Shown: positions 1-64,000 of the stretch, one piece after another
Layout of the letters: each line of letters opens with the position of its first letter
Position numbering within the stretch: the stretch's first letter is position 1
Source: Sulfuricurvum sp.
Lineage (GTDB): Bacteria > Campylobacterota > Campylobacteria > Campylobacterales > Sulfurimonadaceae
Assembly: GCF_028710345.1 (NCBI RefSeq)
Contig: NZ_JAQTUH010000002.1
Span: 124,001-188,000 of the forward strand
Length of the DNA: 64,000 bases
Direction: 5' to 3'
Notes under the pieces: model-generated
Database searches by the model: none
What the model saw: only the letters and a program-made list of their open reading frames with translations
Told to the model about the DNA's origin: nothing
Translations under genes and position numbers: made by a program

Positions 1-2005
1 CGTTTGCGGCAACTGCTTTATCAAGTGCGTTTTGTGCAGCGGTTACAGCCACTTTGGTCATGCTCACGGCATCGCTTGCATCTGTGAGTGCTTGTGCTGT
101 TGCAGCCACATATTTTTGAGCAATATCAACCGCCATTGCCGTTTCACTCTCGGCTTTTGTCAATGTAGTGTTGTCCGTAGTACTGATTGTACTTACTACT
201 GCTGCCGCGTTTGAAATCGCTGATGATGCAACTGATCCGATAGAGGATGCATTTGCTATTTCATTCACGGTCATAGCCGTTTTATTTTGAGCAGATGCTA
301 CATCGTTTTGAGCAACGCTCAATGCATCGGCGACGATTGCATCGGTCATTGCTTCTGTTTGATCTGCAACAGCTTGCGCCATACTTACTGCTTTTGATGC
401 ATCCGCCTGTATTGCCAATGCATCAGTATATGCTTTATTGGATACAGGTGAATCTGCTACCGCAAGTGCATCTGCAGCTTTTGTAACTAATGTATCTGCC
501 AGCTTACTGTACTCTATGGCTACAGTATAGGCAGTTTCTCCAGCTTTTTCAGCATTACTAAGAGTTGTATTGTCATTTGCAGTGATTGCATCTTGTGCAG
601 TGATTGCAGATGTAAAAGCAGTCAGAGCATCGTTTCCTTTAGTTATTGTGAGGGTTTGAGTATCACTTACTTTACTATTAAGCCAATCAGATAGTGATAT
701 GGTTTGAAGCGTTGCAGTTATCCCCTCTTGAACCATGATTTTAGTCTGAGTAGTCTCATCGGTATAGGTGATGTATCCCGATGGTGCATTGGTTCGTGTC
801 CATGTACCATCGGTGAGGGTTAGGGTATCTCCTGTGTTACCGTTGATGGTAATGCTATGGTATCCACTCTCTAGGGTACTCATACTTTGGATATCGATAG
901 TTGAGAGCTTTAGGTTGTTGTTTCCGTTAGCTGTAATATCGATGGTTTCGATATTTTGGAGACGAGTGTCTCCGATTTTTGTCAAGTCGAGATTGGCATA
1001 CCCTTCAAGCTTGAGGGTATCAATTCCTGCCCCTCCGTTGATGATGGAATTAACCATATCGGAGTTCCGTGTGATGATAAAGGTATCATCACCTGTTTCC
1101 CCGTTTAAGTGATCGGATCCTCCGTTACCTCTTAGGGTATCATTACCTACTCCACCGTTTAGGATATTATTTCCACTGTTTCCGATAAGGGTATCGTTGT
1201 ATGCACTTCCGGTTAGGTTTTCGATATTGGTTAGGGTATCTACTCCTGCTCCTAGTGTATCTTGGGCAGTAGTGATAGTAAGATCGACATGTACTCCGAT
1301 AGTTGCATTACCGTAGTTTGCGTTATCAATCCCCTCTCCTCCATCGAGTATATCATTACCTGCTCCACCTAGTAGGGTATCATTCCCTGCTCCACCGTTT
1401 AGGGTATCATTTCCTTTTCCACCGTTTAGGGTATTGTTTCCGCTATTACCGGTTAGGGTATCGTTCAAAGCGCTTCCGATAAGAGTATCGTTTGTGGTAC
1501 CGGCACTTGCGGTTAAATTTAAAAGTGTTGAGGTATAGTGTTCAACGCTTAGGGTATTACTCTCAATAGTTCCTGTAGTTGCCTCTAGGTTCCAGTCTCC
1601 TTTTAAACCTGTGAGATCGGTAGATGCTGCTATATCTGCATTGGTGTAGGTTGAGAGTGTCTGTATGAACTGCTCCCCTTTTTCCCCTTGGGCTACATCA
1701 CATCCGTACAGTAGAATATCCCCTTTAGTACTGAGGGATTGTCCGATTGTTTGAAGTTGTTCTTGGTAGCCATCTATATTCGTCTGATTGAGAGTTACAT
1801 TGCCCAGTGTTATACTTCCGCTCTCTCCGTGTGAAATGATATGCAAACTCTCTACATCATTGTATCCGCTGAGTATATTGGCTATTTGTTCTAGTCCATT
1901 TTTATCGGCTTCTAATACATAATACCTTGCACCACTCTCTAGGCTTGCGATTATTCGCTCTTGATCGGTTACTTTGCTATCGATGATGTAGAGGGGGGTT
2001 GGCAT
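1..2005 (-). CDS. Large DUF4347 / RTX-repeat secreted protein (5' part, runs off the left edge)
   Basis: The minus-strand frame from the ATG at 2003-2005 stays open to base 1, giving at least 668 residues with no stop in the window. Residues about 3-140 resemble a DUF4347 domain (start MPTPLYIIDSKVTDQERI, then SLHIISHGESG and LLYGCDVA). Residues about 165-305 hold hemolysin-type calcium-binding nonapeptides of the form GGxGNDTL. After a short beta-rich stretch, residues from about 455 to the edge become a Ser/Ala/Thr-rich, probably coiled region built of repeats such as ALTDASDAVSM. DUF4347 followed by RTX repeats is typical of very large type I secreted adhesins or surface proteins. The secretion signal would lie off the window and no transporter genes are visible here. 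There is no classical N-terminal signal peptide, as expected for type I export. The family call is confident; the adhesin role is inferred. Confidence 0.82.
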   Translation of the reverse strand, partial: MPTPLYIIDSKVTDQERIIASLESGARYYVLEADKNGLEQIANILSGYNDVESLHIISHGESGSITLGNVTLNQTNIDGYQEQLQTIGQSLSTKGDILLYGCDVAQGEKGEQFIQTLSTYTNADIAASTDLTGLKGDWNLEATTGTIESNTLSVEHYTSTLLNLTASAGTTNDTLIGSALNDTLTGNSGNNTLNGGKGNDTLNGGAGNDTLLGGAGNDILDGGEGIDNANYGNATIGVHVDLTITTAQDTLGAGVDTLTNIENLTGSAYNDTLIGNSGNNILNGGVGNDTLRGNGGSDHLNGETGDDTFIITRNSDMVNSIINGGAGIDTLKLEGYANLDLTKIGDTRLQNIETIDITANGNNNLKLSTIDIQSMSTLESGYHSITINGNTGDTLTLTDGTWTRTNAPSGYITYTDETTQTKIMVQEGITATLQTISLSDWLNSKVSDTQTLTITKGNDALTAFTSAITAQDAITANDNTTLSNAEKAGETAYTVAIEYSKLADTLVTKAADALAVADSPVSNKAYTDALAIQADASKAVSMAQAVADQTEAMTDAIVADALSVAQNDVASAQNKTAMTVNEIANASSIGSVASSAISNAAAVVSTISTTDNTTLTKAESETAMAVDIAQKYVAATAQALTDASDAVSMTKVAVTAAQNALDKAVAAN

Positions 2006-2022
2006 GGGGGGGCTCCGAGTAT

Positions 2023-2040
2023 GATTTTAATGATAAAATC
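2023..2040. repeat. Short perfect inverted repeat upstream of the RTX gene
   Basis: GATTTTA, a four-base ATGA loop, then TAAAATC. It begins 18 bp upstream of the RTX-protein start in an AT-rich 255-bp divergent spacer (2006-2260) that must carry promoters for both the RTX gene and the sensor kinase. It could be an operator or a 5'-UTR hairpin. No clear sigma-70 box is obvious in the spacer. Confidence 0.4.
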
Positions 2041-2260
2041 TTACACTCCAAGTATCATTAGAGTATCATCAAAACAACAAAAATTTTATTTTTTGATAAA
2101 TTAGCCAATTTAGATTATCGTAGTGGAACTTTTAATCTTTTATTTTATAACAACTGATTATAGTAGTTAATAAAACAATATTGGTTACAAAAAAAATATT
2201 TTATGGAATAATGATGTACTATTCTCAATAAGTACATCGATTGGATAAAATTTAAACGAC

Positions 2261-4660
2261 ATGCGTATAAAAAAAGTTTTTTTTTACTATATATTTTTAG
2301 TGCTATTTTCCTTTTCATCAACCCTGTTTGCCGTTGATGTAACGGTAGGTTTCGGTTATTCCAAACCCCCGTTTGTTTTTGCTCAATCCGAAAAAGACAC
2401 CAATGAAAATCGCGGCATTGAATTGAAAATCATGTCAGAAGCATTGGCATATCGAAACCATACGATGAAAAGCAAATATATCAGTAAAAATAAGTTACTT
2501 ACTCAACTACAAAGCGGAATCGTTGATGCTTCGTCAGCACTTTCTACTTCAGAATCGCAACACAATATTTACTATTCAGATGAATTTGTCTATTTTTGGA
2601 ACTATGCCGTTACCCAACCAGATGATACAAACACCATTTCTTCGTTAAACGACCTCGAAGGAAGGAAAGTACTTGCTTGGGAAAGTGCTACTAAGGATTT
2701 AGGGCCAAAGTTTAAAAAAGCAACATCAAAAATGGCATTTTACAGAGGAGTCGCCAATCAGGAAGAACAGGTCTTATTGTTTTTAGAAAAACGAGCTGAC
2801 ACATTGGTAATCGATTGGAATGTTTTTTCCTACTTTGCACTAAAATATGGCTATGACCCGACCAAATATCACCAGTACAATATATTTGGCGGTAAAACGG
2901 GATACAAAGTCGGATTTCGAGATGCTGCGTTGCGCGATGACTTTAATGCAGGACTTGCGCATCTCAAATCTTCCGGACGATACGATGAAATCTATGATAA
3001 AATTTGGACAGTATCCGATAAAGTTTCGTTGAGCAAAGAAGAACAAACTTATATCGCACTTAAAGGTTCTCTGCGATTATGTTTTGATCCGGACTGGATG
3101 CCCTATGAGGGGAAAACAAAAGATGGTATGCTAGATGGCATGTCCTCTGATTATCTCGCTTTGTTAAGTCACAAAACTGGTTTTGATATAACTTTACGAC
3201 CAACGTATAATTGGTCAGATAGCTTATTGGCGATAAAAAAGCGTCAATGCGATTTAATAATTATGGCAACGTCAACGAAAGAGAGGAAAGCTTATTTAGA
3301 TTTTACAACTCCTTATCTCTCTTTTCCTTATGTGGTTGTGACTCAAAGTAAGCAAGATTTTGTAGATGATTTTGAGAAAGTCATCAATCATAAGTACGCA
3401 GTACTAAAAGATTATGCTAGTGTAAGTGATCTTAAAAGAAATTATCCCTCTTTGGATCTAGTAGAAGTTAAAAATATCTCTGAAGGTCTTCATAAAGTTA
3501 AAAGTGGTGAAGTTTTTGGTTTTATTGATTCTACAGCAACTGTGTCGCGTGTTATTCAAGCCGAAGGGCTGGATCTAAAAATATCCGCTAAATTACCTAT
3601 TGGTTACGAACTCGCAATTGCTACACGTAATGATGAAGTATTCTTACATTCTATATTCCAAAAAGCTGTTGATTCCATTACTCCTGAAGATAAACAACGT
3701 ATTGAGAATAAATGGTTAGCAATAAATATTCAACGTATTACTGATTATTCGTTAGCGTACAAAGTGTTATTTGGAAGTATAGTATTTATGATATTGATTT
3801 TATATTGGTATAAAAATCTTAAAAAAGCGCATAAGCGGACACAACATGCATTATGGCTACTTCAAAAGGCTAAAAAAAATTTAAAACAATTAAATTTTAA
3901 TCTTGAAAAGCGGGTTGAGGAGGAGCTCGCTAAACGTATGAAGTTTGAGAAAGAACTATCTCAAAAAAGTCGTTTAGAATCTATGGGTGAAATGATTGAT
4001 AATATCGCACATCAATGGCGTCAACCACTCATGAATATCAATGCAATTTTGCTCAATATAGATCGTATGTATGAATTGGGAAAATTAGATGCAAGCTATT
4101 TGGAAGATACACTCAAAGAAGCTACTGATTTGACAGCACATATGTCTCAAACTATCGAAGACTTTAGAAATTTTTTTCGTAAGGATAGAGATAAAGAGCT
4201 CGTACATATGAATGAGATTATGACTTATTCGTGTAATCTCTTAAGTAGCGTTCTTAAAGATATAACAATTTGTTTGGATAGTGCAGAAAATCTAAAAATA
4301 TTAGTTTATAAAAATGAATTGATTCAAGTGATAGTTAGTATACTCAGTAATTCTATAGATGTTTTGATGCAACGAGATATTGGAAAGAAAAAAATTTTTG
4401 TTTCTGTAGTAGATTATAATGATGAGATAAGAATTATCATTGAAGATAACGGTGGTGGGATAGCAGATGAACATATAGACAGAATATTTGAACCTTATTA
4501 CACTACAAAGCATAAGTTTGGTGGCAGTGGATTAGGGCTATATATATGTAAAATGATTATTGAAGAGCATATGCATGGTTTTATTTCTGTAGAGAATACG
4601 ACAAATGGTGCAAAATTTATTATTATATTAAAAAAGGAGTTCTCTTGGGAGCAGATTTAA
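2261..4660 (+). CDS. Sensor histidine kinase with two periplasmic solute-binding domains
   Basis: Membrane sensor kinase of 799 residues. An N-terminal signal segment (about 1-24) is followed by two bacterial extracellular solute-binding (SBP_bac_3-like) domains in tandem, about 26-250 and 265-490. One transmembrane helix lies at about 502-518, followed by a charged coiled coil. The kinase core has the H-box GEMIDNIAHQWRQPL with phosphoacceptor His584, an N-box (NELIQVIVSILSNSIDVL) and glycine boxes EDNGGGIAD and GGSGLGLYICK. This is the BvgS/EvgS-type periplasmic Venus-flytrap layout, but without receiver or Hpt domains. The ligand may be an amino acid or other small solute; the sequence does not say which. 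The gene overlaps the response regulator by 16 bp, so the two are translationally coupled partners. No clear ribosome-binding site precedes the ATG. Confidence 0.93.
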   Translation: MRIKKVFFYYIFLVLFSFSSTLFAVDVTVGFGYSKPPFVFAQSEKDTNENRGIELKIMSEALAYRNHTMKSKYISKNKLLTQLQSGIVDASSALSTSESQHNIYYSDEFVYFWNYAVTQPDDTNTISSLNDLEGRKVLAWESATKDLGPKFKKATSKMAFYRGVANQEEQVLLFLEKRADTLVIDWNVFSYFALKYGYDPTKYHQYNIFGGKTGYKVGFRDAALRDDFNAGLAHLKSSGRYDEIYDKIWTVSDKVSLSKEEQTYIALKGSLRLCFDPDWMPYEGKTKDGMLDGMSSDYLALLSHKTGFDITLRPTYNWSDSLLAIKKRQCDLIIMATSTKERKAYLDFTTPYLSFPYVVVTQSKQDFVDDFEKVINHKYAVLKDYASVSDLKRNYPSLDLVEVKNISEGLHKVKSGEVFGFIDSTATVSRVIQAEGLDLKISAKLPIGYELAIATRNDEVFLHSIFQKAVDSITPEDKQRIENKWLAINIQRITDYSLAYKVLFGSIVFMILILYWYKNLKKAHKRTQHALWLLQKAKKNLKQLNFNLEKRVEEELAKRMKFEKELSQKSRLESMGEMIDNIAHQWRQPLMNINAILLNIDRMYELGKLDASYLEDTLKEATDLTAHMSQTIEDFRNFFRKDRDKELVHMNEIMTYSCNLLSSVLKDITICLDSAENLKILVYKNELIQVIVSILSNSIDVLMQRDIGKKKIFVSVVDYNDEIRIIIEDNGGGIADEHIDRIFEPYYTTKHKFGGSGLGLYICKMIIEEHMHGFISVENTTNGAKFIIILKKEFSWEQI

Positions 4661-5325
4661 GAGAATATACTCTTCTTTATGTCGAAGATGAACGTAAGAT
4701 TCAGCTTAAAATGGGTGAGTATTTTGAATCATATTTTAAAACTGTTTATTATGCATCAGATGGGAATGAGGCTTTAAAATTATATCACCACTATTATCCT
4801 GATGTGGTAATTTTAGATATTAACATACCAAAAATAAATGGTTTAGAGGTTGCTAGACAAATTCGAAATGTAAATAAGAGAACAAGAATTATCATAATGA
4901 GTGCTCATTCAGAGAAAGAACTATTATTGCAAGCAACTGAAATTGACATGAGTAAATATTTAATAAAGCCTGTATCCCCATTTGAACTGAAAAAGGCACT
5001 TGAAAAAATAACTTATGAACTATCATGGATGACTACTAATTTAACTCAAAAAAGTTTTGATTATCATATTGGCAAAGAGGGGCTAATATTCAAAAATAAT
5101 AGTCCATTATCCTTATCGAAAAGTGAACATAAAGTACTAGGGTTACTTATTAAAAATTTTGGTAATATTGTTAGGTATGAGAGTTTTTTTTATGATGAGC
5201 TAAATTCCCCAATTACAAATGAAGCAACATTACGTAATATTATTGCAAAACTTCGTAAAATATGCCCAGATATTATTATTAAAAATATTAAAGATGTAGG
5301 ATATATTAGTAATAAAGCTGAGTAG
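4645..5325 (+). CDS. Response regulator, winged-helix output (partner of the upstream kinase)
   Basis: 226-residue two-component response regulator. The receiver domain (about 8-122) has the acidic pair in YVEDE, phosphoacceptor Asp58 in VVILDINIP, Ser86 (IIIMSAH) and Lys108 (YLIKPVSP). The C-terminal part (about 135-226) has a winged-helix DNA-binding layout as in OmpR/PhoB-type regulators (LSLSKSEHKVLGLLIKNFG, then TLRNIIAKLRK and a final beta hairpin). The start is TTG at 4645, preceded at 4633-4638 by an AAGGAG-type ribosome-binding site lying inside the kinase gene; no suitable ATG is nearby. Targets are unknown. The divergent RTX gene and the convergent efflux operon are the nearest candidates, by position only. 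Confidence 0.92.
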   Translation: MGADLREYTLLYVEDERKIQLKMGEYFESYFKTVYYASDGNEALKLYHHYYPDVVILDINIPKINGLEVARQIRNVNKRTRIIIMSAHSEKELLLQATEIDMSKYLIKPVSPFELKKALEKITYELSWMTTNLTQKSFDYHIGKEGLIFKNNSPLSLSKSEHKVLGLLIKNFGNIVRYESFFYDELNSPITNEATLRNIIAKLRKICPDIIIKNIKDVGYISNKAE

Positions 5326-5330
5326 TTTGG

Positions 5331-5361
5331 TTGTCATTTTCCACTTACATGGAAATGACAA
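5331..5361. terminator. Bidirectional hairpin between convergent operons
   Basis: TTGTCATTTTCC and GGAAATGACAA flank an 8-base loop and pair almost perfectly, with one bulged T. The hairpin sits between the response-regulator stop (5325) and the stop of the outer-membrane factor gene (5374). The T/A-rich arms suit a terminator used from both sides. Confidence 0.6.
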
Positions 5362-5373
5362 GGTAAACAAAAA

Positions 5374-6801
5374 TTATCTTCCTGCTGGCAATATATTGGG
5401 ATTAGGGACATTTTGCGTGTTGTCCCATCCTCCTCCGAATGCTTTATAGAGATTCACTGTAGAAATCAAATTATTTTGGCGTGCTTGCAGGTAACTTTGT
5501 TGTGCTGAGAGCCATTGTTGTTGAACGATAAGCAAATCGTTGTAGGAGATTGTTCCGACGTTATAACGAAGTTTTGCCTGATCAAAGGCGATTTTAATAG
5601 CTTCTGAGCGTTCTTTTTGGTAGCGAAGTTGATCATTGGATTTAGAGTTTTGAGCGATGGCATTATCCGCATCGTTAAAAGCATTTACGATAGCTTTTTG
5701 ATATGCTGCAAGCATCTGTGTATGTTCTGCTTCTGCTGTTTTTATATCTCCCTCTACTCGTCCTGCCGTAAAAATAGGGAGTGTGATGGAGGGGAGGATT
5801 TTCCATATTGTGGTAGGGTTTGAGGTAAAATTAGAAAGATCTAGGCTTTGTATTCCACCCATACCGGTCAACTGAATACTTGGATAATATTCGGCGCGCG
5901 CAATACCGATTTTGGCATTTGCAGAGATGAGGTTTTGTTCTGCTAATGCAATATCCGGACGATTTTGGAGAATTTGAGACGGAAGGGCTGATGGTAAGGT
6001 TGGTAAAGTGATTTTATCCAGTTCTGTTGTTGTCACATTGGTAGGGTTTCGTCCCAATAAGAGATTAAAATTTGCCTCTTCGGCAATTTTAGACGCTTCG
6101 AGTTGAGAAGCTATAGCTTTGGCATTTTGAACCTCCGCAGACGATTGGAGAAGGGTAGTTTGGGCGATTGTCCCATACTGATATTTAAGTTTATTAAAAT
6201 TATAGATATCTTCGGAAGCTTTGATGTTTTCACGTGCAAGAGCTATTTGGGAGTTTAAAGAGGAAATTTTGATATACGATGCCGCAACATTGGCACTGAT
6301 GGAAATTTTTAGTGTTTGGTGTGAAAATTCTGTGGCGAGTAATTGGGCACGTACCGCTTCATTAGCACGGCGTACTTTTCCAAAGAGATCGATTTCATAC
6401 GTTGCGAGTGAGAGATTAGCGGCATAGGTTGAGGTAACTCCATCCTTTAATTGATACGTATCAGTTCCATTGACACCTTGACGAGTGAGTGATCCGTTTG
6501 CATTGATTTGAGGGTACAAATACGATTTTGCCGTATCAAATTTTCCCAACATAGCATCCACCGATGCCGAAGCACTGATGAGATCAAAGTTATGGGCCAG
6601 TGCCTCTTCAATACTTTTATTGAGATAATTATCATCAAAATGGTTCCACCATGCTTTGTCAATGGTTGTTGAGGTATTGCCATCACTGTATCGAAAAGAG
6701 GTAGGTGCACTATTTTGAGGACGTTCGTAATCGGGTCCAATCGCACACCCCCCTAAAAGAAGGGAACAAAGTAATGAGAGTGTAATGGTTGTGTTATTCA
6801 T
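5374..6801 (-). CDS. RND efflux outer-membrane factor, NodT/OprM family lipoprotein
   Basis: Outer-membrane channel lipoprotein of the TolC-like OMF family, 475 residues. It begins MNNTTITLSLLCSLLLGGC, whose LLGG-Cys lipobox directs lipid attachment, followed by the family hallmark AIGPDYERP. Two OEP repeats follow, with the expected motif DLFGKVRRANEAVRAQLLA in the first. The frame is open 48 codons further upstream, but the ATG at 6799-6801 is chosen because AAAGGAG lies just before it and because the lipoprotein signal starts there. The gene overlaps the end of the RND pump gene by 8 bp. It is the last gene of the marR-adaptor-pump-channel operon and would carry substrates across the outer membrane. 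Confidence 0.93.
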   Translation of the reverse strand: MNNTTITLSLLCSLLLGGCAIGPDYERPQNSAPTSFRYSDGNTSTTIDKAWWNHFDDNYLNKSIEEALAHNFDLISASASVDAMLGKFDTAKSYLYPQINANGSLTRQGVNGTDTYQLKDGVTSTYAANLSLATYEIDLFGKVRRANEAVRAQLLATEFSHQTLKISISANVAASYIKISSLNSQIALARENIKASEDIYNFNKLKYQYGTIAQTTLLQSSAEVQNAKAIASQLEASKIAEEANFNLLLGRNPTNVTTTELDKITLPTLPSALPSQILQNRPDIALAEQNLISANAKIGIARAEYYPSIQLTGMGGIQSLDLSNFTSNPTTIWKILPSITLPIFTAGRVEGDIKTAEAEHTQMLAAYQKAIVNAFNDADNAIAQNSKSNDQLRYQKERSEAIKIAFDQAKLRYNVGTISYNDLLIVQQQWLSAQQSYLQARQNNLISTVNLYKAFGGGWDNTQNVPNPNILPAGR

Positions 6802-9800
6802 GAGCGACTCCTTTGCGTGATGCAAATTTTTCTTGAGTCGTAGCGACCCAGTAATAGAGGAACGGAATAAAATACCGCTCGATAAAGGTTGCCGCAAGCA
6901 TACCTCCAAACATTGCAACTCCGATTGAGAAACGTCCCATAGCACCCGCCCCCGAACTAAAGATAAGTGGGAGCATCCCTGCTAAAAAGGCAAACGAGGT
7001 CATCATCATCGGACGGTAACGAAGACGTGCCGCTTCCATCGCTGAATCGTAGACACTTTTCCCCATCAGCCGTTGCTCTTCGGCAAATTCTACTACTAAG
7101 ATAGCATTTTTTGCCGAGAGGGCGATAAGGGTGAGTAGCCCGATTTGGAAGAATACGTTGTTATTGAGAAACGGAATCAACCAAACCACCGTATACGCTC
7201 CCATAATCCCATACGGTACAGCGAGCATAATTGAGATTGGCAATGTCCAACGCTCATAGAGTGCCGCAAGAATCAAATAGACCATCACCAATGCAAAAGC
7301 CATAATCATCAGTGCTTTAGAACCGACGAGTTTCTCTTGGAGGTATAACCCTTCCCAATCATAACTTACCGTTGATGGTAAGACATTATCCCCTTTGGCT
7401 TCCAAAATTTTAATCAAATCACCGGAACTATAGCCTGGTGCAGGTGAACCCATGACGGTGGTACAGAGAACACCGTTAAAGTGCTCGATACTAGATGGTG
7501 CACTCGACATTTTAGCGGTGACAACTGATGAAAGGGGGACGAGTTGTCCAGATGATGAGCGAACCCATGCCCGTCCGATATCTTCAGGGGTTGCACGATA
7601 CGGTGAATCGGCTTGCATTTCTACCCAGTAGGTTTTACCGTTTTTATCAAACTGGTTGACGTACATGGCTCCGATGGTTGCTTGGAGTGTTTGGTAGACA
7701 TCACTGATAGAGAGCCCCATCATTTTTGCTTTTTCGCGGTTCACTTCAACCATGAGCGTCGGTGTATTGATATTCATGGTGCTCATCGGGTTTTTGATAC
7801 TCGGCTCTTTGCGTAAATCGGCAACAAAGGCATTGGTAGCATCGGCGAGTTTATTAAAATCGTTATCCCCTGGTTGTAGGAGGCGAAGTGAAAACATATC
7901 CGATGGCCCCATACCACGAATCGACGGTGGAGGCATCGCAAACACTTTGGCCTCTTTGATACTGCCAAGTTTTGGTCCTACGGAGTTGAGTATACCAAAG
8001 ACTTTAAGCTCTTTAGTTGTTCTTTCGCTCCACGGTTTTAGACGGGTAAAGACAACCGCAGAATTAGGCTCTTGAGAGAAAGTGAGAATATTGATACCGG
8101 TAATAGCGGTATATTTGGAAACACCCTCTTGTTTGCTCAAAATTGCTTCAACTTGTTTAACGACCTCTAACGTACGGTTAGCGGTTGCCCCGTCAGGGAG
8201 GTTAATACTCGTAATAAAATATCCCTGATCTTCCATCGGCAAAAAGGCGCTTGGAAGGGTTTTGTGAAAAAATCCGATAAAAAAGTAGGTTGATAAATAA
8301 ATGATTAAAAAGATAAATGATTTACGAATCATGAATCCGGATCGGCGAACATAATTATCGGTCATATTGGCAAATTTACGGTTAAACCAGCGGAAAAAAC
8401 GGGCAGGTTCATTCTCATGGTGTTTGAGAATCAATGCGCCGATAGCAGGAGCAAACGTAAGTGCCATAAAGCCTGAGAATACGACAGAAATCGCGATGGT
8501 TGCGGCGAATTGTTTATAAAGCTGTCCCGTCATACCACCCAAAAAGGTTGCAGGGATAAAGACGGCACACATGACCAAGACAATCGCTACAACAGGACCG
8601 GAAATTTGTCCCATGGCCTTGATTGCCGCTTCGCGAGGAGAGAGTTTCTCATGTTGAAGTATCCTCTCCATATTTTCGATAACGACGATAGCATCATCGA
8701 CGACAATACCGATAGCGAGAACAAGACCAAAGAGGGTGAGGGTGTTGATAGAGTACCCTAGTAGATACATACCGATAAAAGCGCCCGTAAGAGAAATCGG
8801 GATGGAGAGAATCGGAATCATTGCCGCACGATAGCTTTGCAAAAAGAGGTAAATAACCAAACTGACCAAAACAATAGAGGCTATGAGTGTAAAGACAACC
8901 TCTTCAATCGAAATTTTGACGAAATCAGTTGTGTCGTAGGGGATATTGTACTCAATCCCTTTAGGAAATTTTTTGGAGAGTTTTTCCATTTTAGCAGCAA
9001 CAGCGGCTGATGTGTCGAGTGCATTCGCATTGGTATCGGCAAAAATACCGATCATAGCAGCCGGTTTACCGTTAACACGACCAAAAAATTCATAGTTTTG
9101 ACTACCCAATTCAACACGGGCGACATCTTTAAGATGAATCATAGAACCATCATTTTTAGAACGTATTATGATATTTTGGAACTCTTCAGCCGTTGAAAAA
9201 CGCCCTTTTGAGGTGAGTTGCATCGTCCACATTTGAGAGTCGTTGGTTGGCCCTTGACCTAAACGCCCCGGAGAGACTTGAAGATTTTGATCTCTAATCG
9301 CTGAGGCTATTTCAGCAGTACTCACCCCTAAAGATGCCATTTTGTCTGGATTTAGCCACACCCGCATTGCATAATCGCGTTGACCGAAAATCTGTGAACG
9401 TCCTGCACCGGGAATTTTTTTAATCTCATCTATGAGGTTGGCGGAGATATAGTTACTAATTTGAGTTGAGTCATAGCTTCCATCTGGGGATGTAATCGCT
9501 ACCAATAACAAAATATCAGACGTTTTTTTCTGAACCGTAACTCCTAAATCACGAGTTGTTTGGGGTAGCTGAGCAATAACCGAGTTGATTCGGTTCTGAA
9601 CATCTACCGCCGCGAGATCTTGGTTGACACCGATGTTAAAGGTACAGGTGATTGAAGCACTTCCCGGTAGAGCAGCTGCTTTGGAGGACATATACATTAA
9701 CCCATCCGCTCCAGAAATTTGAGATTCCAAAGGGGTGAGGATATTGTTGGCGATGGTTTGCGCATCAGCACCGGGATACTGCGCGGTAACAACAACAGTA

Positions 9801-9925
9801 GGAGGGGTGAGATTCGGCAACTGTGAAATCGGTAGTGTTTTAATTGCCACAAATCCGAGCAGCATGATAATCATTGCAATAACAGCTGATAGAATAGGGC
9901 GATTGATAAAGTATTTACTAAACAT
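6794..9925 (-). CDS. RND multidrug efflux pump, inner-membrane subunit (AcrB/MexB, HAE-1 family)
   Basis: 1043-residue proton-driven RND pump. The N-terminus MFSKYFINRPILSAVIAMIIM is typical of HAE-1 pumps. Two homologous halves each have a large periplasmic loop and six membrane helices. The TM4 proton-relay region GIVVDDAIVVIENMER carries the paired Asp residues, and the C-terminal half carries SAKNAILVVEFAEE with the relay Lys. Full length, no frame breaks. It is separated from the adaptor gene by 2 bp and overlaps the OMF gene by 8 bp, so the tripartite complex is made from one mRNA. The substrates (drugs, bile-like amphiphiles, solvents) cannot be told from sequence. Confidence 0.96.
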   Translation of the reverse strand: MFSKYFINRPILSAVIAMIIMLLGFVAIKTLPISQLPNLTPPTVVVTAQYPGADAQTIANNILTPLESQISGADGLMYMSSKAAALPGSASITCTFNIGVNQDLAAVDVQNRINSVIAQLPQTTRDLGVTVQKKTSDILLLVAITSPDGSYDSTQISNYISANLIDEIKKIPGAGRSQIFGQRDYAMRVWLNPDKMASLGVSTAEIASAIRDQNLQVSPGRLGQGPTNDSQMWTMQLTSKGRFSTAEEFQNIIIRSKNDGSMIHLKDVARVELGSQNYEFFGRVNGKPAAMIGIFADTNANALDTSAAVAAKMEKLSKKFPKGIEYNIPYDTTDFVKISIEEVVFTLIASIVLVSLVIYLFLQSYRAAMIPILSIPISLTGAFIGMYLLGYSINTLTLFGLVLAIGIVVDDAIVVIENMERILQHEKLSPREAAIKAMGQISGPVVAIVLVMCAVFIPATFLGGMTGQLYKQFAATIAISVVFSGFMALTFAPAIGALILKHHENEPARFFRWFNRKFANMTDNYVRRSGFMIRKSFIFLIIYLSTYFFIGFFHKTLPSAFLPMEDQGYFITSINLPDGATANRTLEVVKQVEAILSKQEGVSKYTAITGINILTFSQEPNSAVVFTRLKPWSERTTKELKVFGILNSVGPKLGSIKEAKVFAMPPPSIRGMGPSDMFSLRLLQPGDNDFNKLADATNAFVADLRKEPSIKNPMSTMNINTPTLMVEVNREKAKMMGLSISDVYQTLQATIGAMYVNQFDKNGKTYWVEMQADSPYRATPEDIGRAWVRSSSGQLVPLSSVVTAKMSSAPSSIEHFNGVLCTTVMGSPAPGYSSGDLIKILEAKGDNVLPSTVSYDWEGLYLQEKLVGSKALMIMAFALVMVYLILAALYERWTLPISIMLAVPYGIMGAYTVVWLIPFLNNNVFFQIGLLTLIALSAKNAILVVEFAEEQRLMGKSVYDSAMEAARLRYRPMMMTSFAFLAGMLPLIFSSGAGAMGRFSIGVAMFGGMLAATFIERYFIPFLYYWVATTQEKFASRKGVAHE

Positions 9926-9927
9926 AA

Positions 9928-11058
9928 TTATTTTGTATTCGGAATCACTTCCGCTCCCGGTTTGAGTTTAGGAAGTCCATCGGCAGCGATTTTATCTCCT
10001 GCATTGACACCGCTTTCGATGAGGATATTTTCACCTACCCATTCTCCTGCAACAACAGGTTTCGGAGTAACGGTATTGTTGGTTTCGAGTGCGTAAAGAA
10101 ATTTCCCTTTTTCACCGGTTAGAAGTGTTTTTTGAGGGACATAGAGAGCATTCTTCCACTCCATCCCTTTAACTTTTACTTGAACAAATTGTCCAGGGAG
10201 AAGCTTATGGTCACTGTTATTGATTTCAGCACGATAGGTAATATTTCCGGTAGTTGAATCGACAAATGGCGCGATAAAATTGATAGAGCCTTTACGTGCT
10301 AACGTTGTACCGTCACTGAGGGTGAGCTCAATTTCATATTTCCCATCTTTTGGAATAGTAAGCTTACCGTTTGCAATTGCATTTTGTCGAGCAAGTTTTT
10401 CATTTTCACTAAAAGTAAAATTAACGTACATTGGATCGGTTTGGTAGACGGTCGTGAGTAGACCATTTGCACCTGCAGCAACATAAGTACCGACATCGAT
10501 TTTGGATTTATCGACGAATCCGTTGAGTGGAGATTTGAGGGTAGTATAGCTAAGATTGAGTTTGGCTTGTTCTAACGATGCTTTTGCTGCCGAGAGAGCT
10601 GCGGCTGCGTTTCGCTCACTAGCTGTTGCACTATCGAGATCTTGTTGACTAGCCGCATTTGCTTCCGCCAAAGGTTTAATACGGTTCAAAACGGCTTTGG
10701 CATTAGTATGTGTAGCGGATGCTAGCTCATACGCCGCTTTGGCACTCTCTAAAGCATTTTTTAAATCACTCGGGTCGATAACAAATAACGTATCCCCTTT
10801 GTTGACGAATGAACCTTCAGTATACGAACGTTTTTGGAGATATCCATTGACACGTGCAAAAACTTGAACCGTATTAAAAGCTTGCGTTTGTCCGGTTGCT
10901 TGTAAAACAGCGGGAAAATTACCTGTTTTGACTTCGGTCGTTGTTACAGGTACCGGCCCTTCGGGCGGTTTTTCCATACCGGCAGCTTTTGGGCGTTCGC
11001 ATCCGCTCATCGCGATGATAAGTGCACTTGATAAGGTAATAGTTGTGAGACGATTCAT
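9928..11058 (-). CDS. RND efflux periplasmic adaptor (membrane fusion protein, AcrA/MexA family)
   Basis: 376-residue adaptor that bridges the inner-membrane pump and the outer-membrane channel. The N-terminus is a lipoprotein signal with lipobox IAMSGC. Then follow the biotinyl-lipoyl-like half motif (VQVFARVNGYLQKRSYTEGSFVNKGDTLFVIDP), an alpha-hairpin (about 100-165), the second lipoyl half (TTLKSPLNGFVDKSKIDVGTYV) and beta-barrel and membrane-proximal domains. The start ATG overlaps the marR stop by 4 bp (ATGA). Family assignment is firm. Confidence 0.95.
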   Translation of the reverse strand: MNRLTTITLSSALIIAMSGCERPKAAGMEKPPEGPVPVTTTEVKTGNFPAVLQATGQTQAFNTVQVFARVNGYLQKRSYTEGSFVNKGDTLFVIDPSDLKNALESAKAAYELASATHTNAKAVLNRIKPLAEANAASQQDLDSATASERNAAAALSAAKASLEQAKLNLSYTTLKSPLNGFVDKSKIDVGTYVAAGANGLLTTVYQTDPMYVNFTFSENEKLARQNAIANGKLTIPKDGKYEIELTLSDGTTLARKGSINFIAPFVDSTTGNITYRAEINNSDHKLLPGQFVQVKVKGMEWKNALYVPQKTLLTGEKGKFLYALETNNTVTPKPVVAGEWVGENILIESGVNAGDKIAADGLPKLKPGAEVIPNTK

Positions 11059-11516
11059 TCAGATTCCTTTGAGGTGTAATTAAGTGTGAAACACATTTGT
11101 TTTAAAACGCGCATGGTAATGGCGAGTTCGTTTGGATCGATTCCTTGATGCATGTAGTGAGATGCTTCCTCTAAAACTTTCATGGTCGGTTTCTCCAGTG
11201 CGATTCCTTGCGCCGTTAACGTGACATGATTGCATCGCTTATCTTGACATGCTGTCGCTCTTTCTATAAGAGAGCGTTTTTCCAAACCTGCGATAAGTCG
11301 GGTTACGGATGTTTTGTCTTTGCCGACGAAATCGGCAATGTTTTGTTGTGTAGAGGTTCCCTCTTTCCACAAAACAACCATCACTTTAAACTGCTCAATC
11401 GTCATATCGATTCCATTAAGGGCAAGTTGACGAGTGAGGTAGTTACGTGCGGCCATCGCAGAATGGTTTGTTACGCACCCTAGCGACTCTTCAATCGGGC
11501 ATTCACATCGATTCAT
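11055..11516 (-). CDS. MarR-family transcriptional regulator of the efflux operon
   Basis: 153-residue winged-helix dimer of the MarR family. The winged-helix core runs LTRQLALNGIDMTIEQFKVMVVLWKEG, TQQNIADFVGKDKTSVTRLIAGLEKRSLIER, then the wing DKRCNHVTLTAQG. The frame can start at a TTG at 11528, but the ATG at 11514-11516 is preferred because GGGAG precedes it. The N-terminus contains clustered cysteines (NRCECPIEESLGC), and another Cys lies in the TACQDKRC segment, so redox or metal sensing is possible; this is inference. First gene of the efflux operon, with a palindromic operator just upstream, so autorepression is likely. Confidence 0.92.
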   Translation of the reverse strand: MNRCECPIEESLGCVTNHSAMAARNYLTRQLALNGIDMTIEQFKVMVVLWKEGTSTQQNIADFVGKDKTSVTRLIAGLEKRSLIERATACQDKRCNHVTLTAQGIALEKPTMKVLEEASHYMHQGIDPNELAITMRVLKQMCFTLNYTSKESE

Positions 11517-11529
11517 AAAAACTCCCAAA

Positions 11530-11547
11530 TAGTTGACTATGCAACTA
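11530..11547 (-). promoter_or_regulatory. Palindromic operator for the MarR regulator
   Basis: TAGTTG-6 bp-CAACTA is a perfect 6+6 inverted repeat, with partial symmetry extending into the flanking A/T bases. It lies between the predicted -10 box and the marR start codon, where a bound repressor would block transcription. Length and symmetry suit a MarR dimer; binding is inferred. Confidence 0.7.
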
Positions 11548-11556
11548 ATTGGACGA

Positions 11557-11586
11557 ATTGTATTTTATTTCTCACTCTAAAGTCAA
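11557..11586 (-). promoter_or_regulatory. Sigma-70-type promoter of the marR-efflux operon
   Basis: On the minus strand TTGACT (-35, 11581-11586) and TACAAT (-10, 11557-11562) are separated by 18 bp. The TATA-side box ends about 10 bp before the palindromic operator. Confidence 0.6.
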
Positions 11587-11695
11587 GGTGTATATGTTAA
11601 TAATGTTAATAGTTAAGTCGAGGGTTAAAATCATATTTGAAGAGAGATACAAAAAAATTCTATTCGCTTTAAAGCAAGCTTAAATATTAGTTAGC

Positions 11696-11701
11696 TATAA
11701 T
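11696..11701 (+). promoter_or_regulatory. -10 box for rplU-rpmA
   Basis: GCTATAAT lies 38 bp before the rplU start, with no good -35 box. This is the usual look of sigma-70 promoters in Campylobacterota. The untranslated leader then carries AAGGAA before the ATG. Confidence 0.6.
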
Positions 11702-11738
11702 TCGCAACTTTTTGTAGACTTATAGGTAAGGAACGCTA

Positions 11739-12047
11739 ATGTACGCAATCATTAAAAATGGTGGTAAACAGTACAAAGTTCAAGAGGGTGATATCCTTTT
11801 GTTCGATAAAATGGGCTTAGACCCTAAAACTGCCATCGAAATCAAAGAAGTTCTTGCTGTGAATAACGGTGAGCTTCGCACAGGTACTCCATTTGTAGAG
11901 GGTGCTGTTGTTAAGGCTGAAGTAATCAACGAAGGTCGCGACCGTAAAGTTGTAATTTTCAAAAAACGTCGTCGTAAAGACAGTAAAGTAAAACGTGGTT
12001 TCCGTAGAGATCACACTCGCGTTCGTATCACTGCGATCAGCGCGTAA
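11739..12047 (+). CDS. rplU: 50S ribosomal protein L21
   Basis: 102 residues, the normal length for bL21. The N-terminus [18 protein letters not shown] and the basic [22 protein letters not shown] segment are diagnostic. It binds 23S rRNA in the large subunit. First gene of an rplU-rpmA pair, 19 bp apart, with obgE downstream, the common bacterial arrangement. Confidence 0.99.
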
Positions 12048-12066
12048 TTAAAAGCAGGAGGACAGC

Positions 12067-12324
12067 ATGGCACATAAAAAGGGTCAGGGTAGTACCCAAA
12101 ATAACCGCGACTCAGCGGGACGTAGATTAGGTGTTAAAAAATACGGCGGTGAATTCGTACGTGCGGGTAATATCATTATTCGTCAACGCGGAACAAAAGT
12201 TCACCCAGGTAAAAATATCGGTATGGGTAAAGATCACACTTTGTATGCATTGGTTGACGGTGTTGTTGCTTTCGAGCGCAAAGACAAAAAACGCAAACAA
12301 GTTTCTGTAGTACCTGCCGCATAA
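12067..12324 (+). CDS. rpmA: 50S ribosomal protein L27
   Basis: 85 residues with the bL27 signature starting [24 protein letters not shown]. The N-terminal tail reaches the peptidyl-transferase centre. No Firmicutes-type cleavable extension is present. AGGAGG-type ribosome-binding site upstream (AGCAGGAGGACAGC before the ATG). Confidence 0.99.
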
Positions 12325-12333
12325 CTCATCCCC

Positions 12334-12355
12334 ATCGAGCAATTCTTTGCTCGAT
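12334..12355 (+). terminator. Hairpin after rpmA
   Basis: ATCGAGCAA, loop TTCT, then TTGCTCGAT form a perfect 9-bp stem 9 bp after the rpmA stop. There is no long T tract, so it may be an attenuating or RNA-stabilising hairpin between the ribosomal genes and obgE. Confidence 0.55.
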
Positions 12356-12459
12356 TCATTCACTATTTCCAAGAATTATTTTTTAATCGTGTATTTTCAA
12401 TTCGTAAAATGTAGGTTTGAGTAAATAAGCTTCACTAGTATGTAGCCAAAAGGATTATA

Positions 12460-13554
12460 ATGTTTACTGATAGTGTTGAACTAACCCTCTCTTCTGGTAA
12501 AGGGGGAGCGGGATGTGTCGCTTTTAGACGTGAGAAATATGTTCTCCAAGGTGGTCCAAACGGCGGAGATGGCGGTAAAGGTGGAGATGTCTATTTTAAA
12601 GTAGACAACAATACCCATACACTTGCCCATTTTCAGGGGAATAAAAACCTAAAAGCCGGTAAAGGTCAACCGGGTGCGGGATCGAATATGGCAGGCAAAC
12701 AAGGGGAAAAACTTGTGGTTGTCGTCCCTCCCGGAACTCAAGTAGTGGACGTAGAGACAGGGGAAATTTTACTTGATTTGCTCGAAGATGGCAAAGAGGT
12801 ATTGTTCCTCACAGGCGGTCGCGGTGGTCTAGGAAATGTCCATTTTAAATCTTCTACGAATCAAAAACCGATGTACGCACAACCGGGTGAGCCTGAAACG
12901 GTTAAAATCGTTAAACTCGATTTGAAGTTGATAGCGGATGTTGGATTAGTTGGATTCCCGAACGTGGGTAAATCGACACTCATTTCGACCGTCTCAAACG
13001 CTCGTCCTGAAGTGGCAAACTATGAATTTACGACATTGACACCAAAACTTGGTCAAATCAATATCGATTATGATTCGTATATTATGGCGGATATTCCGGG
13101 AATTATCGGCGGTGCATCGGAAGGTCGTGGGCTAGGATTAAAATTCTTACGCCATATTGAGCGTACCAAAACACTTCTCTTTATGATTGATTTGGCATCG
13201 TACCATGAGCTTGAGTACCAGTATGAAACATTAAAAAAAGAGTTAGAAGCTTTTTCTCCATTATTGGCAGAACGCAATTATGCGATTGCTTTAACCCGTT
13301 TGGATGCGATGAGTCCTGAAGAAGCGGTGGAAAAAACCAATCAATTTTTGCAAATGATGGGATTAAATGCTACAGTAAAAAGTCGCTTTGGTTTTTCGAA
13401 TGAGTATCCTGTTTACGAGCAAGAGAGTTTTGATGCAGGGTTTTACGATAAAAAACTTCCCGCTTTCATCGTCCCTATCTCTTCAGCGATTAATATGAAT
13501 ATCAAACCATTAACGTATGCACTTTATCAAATGGTCGTCACGGAGCGTAAATGA
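12460..13554 (+). CDS. obgE: GTPase ObgE/CgtA
   Basis: 364-residue ribosome-associated Obg GTPase. The glycine-rich Obg domain (about 1-158; GGPNGGDGGKGGDVYF, AGKGQPGAGSNMAGKQGE) is followed by the G domain, with G1 GFPNVGKST, G2 TTLTPKLG and G3 DIPGIIGGASEGRGLG. There is no C-terminal OCT extension of note. Acts in 50S assembly and stress control. The stop overlaps the proB start (ATGA). Confidence 0.98.
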   Translation: MFTDSVELTLSSGKGGAGCVAFRREKYVLQGGPNGGDGGKGGDVYFKVDNNTHTLAHFQGNKNLKAGKGQPGAGSNMAGKQGEKLVVVVPPGTQVVDVETGEILLDLLEDGKEVLFLTGGRGGLGNVHFKSSTNQKPMYAQPGEPETVKIVKLDLKLIADVGLVGFPNVGKSTLISTVSNARPEVANYEFTTLTPKLGQINIDYDSYIMADIPGIIGGASEGRGLGLKFLRHIERTKTLLFMIDLASYHELEYQYETLKKELEAFSPLLAERNYAIALTRLDAMSPEEAVEKTNQFLQMMGLNATVKSRFGFSNEYPVYEQESFDAGFYDKKLPAFIVPISSAINMNIKPLTYALYQMVVTERK

Positions 13555-14318
13555 AGCGGTTGGTCGTTAAAGTCGGAAGTGCGGTTTTAAGTGAGCAAAA
13601 CCGTATCGCAAAAGATCGTATGCAAGCGTTGGTCGATTTTATTGCTGAGCTTAAAACTCGCTATGAGGTGATACTTGTTTCATCGGGGGCAGTAGCAGCA
13701 GGATATACTGAACTCAAACTCGATAAAAAAATTTTGGCAAATAAGCAAGCCCTTGCATCCATCGGACAGCCGATACTCATGAACAAATACCGTAAGATGT
13801 TTGAACACCACCATCTTATCCCCTCTCAAATTCTTGTAACGGCTGCTAATTTTAACACCGTTGAAGAGTCTCAAAAAGTAAAAGATACGATTGAAACTCT
13901 TTTAGCTCATAATGTTATTCCTATTATCAACGAAAACGATGCAACGGCAACGGAAGAGTTAGTACTAGGAGACAATGACCAGCTCTCAGCGTATGCGGCG
14001 CACCATTTCGGTGCTGATTTATTGGTGATACTCTCCGATATTGATGCCTATTATGATAAAGATCCCCGTGCACACAGCGATGCGAAAGTACGACTACGTA
14101 TTGAAGAGATTACCCATGAAGAATTGGTAATGGAGGTCACCCCTAATCATAATTTTGCAACAGGGGGAATCGTTACAAAACTCAAAGCGGCTGACTTTTT
14201 ACTCAAACGGGGCGGTACGATGTTGCTTGCCAGTGGATTTGATTTGAGCGATGCCCGTTCATTTCTCCTAAGCGACACCCATGTCGGTGGTAGCTATTTT
14301 AAGGCAAGTGAGTTTTGA
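13551..14318 (+). CDS. proB: Glutamate 5-kinase (short form without PUA domain)
   Basis: 255 residues. Phosphorylates glutamate in the first step of proline synthesis. Amino-acid kinase fold with KVGSAVLSE at the N-terminus, SSGAVAAG, the NENDATATEELVLGDNDQLSAYAA substrate loop and a TGGIVTKLKAA segment. The E. coli enzyme has an extra C-terminal PUA domain; it is absent here, as in other short bacterial ProB proteins. Overlaps obgE by 4 bp and touches fmt (TGATG). Confidence 0.95.
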   Translation: MKRLVVKVGSAVLSEQNRIAKDRMQALVDFIAELKTRYEVILVSSGAVAAGYTELKLDKKILANKQALASIGQPILMNKYRKMFEHHHLIPSQILVTAANFNTVEESQKVKDTIETLLAHNVIPIINENDATATEELVLGDNDQLSAYAAHHFGADLLVILSDIDAYYDKDPRAHSDAKVRLRIEEITHEELVMEVTPNHNFATGGIVTKLKAADFLLKRGGTMLLASGFDLSDARSFLLSDTHVGGSYFKASEF

Positions 14319-15229
14319 TGATTCGTGTTTTGTTTATGGGGACACCTGAGTATGCAACGGAAATTTTTAAAGCTCTTGTTGAATCAAACGATATCGAGGT
14401 TGTGGGTGTTTATACTCAGCCCGATAAACCGGTAGGACGACATAATCTCCTCACCCCTCCGAGCGTCAAAGTAGCGGCATTAGAGAAATATATCCCTATT
14501 TATCAGCCATCACGTCTGCGAGATGTCGAGGTGATTGAGCAGGTCAAATCGATAGAGTGTGATTTAATCGTTGTAGCGGCGTATGGTCAGATACTCCCCA
14601 AAGAGATTTTAGAGTACGTCCCTTGTATCAATCTTCACGCATCCATTCTCCCTCAATATCGTGGAGCAAGTCCAATACAGCAAAGCTTGTTAAATAATGA
14701 TACTCAAAGCGGTGTTACGGCGATGTGGATGGATGAGGGGTTGGATACCGGTGCGATTATTAAAATCGAAACAATAGATATTGACCCCAATGAGATGGTA
14801 TCGTCACTCTATGAGAGGCTGACTACGCTTGCTTGTGATTTAACACTCGATGTTGTACGCTCATGGGATCGAGCAAGTGCAACACCGCAAGATGAAACAA
14901 AAGCATCCCATTGTAAAAAAATCTCTAAAGCGGATGGATGCATAGCATTTGACAATGCTTCGGAAATTTTTAATCGTTACCGTGCTTTTACCCCTTGGCC
15001 GGGAATTTATTTGGAATCGGGATTAAAAATCAAAAAAATGGGTCTTGAAGAGAGCCTCAGTACCGGTCATGCAGGTGAAATTATTGAAATCTCAACAGAG
15101 AGTATTGTGGTGCAATGTCTAAAAGGTTCATTGCGTATGTATACGTTACAAGCACCTTCAAAAAGCGAAACAGCTTCAACAGCGTATTTGAACGGAAAGC
15201 GATTAGTGTGTGGAAATACTTTGGCTTGA
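14318..15229 (+). CDS. fmt: Methionyl-tRNA formyltransferase
   Basis: 303-residue enzyme that formylates initiator Met-tRNA. N-terminal formyltransferase fold starts MIRVLFMGTPEYA. The catalytic Asn-His-Asp triad is visible in INLHASILPQYRGASPIQ and MDEGLDTGAI. The C-terminal OB-like domain contains FTPWPGIYL. The ATG at 14318, within TGATG at the proB stop, is chosen over the in-frame TTG three bases earlier. The 3' end overlaps birA by 20 bp. Confidence 0.97.
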   Translation: MIRVLFMGTPEYATEIFKALVESNDIEVVGVYTQPDKPVGRHNLLTPPSVKVAALEKYIPIYQPSRLRDVEVIEQVKSIECDLIVVAAYGQILPKEILEYVPCINLHASILPQYRGASPIQQSLLNNDTQSGVTAMWMDEGLDTGAIIKIETIDIDPNEMVSSLYERLTTLACDLTLDVVRSWDRASATPQDETKASHCKKISKADGCIAFDNASEIFNRYRAFTPWPGIYLESGLKIKKMGLEESLSTGHAGEIIEISTESIVVQCLKGSLRMYTLQAPSKSETASTAYLNGKRLVCGNTLA

Positions 15230-15845
15230 TGAGGTTGAATCAACCCAAACCTATCTTATAGATGCTCTTAAATCGGGAGTCTTAAAAATACCTATCTGTG
15301 TTGGTGCTTCACGGCAATCAAACGGGAAAGGTTCACGTGGCAATAGTTGGATAGGATATGAAGGTAATTTTTTTATTTCCTTTGCCCTCTCCCGTGCTTC
15401 TCTCCCCGATGACCTCAAATTGGAATCTTCATCAATCTATTTTGCCTACATCCTCAAAGAGGTACTGAGTAATCTAGGCTCATCGTTATGGCTAAAATGG
15501 CCGAATGATTTTTATATCGGGGAGAAAAAAGTGGGGGGGGTTATCACGAATCTTGTCGGTGAAAGCCTTGTTTGCGGGATAGGACTAAATTTACAAAACG
15601 GATCTGGAGATTTTGGTGTTATGGATATAGAAATCGATTCGAAAGATTTAAGTAAACTTTATATTACAGAGTTAAAAAAGTTTTACTCATGGAAGCAGAC
15701 TTTTAGTAAGTATAGAATAGAATTTGAAAGAAGTAAATCTTTTTCCACACACTCCAACAATAGACTTATTGAATTGAAAGAAGCTGTTTTATGTGAAGAC
15801 GGTTCCCTTGAATGCAATGGGCAAAGGATATTTAGTCTACGATGA
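15210..15845 (+). CDS. birA: Biotin-[acetyl-CoA-carboxylase] ligase (class I, no DNA-binding domain)
   Basis: 211 residues. Attaches biotin to carrier proteins. Starts at GTG (15210) inside fmt, because the family N-terminus ([15 protein letters not shown]) begins there. The biotinyl-5'-AMP loop appears as GKGSRGNSW (usual GRGxxGxxW) and the active-site segment as [18 protein letters not shown]. It lacks the helix-turn-helix found in E. coli BirA, so it is catalytic only. Overlaps parA by 4 bp. Confidence 0.93.
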
Positions 15846-16624
15846 GCGAAGTAATTGTAATTGCGAACCAAAAGGGGGGCGTTGGTAAAACAACGACTGC
15901 CGTCAACTTAGCTGCCTCTTTGGCAGTTGCAGAGAAACGTGTACTATTGATTGATGCCGATCCTCAAGCTAATGCGACAACCTCGTTAGGATACCATCGT
16001 AATAATTATGAATTTAATATCTATCATGTTTTGATCGGGGCAAAAAAACTTCGTGAGATTATTCTAAAAACTGCATTACCAAAACTCTTCATTGCCCCAT
16101 CAAATATTGGTTTGGTTGGGATTGAAAAAGAGTATTATGATTCTGAAAATGCCAAAGGGCGTGAGCTTATTTTGAAAAAAGCGATTGCACAGGTAAAAGA
16201 GGATTATGATTATATTATCATCGATTCCCCTCCTGCTCTTGGGCCGATGACCATTAATGCTCTTTCAGCATCGAATTCGGTGATTATCCCGATTCAATGT
16301 GAGTTTTTTGCGTTAGAGGGGTTGGCGCAGTTACTCAATACGGTCAAATTGGTACGTAAAACGATTAATCCAAAATTGACAATCAAAGGATTTTTGCCGA
16401 CAATGTACAGCGCGCAAAATAACCTTTCCCGTCAAGTATTTGCTGACTTACAGCAACATTTTCAAAGCAAGCTGTTTAAATCGAGTGAAGATGGGTTTAT
16501 TGTTATTCCTCGTAATGTCAAGTTGGCAGAATCTCCGAGTTTCGGTAAACCGGCAATTTTATACGATGTAAAATCAAGTGGGTCAATAGCGTATCAAGAT
16601 TTAGCTTACGCTATTATCGCGTAA
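15842..16624 (+). CDS. parA: Chromosome-partitioning ATPase ParA/Soj
   Basis: 260-residue deviant-Walker ATPase with [18 protein letters not shown] (signature Lys plus P-loop), [11 protein letters not shown] and [13 protein letters not shown]. Works with ParB bound at parS near the origin in chromosome segregation. No N-terminal HTH, so it is the chromosomal Soj type. Ten bp before parB. Confidence 0.97.
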
Positions 16625-16633
16625 GGGAAGTTT

Positions 16634-17482
16634 ATGGCTAAAGCATCAGCATTGGGACGTGGTTTAGGGGCATTGCTCAGTGAAATCGAAGAAGCATACG
16701 ATAATGAACTTCCAAAAAAGGGTGGGGTTGAAGAGGTTTCACTCTCTAAAATTCGTCCCAATCCGTATCAGCCACGTAAACATTTTGACCCAGAATCACT
16801 CGCAGAACTCTCAGAATCGATAAAAACTCACGGACTTTTGCAACCGATCGTTGTCAAAGAAGATTTAGACGGTTATATTTTAATCGCTGGTGAGAGACGT
16901 CTTCGTGCACATAAACTTGCTAAATTTAAAACTATAAAAGCCATTATTGTATCGGTAAGTGATGAGCAAATGCGTCAACATGCATTGATTGAAAATATTC
17001 AACGTGATGAGTTGGGTGTGATTGATTTGGCTCAAGCGTATCAAGAGTTGATTGAGATACACGAGTTGACTCATGAACAGCTCTCTGCTACCGTACATAA
17101 AAGTCGCGCACAAATCACGAATACTTTAAGATTGTTACAGTTGAGTGAGAAAGGGCGTAAAGCACTTATTGATGGCAAAATGACAGCAGGGCATGCCAAA
17201 ATTGTTGTTGGATTAGATGAGAAGGAGCAATCACTGATTATTGACTCTATCATCGGACAAAAACTGAGTGTTCGTGATGTCGAACAAATGGTTAAAAAAT
17301 TTAAGTCTCATGAAACTGCTACTTCGCATATAATAGAAAAATCTATTGAACTTGATTTTAGTGCTTTACAATCGCTTTTAGAGGATATGGGTTTAAAATC
17401 ATCCAAAAAAGGTTCAAAATTAACCATCAGTTTTGAAAATAATGGTCAAATTGATACATTTCTAACCACTCTTTCTTCATAA
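16634..17482 (+). CDS. parB: Chromosome-partitioning protein ParB/Spo0J
   Basis: 282 residues. The ParB/Sulfiredoxin-like N-terminal domain carries IRPNPYQPRKHFD and the CTP-binding GERRLRAHKLA box (ENIQRDELGVIDLAQAY follows). The central helix-turn-helix includes KSRAQITNTLRLLQLS. The C-terminal dimerisation region is short. A parS site with the usual inverted-repeat consensus was not recognised in this window. Confidence 0.96.
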   Translation: MAKASALGRGLGALLSEIEEAYDNELPKKGGVEEVSLSKIRPNPYQPRKHFDPESLAELSESIKTHGLLQPIVVKEDLDGYILIAGERRLRAHKLAKFKTIKAIIVSVSDEQMRQHALIENIQRDELGVIDLAQAYQELIEIHELTHEQLSATVHKSRAQITNTLRLLQLSEKGRKALIDGKMTAGHAKIVVGLDEKEQSLIIDSIIGQKLSVRDVEQMVKKFKSHETATSHIIEKSIELDFSALQSLLEDMGLKSSKKGSKLTISFENNGQIDTFLTTLSS

Positions 17483-17519
17483 TTTCTTTCGTTTAACTGT
17501 CCCTTCAATTTACTCATTG

Positions 17520-17525
17520 TATAAT
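17520..17525 (+). promoter_or_regulatory. -10 box of the ATP synthase operon
   Basis: TTGTATAATC sits 23 bp before the first ATP synthase start codon, in the 65-bp spacer after parB. A strong TTAGGAGG ribosome-binding site follows. The promoter probably drives the b', b, delta, alpha, gamma, beta, epsilon set. Confidence 0.55.
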
Positions 17526-17547
17526 CACGTAACTTTTAGGAGGTGGT

Positions 17548-17970
17548 ATGTTAGATATAAGTCCGATGCTGTTAGCCAGCACACTGATTGTCTTTCTTGT
17601 CCTTATTGCCGCTCTAAATAGTTTACTTTATAAACCTCTCTTCAGTTATATGGAAAAAAGAGATGCGGATATTAAAAAAGATCTCGAAGAAGTTGGTAAC
17701 AACGATGCTGAGATTGCTGCATTTCATACTACTGCTGAAAAGATTATTAGTGACGGTAAACTACAAGCGCATGCAATGAGAGAAAAAGCTGTTGCTGAAG
17801 CTAAAGCTTTAGCTGCAAGCAAAATGGAAGCAAAACGTGCTGAGCTAGCATTAGAATATGCTAAGTTCGAAGAGGCAATGTCCGAAGAGCGTTCACGACT
17901 AAGTGGGGTACTCGCTCTCGAGATACCTAATTTTGAAGCGGCAGTTTCTGCCAAGCTTAATCAGATATAA
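17548..17970 (+). CDS. atpF': ATP synthase F0 subunit b' (b-related)
   Basis: 140 residues. One N-terminal membrane helix (about 8-26, LLASTLIVFLVLIAALNSLLY), then LYKPLFSYMEKRDADIKKDL and a long charged helix, the layout of a peripheral-stalk b subunit. Campylobacterota carry a second, divergent b-type gene directly before atpF, and this is that gene. It would pair with the next gene product as a b/b' heterodimer. Confidence 0.92.
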   Translation: MLDISPMLLASTLIVFLVLIAALNSLLYKPLFSYMEKRDADIKKDLEEVGNNDAEIAAFHTTAEKIISDGKLQAHAMREKAVAEAKALAASKMEAKRAELALEYAKFEEAMSEERSRLSGVLALEIPNFEAAVSAKLNQI

Positions 17971-17979
17971 GGAGAAAAG

Positions 17980-18492
17980 ATGGGTAAATTAGTAATTGCA
18001 TTATTAGCACTTAGTCCTTTTCTTTTTGGATCTGAAGCTGCAGAAGCTTCAACAGATATCGTTCAACGAACCGTCAACTTCCTTGTATTTGCAGGTATTT
18101 TGGTTTATCTTTTGGCAGAGCCTATCAAAAGCTATTTCGGCGGTAGAAGTTCAGGGATTGCTAACGAGCTTGAAAAAGTTCAAGAGCGTCTAGCTGAATC
18201 AAAACGTTTGAAAGAGTCTGCGGAACATAAAATCGAAGAAGCGACACAATTCGTTAATGAGCTCATGGAAACAACAAAAAAAGAGTGCAAAATCTTAAGT
18301 GACAAAATTGCTTCACAATGTGAACAAGACCTTGATGTTATGCATAAGCAAAGTAACGGATTGATGGAACTTGAAAAACGTCAAATGGTTCGCAGTGTTG
18401 TAAGTGAAGTGATGGATCAAGTTATGAGTGCAAGCGATGCGAGCATGAATAGCGATGCTATGACCGATATTTTGAAAAAGAAGGTGGCGTAA
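17980..18492 (+). CDS. atpF: ATP synthase F0 subunit b
   Basis: 170 residues. A cleavable-looking leader (about 1-20, ending GSEAAEA) comes before the membrane helix at about 30-50 (VNFLVFAGILVYLLAEPIKSYF), followed by the long stalk helix. This extended N-terminus is usual for the group. Stop and the atpH start are directly adjacent. Confidence 0.93.
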   Translation: MGKLVIALLALSPFLFGSEAAEASTDIVQRTVNFLVFAGILVYLLAEPIKSYFGGRSSGIANELEKVQERLAESKRLKESAEHKIEEATQFVNELMETTKKECKILSDKIASQCEQDLDVMHKQSNGLMELEKRQMVRSVVSEVMDQVMSASDASMNSDAMTDILKKKVA

Positions 18493-19029
18493 ATGAAGCA
18501 TGAAATGATTGCTAAACGTTATGTTCAATCTTTGGTTGGAGTATTGGACTCAACATCATTAGACAATACATCCGAACTTTTCACTCTTTTAGCGACAGCC
18601 TTTAGTGATGATAAATTTATTCAAATTATGAACAGTAATGATATTGCTACATCTGCAAAAACTGCATTAATCCTTGGGATGGTTGCAAATGCACAAAGTA
18701 GTGATATTAATAATTTGATTAAACTTTTGGGAGAAAATGGTCGTTTGCCATTGATTCCGGCTATTGCAAAAGAGTTGAAACGTCAAATTTCGGATATCAA
18801 ACGTGTCTATTCCGGAACAATTTACAGTTCTTCTACTATGGATCAAAGCTCTATCGATGGTATTGCTCGTGATTTAGGGAACAAAATGGGAGCCACCATC
18901 TCATTAGCGTTCGCTCCTAGTGCAACAAACGGTGTCCGTATTGTTGTTGATGGACTCAATGTTGAAATTGACTTCTCAAAAAGTCGCCTTAACGCTCAAA
19001 TTACTGAGCACATTTTAAAAGCAATTTAA
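18493..19029 (+). CDS. atpH: ATP synthase F1 subunit delta
   Basis: 178 residues. OSCP/delta fold: N-terminal helical domain (KRYVQSLVGVLD), and C-terminal part with the conserved GGxxI-like strand replaced here by TNGVRIVVDGLNVEIDFSKSRL. Links the peripheral stalk to the alpha3beta3 head. Starts 0 bp after atpF, 21 bp before atpA. Confidence 0.95.
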   Translation: MKHEMIAKRYVQSLVGVLDSTSLDNTSELFTLLATAFSDDKFIQIMNSNDIATSAKTALILGMVANAQSSDINNLIKLLGENGRLPLIPAIAKELKRQISDIKRVYSGTIYSSSTMDQSSIDGIARDLGNKMGATISLAFAPSATNGVRIVVDGLNVEIDFSKSRLNAQITEHILKAI

Positions 19030-19050
19030 CCCTCGCGAAAGGAGAAACTA

Positions 19051-20568
19051 GTGGTAGCAAAAGTACAAGCAGATGAAATCAGTTCAATCATTAAAGAGAG
19101 AATTGGAAATTTCGAACTTAACGTAGATATTAATGAAACTGGTAAAATCGTCTCATATGGAGATGGAATTGCCCAAGTATACGGTCTTAATAACATTATG
19201 GCCGGAGAAATGGTTGAATTCGAAGACGGGACTCAAGGTTTAGTCATGAATCTTGAGGAGAGCAGTGTCGGTATCGTTGTTCTTGGACGTGCAAAAGCAC
19301 TTCGCGAAGGTATGAGCGTTAAACGTCTTGGACGTTTATTGAAAGTTCCTGTCGGGGAAGCATTGCTAGGTCGTGTTGTTAATGCACTTGGAGAACCGAT
19401 TGATGGAAAAGGTCCGATTGAAACGACTGAAAGCCGTTTTATCGAAGAAAAAGCACCTGGTATTATGTCTCGTAAATCGGTTCATGAACCAATGGCAACC
19501 GGTATCAAATCTATTGATGCCCTTGTTCCAATCGGTCGTGGTCAACGCGAACTTATCATCGGTGACCGTCAAACAGGTAAAACAACCGTTGCTCTTGATG
19601 CGATTATGAACCAAAAAGGTAACGGCGTAGTATGTATCTATGTTGCTATCGGTCAAAAAGAATCAACTGTTGCTAACGTTATCCGTCGTCTTGAAGAAGC
19701 GGGAGCTATGGAGTACACTATCGTTGTCTCTTCATCAGCTTCTGAAGCGGCAGCTCTCCAATTCCTTGCACCGTATACCGGTGTAACGATGGGTGAGTAC
19801 TTCCGTGATTCTGCACGTCATGGGTTGATCGTTTATGATGATCTCTCTAAACATGCGGTTGCGTATCGTGAAATGTCTTTGATCCTCCGCCGCCCTCCGG
19901 GTCGTGAAGCGTATCCAGGGGATGTATTCTATATCCACTCACGTTTGTTAGAGCGTGCAGCAAAATTGAATGACGAATTGGGTGCAGGTTCTTTGACCGC
20001 TCTTCCAATTATCGAAACTCAAGCGGGTGACGTTGCGGCGTATATCCCAACTAACGTTATTTCGATTACTGATGGTCAAATTTTCTTGGAAACTGATTTG
20101 TTCAATGCAGGTATCCGTCCGGCAATCAACGTTGGTCTTTCTGTATCACGTGTCGGTGGTGCTGCTCAAATCAAAGCAACGAAACAAGTGGCTGGGACAT
20201 TACGTCTTGATTTGGCACAATACCGTGAGCTTCAAGCGTTTGCACAATTCGCTTCTGATTTGGATGAAGTGAGCCGTAAACAACTTGAGCGTGGTCAACG
20301 TATGGTGGAAGTATTGAAACAACCTCCATACTCTCCACTCGGTGCAGATAAACAATCATTGATTATCTTCGCAGGTAATGAAGGGTATCTTGATGATCTT
20401 CCGGCATCTGCTGTTGTGAAATTTGAAGCTGAACTTTATCCATTTGTTGAAGCATCGTATCCACAAATTTTTGAGAATATTAAAACTACTTCTCAAATTA
20501 ACGATGAAACTAAAGGAATGATGAAAAAAGCGATCGAAGAGTTTAAAACTACTTTCGTTGCTAACTAA
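19051..20568 (+). CDS. atpA: ATP synthase F1 subunit alpha
   Basis: 505 residues, full length. Starts at GTG with AAAGGAG upstream. P-loop [13 protein letters not shown], family block [18 protein letters not shown] and the alpha signature [14 protein letters not shown]. Non-catalytic nucleotide-binding subunit of the F1 head. Confidence 0.99.
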
Positions 20569-20576
20569 GGATTTCT

Positions 20577-22879
<2,303 letters not shown>

Positions 22880-22899
22880 TTGCTTTTTAAAGGATTGAA

Positions 22900-23295
22900 A
22901 TGCATACTCTAGTTTTAGAAGTGCTAACTCCAAACGGCTCAATTTTTAACGGTCCTGTTACCAGTGTAACAGTTCCGGGAGAAGAGGGTGAGTTCGGTGT
23001 TCTTTCTCAGCACGTAGCATTGACAACACTTCTTAAAGCAGGTGTTATTGATATTATCAAAGAGAATGGTAAAAAAGAGTCCATAGTTGTCAACTGGGGC
23101 GTCGTTCAAGTTGCTAACAATACGGTTACCGTATTGGTCGATGGAGCCGTTGCTATTCGTGGTGATAGTGAAAGCGACATTGCGAAAGCTCTTGATGAAG
23201 CTAAAGCCCTTATCAGCAGTGTTGCAGATTCTCATGCGATGATCGCTTCTGTTTCTGCTCGCGTTGAATCAGCGGCACATAGCCATCTTCACTAA
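22900..23295 (+). CDS. atpC: ATP synthase F1 subunit epsilon
   Basis: 131 residues. N-terminal beta-sandwich (LVLEVLTPNGSIFNGPVTSVTVPGEEGEFGVL, of which GEEGEFGVL is diagnostic) and a short C-terminal helical hairpin. Last gene of the ATP synthase set; the tolQ homologue follows after only 5 bp, so read-through into the Tol-Pal genes is likely. Confidence 0.97.
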   Translation: MHTLVLEVLTPNGSIFNGPVTSVTVPGEEGEFGVLSQHVALTTLLKAGVIDIIKENGKKESIVVNWGVVQVANNTVTVLVDGAVAIRGDSESDIAKALDEAKALISSVADSHAMIASVSARVESAAHSHLH

Positions 23296-23300
23296 CGCTC

Positions 23301-23867
23301 ATGTTTGAGCTTCTTTCTGACTTTGTTGCTAAAAGCCATCCGGTTACGCTGGGTGTCTTATTAGTACTTTCCTGTTATTTTATCCTTATTAATTGGGTTT
23401 TTTTCTATAGATGGCTCTCTTTAAATCAATGGATTAGTGTCGAAAGTGAAACATTGGAAACGCTTTTGATGGGTTCTAACCGTTTGAACGAGCGTTCTTA
23501 TCTTAGCCATTTTGTAAAATCAGGAAATACTATCACAAAATCATTATTTGATTTAGCACAATATGCATCCACTAAAGAGGCAACAAAAGGGTTGACTGTT
23601 CTTTCGGTTGTGGCTTCTACTACCCCTTTTATTGGCTTGTTTGGAACGGTTATCTCTATTCTTGATACTTTTGATCATATTGGACAATCGAGTGGTACTA
23701 TGAGTATTATTGCTACAGGTGTATCTGATGCTCTGGTCGCAACTGCTTCGGGTATTTTTGTCGCTATTTTTGCCTATACTTATCATCAAATTTTGAAACG
23801 ACAATCATTCGAATTAGTTGGACTGATACGGATGCAAAGCGATTCACTATTGTCTAAAGAGCAATAA
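23301..23867 (+). CDS. tolQ: TolQ/ExbB-type proton channel subunit
   Basis: 188 residues of the MotA/TolQ/ExbB family. Three membrane helices: about 17-38, about 105-128 (GLTVLSVVASTTPFIGLFGTVISILD) and about 140-165 (IATGVSDALVATASGIFVAIFAY). Together with the ExbD-like protein it uses the proton gradient to energise TolA. Called TolQ rather than ExbB because tolB and pal follow in the same run. Confidence 0.9.
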   Translation: MFELLSDFVAKSHPVTLGVLLVLSCYFILINWVFFYRWLSLNQWISVESETLETLLMGSNRLNERSYLSHFVKSGNTITKSLFDLAQYASTKEATKGLTVLSVVASTTPFIGLFGTVISILDTFDHIGQSSGTMSIIATGVSDALVATASGIFVAIFAYTYHQILKRQSFELVGLIRMQSDSLLSKEQ

Positions 23868-23869
23868 AT

Positions 23870-24259
23870 ATGTTTGATTGGGATGAAAAACCTGAACTTA
23901 ACATTACACCTCTTGTGGATGTAATGTTAGTTCTTTTGGCAGTTTTAATGGTAATCTCTCCTAATATTGTTTACGAAGAGTTAATTAATCTCCCTAAGGG
24001 TTCAGCACAAACCGAAGTAAAAGAGAAAAAAGAGATTGAAATTGTTATTACCGATTCCAAACGTATAACGGTAAATAAAAAGCCGTTTGAGTTTGCTACC
24101 TTCAGTGATAATTTTGCCCTCTTTTCTAATCAATTTTCTAAAGAAAGTGTTGTTCGTATAAGTGCAGATCACCGCTTAGAATATGGAGATGTTATGGGAG
24201 TAATGAGTGGTGTTAAACATGCAGGATTAACCAATATATCATTAGCAACCAGTAACTAA
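23870..24259 (+). CDS. tolR: TolR/ExbD-type proton channel subunit
   Basis: 129 residues. Short cytoplasmic N-terminus, one membrane helix (about 14-36) with the proton-relay Asp in NITPLVDVMLVLLAVLMV, and a periplasmic domain (KESVVRISADHRLEYGDVMGVMSGVKHAG). Two bp after tolQ. Confidence 0.92.
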   Translation: MFDWDEKPELNITPLVDVMLVLLAVLMVISPNIVYEELINLPKGSAQTEVKEKKEIEIVITDSKRITVNKKPFEFATFSDNFALFSNQFSKESVVRISADHRLEYGDVMGVMSGVKHAGLTNISLATSN

Positions 24260-24267
24260 ACACGCCT

Positions 24268-25014
24268 ATGCCCATAGAAAATAATAAACTTTTTTTCCTT
24301 AGTGGAGTTCTTTCATTCCTACTATTTGCTTTGATTGTAATAATTGTTGCATGGCAAGTAAATAACACTACTGCACTTCCTACATTTGCTATGGTTCAAA
24401 GCGATGTTATCTCTGTTTCGTTAGAGATGTCAGAAAAAAAAGTTTCTGAGCCGATTTTAAATGACAATAGCGAACCCTCAGTGGATCCTATTGAGCCTCC
24501 GCAACCTAAGCAAAAAGAGGTCAAAAAGAAATCAACACCTGTTCAGCCAAAAATTAATGATCTTTTTTCATCTGTTAAAACAACAGAAACTTCTCCCAAA
24601 AAAGAGTCAGTAGAATTGTCAAAACTTAATGAATTAGAGCAAAAAGTCCTCTCTACTAAACGGGATTCACAACTTTTTGAAAAAGCAAAAAATGTTAATT
24701 TAGCTAAGTCGGGTGTAAAAATGCTCACTCCATCGAGTGGACCGTTGGTGAACGAATATTATGCTAAAGTGCAGGGGATAATTTATACAAATTTTCATCC
24801 GGCATCGGGGACAGAAGGTTTTAGCGCAAGAGTTAGAATTACGTTGAATTCTAATGGATCATTGTCTGGATATCGAGTGATTAGTTATTCGGGTAATACA
24901 CTATTTAACGCAGAAGTTGATTGGTTGAAAGAGAGGTTGAAACAAGTATCTTTACCCTCCCATCCACAAGGTGAAACGGCAGTTTTTGAAATTATTTTGA
25001 CAGCTAAGGATTAG
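24268..25014 (+). CDS. tolA: TolA/TonB-like energy-transducing protein
   Basis: 248 residues. N-terminal membrane anchor (about 9-33). A Pro/Lys-rich linker (about 70-130: DPIEPPQPKQKEVKKKST) spans the periplasm. The C-terminal TonB/TolA-type domain (about 160-248) reads NEYYAKVQGIIYTNFHPAS, then GSLSGYRVISYSGN. Position between tolR and tolB supports the TolA role. The linker is shorter and more proline-rich than the long Ala/Lys helix of E. coli TolA, so TonB-like annotation would also be defensible. Confidence 0.85.
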   Translation: MPIENNKLFFLSGVLSFLLFALIVIIVAWQVNNTTALPTFAMVQSDVISVSLEMSEKKVSEPILNDNSEPSVDPIEPPQPKQKEVKKKSTPVQPKINDLFSSVKTTETSPKKESVELSKLNELEQKVLSTKRDSQLFEKAKNVNLAKSGVKMLTPSSGPLVNEYYAKVQGIIYTNFHPASGTEGFSARVRITLNSNGSLSGYRVISYSGNTLFNAEVDWLKERLKQVSLPSHPQGETAVFEIILTAKD

Positions 25015-25015
25015 A

Positions 25016-26245
25016 ATGCGTTATTGGATTATATTAGTTATTTGGAGTGTAACACTTTTTGGGGTAGATACGACTCTTGAAGTGACTAAAAATGTTGGAA
25101 CGCTGGCAAAGCTTGTCATAGAAGATGGAAGTCTTGGTGGAATAGATTCTGATCAAAAGTTTCATAAAATGTTGAGTGCAGATATGAAAGTCGTTTCTCT
25201 TTTTGATGTGGATGATTCATATGCATTGCAATCGTATGAAAAATTTGAACCTGCAACCTCTCATAAAAATGCAGCTTTTGTCCTCCGTTATCGTTTATCT
25301 GATGATGGAAGTGGAGGATATAAAAGTGATGTTAAGTTGCTTCAAAACGGTTTAGAACTTTTTTCAAAAACGTACTACCTTAAACAACGTGAGATGGTTG
25401 TTTTTCTATCGCACTCTATTGCTTATGATATAAATGCAAAAATGGGGGGGACACCATTAGAGTGGATGAAACGAAAAGTGTTATTAGTTCGTCTCAGTGG
25501 TGCTAAACGTTCCGAAATTGTGGCGGCAGATTATACCCTTTCGTATCAAAAAGTAATTTTGAGCGGAGGGATGTATGGTTTTGCAAAATGGGCAAACCGT
25601 GAGCAAACCGATTTTTATTATACTTCTTTAGGTGATTTTAAACCGACTATTTATAAAGCTAATTTAGCAACAGCTCAAAAGCAGCCTATCATCTCATCGG
25701 ATGGGATGGCGGTATGTTCGGATGTCAGTGAAAATGCTCAGCAGTTGTTACTCACTTTAGCCCCTAACGGTCAGCCCGATATTTATTTGTATGATTTGGT
25801 TTCTCATACAAAAACAAAGATCACAGATTACTCAGGAATTGATGTGAATGGGCAGTTTATGGGGAATGATACGATCGCTTTTGTCTCAAACCGTTATGGA
25901 AATCCAAATATTTTTTCAAAAAAAATAGATGGAAATGCGATTACTCAATTGGTTTTTGGAGGAAAAAATAACTCATCATGTACAACCTACCGCAATTTAT
26001 TAGCGTATAAAACTCGTGAAGAGAATGGATTTAATCTGTACCTTATGAATTTGAATTCAAATTCACTCCGACGTTTGACGAGTAGCGGAGATAATGATTA
26101 TCCTCGTTTTTCGTATGACGGAGAGGCATTGTTGCATATTAAACAAGAGGGATCGCAAAGTTTATTGGGGATTATACGATTAGGATTAAATAAAAGCTTT
26201 ACATTTCCTCTTCATGTAGGGAGAATACAATCAATAGATTGGTGA
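25016..26245 (+). CDS. tolB: Tol-Pal system beta-propeller protein TolB
   Basis: 409 residues, periplasmic. Signal peptide (about 1-17, ending LFGVD), N-terminal domain, then beta-propeller repeats around ANGQPDIYLYDLVSHTKTKITDYSG, FVSNRYGNPNIFSKKIDG and RLTSSGDNDYPRFSYDGEALLHI. Interacts with Pal and TolA during outer-membrane constriction. Follows tolA by 1 bp. Confidence 0.94.
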   Translation: MRYWIILVIWSVTLFGVDTTLEVTKNVGTLAKLVIEDGSLGGIDSDQKFHKMLSADMKVVSLFDVDDSYALQSYEKFEPATSHKNAAFVLRYRLSDDGSGGYKSDVKLLQNGLELFSKTYYLKQREMVVFLSHSIAYDINAKMGGTPLEWMKRKVLLVRLSGAKRSEIVAADYTLSYQKVILSGGMYGFAKWANREQTDFYYTSLGDFKPTIYKANLATAQKQPIISSDGMAVCSDVSENAQQLLLTLAPNGQPDIYLYDLVSHTKTKITDYSGIDVNGQFMGNDTIAFVSNRYGNPNIFSKKIDGNAITQLVFGGKNNSSCTTYRNLLAYKTREENGFNLYLMNLNSNSLRRLTSSGDNDYPRFSYDGEALLHIKQEGSQSLLGIIRLGLNKSFTFPLHVGRIQSIDW

Positions 26246-26260
26246 TTAACATTTTTTTGG

Positions 26261-26266
26261 TATAAT
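26261..26266 (+). promoter_or_regulatory. -10 box for pal
   Basis: GGTATAATTCC is 31 bp before the pal start. TAAGGAG precedes the ATG. A separate promoter suits a gene made in large amounts, even though it lies inside the tol run. Confidence 0.55.
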
Positions 26267-26297
26267 TCCAATTATAAAAATCATAAGGAGTTTCATA

Positions 26298-26891
26298 ATG
26301 AAACGTATTGCGTATCTGAGCGGGGTTTTGGCATTATTGGTATTTAGCGGATGTTCTACTAAGGAACCAACAATCGATGCAACTGCTAATGGAAGTACTT
26401 TAAGTAGTGGTACTAATAGTCAAACACAAACAGCAGCAAATAGTACACCTGCATCAGTCTCTAGTACGGATAAATCAGCTGTAATTGCTCCGGTTACAAA
26501 TGCAAATGCAACCGATACAAATGTAAATAGCAACGTCAATGGTAATTCAGGTGCTATGGTCGATGGTGCTAAAGGGGTAGCAAGTATCTATTTTGATTAT
26601 GATAAATTTGATATTCGTAATGATATGCAAGAAGCAATGAAAACAAATGCTGCATTGACAAAAAACAAAACCGTCAAACTTGAAGGTAATTGTGATGAAT
26701 TTGGTAGTGATGAATACAATTTTGCTCTTGGTCTTAAACGTGCAAACAGTGTAAAAACTGCTCTTGTTAATAGTGGACTAAGCGCTGATTCAATCAGTAT
26801 GACCAGTTTAGGTGAAGGCAATCCGGCATGTAGTGAAAAAACCCAAGAGTGTTGGGCAAAAAATCGTCGTGTTGATCTTAAACTTCAATAA
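26298..26891 (+). CDS. pal: Peptidoglycan-associated lipoprotein Pal
   Basis: 197 residues. Lipoprotein signal with lipobox LLVFSGC (Cys19). A Thr/Ser/Asn/Ala-rich low-complexity linker covers about 20-95. The OmpA-like peptidoglycan-binding domain (about 97-197) has SIYFDYDKFDI, LEGNCDEFGSDEYNFALGLKRA and the final KNRRVDLKL. The linker is longer than in E. coli Pal. Confidence 0.96.
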   Translation: MKRIAYLSGVLALLVFSGCSTKEPTIDATANGSTLSSGTNSQTQTAANSTPASVSSTDKSAVIAPVTNANATDTNVNSNVNGNSGAMVDGAKGVASIYFDYDKFDIRNDMQEAMKTNAALTKNKTVKLEGNCDEFGSDEYNFALGLKRANSVKTALVNSGLSADSISMTSLGEGNPACSEKTQECWAKNRRVDLKLQ

Positions 26892-27752
26892 ATGCGATTT
26901 TTAGTACTATTCCCTCTTTTTTGCTCCTACCTACTTGCATCAGAGCCATCGGCTTTTGGTGCTGGTGATTTGAATAACCCCAATCCTTATGGCTTAACTC
27001 ATGAAGAAAAATTGATTCAAGAAAATAAAAAAGAGATTGAGGGAATTGCACACAAAAACAATCTTCAAACTGCTAAAGTAGAATCGGTTAGTGAGCGTCT
27101 TGATGGTATGCAAGGTATTATTGAAGGATTATCACAGTCGGTCAATGAACAAAAAATTGCCATTAGTAATCTGAGTACAGTAGTAAGTGATAATAATCAA
27201 TCAGCTCTTTTGGATGCATTGTCAAAGCAAAATAGCACTAATGAAGCTAATATTGTCCAATTAAAAACAGTATTGGAAGAACTTTCCAGCACAGTAGATG
27301 CGATTAACACTTCGTATGTCAGTAAGGAAGAATTTTCTGCATTGATGAAAGAACTTAAGGTTTCTGTTTCAAGTGCACCAAAAAAGCTTGACAACCCTGC
27401 GATGGAGAAAGAAGCTAAAAATCTTTTCGATCAAAAAAAATACGATGAAGCACAATCCTATTATGAAATGATGGTACAGAAGAAGTATAAAGTTTCTGAT
27501 GCAACGTTTTGGATAGGTGAATGTTATTTTGAACGTAAAAAGTACAAAGATGCAATTGGGTACTATAAGCAAAGTGCAGCACAAAATGAAAAGGCATTGT
27601 ATATGCCGACACTCCTTTTGCATACGGGGATGTCGATGGAAGCAAATGGTGATATAGCGAGTGCAAAAGCATTTTACAACGCAACCGTTTCAAAATTTTC
27701 AGGATCGGGTGCTGCAACAACTGCAAAAGAGAAATTGGCTAAGCTAAAATAG
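26892..27752 (+). CDS. cpoB: Tol-Pal-associated TPR protein CpoB/YbgF
   Basis: 286 residues. Signal peptide (about 1-16), coiled-coil region (about 45-140) and C-terminal tetratricopeptide repeats (about 160-286: EAKNLFDQKKYDEAQSYYEMM, ATFWIGECYFERKKYKDAIGYY). CpoB coordinates peptidoglycan synthesis and outer-membrane constriction in E. coli. It begins at the base after the pal stop codon. Confidence 0.92.
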   Translation: MRFLVLFPLFCSYLLASEPSAFGAGDLNNPNPYGLTHEEKLIQENKKEIEGIAHKNNLQTAKVESVSERLDGMQGIIEGLSQSVNEQKIAISNLSTVVSDNNQSALLDALSKQNSTNEANIVQLKTVLEELSSTVDAINTSYVSKEEFSALMKELKVSVSSAPKKLDNPAMEKEAKNLFDQKKYDEAQSYYEMMVQKKYKVSDATFWIGECYFERKKYKDAIGYYKQSAAQNEKALYMPTLLLHTGMSMEANGDIASAKAFYNATVSKFSGSGAATTAKEKLAKLK

Positions 27753-27791
27753 CTATTTCTCTCTTTTCAGCCAAAGCAGAGCAAAATGTGC

Positions 27792-27797
27792 TAAAAT
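27792..27797 (+). promoter_or_regulatory. -10 box for slyD
   Basis: GTGCTAAAATCCC lies about 31 bp before the slyD start in the 75-bp gap after cpoB. AAGGAC precedes the ATG. Confidence 0.45.
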
Positions 27798-27827
27798 CCC
27801 AGTGATTAAAAAAACAAGGACAATGAT

Positions 27828-28349
27828 ATGGCAATTGAAGCAAATCAGATCGTTTCGATCGAGTATGAAGTACGCGATGGAGCAACAGTAGTAGACAGTA
27901 ATGTAGGCGGACACCCATTGGTATTTATGTTTGGAAAAGGGCAAATTATCCCTGGCTTAGAAAACGGTATCGCTCACATGAGTATTGGTGAAAAAGGGGA
28001 TGTTCTTGTAAAAGCTGCTGATGCATATGGCGATTATAATGAAGATGCTCAACAAGAACTTCCACGTGAACAATTTGCAGGGATTGATTTAAATGTTGGT
28101 ATGACATTATACGGTCAAGGTGAAGATGGTGGAACAGTTCAAGTAACGGTTAAAGATATTAAAGATGATAACGTTATTATCGACTTCAATCACCCACTTG
28201 CTGGCAAAGACTTGATGTTTACTGTAACCATTAACAATGTACGTGATGCATCGGTTGAGGAAGCTATGAGCGGTATTCCTGCTGAGAATAAAATGGAAGA
28301 ATCCGGATGTTGTGGAAGCGGTGGTAATCACGGTTGTGGATGTCACTAA
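27828..28349 (+). CDS. slyD: FKBP-type peptidyl-prolyl isomerase SlyD
   Basis: 173 residues. FKBP domain interrupted by an IF (insert-in-flap) chaperone domain, as in SlyD: YEVRDGATVVDSNVGGHPLVFMFGKGQIIPGLENGI, then the flap insert DAYGDYNEDAQQELPREQF. The C-terminal tail ESGCCGSGGNHGCGCH is Cys/His rich and should bind nickel or another soft metal, a SlyD trait tied to hydrogenase and urease maturation. The last 38 bp overlap the next gene. Confidence 0.95.
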   Translation: MAIEANQIVSIEYEVRDGATVVDSNVGGHPLVFMFGKGQIIPGLENGIAHMSIGEKGDVLVKAADAYGDYNEDAQQELPREQFAGIDLNVGMTLYGQGEDGGTVQVTVKDIKDDNVIIDFNHPLAGKDLMFTVTINNVRDASVEEAMSGIPAENKMEESGCCGSGGNHGCGCH

Positions 28350-29103
28350 TTTTTTAACTGCCTCAAATGCCTCGCATGAGGCATTAAAAACTGCTAATTT
28401 GTTAAAAGGTCTATCGGTCAATGCCATGATTATGGGTGAACGAGGGACTGGAAAACTCACTCTCGCGCGCACTATTTTGCCCTCTGCTCCTGTTATAGAT
28501 GGTCAACATTTTGATGAACTTTTAAATGCATTGGAAAAATACGATACGATTATTATTCACCGATTGGATGATATTGCTAATTTAAAACGTTTTGAAGAGA
28601 CTTTAAACAGAACCAAAACACGGGTTATTGCCACCGGCGGTTTTCGCTATACATCAGAGCAACTCGAAAATATTTTTAGTATCCGATTTTTAATCCCTCC
28701 ATTACGAGAACGTCTTGAAGATATAGCACTTTTAAGTGAACTTTTTGTTCAAGAAGCAGCGATAACGTTTGGAAAAATAGAGTTTAAAAATATAGAAAAT
28801 ATTCGTCATGATGTGAGTGAAAATGCTATATCACTACGTCGTCAAATTTATTTACACTGCTTGCTAAGCGGTATAGAAGAAAATAATTTGATGGATGTAA
28901 TGGAAAATTTTTTATTTTCCAGAATGGGAAGTAATAACGACTATAGAAAGTTTTTACATCTTTTTGAAGTGCCACTTATACGAGCAGGGATTAAAAAATT
29001 CAAATCCCAATTACAGTTAGCAGATAGATTAGGGCTTAATCGAAATACATTACGTAAAAAAATCTCAGATCATGCAGAATATAACTTAGAACTTAAGGAA
29101 TAA
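28312..29103 (+). CDS. NtrC-like AAA+ protein without receiver or GAFTGA loop, with Fis-type HTH
   Basis: Up to 263 residues. A Walker A-like GERGTGK lies at about 42-48. The NtrC-family stretch FLIPPLRERLEDIALLSELF carries the arginine-finger region, and the C-terminal Fis-type helix-turn-helix reads LQLADRLGLNRNTLRKKI. The sigma-54 contact loop GAFTGA is missing: only about 40 residues separate Walker A from the next strand. The Walker B region reads IIIHRLDDI instead of xFLDEI. It is therefore unlikely to activate sigma-54 RNA polymerase and may be a DNA-binding or scaffold relic. GTG starts are possible at 28312, 28321 and 28336, all inside the slyD 3' end. It ends 2 bp before fabD. Confidence 0.78.
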   Translation: MEAVVITVVDVTNFLTASNASHEALKTANLLKGLSVNAMIMGERGTGKLTLARTILPSAPVIDGQHFDELLNALEKYDTIIIHRLDDIANLKRFEETLNRTKTRVIATGGFRYTSEQLENIFSIRFLIPPLRERLEDIALLSELFVQEAAITFGKIEFKNIENIRHDVSENAISLRRQIYLHCLLSGIEENNLMDVMENFLFSRMGSNNDYRKFLHLFEVPLIRAGIKKFKSQLQLADRLGLNRNTLRKKISDHAEYNLELKE

Positions 29104-29105
29104 AG

Positions 29106-30041
29106 ATGTCAAAAAAAATAGCAATGATTTTTCCGGGGCAAGGATCACAAACCATCGGAATGGGAAAATCATTTTACGAAAACAGTGAGAAAGCACGTTC
29201 CATGTTTGAACGTGCAGGAGAACGTATCGGTGTTGATTTTTCAAAGTTATTATTTGAAGAGAATGAACAAATTAATGAAACAGCCTATACTCAACCCGCT
29301 ATTTTGCTTATTTCTATTATTGCGTATACATTGTTTCAAGAAGCTCGTCCAACTAACGCAACTTTGTTTCTAGGGCATTCTTTAGGTGAGTTGAGTGCTT
29401 TGTGTGCAAGCGGTGCTATTGATTATGTGGATGCGGTAGAGCTTGTCCATAAACGCGGCTTGTTAATGCAGCAAGCGTGTGAGGGGATCAGTGCGGGGAT
29501 GATGGTTATTTTGGGGTTGGATGATGCAAAAGTTGAAGAGATTTGTCTATCTGCTAACACTGAGGGAAAACGAGTTTGGCCGGCGAATTATAATCAAACA
29601 GGACAACTTGTCGTAGCGGGGATTAAAGAAGATTTGCAAGCTATGGAGAGTCTCTTTAAAGAAGCAGGTGCAAAACGTGCGATGCTTCTCAATATGTCGA
29701 TAGCGAGTCATTGTCCTCTCTTAGCCAGTGCAATGGAACCATTGGGTGAAGCGATGGAGAATATGGTGGGAGAGAGTTTTAGTGCCCCTATTGTCTCTAA
29801 TGCTTCAATGGAGAAATACGCTACCAAAAAAGAAGCGATAGAGTGGCTTAAAGTACAATTGATTCAGCCTGTTAAATACAAACAATCGATTGAATCTATT
29901 GCTTCAGAAGTAGAGATGATGATTGAGTTTGGTAACGGTTCGGTTCTCAAAGGATTAAACAAAAAAATTGTTCCTGATATTGAGACCATGAATGTGTCGG
30001 ATATGGAAACATTGGCAAAGGTTTGTGAAGCACTCTCATGA
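29106..30041 (+). CDS. fabD: Malonyl-CoA:ACP transacylase
   Basis: 311 residues. Loads malonyl groups onto acyl carrier protein for fatty-acid synthesis. N-terminal MIFPGQGSQTIGMG, nucleophile Ser in GHSLGELSAL, GMMVILGLDD, and catalytic His in NMSIASHCPLL. AAGGAATAAAG upstream. Stop overlaps the next start (ATGA). Confidence 0.97.
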   Translation: MSKKIAMIFPGQGSQTIGMGKSFYENSEKARSMFERAGERIGVDFSKLLFEENEQINETAYTQPAILLISIIAYTLFQEARPTNATLFLGHSLGELSALCASGAIDYVDAVELVHKRGLLMQQACEGISAGMMVILGLDDAKVEEICLSANTEGKRVWPANYNQTGQLVVAGIKEDLQAMESLFKEAGAKRAMLLNMSIASHCPLLASAMEPLGEAMENMVGESFSAPIVSNASMEKYATKKEAIEWLKVQLIQPVKYKQSIESIASEVEMMIEFGNGSVLKGLNKKIVPDIETMNVSDMETLAKVCEALS

Positions 30042-30796
30042 ATGTAGCCCTCATCCAATCATCGCCGAAACTAAGTCGTTCTAACCTCTCTGATGTGATT
30101 GCTTTGATTGAGGCTAATGCACATGCTGATGTGGTTGTTTTTCCTGAACTTGCGCTTAGTGGCTATATGCTTCAAGATAAACTTTTTGAAGATGCGTGGA
30201 ATAGTGATGAATTGGAACCGTTGGCGCAGTTAAGCAATCGGTGTGATATCGCCATTGGGGCAGCTTTATGGGATGGGGGAAGTGTTTATAACAGTGCTCT
30301 CTATTTTAGCGGTGGCAAGTTAGTTCACACGCATCATAAAAATCATCTTCCAACCTATGGAATGTTTGAAGAGGGACGCTATTTTGCAGCCGGTGAAGAG
30401 ATCGTAAGTTTTAAAACAACTTATGGAAATGCCGTTATGGTAGTGTGCGAAGATGTGTGGAGGGGGGAAAGTTTTGCTAAGCTTTCCACCCTCGATGTTG
30501 ATGTAATCTACGTTATGGCAGCCTCTCCAGCACGTGATTTTGGTGATAATGGTCTTATAATTGAAGCTCAATGGGATGCGTTGTTAAAATCTCTTGCGTT
30601 ACTTACTAAAGCGTATGTTATTTTTGTCAATCGTGTCGGTTTTGAAGATGGACTAGGTTTTTGGGGAGGAAGTCGTGTTATTACCCCTGCTGGGATTGTA
30701 GAACATCAGCTTTCCCTTTTTAAAACAGAAGCAAAGCAAGTTGAGTTAAACCATTCACTCCAAAAACTAGCCCGTTATATTGGAAAAAATACCTAA
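30038..30796 (+). CDS. Nitrilase-superfamily amidohydrolase (NAD synthetase glutaminase-like)
   Basis: 252 residues with the intact Glu-Lys-Cys triad of the carbon-nitrogen hydrolase fold: Glu37 (VFPELALSGY), Lys101 (HHKNHLP) and Cys137 (VVCEDVW). FPELALSGY and CEDVW resemble the amidase domain of glutamine-dependent NAD synthetase, but the synthetase domain is absent. It could supply ammonia to a separate NadE or act on another amide. Overlaps fabD by 4 bp. Its intact triad contrasts with the paralogue at 50822. Confidence 0.85.
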   Translation: MNVALIQSSPKLSRSNLSDVIALIEANAHADVVVFPELALSGYMLQDKLFEDAWNSDELEPLAQLSNRCDIAIGAALWDGGSVYNSALYFSGGKLVHTHHKNHLPTYGMFEEGRYFAAGEEIVSFKTTYGNAVMVVCEDVWRGESFAKLSTLDVDVIYVMAASPARDFGDNGLIIEAQWDALLKSLALLTKAYVIFVNRVGFEDGLGFWGGSRVITPAGIVEHQLSLFKTEAKQVELNHSLQKLARYIGKNT

Positions 30797-30806
30797 GGAA
30801 TCAATA

Positions 30807-31499
30807 ATGAAAATAGCAATTATGGGGGCAATGCGTGAAGAAATCGACCCGATTTTAGCCACTGTCGGAGAATACTCTACCACGGAATATGCCGGAAATA
30901 TTTTTTACGAGTGTAGCTATGCGGGGCATGAGTGTGTTATCGCCTATTCAAAAATCGGTAAAGTCTTTTCAGCAATTACCGCATCGGTGATGATAGAGCG
31001 TTTCGGTGCAACCCATCTCCTTTTTAGCGGTGTTGCAGGAGGTATCTCTAAAGAGCTTAAAATCGGTGATTTGATTATGGCAAGTGAATTGTGCCAGCAT
31101 GATGTCGATATCGTTGCATTCGGTCATCCGTATGGGTTTATCCCTGAGGGTTCTGTAATGATTGAAACCGATGGCAACCTTCGCTCTCTCGCTTCCGAAG
31201 TTGCGGTTGATATGGGGATAGAGCTTTATGAGGGGATTATCGCGACTGGGGATCAGTTTGTAGCTTCCAGTGAACGTAAAGAGTGGATAGCAAAAACGTT
31301 TAATGCTGATGCGTTAGAGATGGAAGGTGCGAGTGTGGCGTGCGTATGTCATAACTTCGGTATCCCATTTTTTGTTTTACGGGCGATTAGCGACAGTGCT
31401 GATGGCTCAGCCGATATCGATTTCGATACTTTCCTGCAAAGTTCTGCTCAAGTGAGTGCTACATTTATTTTAGAGATGGTAAAACGTCTTGGCGATTAA
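30807..31499 (+). CDS. mtnN: 5'-methylthioadenosine/S-adenosylhomocysteine nucleosidase (MTAN family)
   Basis: 231 residues. MKIAIMGAMREEIDPIL is the family N-terminus. SGVAGG, catalytic region DALEMEGASVACVC and RAISDSAD are all present. In Campylobacterota this enzyme also cleaves 6-amino-6-deoxyfutalosine in menaquinone synthesis (family knowledge). The ORF can be extended 9 codons upstream, but the ATG at 30807 is chosen because AAGGAATC precedes it. Overlaps the following gene by 11 bp. Confidence 0.96.
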   Translation: MKIAIMGAMREEIDPILATVGEYSTTEYAGNIFYECSYAGHECVIAYSKIGKVFSAITASVMIERFGATHLLFSGVAGGISKELKIGDLIMASELCQHDVDIVAFGHPYGFIPEGSVMIETDGNLRSLASEVAVDMGIELYEGIIATGDQFVASSERKEWIAKTFNADALEMEGASVACVCHNFGIPFFVLRAISDSADGSADIDFDTFLQSSAQVSATFILEMVKRLGD

Positions 31500-32247
31500 A
31501 ATTAGTCGTAAAATCATGCGGCGTATGGGCCAAACCAATGCAGCATTTAATCTCATCGAAGAGGGTGATAAAATCCTCGTCGGATTAAGTGGTGGTAAAG
31601 ATTCACTCACCATGATTCATGCCCTCAGAGAGCAGCAACGTCGTGCCCCTTTTAAATTTGAACTACTTGCCGTAACGGTAACCTATGGAATGGGAGAAGA
31701 TTTATCGGCACTCATAGAGCATTGTGCCCAACATGGGATTCCTCACCATGTGCATGAGACCAATACTTACGAGATAGCCGGTGATAAAATACGGGCTAAC
31801 TCCTCGTTTTGCAGTTTCTTTTCCCGTATGCGTCGTGGAGCACTCTACAGTGCCGCGTTAGAGCATGGGTGCAATAAAGTAGCCTTGGGTCACCATCTCG
31901 ATGATGCGGCAGAGAGCTTTTTTATGAATCTGATTTATAACGGTCATATGCGCTCACTTGCCCCCAAATACAAAGCGGGCAACGGGTTGATTGTGATTCG
32001 TCCGTTGATTCAGTTGCGTGAGCGTCAACTCAGTGCGTGTGCTCTCGATAATGAAATGCCGACTATCGGTGATGAAGCGTGCCCATCGATGCGTTTCGAT
32101 GTCAAAATGCCCCATGCTCGTGCCAGTATGAAAACAATGCTCTTTGAGATGGAGCAAAAATATCCCGATATCTTTGTCTCTATTAACTCTGCATTCGGTC
32201 ATATCAGTGACGATGCGTTTTTTGATCCTACGAGATTTTCGTTATAA
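31489..32247 (+). CDS. TtcA-like PP-loop tRNA-modifying protein with a missing cluster cysteine
   Basis: 252 residues of the TtcA/TilS PP-loop ATPase family. ATP-binding PP-loop GLSGGKDSLTM (about 33-43) and GHHLDDAAESFFMNLIYNG are conserved. TtcA holds a [4Fe-4S] cluster on a CxxC pair plus a later Cys. Here the pair reads Cys108-Ser-Phe-Phe111, so the second Cys is absent, while Cys198 (EACPS) matches the later one. Function may therefore differ from 2-thiocytidine synthesis at tRNA position 32. The start is TTG 31489, keeping a basic N-terminus (KISRKIMRRMG) that matches family layout. Convergent with mutY; the ends overlap by 20 bp. Confidence 0.85.
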   Translation: MAIKISRKIMRRMGQTNAAFNLIEEGDKILVGLSGGKDSLTMIHALREQQRRAPFKFELLAVTVTYGMGEDLSALIEHCAQHGIPHHVHETNTYEIAGDKIRANSSFCSFFSRMRRGALYSAALEHGCNKVALGHHLDDAAESFFMNLIYNGHMRSLAPKYKAGNGLIVIRPLIQLRERQLSACALDNEMPTIGDEACPSMRFDVKMPHARASMKTMLFEMEQKYPDIFVSINSAFGHISDDAFFDPTRFSL

Positions 32248-33181
32248 ATTCAACTACTTTATAATCAGCTCTGCTGAGTGATAGGGTGGTTATCTCTTCC
32301 AAACTAAACCAATCAAAAAATTCATCTTCAAACGGGTCACTACTGAGATATACCTTTGCGTCGAGTGTAAAGTGGCTGTAGTGTTGTGTAATTGAACCTA
32401 AAAAATCTCCTGTAACATTTTCCGATGTCTCATAAAAACCCCAAAGCCCTGATAAAAAACGGTTTGTTCGTTGTGTTAGGGCATATTGTTTATCTCGTTG
32501 ATAGATGATAATCGAGCGATACCGTATGGGTTTTGTTTGTTTGGTTTTAGGTTCAGGATAGAGGAGGGGGGTTGATTTCCCCTGGCAACTATTTTCCAAA
32601 GGGCAATTGTCGCATAACGGTTGTTTGTGAGTGCATACTAAACTCCCTAAATCCATCATCGCTTGATTGTATTCAAAAGGATGAGTACTATCAAAGAGCT
32701 GATAAGCATATTCCCACAGTTTTTTTTCATTCCGTTCTGAGAGGGCAAAATAGCGGTGCAGTATCCGTTTGACATTGGCATCGAGAATCGGTAACGGTTC
32801 GCGGTAAGCAAAAGCAGCTATTGCATGAGCAGTAGAGCGTCCGATACCACTAAGTTGCATCAAATCATGCGCGGTTGTTGGGAGTTTTCCATTGCATTGA
32901 CGTGCGGCATTGTGGAGATTGCGTGCACGGGTGTAGTAGCCAAGTCCTTCCCAAGCTTTTAAAATATCATCGATATCGGATTGGGCAACATCTTTATAAG
33001 TAGGGAATTTTTCCAAAAATTGGAAATAATATCGTTCTAGCACTGTTTTTACTTGCGTTTGTTGGAGCATTATTTCACTCAAATAAATATGGTAAGGATT
33101 ATCAGTTGTCCGCCATGGCAAATCGTGACGACCGTTTTGGTGATACCAAATCAAAAGAGATTGATGCGCTTCTTCATACAT
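32228..33181 (-). CDS. mutY: A/G-specific adenine DNA glycosylase
   Basis: 317 residues from the ATG at 33181, which removes 13 upstream residues of unlikely leader. Removes adenine mispaired with 8-oxoguanine. Catalytic Glu in SEIMLQQTQVKTV, helix-hairpin-helix LSGIGRSTAHAIAAFA, catalytic Asp in ILDANVKRIL, and iron-sulfur cluster ligands C-x6-C-x2-C-x5-C (CTHKQPLCDNCPLENSC). The C-terminal NUDIX-like domain is short, about 100 residues. Confidence 0.95.
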   Translation of the reverse strand: MYEEAHQSLLIWYHQNGRHDLPWRTTDNPYHIYLSEIMLQQTQVKTVLERYYFQFLEKFPTYKDVAQSDIDDILKAWEGLGYYTRARNLHNAARQCNGKLPTTAHDLMQLSGIGRSTAHAIAAFAYREPLPILDANVKRILHRYFALSERNEKKLWEYAYQLFDSTHPFEYNQAMMDLGSLVCTHKQPLCDNCPLENSCQGKSTPLLYPEPKTKQTKPIRYRSIIIYQRDKQYALTQRTNRFLSGLWGFYETSENVTGDFLGSITQHYSHFTLDAKVYLSSDPFEDEFFDWFSLEEITTLSLSRADYKVVEFITKIS

Positions 33182-33279
33182 AACGAAATTGTATCCTAAT
33201 ACGCAATATACAGATAGCATATTCAGAAGAGCTAATGTATAATATCCGATTAACTTTCATAAAGTGAGCACCCTGATTG

Positions 33280-35286
33280 ATGTCTAAACCTATAGTAAAG
33301 TTTATTTTGGCATTCCTAGTCGTTTCAAGCAGTTATCTTATGGCACATGATTTGCCTAATAAATGCAGTAGAGATTTAAATCCAAACGAGTTTACCATTC
33401 TAAGCTATCATGAAATTGCCGATAAAACGCAAACTCTCGATTCAACTTATGCAGTAAATCCAGTTCATTTTGAAGAACAGATGCGTTGGTTAATAGAGAA
33501 TGGATATCATTTTATTAATGTTGATGATATTCTAAATTATAGAAAACACGGTAAAGCATTACCATCAAAAGCAGTTCTAATTAGTTTTGATGATGGGTAT
33601 CATTCTGTGTATGTTAATGCGTATCCAATACTCAAAAAATATAAAATTCCTAGTGTCATTGCATTGGTTGGCAGTTGGTTACAAAAAGAAGATAAAGTGG
33701 ATTTTAGCGGGAATATTATTCCGCGCAGTGAGTTTTTGAGCCAAAAAGAGATTAAAGAGATGGTAGCCAGTGGCTTAGTAGAGGTTGCTAGCCATTCATA
33801 CGCAACGCATAAAGGGATAATGGGCAATCCTCAAGGTAATATGGAACCGGCAATACGAACCCGTCAATGGTTAAGTGATAAACAAGTGTACGAAGATGAA
33901 AAAACGTATGAAAAACGGATATACAACGATTTAGCAGAAAATAATAAGTTTTTAAAGAATTATACCGGAGAAAAGCCCCGTGTTATGGTTTGGCCGTATG
34001 GACATTATAACAAAGAGGTGCGACGCATTGCGGAGCGCTTAGGGATGAGTGTTGGATTAACTTTGGATGATGGAAGTAATACTGCGATTACACCGTTGTG
34101 GGGATTACGTCGTATCTTGGTTGAGGGTAAAATGACTCTTAAGGATTTAGAGGTAAATATGTTGGTTCGAAATGCCAATTATACCGATGATGCCAGAACG
34201 ACCAAAGCGGCTCATATAGATTTGGATTATATTTATGATCCCAATCCGATTCAACAAGAGAAAAATTTGGGTGATTTGCTTGAACGGATAAAAAGATTGG
34301 GTGTTAACACGATTTATTTGCAAGCGTTTGCCGATCCTGATGCTAACGGTGCGGCAGATTATGTCTATTTTCCGAATCGAAATATACCTATGCGCGCTGA
34401 TTTGTTTAATCGCGTTTCTTGGCAAATTGGAACCCGTACACAAGTGAAGCGTATTTATGCGTGGATGCCGATGATTGCATGGCAGTTGCCTCAAAAGAAT
34501 TCGGCGGTCAAAGATACTGTTGTGACAATGCAAGTCGATCCGACTCATCTAAATATGGGATATCCGAGATTGTCTCCATTTTCGCCAAAAGCACGAAAAG
34601 TGATTAAAGAGATTTATGAAGATTTAGCTAAATCCTCTTATATTGACGGGATATTATTTCATGATGATGTCACACTGTCTGATTTTGAAGATGATAGTGA
34701 CGCTGCCCACGCCCAATATAAAAAATGGGGATTATCGCAAACTGTTACAGCCATTCGAAATAACAAAAAACAGTTTCAAAAATGGACAAAACTCAAAACA
34801 GATTATTTGGACGCTTTTGCAATGGAACTCGCTCAGATTGTTAGAGACGAACAGCCTGGGTTAAAAACTGCACGAAATCTATATGCACAAGTTGCACTTA
34901 ATAAAGATGCACAAGAGTGGTATGCTCAAAGCTTACGTGAATCTATTAAGCATTACGATTACACCGCTATTATGGCAATGCCGTATATGGAACAAGCGAG
35001 TGATCCTAAAGAGTTTTATGAAAAAATAGTTCACAATATTAAGCAAGAAGAGTGTGGGATGGAGCGTACGGTAATGGAATTACAAACGGTCGATTGGAGA
35101 AAGGATAGTGAGCCTATCTCTTCTGATGAATTGAGCAAAACAATAGAGCATTTATACGATTTAGGTGTCCATCATATCGCGTATTATCCTGATAATTTGT
35201 ATAAAAACAATCCTGATGCCGATAGAATAAAAGAAGATTTTGCTAATAAACCGATGCGTATGCATCCGTTAATACCGAATAAGTAA
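33280..35286 (+). CDS. pgaB: Poly-beta-1,6-N-acetylglucosamine N-deacetylase PgaB
   Basis: 668 residues from ATG 33280 (a TTG one codon earlier is also open). Signal peptide (about 1-22, ending SSYLMA). The N-terminal polysaccharide deacetylase domain carries the metal and catalytic residues in ISFDDGYHS and the His-x4-His in ASHSYATH. The C-terminal glycoside-hydrolase-like domain (about 310-660) has YLQAFADPDANG and the acidic ILFHDDVTLSDFED. The protein partly deacetylates PNAG so that it can be exported to the biofilm matrix. First gene of pgaBCD. Confidence 0.95.
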   Translation: MSKPIVKFILAFLVVSSSYLMAHDLPNKCSRDLNPNEFTILSYHEIADKTQTLDSTYAVNPVHFEEQMRWLIENGYHFINVDDILNYRKHGKALPSKAVLISFDDGYHSVYVNAYPILKKYKIPSVIALVGSWLQKEDKVDFSGNIIPRSEFLSQKEIKEMVASGLVEVASHSYATHKGIMGNPQGNMEPAIRTRQWLSDKQVYEDEKTYEKRIYNDLAENNKFLKNYTGEKPRVMVWPYGHYNKEVRRIAERLGMSVGLTLDDGSNTAITPLWGLRRILVEGKMTLKDLEVNMLVRNANYTDDARTTKAAHIDLDYIYDPNPIQQEKNLGDLLERIKRLGVNTIYLQAFADPDANGAADYVYFPNRNIPMRADLFNRVSWQIGTRTQVKRIYAWMPMIAWQLPQKNSAVKDTVVTMQVDPTHLNMGYPRLSPFSPKARKVIKEIYEDLAKSSYIDGILFHDDVTLSDFEDDSDAAHAQYKKWGLSQTVTAIRNNKKQFQKWTKLKTDYLDAFAMELAQIVRDEQPGLKTARNLYAQVALNKDAQEWYAQSLRESIKHYDYTAIMAMPYMEQASDPKEFYEKIVHNIKQEECGMERTVMELQTVDWRKDSEPISSDELSKTIEHLYDLGVHHIAYYPDNLYKNNPDADRIKEDFANKPMRMHPLIPNK

Positions 35287-35298
35287 GCAAGGATCGTA

Positions 35299-36588
35299 AT
35301 GACTCTTACAATTTTTTTACATTTATTATGGCATACCGTTTTAGGGTTTGTATTTTATTATCCACTGTTTATGTCAAGTTTATGGATTGTAGGGGCAATC
35401 TTTTTTTATTTTAAAAATGAAAAACCTTTGCTCAAATACACAATACCTCCACTAAGAGATGATGAAAGTTGGCCGGGGGTAAGTATTTTGATCCCGTGTT
35501 ACAATGAAGGAGAAAACGCAGTTGAAACAATTACTTATGCCCTTAATGTAAAATATCCTGAATTTGAAGTTATTGCGATTAATGATGGTAGTAAAGATAA
35601 TACTTTAGAGATATTGTTAGAGTTGGCAAAAACTAATCCGAAATTGAAAGTGGTCAATTTAGCCGCCAATCAGGGGAAAGCGTTAGGACTTCAAGCAGGT
35701 GCACTGGTAGCGAAATATGAGTATTTAATAGGTATTGATGGCGATGCTTTGATAGATGAGTATTGTCTGTATTGGATGGTGAAACATTTTATCCGCTATC
35801 CTGAAGTTGCCGCCGTTACGGGAAATCCACGAATACGGAACCGTACTACATTATTAGGGAAGATTCAGGTAGGGGAATTCTCTTCAATCGTCGGTATGAT
35901 TAAACGTGCACAGCGTAGTTTTGGACGAATTTTTACCGTATCAGGAGTTATTACCGGTTTTAGAAAAGCAGCAGTTCACGAGGTGGGGTATTGGAGCCCC
36001 GATATGTTGACCGAAGATATCGATATTACGTGGAAGCTTCAAAGCAATGGTTGGGATGTTCGCTTTGAACCGCGTGCGCTTGTATGGATTTTGATGCCGG
36101 AGACATTGAGCGGATTATGGAAACAGCGATTGCGTTGGGCTATGGGTGGTGCTCAAGTAATGTTAAAAAACTTCAAAGTTTTGTTTATGCCAAGACAAAC
36201 ACATCTTTGGGGGCTGATGGTTGAACTCATGCTGAGTACATTATGGGCGTATAGTATGGTATTTATATTTGCCGTTTGGTTTTTAAGTTTATTTTTTTAT
36301 GTTGGATATTTAATGCCGGATCATTCCCCTATCTTACCGGATCAAACCAGTGTGATTCTCATCGGTGCATGTTTAGTTCAATTTGGTGTGAGTAAATGGT
36401 TGGACGGTCATTATGATAAAGGTTTAGGGAAAAATTATTTTTGGATGATTTGGTATCCGTTCGCCTATTGGCTCCTTAATTTATTTACCGCTGTAACCGC
36501 TCTTCCAAAAGTACTGTTTGGTAAAAAAGGTCGTGCGAGATGGGTCAGCCCTGATCGTGGTGCACATCAGCAGATTAAAAAGGGCTAA
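35299..36588 (+). CDS. pgaC: PNAG synthase, processive glycosyltransferase PgaC
   Basis: 429 residues, GT2 family. N-terminal membrane helices (about 8-38), the UDP-GlcNAc-using catalytic domain with ILIPCYNEGEN, DGDALID, TEDIDITWKLQ and the processive QRLRWAMGG motif, then three or so C-terminal membrane helices (about 310-420). Polymerises beta-1,6-GlcNAc. Twelve bp after pgaB. Confidence 0.96.
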   Translation: MTLTIFLHLLWHTVLGFVFYYPLFMSSLWIVGAIFFYFKNEKPLLKYTIPPLRDDESWPGVSILIPCYNEGENAVETITYALNVKYPEFEVIAINDGSKDNTLEILLELAKTNPKLKVVNLAANQGKALGLQAGALVAKYEYLIGIDGDALIDEYCLYWMVKHFIRYPEVAAVTGNPRIRNRTTLLGKIQVGEFSSIVGMIKRAQRSFGRIFTVSGVITGFRKAAVHEVGYWSPDMLTEDIDITWKLQSNGWDVRFEPRALVWILMPETLSGLWKQRLRWAMGGAQVMLKNFKVLFMPRQTHLWGLMVELMLSTLWAYSMVFIFAVWFLSLFFYVGYLMPDHSPILPDQTSVILIGACLVQFGVSKWLDGHYDKGLGKNYFWMIWYPFAYWLLNLFTAVTALPKVLFGKKGRARWVSPDRGAHQQIKKG

Positions 36589-36592
36589 GAGA

Positions 36593-37039
36593 ATGGAAAC
36601 ATTGATTATTAATAAACGCCGAGAACTACCTAAAGCTAAACGGATCATATGGGACATCATTACACTTTTACTTTGGGGCGGATTTATTTATTTATGGAAG
36701 CCGGTATTTCATATATTTTATCGTATTATTACATTAGGTGCCCCTGCGGAAGAGTTGGCCGATTGGATCTATGGTGAAATTCATAGTGTTACGTTTGAGC
36801 ATGCGCTCTATATGCTGATTGGAACACCTATTGTATTGTTTATACTCTCTAGGCTAAATCACCATCAAGCTCCAAGTGAACATTTGATTTATCATTCAAG
36901 TGATTATTCTGAGTATTTTAATCTAGACGATACAGAGTTGGAGCAGGGTGTAAATAGCCAATTGGTTACAGTATACCATGATGATCATGGGCATATTATC
37001 CATTTGTCGGCTGATATTCAAAAAAATAACGAAGGATAA
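36593..37039 (+). CDS. pgaD: PNAG biosynthesis accessory protein PgaD
   Basis: 148 residues from ATG 36593; a longer frame overlaps pgaC, but the gene start with AAGAGAATG just after the pgaC stop fits better. Two membrane helices (about 17-42 and 80-100; IIWDIITLLLWGGFIYLW, ALYMLIGTPIVLFILSRL), as in PgaD. In E. coli PgaC and PgaD together sense cyclic di-GMP. The acidic/His-rich C-terminal tail (about 110-148) is longer than the core. Confidence 0.88.
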   Translation: METLIINKRRELPKAKRIIWDIITLLLWGGFIYLWKPVFHIFYRIITLGAPAEELADWIYGEIHSVTFEHALYMLIGTPIVLFILSRLNHHQAPSEHLIYHSSDYSEYFNLDDTELEQGVNSQLVTVYHDDHGHIIHLSADIQKNNEG

Positions 37040-37203
37040 TGAGCACTTTGGTATTACCCGCCCTCATTGGCAGACCCAAAGTCTCATTGGAAAAGTATAA
37101 CAAATTTTATGTTCAAATAGTGATTAAATTTTAGTCATCTGTTATTTTTTAATATAATTAATAGATTATAGTGTATAAAAGTAATGGAGTAGGATGAAAA
37201 CTA

Positions 37204-37785
37204 ATGGTAAGTATAGGTGAAATATTCTCTGATTCGATTGAGATAAAAGGGTCAAAATTCATTTCGTTTTTGATACCGATGTCACAGTATGAAGTGCAGA
37301 TGGAATATTTACGTATGCATCATCCCAAAGCAGTCCATTTTGTCAGTGCATTTCGTTATCTAAATGAGTTTGATCAAATTGTGGAACACGCTGGTGATGA
37401 TGGTGAACCCAAAGGGACATCAGGAAAACCGACATTGAGTGTGTTGCAAGGACATGAGCTAATCAATGTGGCTATTATTACGGTACGCTATTTTGGCGGG
37501 ACGAAATTAGGACCCGGAGGATTGGTGAGAGCGTATGCGGAAGCGGCAAATGCAGCATATGCACAAGCACAGCTGTTGCCGTATGAAAAACTTTTTATCC
37601 AAAAAATTGAATGTAATTACTCCAATGTATCGATGGTCGAATATGAGTGTACCCAAAAAAATATTCGAATACTCTCTAAGGTATTTGGTGAGATAGGAGC
37701 TATTTTTGAGATTGAGGGGACGGAGTATGATTTAAATCAACTTATAGTTGTACTTGGAAGATGTATACGAAGGATTGATGTATGA
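37204..37785 (+). CDS. yigZ: YigZ/IMPACT family protein
   Basis: 193 residues of the UPF0029 family. N-terminal HAGDDGEPKGTSGKPTLSVLQ and the signature ITVRYFGGTKLGPGGLVRAYAEA are clear, then a ferredoxin-like C-terminal half. Linked to translation stress in eukaryotic homologues; bacterial role not established. A weak TATAAT-like box lies in TTAATATAATTAATAG about 50 bp upstream. A nine-codon frame (ATG at 37194) overlaps the start and could modulate initiation. Overlaps the next gene by 4 bp. Confidence 0.92.
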   Translation: MVSIGEIFSDSIEIKGSKFISFLIPMSQYEVQMEYLRMHHPKAVHFVSAFRYLNEFDQIVEHAGDDGEPKGTSGKPTLSVLQGHELINVAIITVRYFGGTKLGPGGLVRAYAEAANAAYAQAQLLPYEKLFIQKIECNYSNVSMVEYECTQKNIRILSKVFGEIGAIFEIEGTEYDLNQLIVVLGRCIRRIDV

Positions 37786-38417
37786 AGAAAGCTATTATCT
37801 ATAGAGTTGCACTCTATTCTATTGCGACTATCATCGCATTTGGGATTTATCACCGCTCACAAGTCCCTCTCGAAACCGATCAAGAGTATTGTGATCGAAC
37901 AGGACGTGTAAAAATTCATGACCGTTTTTTTAAATACGATGTTTATCAAAACAATGAGATGAAACCGATTGCGGATATGTTATCGAAAAATTGTAACGGT
38001 GATAATTATTGTGAAATCAATCACGCATATCAATATGTCGTGAAAATTCCTTATAAAGAGAGCAATGTAAGTCGTACTCCCTCCGATGTTATCAACCAAA
38101 ATGGTGGAGATTGTGACGAAAAATCTTTTTTATTAGCAACACTCTTGCTTGAAATGGATCAACAATCTATTTTTATTACGACAAAAGATCACGCTTATCT
38201 CGCAATACATTTAAAAAATGAAGAACAACTAAAAGGTCCACTCTCCTATTTTATGATTCATGACAAACGTTATTATGTTGCAGAAACAGCCACAAACCAA
38301 GGTTATATTGGTCAGTATAATAAGATAGAAGAACGAGAAATTGATGGTATTTATGATATTGTTGAAAAAAAGGAGATTCCTTTAGATCAAGTAGAATACC
38401 ATGTAAACAAAAGTTAA
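37782..38417 (+). CDS. Membrane-anchored transglutaminase-like protein
   Basis: 211 residues. One N-terminal membrane helix (about 5-24) and a periplasmic-looking domain. GGDCDEKSFLLATLL (Cys111) and DHAYLAIHL (His137) match the Cys-His pair of the transglutaminase/protease-like fold; a Glu in YYVAETA (about 172) is a candidate for the third residue. Extra cysteines (C37, C71, C77) may form disulfides. Co-transcribed with yigZ by position. Substrate unknown. Confidence 0.7.
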   Translation: MKKAIIYRVALYSIATIIAFGIYHRSQVPLETDQEYCDRTGRVKIHDRFFKYDVYQNNEMKPIADMLSKNCNGDNYCEINHAYQYVVKIPYKESNVSRTPSDVINQNGGDCDEKSFLLATLLLEMDQQSIFITTKDHAYLAIHLKNEEQLKGPLSYFMIHDKRYYVAETATNQGYIGQYNKIEEREIDGIYDIVEKKEIPLDQVEYHVNKS

Positions 38418-38449
38418 TTTAAGAGTACGATATGATTATAATGAAATTG

Positions 38450-39415
38450 TTACTCTTTACTCCACAATTTCTCATTAAGTTTCAACTCTTCTACCAACCC
38501 TATTGTATATCGTAGGGTATTGATATACTCCATGGCTTGTTTATAATCAAGTAATGAGGTAAATACCGCTGGTTCAAACAAATCTTTTCCCGCACCGATA
38601 CCAACATGAATATGATTATAGACAAACGAAATAAAAAGAGGATAGGAGATTTTTTTTTGAAATTCTACAATACGATTCATCATCGAATGGCTGAGAATAT
38701 AGCGTGCTTCAATAGGGTCATTGCCGTAAACCACAAACTTTTTTTCAAACTCAGGATCATCCAACTGTATCACTTTGTCGCGTGATATATTTAAAGATTG
38801 AAGCCATCCCCCTATGAGGTTTCCAAAAGTTTTTTCAGCAAGATCAGGGAGTAGTACGGTTCTACTTTTAAAATGCTTATTAAATTCAGCGACAAGGAAA
38901 AGACCTCGAAAGAGGGTATGCCATTGAGTTCGTCCTTTTGAATCACGAGTTTGATATTCTGCATGGACATCAGAAAATTCGATAGGTACACCATCGATAG
39001 ATCCTTTGACATAGTCGTTTCCTCTGTAACGATCAATAGAGTGGTTAAACAGTTGTGAACGCTCAAAAAGGGTTTGAGAAATCATCAAATCTGGATTATA
39101 AAGAAGATTCGAGTCGATTGCATTGATGAGAGGGGTAATCACTTTTTCTTTAAAATCTTTGGCATAGTTTTGAGTCATTGAGCGGTATATAATGGTTCCT
39201 ACAGCAATAAAACCGATAGCGATAGCGATTGACATAGGGTGAAGTAGTCCAAAGGTTTTAGTGCACCATATTGCCACTAGTCCAAATAGTGCTAGCCCCA
39301 TTCCCCCATACAATTTGAGACGGGAAGCAATTTCCTGTCGAGTTTTTTCAAGTTCATCTATCGAGGGATAGAGCTCTTTATAATAGTAGTCAGTGAGTTC
39401 AGAAAGGGTTTTCAT
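38450..39415 (-). CDS. DUF3137 membrane protein
   Basis: 321 residues. Two adjacent membrane helices (about 34-75, GMGLALFGLVAIWC, SIAIAIGFIAVGTIIY) followed by a soluble domain with GSIDGVPIEFSDVHAEYQTRDSKGRTQWHTLFRGLFLVAEF, typical of DUF3137. It lies 4 bp overlapped behind a LemA gene. LemA and DUF3137 are often neighbours, suggesting a membrane partner, but the role is unknown. Confidence 0.86.
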   Translation of the reverse strand: MKTLSELTDYYYKELYPSIDELEKTRQEIASRLKLYGGMGLALFGLVAIWCTKTFGLLHPMSIAIAIGFIAVGTIIYRSMTQNYAKDFKEKVITPLINAIDSNLLYNPDLMISQTLFERSQLFNHSIDRYRGNDYVKGSIDGVPIEFSDVHAEYQTRDSKGRTQWHTLFRGLFLVAEFNKHFKSRTVLLPDLAEKTFGNLIGGWLQSLNISRDKVIQLDDPEFEKKFVVYGNDPIEARYILSHSMMNRIVEFQKKISYPLFISFVYNHIHVGIGAGKDLFEPAVFTSLLDYKQAMEYINTLRYTIGLVEELKLNEKLWSKE

Positions 39416-39972
39416 GAACGATTAAATAAATCATGGACATTGACATTTTGACGCTCTGTAGTTGTAATTTCAAACAGTAATCGTCGTTGCAAATTCATCC
39501 ACCCGGCAACTATATTGGTCGGGAACATCTCGATGGCGTTATTGAGATCGGTAACCGATTGGTTATAAGCACGGCGAGCCGCTGAAATTTGTTCTTCGAT
39601 TTCGTTAAGCGTCCGCATTAAGTGCATAACGTTTTCATTGGCTTTAAGATCAGGATAGGCTTCCATCGCGATATTGATCGCACCGAGGGCAGAGGTGAGT
39701 TTGGCATCAAGAGCGATTTTTTGATCGTCACTAATCCCAGGTTTCATCGCCTGAGCACGGTATTCAGTCACTTTCTCTAACGTTGATTTTTCATGTTCCA
39801 TGTACCGTTCCACCGATGCGACAAGGTTAGGGATGAGATCATACCGTTTTTTAAGGACAGTATCGACTCCGGCAAAAATATTATCAACTTGATTTTTTTT
39901 GCCGATAAGGGAGTTGTATATTAAAATTGCGATTAACGCAACAACACCGAGAATACTTAAAAAAACAGTCAT
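39412..39972 (-). CDS. lemA: LemA family protein
   Basis: 186 residues. N-terminal membrane helix (about 3-20), then the LemA helical domain with YNSLIGKKNQVDNIFAGVDTVLKKRYDLIPNLVASVERYM (diagnostic part KKRYDLIPNLV), and the ISAARRAYNQSVTDLNNAIEMFPTN block. The C-terminus and the DUF3137 start overlap (ATGA). GGAAATTACATG-type leader. Confidence 0.93.
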   Translation of the reverse strand: MTVFLSILGVVALIAILIYNSLIGKKNQVDNIFAGVDTVLKKRYDLIPNLVASVERYMEHEKSTLEKVTEYRAQAMKPGISDDQKIALDAKLTSALGAINIAMEAYPDLKANENVMHLMRTLNEIEEQISAARRAYNQSVTDLNNAIEMFPTNIVAGWMNLQRRLLFEITTTERQNVNVHDLFNRS

Positions 39973-40055
39973 GTAATTTCCTTTGGAAGTAATTCTCTAT
40001 TTTAAGCGAAGTTTTCTAAAAAGAGGTTTATAGTTATCGTATTAGGAGGTGCATA

Positions 40056-40340
40056 ATGCAAGTTAGTTCATATACATTTAAATCCCCTTATCCGCAAGCG
40101 ATTCAGATAGGGCAACCTGATCCTAACAGTACAACAAAAGAGGATCAAGCGCAATCACCATTAGCCATGCAAAATGAGAAAAATAAAAGTTCCGATGCTA
40201 AGGTTAATCCAACACTGGATTCAGGGGTTACTATATCATTGAGTGCATTGCAAAGTGGAAATTCTCAGAGTGGTGTATCAGAATTCAAATCATTAGTAAA
40301 TGTTAATCAAGCACAAAAAGCGTACACTCAACAAAATTAA
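40056..40340 (+). CDS. Small soluble protein of unknown function
   Basis: 94 residues, preceded by a strong TTAGGAGG ribosome-binding site that makes it a convincing gene. It is polar, Gln/Ser/Asn rich and probably disordered over most of its length, with a more ordered C-terminal helix around SEFKSLVNVNQAQKAYTQQN. No signal peptide, membrane helix or recognised domain. It stands alone between lemA and the tRNA cluster. No function is proposed. Confidence 0.7.
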   Translation: MQVSSYTFKSPYPQAIQIGQPDPNSTTKEDQAQSPLAMQNEKNKSSDAKVNPTLDSGVTISLSALQSGNSQSGVSEFKSLVNVNQAQKAYTQQN

Positions 40341-40372
40341 AAAGTAGTGGTTGATAATATAGAGAGGGAAGA

Positions 40373-40449
40373 TGGCGCAGCGGACGGGACTCGAACCCGC
40401 GACCTCCTGCGTGACAGGCAGGCATTCTAACCAACTGAACTACCGCTGC
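40373..40449 (-). tRNA. tRNA-Asp (GTC), copy 2
   Basis: 77 nt including encoded CCA. Acceptor GCAGCGG pairs with CCGCTGC; discriminator G; anticodon loop CTGTCAC with GTC. Identical to the copy at 40679-40755. Last gene of the cluster in the direction of transcription. Confidence 0.98.
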
Positions 40450-40458
40450 GCCTAAAAA

Positions 40459-40534
40459 TGGTGGGAATTACAGGACTCGAACCTGTGACATCTACCTTGT
40501 AAGGGTAGCGCTCTACCAACTGAGCTAAACTCCC
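40459..40534 (-). tRNA. tRNA-Val (TAC), copy 2
   Basis: 76 nt with encoded CCA. Acceptor GGGAGTT/AATTCCC, anticodon TAC in loop CTTACAA. Identical to the copy at 40765-40840. Nine bp separate it from tRNA-Asp. Confidence 0.98.
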
Positions 40535-40678
40535 AAAATTTGTCTTTTTTCCTTAATACTTTGTCAAACTCTTTTTTTCATTTCGTCATGTACTTGATGT
40601 ACACTTCCTCATTCAAAAAATTCGTTTTCCGCGTCTAAAGCAAAAAATCTTAAATTTCAAAAAAATCAAATAACAATA
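40535..40678 (-). other. Spacer between the duplicated tRNA-Val/Asp pairs
   Basis: 144 bp of A/T-rich DNA with no gene. It has the palindromic TGTACttgaTGTACA at about 40590-40603 and pyrimidine tracts. It probably remains in the primary tRNA transcript or holds a second promoter. Confidence 0.4.
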
Positions 40679-40755
40679 TGGCGCAGCGGACGGGACTCGA
40701 ACCCGCGACCTCCTGCGTGACAGGCAGGCATTCTAACCAACTGAACTACCGCTGC
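40679..40755 (-). tRNA. tRNA-Asp (GTC), copy 1
   Basis: Identical 77-nt sequence to the copy at 40373-40449, with encoded CCA and anticodon GTC. Confidence 0.98.
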
Positions 40756-40764
40756 GCCTAAAAA

Positions 40765-40840
40765 TGGTGGGAATTACAGGACTCGAACCTGTGACATCTA
40801 CCTTGTAAGGGTAGCGCTCTACCAACTGAGCTAAACTCCC
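40765..40840 (-). tRNA. tRNA-Val (TAC), copy 1
   Basis: Identical 76-nt sequence to the copy at 40459-40534, anticodon TAC, encoded CCA. Confidence 0.98.
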
Positions 40841-40871
40841 ATGAGTTTAAAATTAAAATAACTTGAACAAG

Positions 40872-40947
40872 TGGCGACCCCTAAAGGATTTGAACCTCTG
40901 TTCCTACCATGAAGTGATAGTGTCCTTGGCCACTAGACGAAAGGGTC
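40872..40947 (-). tRNA. tRNA-Glu (TTC) with C33
   Basis: 76 nt with encoded CCA. Acceptor GACCCTT/AGGGGTC with discriminator G, normal T arm (GGTTCAAATCC) and D arm. Anticodon arm CTATC-ACTTCAT-GGTAG gives anticodon TTC. The base before it is C rather than the nearly universal T33. Confidence 0.95.
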
Positions 40948-40964
40948 ACTTAAAACTGTAAACA

Positions 40965-41040
40965 TGGTGTCCCGTGATGGACTCGAACCATCGACCCCTT
41001 CATTAAAAGTGAAATGCTCTACCGACTGAGCTAACGGGAC
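40965..41040 (-). tRNA. tRNA-Lys (TTT)
   Basis: 76 nt with encoded CCA. Acceptor GTCCCGT/ACGGGAC, discriminator A, anticodon TTT in loop CTTTTAA. First gene of the minus-strand cluster Lys-Glu-Val-Asp-Val-Asp. Confidence 0.98.
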
Positions 41041-41177
41041 CTCTTCAATCATCGAAAATTCGAACGATTGTGAGGGCGAAATTATAGGGGAAAGATGATG
41101 TTTTGTCAAGGAGAAATGAGATGATGTTGATAAAAATCTTTTAAGACTCCTGTAAAGGGGGAATTTTACTAGAATTT

Positions 41178-42269
41178 TTAACTAAAAAATAGCTCTCTAT
41201 CAATATTGAGTAACATTTTGACTGCCATAAGAACACTTTGTTCTTGGATATAGTTACGATCTCCTTCAAAAGCAAAACGTTCAGTATGGACACTGTTTTG
41301 TGAACGTGCGCTAATATAGACGGTTCCGACCGGTTTGGTTTCGCTCCCACCTGTTGGACCTGCGATACCGCTGATAGCGAGAGCAAACGCAGCATAACTG
41401 ACGTTAAGTGCCCCCTCAGACATTTGGTTAACAACATCGGCACTTACAGCACCATGGGTTTCAAGCGATTCTTCTTCAACCGCAAGCCAGTTGGCTTTGA
41501 GGATATTATCATAGGTGATAAGAGAGCCTTCATATACAGAGGAAGCTCCGTTTTGAGAAGTAAAGAAGTAAGCGAGAGAACCTCCGCTGCAACTCTCAGC
41601 AAACGAGATTTTTTTCTCATGTTTGGAGAGTTTTTCGATGATATAAGCGGCAATGTTGGATGCGGCTATCACTTTATGGTGAAGTAGACCTTTGGCAGAG
41701 GCGATAAATTGTGCCATATTCCCATGTTTACGAGCTGTGATTTTTACCTTTACCCATCCTTCTACTAGTTCTGATAATTCGAGTTTGACATCAAAATTTT
41801 GAGCAAGCGGTTCGAGGAGTGCCGATACACTGGAGAGCTCTTCATTAAAGACATGTATCCATCCGCTTTTACTCTCATCATCAATGAGTACTGGAGGGAG
41901 TGTTTTCCCCTCATGAGCAAGCAGAACATTGATCTCAGAAGAATGGTGTGTCAAGAGATAACTTCCATTTTCCAAAATACTGGCACGGGAGGGGATAAGC
42001 ATATTATCTTTTAAGACTTGGTTGTCTGCCGTAACGGTACTGAGCAATTTTCCAATGATAGTAAAGGTACTTTTAGTAGTAATAATTACTAATTTGGATT
42101 CGATTTTTAAGAGCTGTTCAAGGTGGAGAAATAATCCTTTATCGGACTCTTCAAAATAGCTTATAGAGTCAATGGCGGAGAGCTTTTCTTTGATGCTTCT
42201 CACGACATAACGCTCGAAGGGTTCATTTAAAATTAATCTATTGCCGACAAAAAGTACATCACGTCTCAT
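41178..42269 (-). CDS. CinA-like protein: active-looking PncC domain with a degenerate N-terminal domain
   Basis: 363 residues from ATG 42269, chosen because AAGGAT precedes it; the frame is open to a TTG at 42284. The C-terminal CinA/PncC nicotinamide-nucleotide amidase domain (about 205-363) has SFAESCSGGSLAYFF with the catalytic Ser, LITYDNILKANWL and LAISGIAGPTGGSETKPVGTVYI. The N-terminal half sits where CinA has its MoCF-like domain, but the TTGGLGPTxDD motif is absent (IITTKSTFTIIGKLL in that region). It may be a structural remnant. PncC recycles NMN released by DNA ligase in other bacteria. Confidence 0.85.
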   Translation of the reverse strand: MRRDVLFVGNRLILNEPFERYVVRSIKEKLSAIDSISYFEESDKGLFLHLEQLLKIESKLVIITTKSTFTIIGKLLSTVTADNQVLKDNMLIPSRASILENGSYLLTHHSSEINVLLAHEGKTLPPVLIDDESKSGWIHVFNEELSSVSALLEPLAQNFDVKLELSELVEGWVKVKITARKHGNMAQFIASAKGLLHHKVIAASNIAAYIIEKLSKHEKKISFAESCSGGSLAYFFTSQNGASSVYEGSLITYDNILKANWLAVEEESLETHGAVSADVVNQMSEGALNVSYAAFALAISGIAGPTGGSETKPVGTVYISARSQNSVHTERFAFEGDRNYIQEQSVLMAVKMLLNIDRELFFS

Positions 42270-42296
42270 CTGTTTATCCTTCAAAATTTATGGTTG

Positions 42297-42416
42297 CACG
42301 AAAACGAATTCATCCGTTTTCGTGGCAAGGAGTGAAGTCCTTTGCAATCCCCTAAAGCTACAAAAGCAGTGCTTTTGAGAATTATATTGTGAAGTAGTAT
42401 AGCATAGCTACTCCTT
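42297..42416. promoter_or_regulatory. Hairpin-rich spacer between cinA and ileS
   Basis: The 217-bp divergent spacer contains a run of inverted repeats. CACGAAAACG/CGTTTTCGTG (42297-42324, 10-bp perfect stem, 8-base loop). GCAAGGA/TCCTTTGC with one bulge (about 42325-42345). CAAAAGCA/TGCTTTTG (about 42362-42378). AGTAG/CTACT (about 42393-42412). No protein frame or known riboswitch was recognised. It could be a structured leader or a small RNA. Confidence 0.5.
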
Positions 42417-42445
42417 ACGACAGCAAAATTTAAACCCCTAAAAGC

Positions 42446-42451
42446 TATAAT
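42446..42451 (+). promoter_or_regulatory. -10 box for ileS
   Basis: AAAGCTATAATGC is 36 bp before the ileS ATG and downstream of the hairpin cluster, so the hairpins would not be in the ileS mRNA made from this promoter. TTAAGGGATCC precedes the start. Confidence 0.55.
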
Positions 42452-42486
42452 GCAAAACTTTTATATGCACATTATTAAGGGATCCA

Positions 42487-45243
42487 ATGGATTATAAAGA
42501 TACCCTCTTGTTACCACAAACTGAATTTCCGATGCGCGGGAATTTGATTAACAACGAACCACTTCGCTATGCATCATGGATTGCACAAGATGTCTACAGC
42601 CGTATGAAAACCAATCGTCAAGGGGCTCAAACCTTTACGCTTCACGATGGTCCACCGTACGCCAACGGTCATACCCATATCGGTCACGCACTGAACAAAA
42701 TTCTCAAAGATATTGTGATTAAATACCACTATTTTAACGGTAAATCGGTCCGTTTTACCCCAGGGTGGGATTGTCATGGATTGCCGATCGAGCAACAAGT
42801 AGAGAAAAAGCTGGGTGGAAAACAGAAAAAAGAGGCTTTAAGTACCGCTGAAGTGCGTCAACTTTGTCGTGCTCATGCGCAGGAATTTATCGATATTCAA
42901 CGTGATGAGTTTAAAAAATTGGGAGTTGTTGCCGATTGGGATAATCCCTATTTGACAATGGACTCTAAATTTGAGGCAAATATCTATCGTACCCTTTGCG
43001 CAGTAGCGAAAAAAGGGTTGTTGATAGAGCGTTCTAAACCGGTATTTTGGAGCTGGGCGGAGCGTACGGCACTCGCAGAAGCAGAAGTGGAGTACGAAGA
43101 TAAAGAGGATTATTCTATCTACGTCGCGTTTGAACTCTCTGATGAAGCAAAAATACGTGCAGGAATCGAGGGTAATGCCGCCATCGTGATTTGGACAACA
43201 ACGCCATGGACATTGCCAGCAAATACCGGTATCTCACTCAATCCTGATGAGGTGTATATCCGAACCAGTGATGGGTATATCGTGGCGCAAAAGCGTTATG
43301 AGGCAATGATTGAAGAGGGTGTTTTTAGTGGGACGGTTGTTCAAAAAATCGACGCCAAAAAATTTGAAAATCTCTACGCTATCAATCCGCTCAACGGTCG
43401 AGGTTCTCATCTAGTACTTGGTGAGCACGTTTTGATGGAGAATGGGTCAGGGTGTGTTCATACTGCACCGGGGCATGGGGAAGATGACTACCGTATCGGG
43501 CTTCGTTATAACCTCGAAGTGGTAATGCCTGTCGATGAGACGGGATGTTATGATAATACGCTAGTGCGTGAAAAACTACTTCCGAATCCAGAAAGCTTTG
43601 TAGGGATGCATATTTTTAAGGCGAATGAGCCAATCTTGGAGCTGTTGGGTAACAAAGCACTCAAAGTATCGAAATTTCGCCACTCCTATCCTCACTGTTG
43701 GCGTTCACATACTCCATTGATTTATCGTGCAACCAAACAATGGTTTATTAGCGTTGATGGAACACCTGAAGGTGAGAACAAGACATTACGAGAAATTGCA
43801 CAAGCAGAAGTGGCAAAAACAGTATTTTATCCAGAAACGGGAAAAAATCGTTTAGGCTCGATGGTTGAAAATCGCCCTGATTGGTGTATCTCACGTCAGC
43901 GTGATTGGGGAGTCCCTATCGCATTTTTCCGTGTCAAAGAGACGGGCGAGGTAATTTTGGATGAGAAAGTTCTCAACTATATCGCGATGATTTTCGAGAT
44001 GCACAGCACCGATGCGTGGTACTCGATGAGCATCGAAGAGCTTCTTTACCCCGGTTCAGGATATAAAGCGGACGAACTCGAAAAAGTCTCCGATATTCTC
44101 GATGTATGGTTTGATAGCGGTTCAACATGGAATGCGGTGCTCAAATCACGAAATTACGATGCGGGAACTTATCCTGCTGATTTGTATATCGAGGGGTCTG
44201 ATCAGCATCGCGGATGGTTTCAAAGCTCACTTTTCCTCAGTACGGCAGTAGAACATGTTGCTCCCTATAAAGCACTTTTGACCCACGGATTTACCGTCGA
44301 TGAGAAGGGTGAGAAGATGTCAAAATCCAAAGGGAACGTTGTCGCTCCCGAATCGGTTTTGAAAGAGTATGGTTCAGAAATTTTACGTCTATGGGTAGCG
44401 ATGAGCGATTACCAAGGGGATTTGAAAATTTCGGGCAATATCCTCAAACAAACGGCGGAACAGTACCGAAAGCTTCGTAATACTTTTCGTATTATGCTCG
44501 CGAATCTCGATGGGCTCGAAGCAATCGTCCCCTACAGTGAAATGGGTGAGATTGATAAGTGGATTGTCTCTAAAGCTAAAGAGGTGTTTGATGAAACCCA
44601 TCGTCTTTTCGGAGAATACAATTTCGTACACGGGATGAGCGGATTAAACTATTTCATCGTGAATGAACTCAGCGGTGTTTATATCGATATTACCAAAGAT
44701 CGTATGTATTGTGATGCGGCAGATTCACGCGAACGTAAATCTTCTCAGAGTGCGATGGCAATCATTGCCCGCTCGATGTTAGGCCTTATCGCTCCGATAT
44801 TGACCTATACGGCGGATGAGATTTTTGAAAACGCGCCATTGGTTATTCGTGGAGACGCAACCGATATTTTTGATATCACTTATACGGCTATCGAATCGGT
44901 TGAGAGCAGTTGGGATGATGCAGTGATGAAAGTGATTCGTGAGAAATTTAACGAAATCGTGGATGGGTTGAAAAAAGAAAAAGTAATCAAAAATACCCTT
45001 GAACTTGTTATTTCAACCACCTCTGAGCATGCCAAAGCGATGAAAAAAGCCGATATCGAAGAGTATTTAGTTATCTCCAAATGGTGTGCGTGTGAACTCA
45101 AAGATATTTTAGGGACGTTTGCGATAGAGGGGGATACATTTAATATCGCTCTCGCATCCAAAGCAAAATGTCCTCGTTGTTGGAAATATCACAGTGTTGA
45201 TGAAGAGACGTTATGTGAACGTTGTGCGCAGGTTGTAGCCTAA
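42487..45243 (+). CDS. ileS: Isoleucyl-tRNA synthetase
   Basis: 918 residues. Class I synthetase with the HIGH motif in GPPYANGHTHIGHA, the editing CP1 domain (IVIWTTTPWTLPANTGI), KMSKSKGN, and a C-terminal zinc site (CPRCWKY...CERCAQ). This length and zinc-binding tail are the bacterial type. The stop codon overlaps the start of a small membrane gene by one base (TAATG). Confidence 0.98.
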   Translation: MDYKDTLLLPQTEFPMRGNLINNEPLRYASWIAQDVYSRMKTNRQGAQTFTLHDGPPYANGHTHIGHALNKILKDIVIKYHYFNGKSVRFTPGWDCHGLPIEQQVEKKLGGKQKKEALSTAEVRQLCRAHAQEFIDIQRDEFKKLGVVADWDNPYLTMDSKFEANIYRTLCAVAKKGLLIERSKPVFWSWAERTALAEAEVEYEDKEDYSIYVAFELSDEAKIRAGIEGNAAIVIWTTTPWTLPANTGISLNPDEVYIRTSDGYIVAQKRYEAMIEEGVFSGTVVQKIDAKKFENLYAINPLNGRGSHLVLGEHVLMENGSGCVHTAPGHGEDDYRIGLRYNLEVVMPVDETGCYDNTLVREKLLPNPESFVGMHIFKANEPILELLGNKALKVSKFRHSYPHCWRSHTPLIYRATKQWFISVDGTPEGENKTLREIAQAEVAKTVFYPETGKNRLGSMVENRPDWCISRQRDWGVPIAFFRVKETGEVILDEKVLNYIAMIFEMHSTDAWYSMSIEELLYPGSGYKADELEKVSDILDVWFDSGSTWNAVLKSRNYDAGTYPADLYIEGSDQHRGWFQSSLFLSTAVEHVAPYKALLTHGFTVDEKGEKMSKSKGNVVAPESVLKEYGSEILRLWVAMSDYQGDLKISGNILKQTAEQYRKLRNTFRIMLANLDGLEAIVPYSEMGEIDKWIVSKAKEVFDETHRLFGEYNFVHGMSGLNYFIVNELSGVYIDITKDRMYCDAADSRERKSSQSAMAIIARSMLGLIAPILTYTADEIFENAPLVIRGDATDIFDITYTAIESVESSWDDAVMKVIREKFNEIVDGLKKEKVIKNTLELVISTTSEHAKAMKKADIEEYLVISKWCACELKDILGTFAIEGDTFNIALASKAKCPRCWKYHSVDEETLCERCAQVVA

Positions 45244-45368
45244 TGGTGGATGTAACTCAAGCGGTACCGATGAGTTTTATATTTGAGACAATCGGTGCTA
45301 TTTTTGTAATCATTGCATTGGGGATTATGATGGTAAAACAAGCAAAAAAGAAAAAGGAATCTCTATGA
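45243..45368 (+). CDS. 41-residue single-pass membrane protein between ileS and gatA
   Basis: A short frame from ATG 45243 (sharing the A of the ileS TAA) to TGA 45366-45368, overlapping the gatA ATG by 4 bp (ATGA). The peptide [20 protein letters not shown] continues into [21 protein letters not shown]: one hydrophobic helix (about 11-30) with a Lys-rich cytoplasmic tail, consistent with an N-out orientation. Tight overlap on both sides suggests that it is translated and couples ileS to gatA. Unknown function; too short for many gene finders. Confidence 0.72.
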
Positions 45369-46708
45369 TAACTCTTAAAGAAGCATTGAAGCTCTCAAAA
45401 GAAGAGATTGTGCTACTCAAAGAAGAGCTTAAAGCAAAAATTGCGGCATATCCTGAACTCAATGCTTATATTGATGTTCTAAATGTCGGTGAGGGGATAC
45501 CTATCGCGATTAAAGACAATATCCAAGTAAAGGATTGGTCGGTAACATCAGGTTCGAATATTCTCAAAGGGTATATAGCTCCCTATAATGCGACCGTAAT
45601 TGAGAAGCTTTTGGACAATGGTCTATCACCGTTTGGGCGAACCAATATGGATGAGTTTGCGATGGGTTCGACTACTGAGAGTAGTTGCTATGGTAAAACA
45701 CTTAACCCACTCAATCACAATTGTGTTCCTGGGGGAAGTTCAGGAGGATCGGCAGCGGTAATTGCGGCTGGACTAGCGGTTGCAGCTTTGGGGAGTGATA
45801 CCGGGGGATCGATTCGTCAACCTGCGGCATTTTGTGGAATCGTCGGGATGAAACCTACCTATGGGCGTGTCAGCCGTTACGGTCTGGGTGCGTATGCGAG
45901 TTCACTCGATCAAATCGGACCGATGACCCAAAATGTCGAAGATGCGGCGATTCTTTACGACATCATACAAGGGCATGATCTTAAAGATTCTACTAGCTCT
46001 GAGCGAAACGATGGCAAAGTGAGTGATAAGCTTGATCCATCGGTTAAACTCACTATCGCTATCGTCCCTGATTATATAAAAGAGGCTCACGAGGATGTTC
46101 GTAAGGCGTATGCGAAAACTGTTCAAGCGTTAAAAGATGCTGGGCACACCATCGTCGAGAAATCGTTGATGGACCCAAAATACGATATCTCAGCCTACTA
46201 CATCACGGCAACGGCAGAAGCAACGACCAATTTGGCACGTTATGACGGTATCCGCTACGGTAACCGTGTTGAGGGAGATAATCTCAAAGAGACCTATTTA
46301 AAAACCCGTTCTGCGGGTTTTGGTGCGGAAGTACAACGTCGTATCATGCTCGGAAATTTCGTCCTCTCATCAGGGTATTATGATGCCTATTATGTCAAAG
46401 CACAAAAAGTGCGTACATTGATTCAAGAGGAGTATAATAAGATTTTTGAAGAAGTAGATTTGATCCTCACTCCGGTTGCACCGCGTACAGCGTATGAATT
46501 TGGTGCTCTTAGTGATCCTTTGGAGATGTATTTGAGCGATATTTATACTATTTCGGTCAACCTCGCGGGGCTTCCGGCTATCTCTCTCCCCGTTGATATC
46601 GCTGAGAATGGAATGCCGGTAGGATTACAACTAGTCGCTCGTGCGTATGCAGAGCAAACACTTTTCAACGGGGCATTAAGTCTCGAAAACCAACTAAAAG
46701 GACTGTAA
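45365..46708 (+). CDS. gatA: Asp-tRNA(Asn)/Glu-tRNA(Gln) amidotransferase subunit A
   Basis: 447 residues, amidase-signature family. The Ser-cisSer-Lys triad is visible in [18 protein letters not shown] and [14 protein letters not shown]. GatCAB makes Gln-tRNA and Asn-tRNA from misacylated precursors in Campylobacterota. AAGGAATCTCT upstream. guaB follows with no gap (stop 46708, ATG 46709). Confidence 0.97.
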
Positions 46709-48154
<1,446 letters not shown>

Positions 48155-48162
48155 TTTATATT

Positions 48163-48221
48163 CCGTTCGCCCTGAGCTTGTCGAAGGGTGGACTGTGGTT
48201 CGACAGGCTCACCACGAACGG
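48163..48221. repeat. Intergenic inverted repeat of a widespread family
   Basis: Left arm CCGTTCGCCCTGAGCTTGTC and right arm ending GCTCACCACGAACGG form a long imperfect stem with a short spacer. In the + frame it encodes a familiar RPELVEG...RQAHHER peptide seen in many unrelated genomes. It is a mobile-like REP/MITE-type element or RNA hairpin, not a gene. It lies between guaB and metY. Confidence 0.75.
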
Positions 48222-48253
48222 GCTAAAATAGAGTTTATGAAATAAGGATTTTC

Positions 48254-49525
48254 ATGCAATTACAAACCGAAGCATTACACGCTGGATACGATAAAGATAC
48301 GCAACGAACCATGGCAGTACCGATGTACATGAGTACCGCTTTTGATTTTGGGAGTACTGATTTTGCCGCGAGCAGTTTTAATCTGCAACAAGGGACCGAT
48401 AATGTCTATACTCGTGTAGGTAACCCGACTACTGCTGTTTTAGAAAAACGGTTCGCCGTTTTAGAGGGGGGAAGCGGTGCACTAGCAGTGAGCAGTGGGA
48501 TGAGTGCGATATTTTACAGCATCCTCAATGTCGCACAAGCGGGAGATAATATCATCGTTGCTAACCAACTTTACGGCGGAACGGTGACACTCTTTTCTCA
48601 AACACTCAAACGCTTAGGAATTGAAGCGCGGTTTTTTGATATTCACTCACCTGATGCTATTGAAGCGTTAGTGGATGAGAAAACCCGATGTCTCTTTTTC
48701 GAGAGTATCACCAATCCGAGTATCGATGTTCCCAATTTTGACACATTAATCGCTATTGCAAACAAACACCAAATCCTCACGATTGTAGATAACACCGTCG
48801 CAACTCCTATGTTGTGTCAGCCGTTGTTATTAGGGGTGGATGTTGTGGTTCACAGTGCGAGTAAATACACGACGGGGCAGGGGCTTGCTATCGGCGGATT
48901 GATTGTTGAGCGACAAAACCTAGCTGAAAAAATCAAAGGGAATGTCCGTTATCCCGATTTTAATACCCCTGAGGTGAGCTATCACGGATTGGTGTTTGCC
49001 GATTCAGTAGTGAGCGGTATCTTGTTTACGTTTAGAGCACGAATGGTTCTTATGCGCGATACGGGAGCGGTATTAAGTCCATTTAATGCGTGGTTATTTA
49101 TCCAAGGGGTAGAGACGTTGTCCCTACGGATGAAACAACACTCACAAAGTGCGCTACAAATTGCGCAGTGGCTTGAGAAACACCCTCGTGTCAAAAAAGT
49201 GAACTATCCACTCCTAGAGAGTGATAAAAGCTACGCTAATGCCCAAAAATATCTCACTAAAGGCTCTAGTGGATTGCTCAGTTTTGAAGTAGAAGACTTT
49301 GAAACGGCGAAAAAAGTGTTGGATAGTGTCGAGATATTTTCTATCGTAGCCAACATTGGAGATAGTAAGTCGATTATCAACCACTCTGCTTCGACAACCC
49401 ATCAGCAACTCAGCCCCGAAGAGTTGAAAAAAGCAGGGGTGAGTGCAGGATTAATCCGTCTAAGTGTCGGCTTGGAAGATAGTGATGATTTGATTGCTGA
49501 TTTGAAAGCGGCGCTCGACGCGTAA
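48254..49525 (+). CDS. metY: O-acetylhomoserine sulfhydrylase
   Basis: 423 residues, PLP-dependent Cys/Met metabolism family. N-terminal TEALHAGYDKDTQRTMAVPMY, PLP Lys in VVHSASKYTTGQGLAIGG, and C-terminal NIGDSKSIINHSASTTHQQL. Makes homocysteine from O-acetylhomoserine and sulfide, which suits a sulfur-oxidising lifestyle. Followed closely by metX. Confidence 0.94.
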   Translation: MQLQTEALHAGYDKDTQRTMAVPMYMSTAFDFGSTDFAASSFNLQQGTDNVYTRVGNPTTAVLEKRFAVLEGGSGALAVSSGMSAIFYSILNVAQAGDNIIVANQLYGGTVTLFSQTLKRLGIEARFFDIHSPDAIEALVDEKTRCLFFESITNPSIDVPNFDTLIAIANKHQILTIVDNTVATPMLCQPLLLGVDVVVHSASKYTTGQGLAIGGLIVERQNLAEKIKGNVRYPDFNTPEVSYHGLVFADSVVSGILFTFRARMVLMRDTGAVLSPFNAWLFIQGVETLSLRMKQHSQSALQIAQWLEKHPRVKKVNYPLLESDKSYANAQKYLTKGSSGLLSFEVEDFETAKKVLDSVEIFSIVANIGDSKSIINHSASTTHQQLSPEELKKAGVSAGLIRLSVGLEDSDDLIADLKAALDA

Positions 49526-49533
49526 AGGGTACT

Positions 49534-50631
49534 ATGTTAAACCTTCAAACACACAGTGAGCATTTTACCAACCCTCTCTATCTGGAGAGCGGTCGTATTT
49601 TGGAACCGTACGATATCGTTTATGAGACGTACGGTGTACTCAATGATGCCAAAGATAATGTCATTGTCGTGTGTCATGCCCTCACCGGTTCTCACCATGT
49701 AGCGGGAACGTATGAGGGTGATAACAAAGCCGGATGGTGGGATGGACTTATAGGTCAGGGAAAAGCGGTCGATACCGACAAATTTTTCGTGATCTGTACC
49801 AATGTCATCGGAAGCTGTTTTGGCTCGACCGGTCCGATGTCGATGCGTTATCCTTATAATGAACCGTATCGTTATAAATTTCCGGTGGTGAGCATCTTGG
49901 ATATGGTCAAAGCACAGCGTATATTGTTTGATCGTTTAGGAATCCATGAAGTTCACGCTATTATCGGTGGGTCGATGGGGGGGATGCAAGCATTGGCATT
50001 TGGGGTGTTTTACCCCAATTTTGCGAAAAAAATCATTGCGATGGCGACCACAGCGGCTACACGCGATTGGGCAATTGCTTTTAATAAAGTTGCTCAAGAG
50101 GCAATTTTAAAAGATCCTGAGTTTAAAAATGGGTATTACGACCCGCAAACGATCCGAGAAAATGGACTCTCAGGGATGGCGATAGGGAGAATGGCAGGGC
50201 ATATTAGCTTTTTATCTCACCAATCAATGGATAAAAAGTTTGGGCGTGAGTACAAACGTAATGATGGGCTATTTGAGTTATTCGGAAAATTCCAAATCGA
50301 ATCGTATTTGGAGTACAATGGGTATAATTTTACCAAATGGTTTGATCCGTTATCGTATTTGTATATTACGAAAGCAATCAATATTTATGACCTTTCACGC
50401 GGGTTTGATTCACTCGAAGAGGCGTTAGGGAAAATCACGGCAGAACTTTATTTGGTAAGCTTTGAGAAAGATATCCTCTTTTTACCATCGGAGATGGAAG
50501 AGATTGCCTCTTGTATGCGTACTATAGGAAAAGAGAATTTTGATTACATCGAGATAAAAAGTGATTATGGACATGACGCTTTTTTAGTAGAAATCGATAA
50601 AATTGAGCACTATGTAAAGGATGCCTTATGA
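49534..50631 (+). CDS. metX: Homoserine O-acetyltransferase
   Basis: 365 residues, alpha/beta-hydrolase fold. GxSMGG nucleophile elbow in AIIGGSMGGMQAL, the CHALTGSHHVAG oxyanion region, and C-terminal Asp/His (SDYGHDAFLVE). Supplies the O-acetylhomoserine substrate of the preceding enzyme. MetX or a succinyltransferase are the family alternatives; pairing with metY favours acetyl. Overlaps xseB by 4 bp. Confidence 0.94.
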   Translation: MLNLQTHSEHFTNPLYLESGRILEPYDIVYETYGVLNDAKDNVIVVCHALTGSHHVAGTYEGDNKAGWWDGLIGQGKAVDTDKFFVICTNVIGSCFGSTGPMSMRYPYNEPYRYKFPVVSILDMVKAQRILFDRLGIHEVHAIIGGSMGGMQALAFGVFYPNFAKKIIAMATTAATRDWAIAFNKVAQEAILKDPEFKNGYYDPQTIRENGLSGMAIGRMAGHISFLSHQSMDKKFGREYKRNDGLFELFGKFQIESYLEYNGYNFTKWFDPLSYLYITKAINIYDLSRGFDSLEEALGKITAELYLVSFEKDILFLPSEMEEIASCMRTIGKENFDYIEIKSDYGHDAFLVEIDKIEHYVKDAL

Positions 50632-50822
50632 GTAATGAAGAGACGTTTGAGACCAAAATCACCAACGCAAAAACCATTTTAGAAAAACTGATGGATCCAG
50701 CATTGCCGATGAATGAGAGTGTCAAAGCGTACGAGCAGGGGATGAGTGAGTTGAAAATCGCCGAAAAAATGTTAGAGCAGGCACAACTGCAAATTCAAAT
50801 CATCAAAAATCAGGATCAATAA
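50628..50822 (+). CDS. xseB: Exodeoxyribonuclease VII small subunit
   Basis: 64 residues. The ExoVII small subunit is a short helical protein; here FETKITNAKTILEKLMDPALPMNESVKAYEQGM includes the usual LEKL.dp.lpl.es...Y..G layout. It would assemble on XseA, which is not in this window. Joined by ATGA and a one-base overlap (TAATG) to its neighbours. Confidence 0.93.
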   Translation: MSNEETFETKITNAKTILEKLMDPALPMNESVKAYEQGMSELKIAEKMLEQAQLQIQIIKNQDQ

Positions 50823-51613
50823 TGCGTTGTGCAATTTTACAACTTCCCTCTATCGGTATGGGGAATAAAACACTCGAAAATTATACCCGTGCCGCGAGTC
50901 AAAAAGGGGTAAAGCTGATGGTGTTGGGGGAATATCTTCTCAACCCGTTTTTTAAAGAGCTGATTCAAACACCGATTTCAATGATACGAGAACAAAGCAA
51001 CCATCAAATCGAAACCCTCAAAGCGCTTGCAGAAAAATATGAGATGGTTTTTGTTGCCCCGATTATTACCGTCAAAAAGGGTGAATGTACCAAGATGATT
51101 GCCAAAATCACTGGACGTAGTGTGAGTTACTATCCTCAACAATTTTTGATTAACTATCCCCATTGGAATGAAGAGAAATTCTTTGCTAATCCGATAGAGG
51201 CAATCAAAGCTCCTATGATTTTTGGACTTAACGGATTTAAATTTGCCGTTATGGGGGGATTTGAACTCCATTTTGATCCCCTTTGGAGTGCTATCGACGC
51301 TAAAAATGTCGATGTAGTTTTGGTTCCGAGCGCTTCGACGTTTGAATCGCATAACCGTTGGCGTGAGTTGATTAAAACACGCGCATTTACCCATAATTGC
51401 TATATCCTCCGTGCCAATCGTGTCGGTGAATATTGTGATGAGAAACACGCATGGAAGTTTTATGGAGATTCTATGGTTGTCTCCCCCGATGGTGAGGTGG
51501 AAGCTGATTTGGGAAATACCGAAGAGCTTTTGATTATAGATTTAGACAAAAAAGCACTCAATGAATCGAAAAAAGGGTGGGGTTTTAAAGAAGCATTGAA
51601 AATGAGACGATAG
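50822..51613 (+). CDS. Nitrilase-fold protein lacking the catalytic Lys and Cys
   Basis: 263 residues of the carbon-nitrogen hydrolase superfamily by length and pattern: MRCAILQLPSIGMGNKTLEN, VLGEYLLNPFF with the Glu (Glu37), and PDGEVEADLG near the end. The catalytic Lys position (usual YxKxHL) reads YPQQFL (Gln106), and the Cys position (usual VxICYDLRF) reads VMGGFELHF (Gly146). Two of three triad residues are therefore replaced, and amidase activity is unlikely. It begins one base into the xseB stop, so it is translationally coupled. It may be a binding or scaffold protein. C-N hydrolase with an alternative chemistry cannot be excluded. Confidence 0.82.
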   Translation: MRCAILQLPSIGMGNKTLENYTRAASQKGVKLMVLGEYLLNPFFKELIQTPISMIREQSNHQIETLKALAEKYEMVFVAPIITVKKGECTKMIAKITGRSVSYYPQQFLINYPHWNEEKFFANPIEAIKAPMIFGLNGFKFAVMGGFELHFDPLWSAIDAKNVDVVLVPSASTFESHNRWRELIKTRAFTHNCYILRANRVGEYCDEKHAWKFYGDSMVVSPDGEVEADLGNTEELLIIDLDKKALNESKKGWGFKEALKMRR

Positions 51614-51614
51614 T

Positions 51615-53579
51615 ATGCACTATCTTGGATGGTTTTTCTTACTGTTCGCGATAAGCATCAATGCTAAAACACTAATATTAAATTCTGAACCTTCCTATGA
51701 TCTCGCACCGTACGTAAATTATCTCGAAGATCCCCATCGAGATTTAAATCTCTCTAGTGTATTAGAATCCCCTTTTAAAGAAAGTACTAAAAACAGTATC
51801 AATTTTGGATTTACCCATTCGGCATATTGGTTTAAAATTACCCTCGATCGAACGGATAATGAAGCATCGAAAAAATGGTGGCTCTCTATCGCCTATCCAT
51901 TGCTCGAAAAAATAGATATCTATCTCCTTTCATCGAATAACAGTGTTGTTGAACACAATGTACTCGGTTCATCCGTAGCACTGTTAGACCAACAGCTCTC
52001 TTTGCATAATTTTTTGACTGAGCTAAAATTGGGTCAAAACGAAAATATGACACTTCTGCTGAGAGTTCAAACCCAAGGCTCTATGCAGGTACCACTCACT
52101 ATCTACTCTTCACAGGGCTACTTTGAGGAAGGTGAATATACGAATTTGATTATCGGGATATTTTATGGTATTTTTGTCGTTATCTTTTTGTATAACATTA
52201 TCCTCTACTTTTATACGAGAGATGATAATTACATTCGATATCTTCTCTTTTTAACTACCTTTATTTTATGGCAACTCTCTTTTGATGGAATTGGGCGTAC
52301 ATATCTATGGAGTCAATCTTCATGGATGATTGAGTATGGTCCGGGCTTTTGGATTGCTTTTTCAGCTTTTACCTCTTTGTGTTTCGGCAAACGATTTTTG
52401 CAAACTAAAGACAATGCTCCTAAGGTTGATGTAGTGATTAAAATCATGATGGGTTTGAGTCTCATAATGACAGCTGTTTCAGCAATATTACCTTATTCTA
52501 AAACGATTGTTATAAATGCGACATTAGTGATATTGGTTCCAGTACTATTGTTAATATCAGGGATTGTAGTGATGAATAAAACACACCGTATCGCCCGTTT
52601 TTATCTTGCAGGGTGGAGCTCATTTTTAGTGGGGACTATTATTTTTGCTTTCAATAAATTTGAGTTAATCCCCAGTTTTTACGGCGTTAACCATGTCCAA
52701 CAGATCGGTGCGGCCATAGAGATGGTTTTTCTCTCATGGGCATTGGCAGATCGTGTATTCAGACTCCAATTGGAGTACATTGACAAACTAAACAATCTAA
52801 ATGATACATTGAGTCAAAAAGTGACTGAGTCGCTTGCGGAAGTTCGTAAAAAAGATGAATTATTTGTACAACAATCCCGTTTTGCAGCTTTGGGTGAGAT
52901 GATTGAGCAGATTGCGCATCAGTGGAGACAACCGCTCAATACTCTCTCTTTAATCAACCAAAATCTTTATTTTAAACGTCAGCTGGGTGGATGCAGCGAA
53001 GAGTGTTGTGATGAATCACACGAACAATTTCAAGAACATTTGCAGTATATGTCCAAAACGATTGATGATTTTCGTAATTATTATAAAATGGATAAACGTA
53101 AAGTGGCAGAAGATATGACTGAAATTGCTAATATCGCATTACGGTTGAGTGCCGTATTGCTCAATGATGCTAAAATCAAATGGCGAGTGGATAGTCAGAC
53201 AAGTCAAAAAGTGGTTTTAGCAAAAAATGAGATGATTCAAGTTTTTATGAATCTAATTAAAAATGGTCATGATGCTATTTTAGAACGTCACATTTCATCG
53301 GCTGAAATTATCATTACAATCTTTGAATCAGGAGAATTTTTAGAAGTTTGGGTTGAGGATAATGGTGGAGGGGTAGATGAAGCGATTATGGACAAAATAT
53401 TTACAATCTATTTTACCACTAAGCCCTCAAGCCAAGGGACTGGACTAGGATTACACATGTGCAAGTATATAATTGAAGAGAGTTTTGGTGGGACAATTGG
53501 TGTTGAGAATAGTTCCAAAGGGGCACGTTTTATAATTCGGTTGCCTTTAAATAACGATGAGAACAACAAGGAAGAATAA
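51615..53579 (+). CDS. 7TMR-DISM sensor histidine kinase (orphan)
   Basis: 654 residues. Signal peptide (about 1-17), periplasmic 7TMR-DISMED2-like domain (about 18-160; FGFTHSAYWFKITLDRTDNEASKKWWLSIAYPLLEKIDIYLL includes the family FxYWFxI core), seven membrane helices (about 178-380), a short coiled coil, then H-box GEMIEQIAHQWRQPLNTL (His435), N-box NEMIQVFMNLIKNGHDAIL and ATP lid EDNGGGVDEAIMDKIFTIYFTTKPSSQGTGLGLHMCKY. No response regulator is next to it. The sensing domain resembles those that bind carbohydrate-like ligands, but the signal is unknown. Confidence 0.92.
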   Translation: MHYLGWFFLLFAISINAKTLILNSEPSYDLAPYVNYLEDPHRDLNLSSVLESPFKESTKNSINFGFTHSAYWFKITLDRTDNEASKKWWLSIAYPLLEKIDIYLLSSNNSVVEHNVLGSSVALLDQQLSLHNFLTELKLGQNENMTLLLRVQTQGSMQVPLTIYSSQGYFEEGEYTNLIIGIFYGIFVVIFLYNIILYFYTRDDNYIRYLLFLTTFILWQLSFDGIGRTYLWSQSSWMIEYGPGFWIAFSAFTSLCFGKRFLQTKDNAPKVDVVIKIMMGLSLIMTAVSAILPYSKTIVINATLVILVPVLLLISGIVVMNKTHRIARFYLAGWSSFLVGTIIFAFNKFELIPSFYGVNHVQQIGAAIEMVFLSWALADRVFRLQLEYIDKLNNLNDTLSQKVTESLAEVRKKDELFVQQSRFAALGEMIEQIAHQWRQPLNTLSLINQNLYFKRQLGGCSEECCDESHEQFQEHLQYMSKTIDDFRNYYKMDKRKVAEDMTEIANIALRLSAVLLNDAKIKWRVDSQTSQKVVLAKNEMIQVFMNLIKNGHDAILERHISSAEIIITIFESGEFLEVWVEDNGGGVDEAIMDKIFTIYFTTKPSSQGTGLGLHMCKYIIEESFGGTIGVENSSKGARFIIRLPLNNDENNKEE

Positions 53580-53580
53580 G

Positions 53581-54258
53581 ATGATGCACTATTTTCATAG
53601 ACAAGTTCAATTATGGGGCGAAGAGACGCAGATGCAATTGCAATCCAAGCGTATTGCTATTATCGGTAGCGGAGGTTTAGGTTCATCGTTGGCATTTGCG
53701 TTGGGTGCTTCAGGGATTGGCGAAATACACATGGTTGATTTTGATACGGTGAGTTTGCACAATATCCATCGTCAAATAGCATTTAAAATGGGAGATGAGG
53801 GGAAATATAAATCGCAAGTGTGTGCTGAATTGATCCAAGCACGTTGCCCATATGTGAAAGCGACTGCACATGTAGGTAATTTTGAAGAGTTTTCCAAAAA
53901 AGATATTGCAGTTGATTTAATCATTGATGCGACCGATAATCTCCCCTCGCGCGGCGAAATAAATATGTATGCAAAATCCAAAGGTTTGCCGTGGGTGTAT
54001 GGTTCAGTTGAAGCATTTAACGGTCAAGTTTGTTTTTTTGAAGAAGCCTCTTTTAATGAACTTTTTAAAATCACCCAAAAAACACCTGCGGGGATTGCTG
54101 CACCTATCGTTATGCATATTGCATCGTTGCAAGCAAATCTTGCGTTGCGCTATTTGGCGGGACTGAGCGTCAAAAAAGATAAACTTTATTATCTCTTTTT
54201 TAATGATGAAGGGGAATTGGTAACGCAAAAATTTGCATTACCTAAAAGTGAGAATTAA
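53581..54258 (+). CDS. ThiF/MoeB/HesA-family adenylating protein
   Basis: 225-226 residues (ATG 53581 or 53584, both behind AAGGAA; an upstream frame start inside the kinase gene is less likely). E1-like Rossmann domain: IIGSGGLGSSLAFALGASGIG binding ATP, VDFDTVSLHNIHRQIAF with the conserved Arg, and DATDNLPSRGEINMYA. It activates the C-terminus of a ubiquitin-like sulfur carrier (ThiS or MoaD). The zinc CxxC pairs of MoeB/ThiF are not present and the protein is short. No thiS is adjacent. Confidence 0.85.
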   Translation: MMHYFHRQVQLWGEETQMQLQSKRIAIIGSGGLGSSLAFALGASGIGEIHMVDFDTVSLHNIHRQIAFKMGDEGKYKSQVCAELIQARCPYVKATAHVGNFEEFSKKDIAVDLIIDATDNLPSRGEINMYAKSKGLPWVYGSVEAFNGQVCFFEEASFNELFKITQKTPAGIAAPIVMHIASLQANLALRYLAGLSVKKDKLYYLFFNDEGELVTQKFALPKSEN

Positions 54259-54704
54259 AATGCAGAAATATGTTTAGCAAGCGCGTCGATTTGCGCGTCA
54301 TCAAGAGCTTTAGCCTGCCCTTGCATAACCGCTTTCATCTCTTTTCCATACGTTCCTGCTTGATACCCTTTTAATGCATCTTTGATTTGACTTTCACTGA
54401 AAGTCGCAATAATTTGAGATTTTCCAAGCGCAGCTTTTTCACCTTTTGCTCCATGACATGAAACACATTTTTGTCCAAATAAAGCACCTGCATCAACAGC
54501 TGTAGCCGTTGGAGCGGTAGGCTTTTCAGCAACAGTAGTCGATGGTTGCTGAGTAGTAGTTGTGGGTGGTGCAGATGCTTCAGGTGTTGAGAGATTATTT
54601 TCAACAACAGGCGTTGATGATACCTCTGTTGATGGTGCTTTTGAACCGGATTCACTGCACCCGAGTAAAAATAGCGCACAGGTGATAGATAATATGATTT
54701 TCAT
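54255..54704 (-). CDS. Class I c-type cytochrome lipoprotein
   Basis: 149 residues. Lipoprotein signal MKIILSITCALFLLGC (Cys16), a Thr/Pro/Ser-rich tether (about 20-70), then a single-haem domain with CVSCH (Cys80-His84) and a likely axial Met in EMKAVMQGQ. The domain is small (about 75 residues), like cytochromes c553. AGGAGATCTC-type leader. The gene is convergent with the ThiF gene; the stop codons overlap by 4 bp. Confidence 0.93.
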   Translation of the reverse strand: MKIILSITCALFLLGCSESGSKAPSTEVSSTPVVENNLSTPEASAPPTTTTQQPSTTVAEKPTAPTATAVDAGALFGQKCVSCHGAKGEKAALGKSQIIATFSESQIKDALKGYQAGTYGKEMKAVMQGQAKALDDAQIDALAKHISAF

Positions 54705-54786
54705 AAAGAGATCTCCTAATTTTGATTAGGACAGTTTAGACTATTTTAGTTTTAGTGGATATTAAAAAGAGGAAAAAAGAGGGAAA

Positions 54787-54806
54787 TTTCGCACCGAAGT
54801 GCGAAA
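54787..54806 (-). terminator. Rho-independent terminator of the Ala/Pro-rich lipoprotein gene
   Basis: Read on the minus strand, TTTCGCAC, a TTCG tetraloop and GTGCGAAA form a perfect 8-bp stem, then a T-rich run (TTTCCCTCTTTTTTCC). It follows the lipoprotein stop (54827) by 20 bp. Confidence 0.85.
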
Positions 54807-54826
54807 AACTACTAACTAAGTTAAAC

Positions 54827-55054
54827 TTATTTAGCAGGTGTTGCTTCAGCAGCAGGTGCAGCAGCGTCAGCAGGTGCAGCAGCGTCAGCAGCAGGTGCAG
54901 TTGCATCAGCAGCAGGTGCAGCAGCATCAGCAGCAGGTGTTGCTTCAGCAGCAGGTGCAGCAGCTTCAGCAGCAGGTGCAGCCTCAGTTTTTGCAGACTC
55001 GCTGCATCCAATAAACATTGCAGCTAAAAGCATTGCAGAAACGATTTTCATCAT
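54827..55054 (-). CDS. Small Ala/Pro-repeat lipoprotein
   Basis: 75 residues. Lipoprotein signal with lipobox LAAMFIGC (Cys17) and SES. The rest is a repetitive AAPAAEA/AAPAADA polymer encoded by imperfect GCAGCAGGTGCA-type DNA repeats (54836-54985), probably an extended periplasmic tether. It is similar in lipobox (GCSESA) to the cytochrome lipoprotein downstream. A strong AAGGAG ribosome-binding site and its own promoter and terminator suggest a monocistronic, highly expressed gene. Confidence 0.88.
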   Translation of the reverse strand: MMKIVSAMLLAAMFIGCSESAKTEAAPAAEAAAPAAEATPAADAAAPAADATAPAADAAAPADAAAPAAEATPAK

Positions 55055-55081
55055 GTGGAACTCCTTAAGAAATATGGCGGA

Positions 55082-55112
55082 AGTATACCATTAACTCCCT
55101 ACCCTTTGTCAA
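55082..55112 (-). promoter_or_regulatory. Promoter of the Ala/Pro-rich lipoprotein gene
   Basis: On the minus strand TTGACA (55107-55112) and TATACT (55082-55087) are 19 bp apart, about 28 bp before the start codon. The 19-bp spacing is long, so the -35 box may be fortuitous. Confidence 0.45.
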
Positions 55113-55291
55113 GGGGTTTTAGGATTAATTTGAAATTATTTTAGCAAAACCCCTATTTATGGGAATTATTATACAAAAAAGTATTAAAACAGGAGATAAT
55201 TTGATGTTAAATTTAGCGGTAAATTGGGCAACAGTGCGCTAGAATTTATCGTTTTTTTTTAAATCTAATTCTATTTCTCTCTCTTTTTGTT

Positions 55292-55297
55292 TATAAT
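55292..55297 (+). promoter_or_regulatory. -10 box for the second polysaccharide deacetylase
   Basis: GTTTATAATCCC lies 35 bp before the ATG at 55333. The remainder of the 55113-55332 spacer is AT-rich with no gene recognised. Confidence 0.5.
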
Positions 55298-55332
55298 CCC
55301 ATTCAATTTTTACTAAGGGTGTAGGTATCTAT

Positions 55333-56127
55333 ATGTATTTAAAATTTCGAATTATTGCGTTATTTTTGTTGTTGAGTGTTACGCTTCAAGCTGTTCAAAA
55401 GATACCGGTTTTGTGTTATCACCGTTTTGGCGCGGAAGTGACTGATTCGATGACGATTAAAACTTCTGCGTTTGCAGAGCAGTTAGAGTGGCTTAAAACA
55501 CATGGTTATACTGTTATACCACTTGATACAGCGGTACAGTATATACAAGGTCAGGTTAAATCTATACCTGCCAAATCGGTTGTTATAACGGTCGACGACG
55601 GTCACAAAAGTGTTTACAGTGATATGGCTCCGTTAGTTAAAAAATATAAAATCCCTGTTACCCTCTTTATTTATCCAAGTGCCATTGCCAATGCAAAGTA
55701 TGCAATGAACTGGGAACAGCTCCATGAATTAGAGACGACAAAACTGTTTCATGCTGAATCTCACACCTATTGGCACCCGAATTTCAAAAAAGAGAAGAAA
55801 AAACTCTCTCCTGAGGAGTACGCGAAGTTTGTTGATAAACAGCTTGGCGGCGCGAAGAAAAAACTCGAAGAGAAAACAGGACATGAGATCAAGTATCTCG
55901 CATGGGTATTTGGTATCTATGATGATGCACTTCTAGTGGATGCGAAAAAATCAGGATACGCTGCAGCGTTTACGATCGATCGTAAGCACGCCTCTTCAGC
56001 TGATAATGTGATGGCATTGGGACGTTATATGGTAATCAGCAAACATACGATTAAAGACTTCGAACACATGGTGGACGGAACGGAAGATCGAATGATTCCC
56101 TCTAAAAAAGAGATTATTGCGTATTGA
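55333..56127 (+). CDS. Exported polysaccharide deacetylase (PgaB N-domain-like)
   Basis: 264 residues. Signal peptide (about 1-19, ending TLQA). Carbohydrate esterase family 4 domain: IPVLCYHRFG, metal/catalytic pair in VVITVDDGHKSVY, and metal-binding His-x3-His in ESHTYWHPNF. It resembles the N-terminal domain of PgaB (33280) without the glycoside-hydrolase-like domain. It may act on PNAG or on peptidoglycan in the periplasm. Single gene with its own promoter. Confidence 0.88.
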   Translation: MYLKFRIIALFLLLSVTLQAVQKIPVLCYHRFGAEVTDSMTIKTSAFAEQLEWLKTHGYTVIPLDTAVQYIQGQVKSIPAKSVVITVDDGHKSVYSDMAPLVKKYKIPVTLFIYPSAIANAKYAMNWEQLHELETTKLFHAESHTYWHPNFKKEKKKLSPEEYAKFVDKQLGGAKKKLEEKTGHEIKYLAWVFGIYDDALLVDAKKSGYAAAFTIDRKHASSADNVMALGRYMVISKHTIKDFEHMVDGTEDRMIPSKKEIIAY

Positions 56128-56135
56128 TTTGCTAT

Positions 56136-56162
56136 AATATTCGGTAAAAAAAACCGAATATT
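56136..56162. promoter_or_regulatory. Perfect palindrome overlapping a -10 box
   Basis: AATATTCGGT, a 7-base A loop, then ACCGAATATT (10-bp perfect arms). TATAAT at 56133-56138 overlaps the left arm, placing the palindrome at the transcription start of the next gene. Equally it could be a terminator for the deacetylase gene (stop 56127), since the stem is followed by few Ts. Confidence 0.55.
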
Positions 56163-56178
56163 AACAGGATATAAGAAT

Positions 56179-57039
56179 ATGGAAGTTGCTACTCTACCTA
56201 AAAGACCGTGGACGATTAAAATTTTTGTGCTTATATTTGGATTATTATTTGGGAGCAATTTAATCACCTTTTTTTTCGATTCGTCTAAGGCTTTGGTTTT
56301 AATTTATAATTTGATAATTCTAGTATCAATATATGGGATTTGGCAGGGTAGAAGATGGGCTAGAAACCTATTTTTTATTTTAACTATACCTTATATTCTT
56401 TTATTTGGAATTGCATCAGGTGCAACGATTTTCGGTTTTGGAAATCATGAAAGTATTTGGAATGAGCTCTATTTAGCTATTGCTATGCTTTCTATACCTT
56501 TTTTATTGACGATGATATTTTTGAAACCATCGAGAGAATGGTTTAATACTATTAATCATCAATCAGAGGAAACATTAGGTGAGTTTTCTTGGCAATTTCA
56601 ATTAATGATTATTGTTATTTCAATCGGACTGGGCTTTTTAGCTATAGCTGTAAGTGCAAATTTTAATTTACTTCCATTGGCAAAACAGGTGCTTTTTCTA
56701 GAAAATAATCCATCAATTTTATTAAAAGTAACTATTTTATTGCTTTTGACGAACCTGAGTGTTTTTCTCGGAACTCTCGTCGTGCAAGTATGGTTTTGGC
56801 TGATTTTAGGAATTTGGAAAAAAGAGCACAAAATGTTGTTATGGCGTTTAATTGTCATAGGGACATTTTTTCCTCTTTTTGTTCAATATTTTGTTTTTGG
56901 TGAAAGTTTGAAAAACATAGGAATGCTTGGTGCCATTTTTGGAACAAATTTGCTTTTGATGAGTACTATCGCATATATTGGATTGGTTGTAGGAGACAAA
57001 ATACGCGGATATTATATAAAGCTAAAGCAGTTAAATTGA
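56179..57039 (+). CDS. Polytopic membrane protein of unknown function
   Basis: 286 residues with about seven predicted membrane helices (around 13-33, 37-58, 63-88, 100-120, 140-163, 180-205 and 220-275 containing two). No catalytic motif or family signature was recognised. It is rich in Phe/Leu/Ile with lower GC than its downstream neighbours. Preceded by a palindrome and a TATAAT box; AGGATATAAGAAT leader. A permease or sensor role would be guesswork. Confidence 0.75.
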   Translation: MEVATLPKRPWTIKIFVLIFGLLFGSNLITFFFDSSKALVLIYNLIILVSIYGIWQGRRWARNLFFILTIPYILLFGIASGATIFGFGNHESIWNELYLAIAMLSIPFLLTMIFLKPSREWFNTINHQSEETLGEFSWQFQLMIIVISIGLGFLAIAVSANFNLLPLAKQVLFLENNPSILLKVTILLLLTNLSVFLGTLVVQVWFWLILGIWKKEHKMLLWRLIVIGTFFPLFVQYFVFGESLKNIGMLGAIFGTNLLLMSTIAYIGLVVGDKIRGYYIKLKQLN

Positions 57040-57111
57040 ATTCCTTCTTAGGAGTTTATAGGATGAAATTGCTATAATATAGGTAATTAATTCCATTACA
57101 AAGACTGTCCT

Positions 57112-58251
57112 TTGCATTTTGAACCATACCCATTTGAAAAACTCACCTCCCTTTTAGAGGGGATTACCCCTAATAGTGCCTATTCTCCGATTGCTTTGAC
57201 CATCGGAGAACCGCAGTTTGAAACTCCCGCTTTTATCCAAAAATCGCTCGCTAAACACTCCGAAGAGCTTCGCCGTTATCCGAAAACGGCAGGGGAGGCG
57301 TACCTAAACGATTCAATGCGCGGGTTCGTCGAGAGTCGTTTCGGTGTCAAGCTCAAAGCGAATGAGCTGGTAAGTTCGTTCGGGACACGTGAAGTGCTTT
57401 TTAATTTTCCTCAGTACTATCTGTTTGATAAAAAAGAGGCTGTGATGGCGTATACCAACCCGTTTTATCAGATTTACGAGGGTGCGGCGATTGCGTCACG
57501 CGCACGGGTGATTCATCTCAACCTGACCGAAGCAAACGGGTTTAAGCCGATTGTTAATGAAGCACAACTTGCCGAATGTGATTTGGTCATCTTAAACTTC
57601 CCGAACAACCCGACAGCATCGGTTCTCGGTCTCGAAGAGTTGGGTGAGTGGGTGAAACTTGCCCTCAAGCACGATTTTTGTCTTATCAATGATGAGTGTT
57701 ACAGTGAGATTTATACCAATCAAAAAGTCCCTTCACTTCTCGAAGCCTCTGTTTATGTCGGTAATACGTCGTTTAAAAACATCCTTGTCATCAACTCAAT
57801 TTCTAAACGCTCTTCTGCACCGGGACTTCGTAGCGGATTTATCGCAGGGGACGCTGAGATTCTAAAAGGGTACGCGCAATATCGCACCTATGTCGGATGT
57901 GCTTCTCCACTTCCATTGCAAGCGGCGGCTGCTATGGCGTGGAGTGATGAGGTTCATGTGGCAAAAGCACGTGCGGTGTATGCTGAGAATTTTAAAGCGG
58001 CGCAGGAAGTTTTAGGGATTACAACCTCCGATGCGACGTTTTATGTATGGCTCAAAGTGGGGGATGCGTTGGAGTTTACCAAACGTCTTTATCGTGACTA
58101 TAACGTGAAAGTTTTACCGGGGGAATTTTTGGCACGTGAGGACGCTCATGGGGAAAATCCCGGCATCGGTTATATCCGTATTGCTCTCGTCGAAGAGACG
58201 ACACGTACTATCGAAGCACTACACCGTCTAAAGGAGGCACTGCATGGATGA
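57112..58251 (+). CDS. Fold-type I aminotransferase (possible succinyl-diaminopimelate transaminase)
   Basis: 379 residues, PLP-dependent class I/II aminotransferase. SYSPIALTIGEPQFETP-type N-terminus (SAYSPIALTIGEPQ), NFPNNPTA, INDECYSEIY and PLP Lys in INSISKRSSAPGLRSGFIAGD with the phosphate-binding Arg. The family includes DapC and aspartate aminotransferases; position before murC favours a role in meso-diaminopimelate (cell wall) supply. The start is TTG at 57112, since an in-frame TAA lies at 57088-57090 and no ATG or GTG intervenes; the ribosome-binding site is weak. Confidence 0.88.
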   Translation: MHFEPYPFEKLTSLLEGITPNSAYSPIALTIGEPQFETPAFIQKSLAKHSEELRRYPKTAGEAYLNDSMRGFVESRFGVKLKANELVSSFGTREVLFNFPQYYLFDKKEAVMAYTNPFYQIYEGAAIASRARVIHLNLTEANGFKPIVNEAQLAECDLVILNFPNNPTASVLGLEELGEWVKLALKHDFCLINDECYSEIYTNQKVPSLLEASVYVGNTSFKNILVINSISKRSSAPGLRSGFIAGDAEILKGYAQYRTYVGCASPLPLQAAAAMAWSDEVHVAKARAVYAENFKAAQEVLGITTSDATFYVWLKVGDALEFTKRLYRDYNVKVLPGEFLAREDAHGENPGIGYIRIALVEETTRTIEALHRLKEALHG

Positions 58252-58708
58252 GTTAAAAGCAAAAGTATACAAAGCGCAAAGTGAGGGGGATATCGCCTCA
58301 TTGTATGTTCTCGAAGCGCAGGCGCATGAGACATTTGATGAAGATACCCTCATGGCGTTTTATGCCAATATCCTCGATTTGGCGTTGGAACGTATGACCA
58401 ATGCGTTGGAGAATATGGAGCGTCTTGATATGAATGAGGTGCAAGATTTTGCGACCTTGCGGGCGTTGTATGAGTATGCGATTGAACATTACAGTGCGGG
58501 AAGTGCCCATGATGCGAGTGCGTTGTTTGAAGTGATCGGGGGATTGAGTAAGGATGAGCCGTTTAATACCGCGATGAAGATTCATCAAGCCGCGTGTGAT
58601 GCGAAGATTCCGTTTGATGATTTTATCGAAGAGTATGTCGATATGAATGCGACTCAAAACGGCGGAAAATTTTATATCAGTTATTTTAAAAAGGAAATTT
58701 CACAATGA
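58244..58708 (+). CDS. Small acidic alpha-helical protein of unknown function
   Basis: 154 residues, overlapping the aminotransferase by 8 bp and murC by 4 bp, so firmly in the operon. Acidic and mainly helical (EGDIASLYVLEAQAHETFDEDTLMAF, TLRALYEYAIEHYSAGSAHDASALFEVIGG). It resembles conserved hypothetical proteins found beside murC in the group. No catalytic motif is visible. Confidence 0.8.
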   Translation: MDELKAKVYKAQSEGDIASLYVLEAQAHETFDEDTLMAFYANILDLALERMTNALENMERLDMNEVQDFATLRALYEYAIEHYSAGSAHDASALFEVIGGLSKDEPFNTAMKIHQAACDAKIPFDDFIEEYVDMNATQNGGKFYISYFKKEISQ

Positions 58709-60015
58709 AAATCCACTTTATCGGAATCGGCGGAATCGGTATTTCGGGACTAGCAAAATACATGCGTTTTAGTGGGCATGAGGTGAGTGGTTCGGATATG
58801 AAAGATACCCATATCACAGAGCTGTTGCGCAAGCGTGGGATTAGTGTGTTTATCGGTCATGACGCACACAATATCCCCGAAGATTGTGATTTGGTGATTC
58901 ACTCAGCGATTATCAAACCCACCAATTCGGAAGTGGTTGAGGCAAAGCGTCGCGGTATCGAAGTATTGCACCGACGGGATGCATTGCTCCGTATTCTCAA
59001 TGAGAAAAAAGTATATGCCGTATGTGGTGCGCATGGAAAAAGTACGACCACGGCGATTTTAGCGGCTATCATGGATGGGAGTGCGATTATCGGTGCGGAG
59101 TCTAAAGGGTTTGGTTCAAACGTCCGTTATGATGGGAGTACCGATGTGTTGTTGTTTGAAGCGGATGAATCGGATGGGAGTTTTCTAAACTCCAACCCGT
59201 ATTGCTCTATCGTCACCAATGCGGAACCTGAGCATATGGAGTATTACAACTACAATATCGACGAGTTTCACCATGCTTATCAACGTTTTATTGAGATGGG
59301 GAGCGTGCGGGTACTCAATGCTGAAGACCCGTTTATGGCAACTCTCACCTGTGATGCGTTGCGTCTCTATCCGAGTACCGATATTACGAACATTACCTAT
59401 ACGCTCATCGATGATGAACCTTATACCCGTTTTCATCTCAAAGGGTTCGGTGAGTTCGAGGTGTGGGGATTCGGTGAACATATCGCGATGGATGCATCTT
59501 TGGCGATAATGGCGGCGGCTCAGAGTATGAGTATCGCCTCTATCCGTGTCCATTTGCTCAATTTCAGAGGGATTAAAAAACGTTTTGATGTGATTTTTAA
59601 AGGCTCTGATCGTGTCATCGTCGATGATTATGCCCACCATCCGACCGAAATCAAAGCGACAATGCAATCGCTCAAAACCTATGCCGAACTCAAAGGGTTT
59701 AAACGGGTTATTGCGATTTGGCAACCTCATAAATATTCACGCACCGTGGATAATTTACCGGCATTTATCGAGTGTTTCGAAGGGGTGGATGAACTGGTTA
59801 TCCTCCCTGTATGGGCGGCGAGTGAAGAGCATCGCGATATCGATTTTGCGGGGAAATTTAGTCGTTATAACCTGATTTTAGCCGATAAACTCCACCGTGC
59901 AGGCGATACCATCGAGGTAATAATCGGAGATAGTGTCCATACCACGTACGATAAAGATCTCATCGTCGGTTTCGGAGCAGGGGATTTGACCTATCAACTT
60001 CGGGGAACCAAGTGA
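58705..60015 (+). CDS. murC: UDP-N-acetylmuramate--L-alanine ligase
   Basis: 436 residues. Adds L-Ala to UDP-MurNAc in peptidoglycan synthesis. Rossmann motif FIGIGGIGISGLAKYM, P-loop CGAHGKSTTTAIL, EADESDGSFL and DDYAHHPTEIKAT. Slightly shorter than the E. coli enzyme (about 491). Upstream AAGGAAATTTCACA. Confidence 0.97.
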   Translation: MKIHFIGIGGIGISGLAKYMRFSGHEVSGSDMKDTHITELLRKRGISVFIGHDAHNIPEDCDLVIHSAIIKPTNSEVVEAKRRGIEVLHRRDALLRILNEKKVYAVCGAHGKSTTTAILAAIMDGSAIIGAESKGFGSNVRYDGSTDVLLFEADESDGSFLNSNPYCSIVTNAEPEHMEYYNYNIDEFHHAYQRFIEMGSVRVLNAEDPFMATLTCDALRLYPSTDITNITYTLIDDEPYTRFHLKGFGEFEVWGFGEHIAMDASLAIMAAAQSMSIASIRVHLLNFRGIKKRFDVIFKGSDRVIVDDYAHHPTEIKATMQSLKTYAELKGFKRVIAIWQPHKYSRTVDNLPAFIECFEGVDELVILPVWAASEEHRDIDFAGKFSRYNLILADKLHRAGDTIEVIIGDSVHTTYDKDLIVGFGAGDLTYQLRGTK

Positions 60016-60028
60016 GATTATACGCTCG

Positions 60029-62248
60029 ATGAGTCACCTCTCTACTAATCTCACTGAGCTTTTTGCGAAGCTCGATCTTCTTGCGCATCTGCAAGCACTG
60101 GAACATTTTTTCTCCCGTTCTCAAAGCATCGCACTCCAAGGTGACCAAGAGCGCCATTTTCGCTACATCGATGCACTCGATGCGTTAGAGTTTAAAGCAC
60201 CTCCGAAAAGTGTCTCGTTTGAGGGGAGTATTAACCATCTCAAAAAACAGGGTGTTTTGCGGTTTGAGGATATTTTCGAGATTATTAAAATCGTCCGTTA
60301 TTTTCGTCATTTGCGTAATCATGAGTTTTCCGGTTTAATCGGCGAATGGATGGAGACGATTCGTATCCCCGAACAATTTAGCGAGATGGATGAGTTTTTC
60401 GATGAGGGGGGGAATTTTATCGAATCGCGTGATGAGGAACTTCATAGAATTGGACATCGGATAAAAGCGATTAAAACCGAGATTAACGAATCGATGAAAC
60501 GGCTCTTGCACACCCAAAAACTTCACCCTTATCTCGTTGATACCCAAATCCACTATATTAATGACGAAGAGTGTTTGTTGGTACGGGGCGGTTTTAATCA
60601 CGTCCTCAAAGGCTCTATCGTCGGACGGACGGGGGCAGGGTTTTTCTATGTTGCTCCCGATTCAGTGCTCAGGTCTAAAGAGCAGTTGCGCTATGTGAAT
60701 CAAGAACGAGACACGCTACTCTATGCCTATGCGAAAAAATTTAGTGCGAAACTCTCTCCTCTCGTCCCTTTTATCGGATTTATTGATCGTGAGTTCGAAC
60801 GGTATGATCACTATCAAGCGCGTGTTTTATTTGCCCGTGCTCATAACTACGCGATTCTCAAACCTCAAAACAACAGTGCTGTGATTCTCGAAGAGTTTTC
60901 CCATCCCGCCATCGCCAAACCCAAACCCATCAGTGTCGAGTTTCGCGGTAACTTGCTCATGATTACTGGGGTTAATGCGGGGGGTAAAACGATGCTTCTC
61001 AAATCGATCATTAGTGCATGTGCAATGGCGAAATATCTCATCCCGATGAAAATAAACCCCCACAAATCACGGATAGGGAGTTTCAAACGTCTCGAAGCGG
61101 TCATTGACGATCCTCAAAGCGTGAGCAACGATATCTCCACCTTTGCGGGGCGGATGGTGCAGTTTAGCCATCTATTCGAGCACAAAAGTGCCCTTGTCGG
61201 GGTGGATGAGATCGAACTCGGAACCGACAGCGACGAGGCGGCGGCACTCTTTGCCATCGTCCTCGATGAGCTGATCAAACGTGGTCAAAAGATCATTGTC
61301 ACCACCCACCACAAACGGCTCGCCGCATTGATGGCGGATCGCGATGATGTGGAGCTGATGGCGGCATTGTACGATGAAGAGCGCCGTCTTCCGACCTATG
61401 AGTTTTTACAAGGGGTGATCGGCAAGAGCTACGCGTTTGAAACCGCCGCCCGATATGGGATTAACCCTGCCATTATCACCCGCGCCAAATCGCTTTACGG
61501 TGAGAACCACGAAAAACTGAGCGTCCTGATTGAGCGCGGCAGTGAGTTGGAACGGGAGCTGAAACGGAAAAACCGCGAGGTGGACGAGCGGCTCGAAACC
61601 CTCAAATCCCAAGAAGCGGCACTCAAAGAGGCGAGGGAGTATTTGCGCGTTGAGCTGGATGCTGAGAAATCGAAACTTCGCGCGGGGTATGATGAAGCGA
61701 TCCGCGAAGCCAAAGAGGCGGCGCGGGGTCATGATATGGCGGCAATCCATAGACAGCTCAACAAGGCACAGGCGAAACTCCCGAAACCAGAGCCGATCAA
61801 AATCGCGGAACCTGAACCGATCCGTTATGAAGTAGGGCAGAGCGTAAAATACCGCACTCAGCGCGGAACAGTCGTCAGCGTCGGAGCCAAAGATGCGATG
61901 ATCGAGGTGGAGGGGATGCGTTTACGGGTCAAACTCACCGATTTAAAACCCAGTGGCAACCTCCCGAAAAAACCGAAGGTGACGGTAACGTCGCAGATCG
62001 AGCAAAAAAGCGGTCTGAAACTTGATCTTCATGGTCTGCGGGGCGAAGAGGCGTGCGAGCGGATGGATAAGTTCCTCTCCGATGCGCTCTTGCAGGGATT
62101 CGATGAGGTGATTATCTATCACGGGATCGGAACGGGTAAACTCTCCTATGCGGTCAAAGAGTTTCTAAAAGCTCATCCGAGTGTCAAAAGCTTCACCGAT
62201 GCCCCTCAGCATTTGGGGGGATTCGGGGCGAAGATCGTCCGTCTCTAA
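60029..62248 (+). CDS. mutS2: MutS2-type ATPase with C-terminal Smr domain
   Basis: 739 residues. Core and clamp region, Walker A TGVNAGGKTMLLKS, Walker B VGVDEIELGTDSDEAAALF, a long charged coiled coil (about 500-590), a KOW-like segment (GQSVKYRTQRGTVVSVGAKDAMIEVEGMRLRVKL around 608-641) and the Smr nuclease domain with LDLHGLRGEEA and HGIGTGKLSYAVKEFL. In H. pylori MutS2 blocks homologous recombination; in other bacteria it rescues stalled ribosomes. The GC content is visibly higher than the window average. Confidence 0.96.
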   Translation: MSHLSTNLTELFAKLDLLAHLQALEHFFSRSQSIALQGDQERHFRYIDALDALEFKAPPKSVSFEGSINHLKKQGVLRFEDIFEIIKIVRYFRHLRNHEFSGLIGEWMETIRIPEQFSEMDEFFDEGGNFIESRDEELHRIGHRIKAIKTEINESMKRLLHTQKLHPYLVDTQIHYINDEECLLVRGGFNHVLKGSIVGRTGAGFFYVAPDSVLRSKEQLRYVNQERDTLLYAYAKKFSAKLSPLVPFIGFIDREFERYDHYQARVLFARAHNYAILKPQNNSAVILEEFSHPAIAKPKPISVEFRGNLLMITGVNAGGKTMLLKSIISACAMAKYLIPMKINPHKSRIGSFKRLEAVIDDPQSVSNDISTFAGRMVQFSHLFEHKSALVGVDEIELGTDSDEAAALFAIVLDELIKRGQKIIVTTHHKRLAALMADRDDVELMAALYDEERRLPTYEFLQGVIGKSYAFETAARYGINPAIITRAKSLYGENHEKLSVLIERGSELERELKRKNREVDERLETLKSQEAALKEAREYLRVELDAEKSKLRAGYDEAIREAKEAARGHDMAAIHRQLNKAQAKLPKPEPIKIAEPEPIRYEVGQSVKYRTQRGTVVSVGAKDAMIEVEGMRLRVKLTDLKPSGNLPKKPKVTVTSQIEQKSGLKLDLHGLRGEEACERMDKFLSDALLQGFDEVIIYHGIGTGKLSYAVKEFLKAHPSVKSFTDAPQHLGGFGAKIVRL

Positions 62249-62254
62249 GTATCC

Positions 62255-62316
62255 GCCGTCATTCCCAACTCGATTGGGAATCCATTTCTCCGTCATCCCG
62301 TGCTTGATACGGGATC
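62255..62316. repeat. Two tandem palindromic intergenic repeats
   Basis: CGTCATTCCCAACTCGATTG(GGAATCCAT) and CGTCATCCCGTGCTTGATAC(GGGATCTAT). Each has a CGTCAT lead, a palindromic stem (ATTCCCAA/TTGGGAAT at 62261-62281; ATCCCGT/ACGGGAT at 62295-62315) and a similar tail. This matches a repeat type common in many bacterial genomes; the first stem could also terminate the mutS2 transcript. Confidence 0.7.
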
Positions 62317-62410
62317 TATCCCCTTTCCCCTTGCAAACTTTCGCATTTCATAGTAGAATCTTTAAAAATATGTTATCAATTGTTTATATAATCAAGTGAG
62401 GAATTTTATA

Positions 62411-62728
62411 TTGCGACACTATATATTTATAATCATTTTCGTATTTAACTTATCTGGTTGTTATACACTTAACCAAGAAAAGTTAGAAACATATGTAACC
62501 AATAATGTTGCGTCTGGAATGAGTCTATCGAGCGTATCAATATATTTGGAAGAAGATGGTTTTACATGTGATAGCCAAAGTTTCAAGCCAATAATATCAT
62601 GTACAAGATCATTTAATAATTTTTTGACTCTACAAAATTGTCAAGAGCGAATTAATCTTTATCCTGATCAAACTTATACAAATGTTGAAAAAGTTGAACC
62701 CATGCAAATAATGTGTGTTGGTTTCTGA
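62411..62728 (+). CDS. Small lipoprotein of unknown function
   Basis: 105 residues from TTG 62411, chosen because GAGGA precedes it; GTG 62396 in the same frame would add 5 residues. Lipoprotein signal with lipobox FNLSGC, then a small domain with three further cysteines (FTCDSQ, IISCTRS, LQNCQERIN) plus a final MCVGF. TLNQEKLETYVTNNVASGMSLSSVSIYL resembles a BamE/SmpA-like start in layout only. AT-rich compared with mutS2. No clear partner. Confidence 0.6.
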   Translation: MRHYIFIIIFVFNLSGCYTLNQEKLETYVTNNVASGMSLSSVSIYLEEDGFTCDSQSFKPIISCTRSFNNFLTLQNCQERINLYPDQTYTNVEKVEPMQIMCVGF

Positions 62729-62730
62729 TC

Positions 62731-62801
62731 CCTCATTCCCACTTTCGGAGTGGGAATACAGACTAATGCTACACATTGACACTTAGGAGAGTGGGCGCGA
62801 G
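62731..62801 (+). repeat. 71-bp intergenic repeat, copy A
   Basis: Begins CCTCATTCCCACTTTCGGAG and ends GGAGAGTGGGCGCGAG. The first part is a perfect 9-bp hairpin (ATTCCCACT/AGTGGGAAT, 62735-62757). Aligns without gaps to copy B (63401-63471), about three-quarters identical. The 5' part resembles a CTCGTTCCCACG-type repeat known from many gammaproteobacteria. Confidence 0.75.
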
Positions 62802-62838
62802 TTACAAAAAAGTTATATTGGAGGGATGGATAAATTCT

Positions 62839-63381
62839 ATGTATAGATATTTTTTTATTATTGTGAGTATATTTATATATTTTACATCTATGCAAGCTTC
62901 TCAAATTGTAGAGTCTACTGATATCGGAGGAAAAGTTGGTATTGTACGTGCCGAACTAATGGAGATTGAGAAAAATGAGTACGTAACGTATGCAGAAATA
63001 CGTTTATTTCATGATCAAGCTACTATCCCATTTCAAAGGATTGCAGTCGATGTTGAAATTGAAAGACCATATTTTGAATTCGTTGATCTTAATGGTGATA
63101 CTTATAAAGATTTAGTGTTTTATCGAACATGTGGTGCTGGATACCAATGTGTCGGCCCATTTCCATTCGCCGGCGATGTATATATATTTAATCCTGATAG
63201 AGAGAGATTCGAAGCACTTTCAGCTCTTTCTGAACGAGGTGAAGTTCAGTCAGCTAAGAGAAAAGGCTGTGCTACTGTCTATTACAAAAGTGGTCTTTCT
63301 GGGTATACAACAGAAACTTGGTGTATTGATAAACGTTCATGTAGTGGTTGGAAACTAAAGTCACTTGATGGTGGCGAATAA
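62839..63381 (+). CDS. Small secreted protein with an EF-hand-like DxNGDxxxD motif
   Basis: 180 residues from ATG 62839; the frame continues upstream for 21 codons through the 71-bp repeat, but the signal peptide MYRYFFIIVSIFIYFTSMQA begins at this ATG. The mature part carries VDLNGDTYKDLVFYR, the DxNGDxxxD Ca-binding loop seen in FG-GAP/XAC2610-like proteins, and six cysteines (TCGAGYQC, GCATVYYKSG, WCIDKRSC), so a disulfide-rich exported domain. Bracketed by two direct repeats. No function assigned. Confidence 0.68.
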   Translation: MYRYFFIIVSIFIYFTSMQASQIVESTDIGGKVGIVRAELMEIEKNEYVTYAEIRLFHDQATIPFQRIAVDVEIERPYFEFVDLNGDTYKDLVFYRTCGAGYQCVGPFPFAGDVYIFNPDRERFEALSALSERGEVQSAKRKGCATVYYKSGLSGYTTETWCIDKRSCSGWKLKSLDGGE

Positions 63382-63400
63382 TAAAATAGAAAAATCTTGC

Positions 63401-63471
63401 CCTCGTTCCCACTTTACAAGTGAAAATGCAGGTGGTTGCTACACACTCACACTCGGGAGAGTGGGAGCGAG
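63401..63471 (+). repeat. 71-bp intergenic repeat, copy B
   Basis: Begins CCTCGTTCCCACTTTACAAG and ends GGAGAGTGGGAGCGAG; same orientation and length as copy A (62731-62801). The central part TGCTACACA and the end GGAGAGTGGG are conserved. Copy B is more divergent in the hairpin right arm. Confidence 0.75.
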
Positions 63472-63541
63472 AAACTTTAATACACCATGCTACCCATACA
63501 AAAGTATTGCTAATTTATAAAATAGATGATACACTTACTGC

Positions 63542-63820
63542 ATGAAAAAGACCAAATTCGATTGGGATGAAAATAAAAATACTCAAAACCAAGAAAAGCA
63601 TCATGTCTCGTTTGAACATGCTCAATATGCTTTTGCGGATGAGAAGAGAATAATCGCAGAGGATTTGGAACACAGCCAAGACGAAAAGCGGTATTTTTGT
63701 ATCGGTAAAGTAGATGGTGAAATACTCACTGTGCGATTTACCTACAGAGATAACGTCATTCGGATTTTTGGTGCAGGATATTGGAGAAAAGGAAAAAAAA
63801 CTTATGAAGAAAACCGTTAA
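63542..63820 (+). CDS. brnT: BrnT-family toxin (ribonuclease) of a type II toxin-antitoxin pair
   Basis: 92 residues. BrnT layout: FDWDENKNTQNQEKHHVSFEHA near the N-terminus (the usual FEWDxxKNxxNxxKHGVSFExA), IIAEDLEHSQDEKRYFCIGKVDGEILTVRFTYRDNVIRIFGAGY, and a final basic KGKKTYEEN. BrnT is a RelE/BrnT-fold ribonuclease that arrests translation. The ATG lies after a leader with only weak Shine-Dalgarno match. Overlaps brnA by 17 bp. Confidence 0.88.
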   Translation: MKKTKFDWDENKNTQNQEKHHVSFEHAQYAFADEKRIIAEDLEHSQDEKRYFCIGKVDGEILTVRFTYRDNVIRIFGAGYWRKGKKTYEENR

Positions 63821-64000
63821 ATATACAGATGAACCAATCGGAGATTTGAAAATTGTAGCCGATTTTTTGCCTCCACCAAAAGATTTGATTTTTAAAGATG
63901 ACACCGTCAAAATCACCATTTCATTGACCAAAGAGAGTGTTGAATTTTTTAAAAAAGAGGCAGAAAAACATCATACGCAGTATCAAAAAATGATACGAAA
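63804..64000 (+). CDS. brnA: BrnA-family antitoxin (5' part, cut by the right edge)
   Basis: 66 codons visible from ATG 63804 with no stop before 64000: MKKTVKYTDEPIGDLKIVAD, FLPPPKDLIFKDDTVKITISLT and SVEFFKKEAEKHHTQYQKMI. The FLPxPxxLxxKxxxVKITIxLxxxSVxFFKxxA pattern is characteristic of BrnA, a ribbon-helix-helix antitoxin that represses its own operon with BrnT. GGAAAAAAAACTT precedes the ATG inside brnT. Confidence 0.85.
   Translation, partial: MKKTVKYTDEPIGDLKIVADFLPPPKDLIFKDDTVKITISLTKESVEFFKKEAEKHHTQYQKMIR

Follow-up and report, generated by a model that had tools for sequence, protein, structure and literature searches.

As far as is known, Nit2 / omega-amidase and the other small CN-hydrolases (2W1V, 2E11, 3P8K) keep the full Glu-Lys-Cys set of catalytic residues. 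The same fold is found in N-carbamoylputrescine amidase (AguB, or CPA in plants), whose pocket-building residues have been named for MtCPA (5H8I; PMC4812014). Nearest to the protein considered here stands Cj1056c of Campylobacter jejuni, released on 2025-10-08 as PDB entries 9WPN and 9WPO under the title 'nitrilase superfamily protein CJ1056C', with several chains deposited per entry. On Cj1056c we found a single statement, that low pH alters its expression (PMC5841378); our literature search returned no paper on 9WPN, on the function of Cj1056c, or on any pseudoenzyme of the nitrilase fold from this phylum.

Our analysis concerns a relative of Cj1056c encoded at 50822-51613 of a Sulfuricurvum window, by which we mean the whole stretch of 64,000 nucleotides that was analysed. 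A sequence-only reading had described a full-length, unbroken nitrilase-fold gene, and the intact open reading frame together with the match to PF00795 (CN_hydrolase; E 4e-20, 72.5 bits against a cut-off of 23.2, residues 16-248 in a profile search) bears this out. The profile, which extends over the whole domain, and the predicted fold both place the protein in the nitrilase superfamily. Its nearest relatives found are proteins of Sulfuricurvum and of Campylobacterales MAGs, at 91-93% identity, while the matches in a plasmid collection all lie below 60% identity, and at about 27% among the ten listed. The NCBIfam hydrolase models score the protein at no more than 57 bits, against cut-offs of 249-500 for those of amidases and nitrilases. 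The best of them, the AguB model TIGR03381, gives 57.2 bits against a cut-off of 410.25, which leaves the protein outside that family; the AguB-like proteins of the order reach 140-301 bits with this model, also below the cut-off and yet far above the protein studied here.

Cj1056c and the Sulfuricurvum protein are 45% identical end to end and share the Gln-Gln of the Lys motif, the Gly-Phe-Glu of the Cys motif and a Lys at position 91. This similarity and the same degenerate motifs place them in one orthologous family, which in its wider extent is one clade with shared synteny. They differ in species and in that an experimental structure exists for Cj1056c, whereas for the Sulfuricurvum protein we have a predicted model (AlphaFold2, with 60 orthologues; pLDDT 85). 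The solved structure closest to this model is 9WPO (Z 33.0, rmsd 2.6 over 252 residues). After the two Cj1056c crystal forms come active amidases at Z 24-26, with N-carbamoylputrescine amidase at 24.6-24.7 and Nit2 and the other small CN-hydrolases at about 26; the solved members overall lie at Z 23-33. H. pylori HP0757, considered as a further orthologue, was dropped, as it is annotated as an N-carbamoylputrescine amidase and the Helicobacter-like neighbourhood does not fit; at the Helicobacter-like loci the order is xseB, the orthologue, and then a gene resembling serS.

Two of the four active-site residues of the protein, the Lys and the elbow Cys, are changed, and both Glu are kept. We aligned 63 orthologues, most of them single representatives of the genera of the order, with 47 further CN-hydrolases from the same order, and we assessed conservation in a wider set of 157 distinct orthologues. 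The Glu column (37) holds Glu in all 110 aligned sequences, while Gln106 is present in 97% and Gly146 in 99% of the 157 orthologues. None of the 63 aligned orthologues has a Lys at the Lys column or a Cys at the Cys column, and no intermediate (Lys/Gly or Gln/Cys) was seen among the orthologues of the sampled order. The sequence-only reading had named just these residues, Glu37 kept, Gln106 for the Lys and Gly146 for the Cys, and the alignment with Campylobacterota homologues confirms them, as does the solved Cj1056c. That the columns are misaligned is ruled out, since the C-W/Y-D/E motif of the paralogues is replaced by G-F/Y-E in the orthologues without a gap and Cj1056c gives the same columns. 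Sequencing error and local decay are likewise ruled out, because the state is common to nearly all 157 orthologues and dN/dS is low. The triad change is a fixed trait of the family and not a peculiarity of one genome.

Could another residue have taken over as nucleophile? We found no conserved Cys anywhere in the 157 orthologues, which speaks against a substitute of that kind, and at the nucleophile elbow we found no conserved residue that could replace the Cys. Since no aligned orthologue carries the elbow Cys and there is no conserved substitute nucleophile, there is good evidence that the standard Glu-Lys-Cys amidase chemistry is lost, and from the alignment we judge it very probable that standard thiol-based amide hydrolysis is impossible for this protein. 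The second CN-hydrolase in the window, at 30038, does have E, K and C in the same columns, as had been noted before; it is a remote paralogue, falls across the tree from the orthologues and is related, below cut-off, to the amidase domain of the PRK13981 NAD+ synthase. The same genome holds another short CN-hydrolase (G000:C4:219542-220069, open frame 244 aa), and genes like it occur across the order; those examined keep the full E-K-E-C set.

Table 1. Genes and active-site codons discussed in the text, with positions in the window.
Feature	Position	Strand	Remarks
Triad-less nitrilase-fold gene, 263 aa, orthologue of C. jejuni Cj1056c	50822..51613	+	Intact ORF, ATG to TAG
Glu37 codon (GAA), kept active-site Glu	50930..50932	+	E in 157/157 orthologues, 47/47 paralogues
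Lys91 codon (AAG), family-specific invariant Lys	51092..51094	+	Lys in 157/157 orthologues, Asn in 46/47 paralogues
Gln106 codon (CAA), catalytic Lys position	51137..51139	+	Q 59, P 2, S 1, A 1 vs K 47/47
Glu117 codon (GAA), kept second active-site Glu (Glu132 of MtCPA)	51170..51172	+	63/63 orthologues vs 46/47 paralogues
Gly146 codon (GGA), catalytic Cys position	51257..51259	+	G 62, A 1 vs C 47/47
metX (presumed), homoserine O-acetyltransferase-like, older neighbour	49534..50631	+	4-nt overlap with xseB
xseB, exonuclease VII small subunit	50628..50822	+	1-nt overlap with the 50822-51613 gene (TAATG at 50822); upstream syntenic neighbour in most families
7TMR-DISM histidine kinase	51615..53579	+	Between the 50822-51613 gene and thiF
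thiF/moeB-like gene	53557..54258	+	Conserved downstream neighbour in many families
Second CN-hydrolase in the window, full E-K-E-C set, contrast gene	30038..30796	+	Same Pfam family

The orthologues form one clade in the maximum-likelihood tree, with support of 100/99, and group together in every bootstrap tree. One paralogue row, the long L260, attaches close to the base of this clade; the warning attached to it concerns only its own placement and not the grouping of the orthologues. At a threshold of E 1e-12 or better, the orthologue is present in 345 of the 397 sampled genomes, of which the listed ones all come from one order. No listed genome of family f7, which we infer to be the Arcobacteraceae, gave a match, nor did any of genus g29 within family f2, by inference Helicobacteraceae-like, or a few single genomes. 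Against the Sulfuricurvum relatives, dN/dS of the gene is 0.02-0.05, a rough value because dS exceeds 1 and is saturated, yet clearly low: the family is under strong purifying selection. Low dN/dS and wide presence together amount to selective retention in spite of lost catalytic residues, as expected of a pseudoenzyme. The proposal of a pseudoenzyme with a retained structural or regulatory use thus holds up as regards retention, the gene being near-universal in most families, and our analysis sharpens its 'structural or regulatory' towards ligand binding.

The argument for ligand binding comes from the pocket. Compared with MtCPA, the protein changes Lys121 to Gln, Cys158 to Gly and Trp162 to His, and keeps both active-site Glu, the aromatic positions of the pocket wall, most of the pocket walls in general, and the C-terminal Trp that, in the plant relative, comes from the other subunit of the dimer. 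Via the alignment, the MtCPA pocket maps onto positions 37, 43, 106, 110, 115, 117, 146, 147, 149, 150, 171, 172 and 253; Glu187 of MtCPA, at the pocket entrance, was left out because a gap prevented its placement. The mean entropy of the pocket positions is 0.65 bits, compared with 1.96 bits elsewhere in the protein (one-sided Mann-Whitney p 1e-5) and with 1.43 bits at a distance of two or three positions from the pocket residues (p 0.003), a contrast that comes in part from active-site residues conserved in any nitrilase. The walls are not frozen throughout, since 149, 171 and 172 vary. The near-invariant positions of the family include Gln7, Glu37, Tyr38, Phe43, Lys91, His114, Trp115, Glu117, Glu148, Arg179, Trp180 and Gly202.

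This conservation speaks for ligand binding, or for a new chemistry, over a purely structural role, although pocket conservation alone does not separate ligand binding from other constraint. On balance we favour the view that the protein binds a small ligand in its retained pocket. The ligand may be held by Glu37 and Glu117 along with residues peculiar to the family, such as Lys91 and His150, and the protein would then act as a ligand-dependent regulatory or binding protein rather than as a hydrolase. Our preferred explanation, which we regard as probable, is thus an order-wide pseudoenzyme for amide hydrolysis whose pocket is kept for small-ligand binding.

How might the same conserved pocket otherwise be explained? 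The protein could be a re-tooled enzyme that carries out a Cys-independent reaction with Glu37, Glu117, a relocated Lys91, His114 and His150. Lys91, His114, Glu117, Glu148 and Arg179 are indeed invariant in the 157 orthologues and His150 is present in 98.7%, and Lys91 replaces the Asn of the relatives while Lys106 is lost, as if the Lys had moved across a hairpin. The AlphaFold2 model joins strands 88-96 and 101-105 by a turn of four residues into a hairpin, in which position 91 would probably pair with position 106 across the strands. With Asn/Lys exchanged for Lys/Gln, the pocket would still have a Lys beside it, and such a move strikes us as slightly favoured. We put its chances no higher since it is read from the strand register, and the length of the hairpin differs between subfamilies. 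That the Lys moved (Asn91/Lys106 to Lys91/Gln106) while the Cys became Gly, giving either a sensor dedicated to a metabolite or an active site that works without the Cys, is a tentative suggestion. Against the re-tooled enzyme in particular stands the oxyanion hole, which normally needs a Lys at position 106, and no nitrilase-fold enzyme is known to work without the Cys; we regard such an enzyme as fairly unlikely. A hydrolase that is active after all, either because the catalytic residues have been misaligned or because some other Cys or Ser serves as nucleophile, is very improbable: both Glu remain, and 'carbon-nitrogen hydrolase family protein' is the name given to the solved orthologue, but the motifs align unambiguously, the family has no conserved Cys, and the NCBIfam hydrolase models stay far from their cut-offs.

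The protein could also be a purely structural or assembly subunit without a ligand, for example one that forms mixed oligomers with AguB or another paralogous CN-hydrolase. The C. jejuni entries with their several chains would fit this, and AguB-like genes occur in 90 of the 91 genomes that carry the orthologue, where presence was scored from strong PF00795 matches of AguB size in 24 genomes and from TIGR03381 at E 1e-40 or better in 66 of 67. In family f7, which lacks the orthologue, the AguB-like genes are mostly absent as well. However, the one exception among the 91 (G493) has the orthologue without an AguB match, several genomes that lack the orthologue keep a strong AguB-sized match, and AguB is near-universal outside one family, so that the association is a weak one, with kinship as a confounder. 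The pocket is, moreover, more conserved than the rest of the protein. We consider a ligand-free subunit unlikely, and the polyamine enzyme AguB as a partner is a weak lead and not a result.

The name carbon-nitrogen hydrolase, under which these proteins run, is contradicted by their sequence. Most families of the order, that of C. jejuni included, carry the protein, and much of its pocket is nearly invariant, so that a strongly selected, putative binding function is to be expected in well-studied organisms; the C. jejuni crystal structures make the question of function directly testable. The novelty is moderate, because an orthologue has already been solved, and the interest lies in the conserved pocket and in the possibly moved Lys, which, if it really moved, would illustrate clearly how an active-site residue can migrate.

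The surroundings of the gene point to old synteny. The order metX - xseB - orthologue - thiF recurs across many families (we take the gene at 49534..50631 to be metX, following the earlier note; Pfam yields Abhydrolase_1 only), and most lineages, with exceptions such as L161 and L162, keep xseB next to the orthologue also when metX or thiF is no longer beside it. Of the overlaps by which the gene had been said to be coupled to metX and xseB, the one with xseB exists, while metX is untouched by the gene and is overlapped by xseB instead. The functional coupling implied by that claim finds no support. Family f7 lacks the orthologue and retains metX and xseB, and in some genomes thiF too; the single f13 genome, likewise without it, retains xseB and thiF; and in the Helicobacter-like lineages, where metX was not found near the orthologue, the orthologue stays. 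Functional pairing with xseB, metX or thiF is thus unsupported, and since the neighbours remain without the gene in f7 and f13, we read the adjacency as old synteny, with no evidence of shared function. The 7TMR-DISM kinase stands between the orthologue and thiF here and in a few relatives (L061, L062 and L187), the commoner arrangement being without it; the kinase was inserted into an old gene order in particular lineages.

A few orthologues depart from the usual form. The one in L163 (G345) has 391 aa, with an in-frame, low-complexity insert of about 110 residues, rich in Ser, Asn and Lys, in the loop just before the Lys91 strand, and the orthologue of G387 gives a split match resembling it. 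In L165 (G452, family f2) the similarity is lost after about residue 196, as if by a frameshift, possibly from beginning decay or an assembly error. Finally, two MAGs titled 'Arcobacter sp.' (L061 and L062) carry the orthologue at 62% identity in a Sulfuricurvum-like gene order; since the orthologue is absent from f7, the inferred Arcobacteraceae, these titles are probably wrong.
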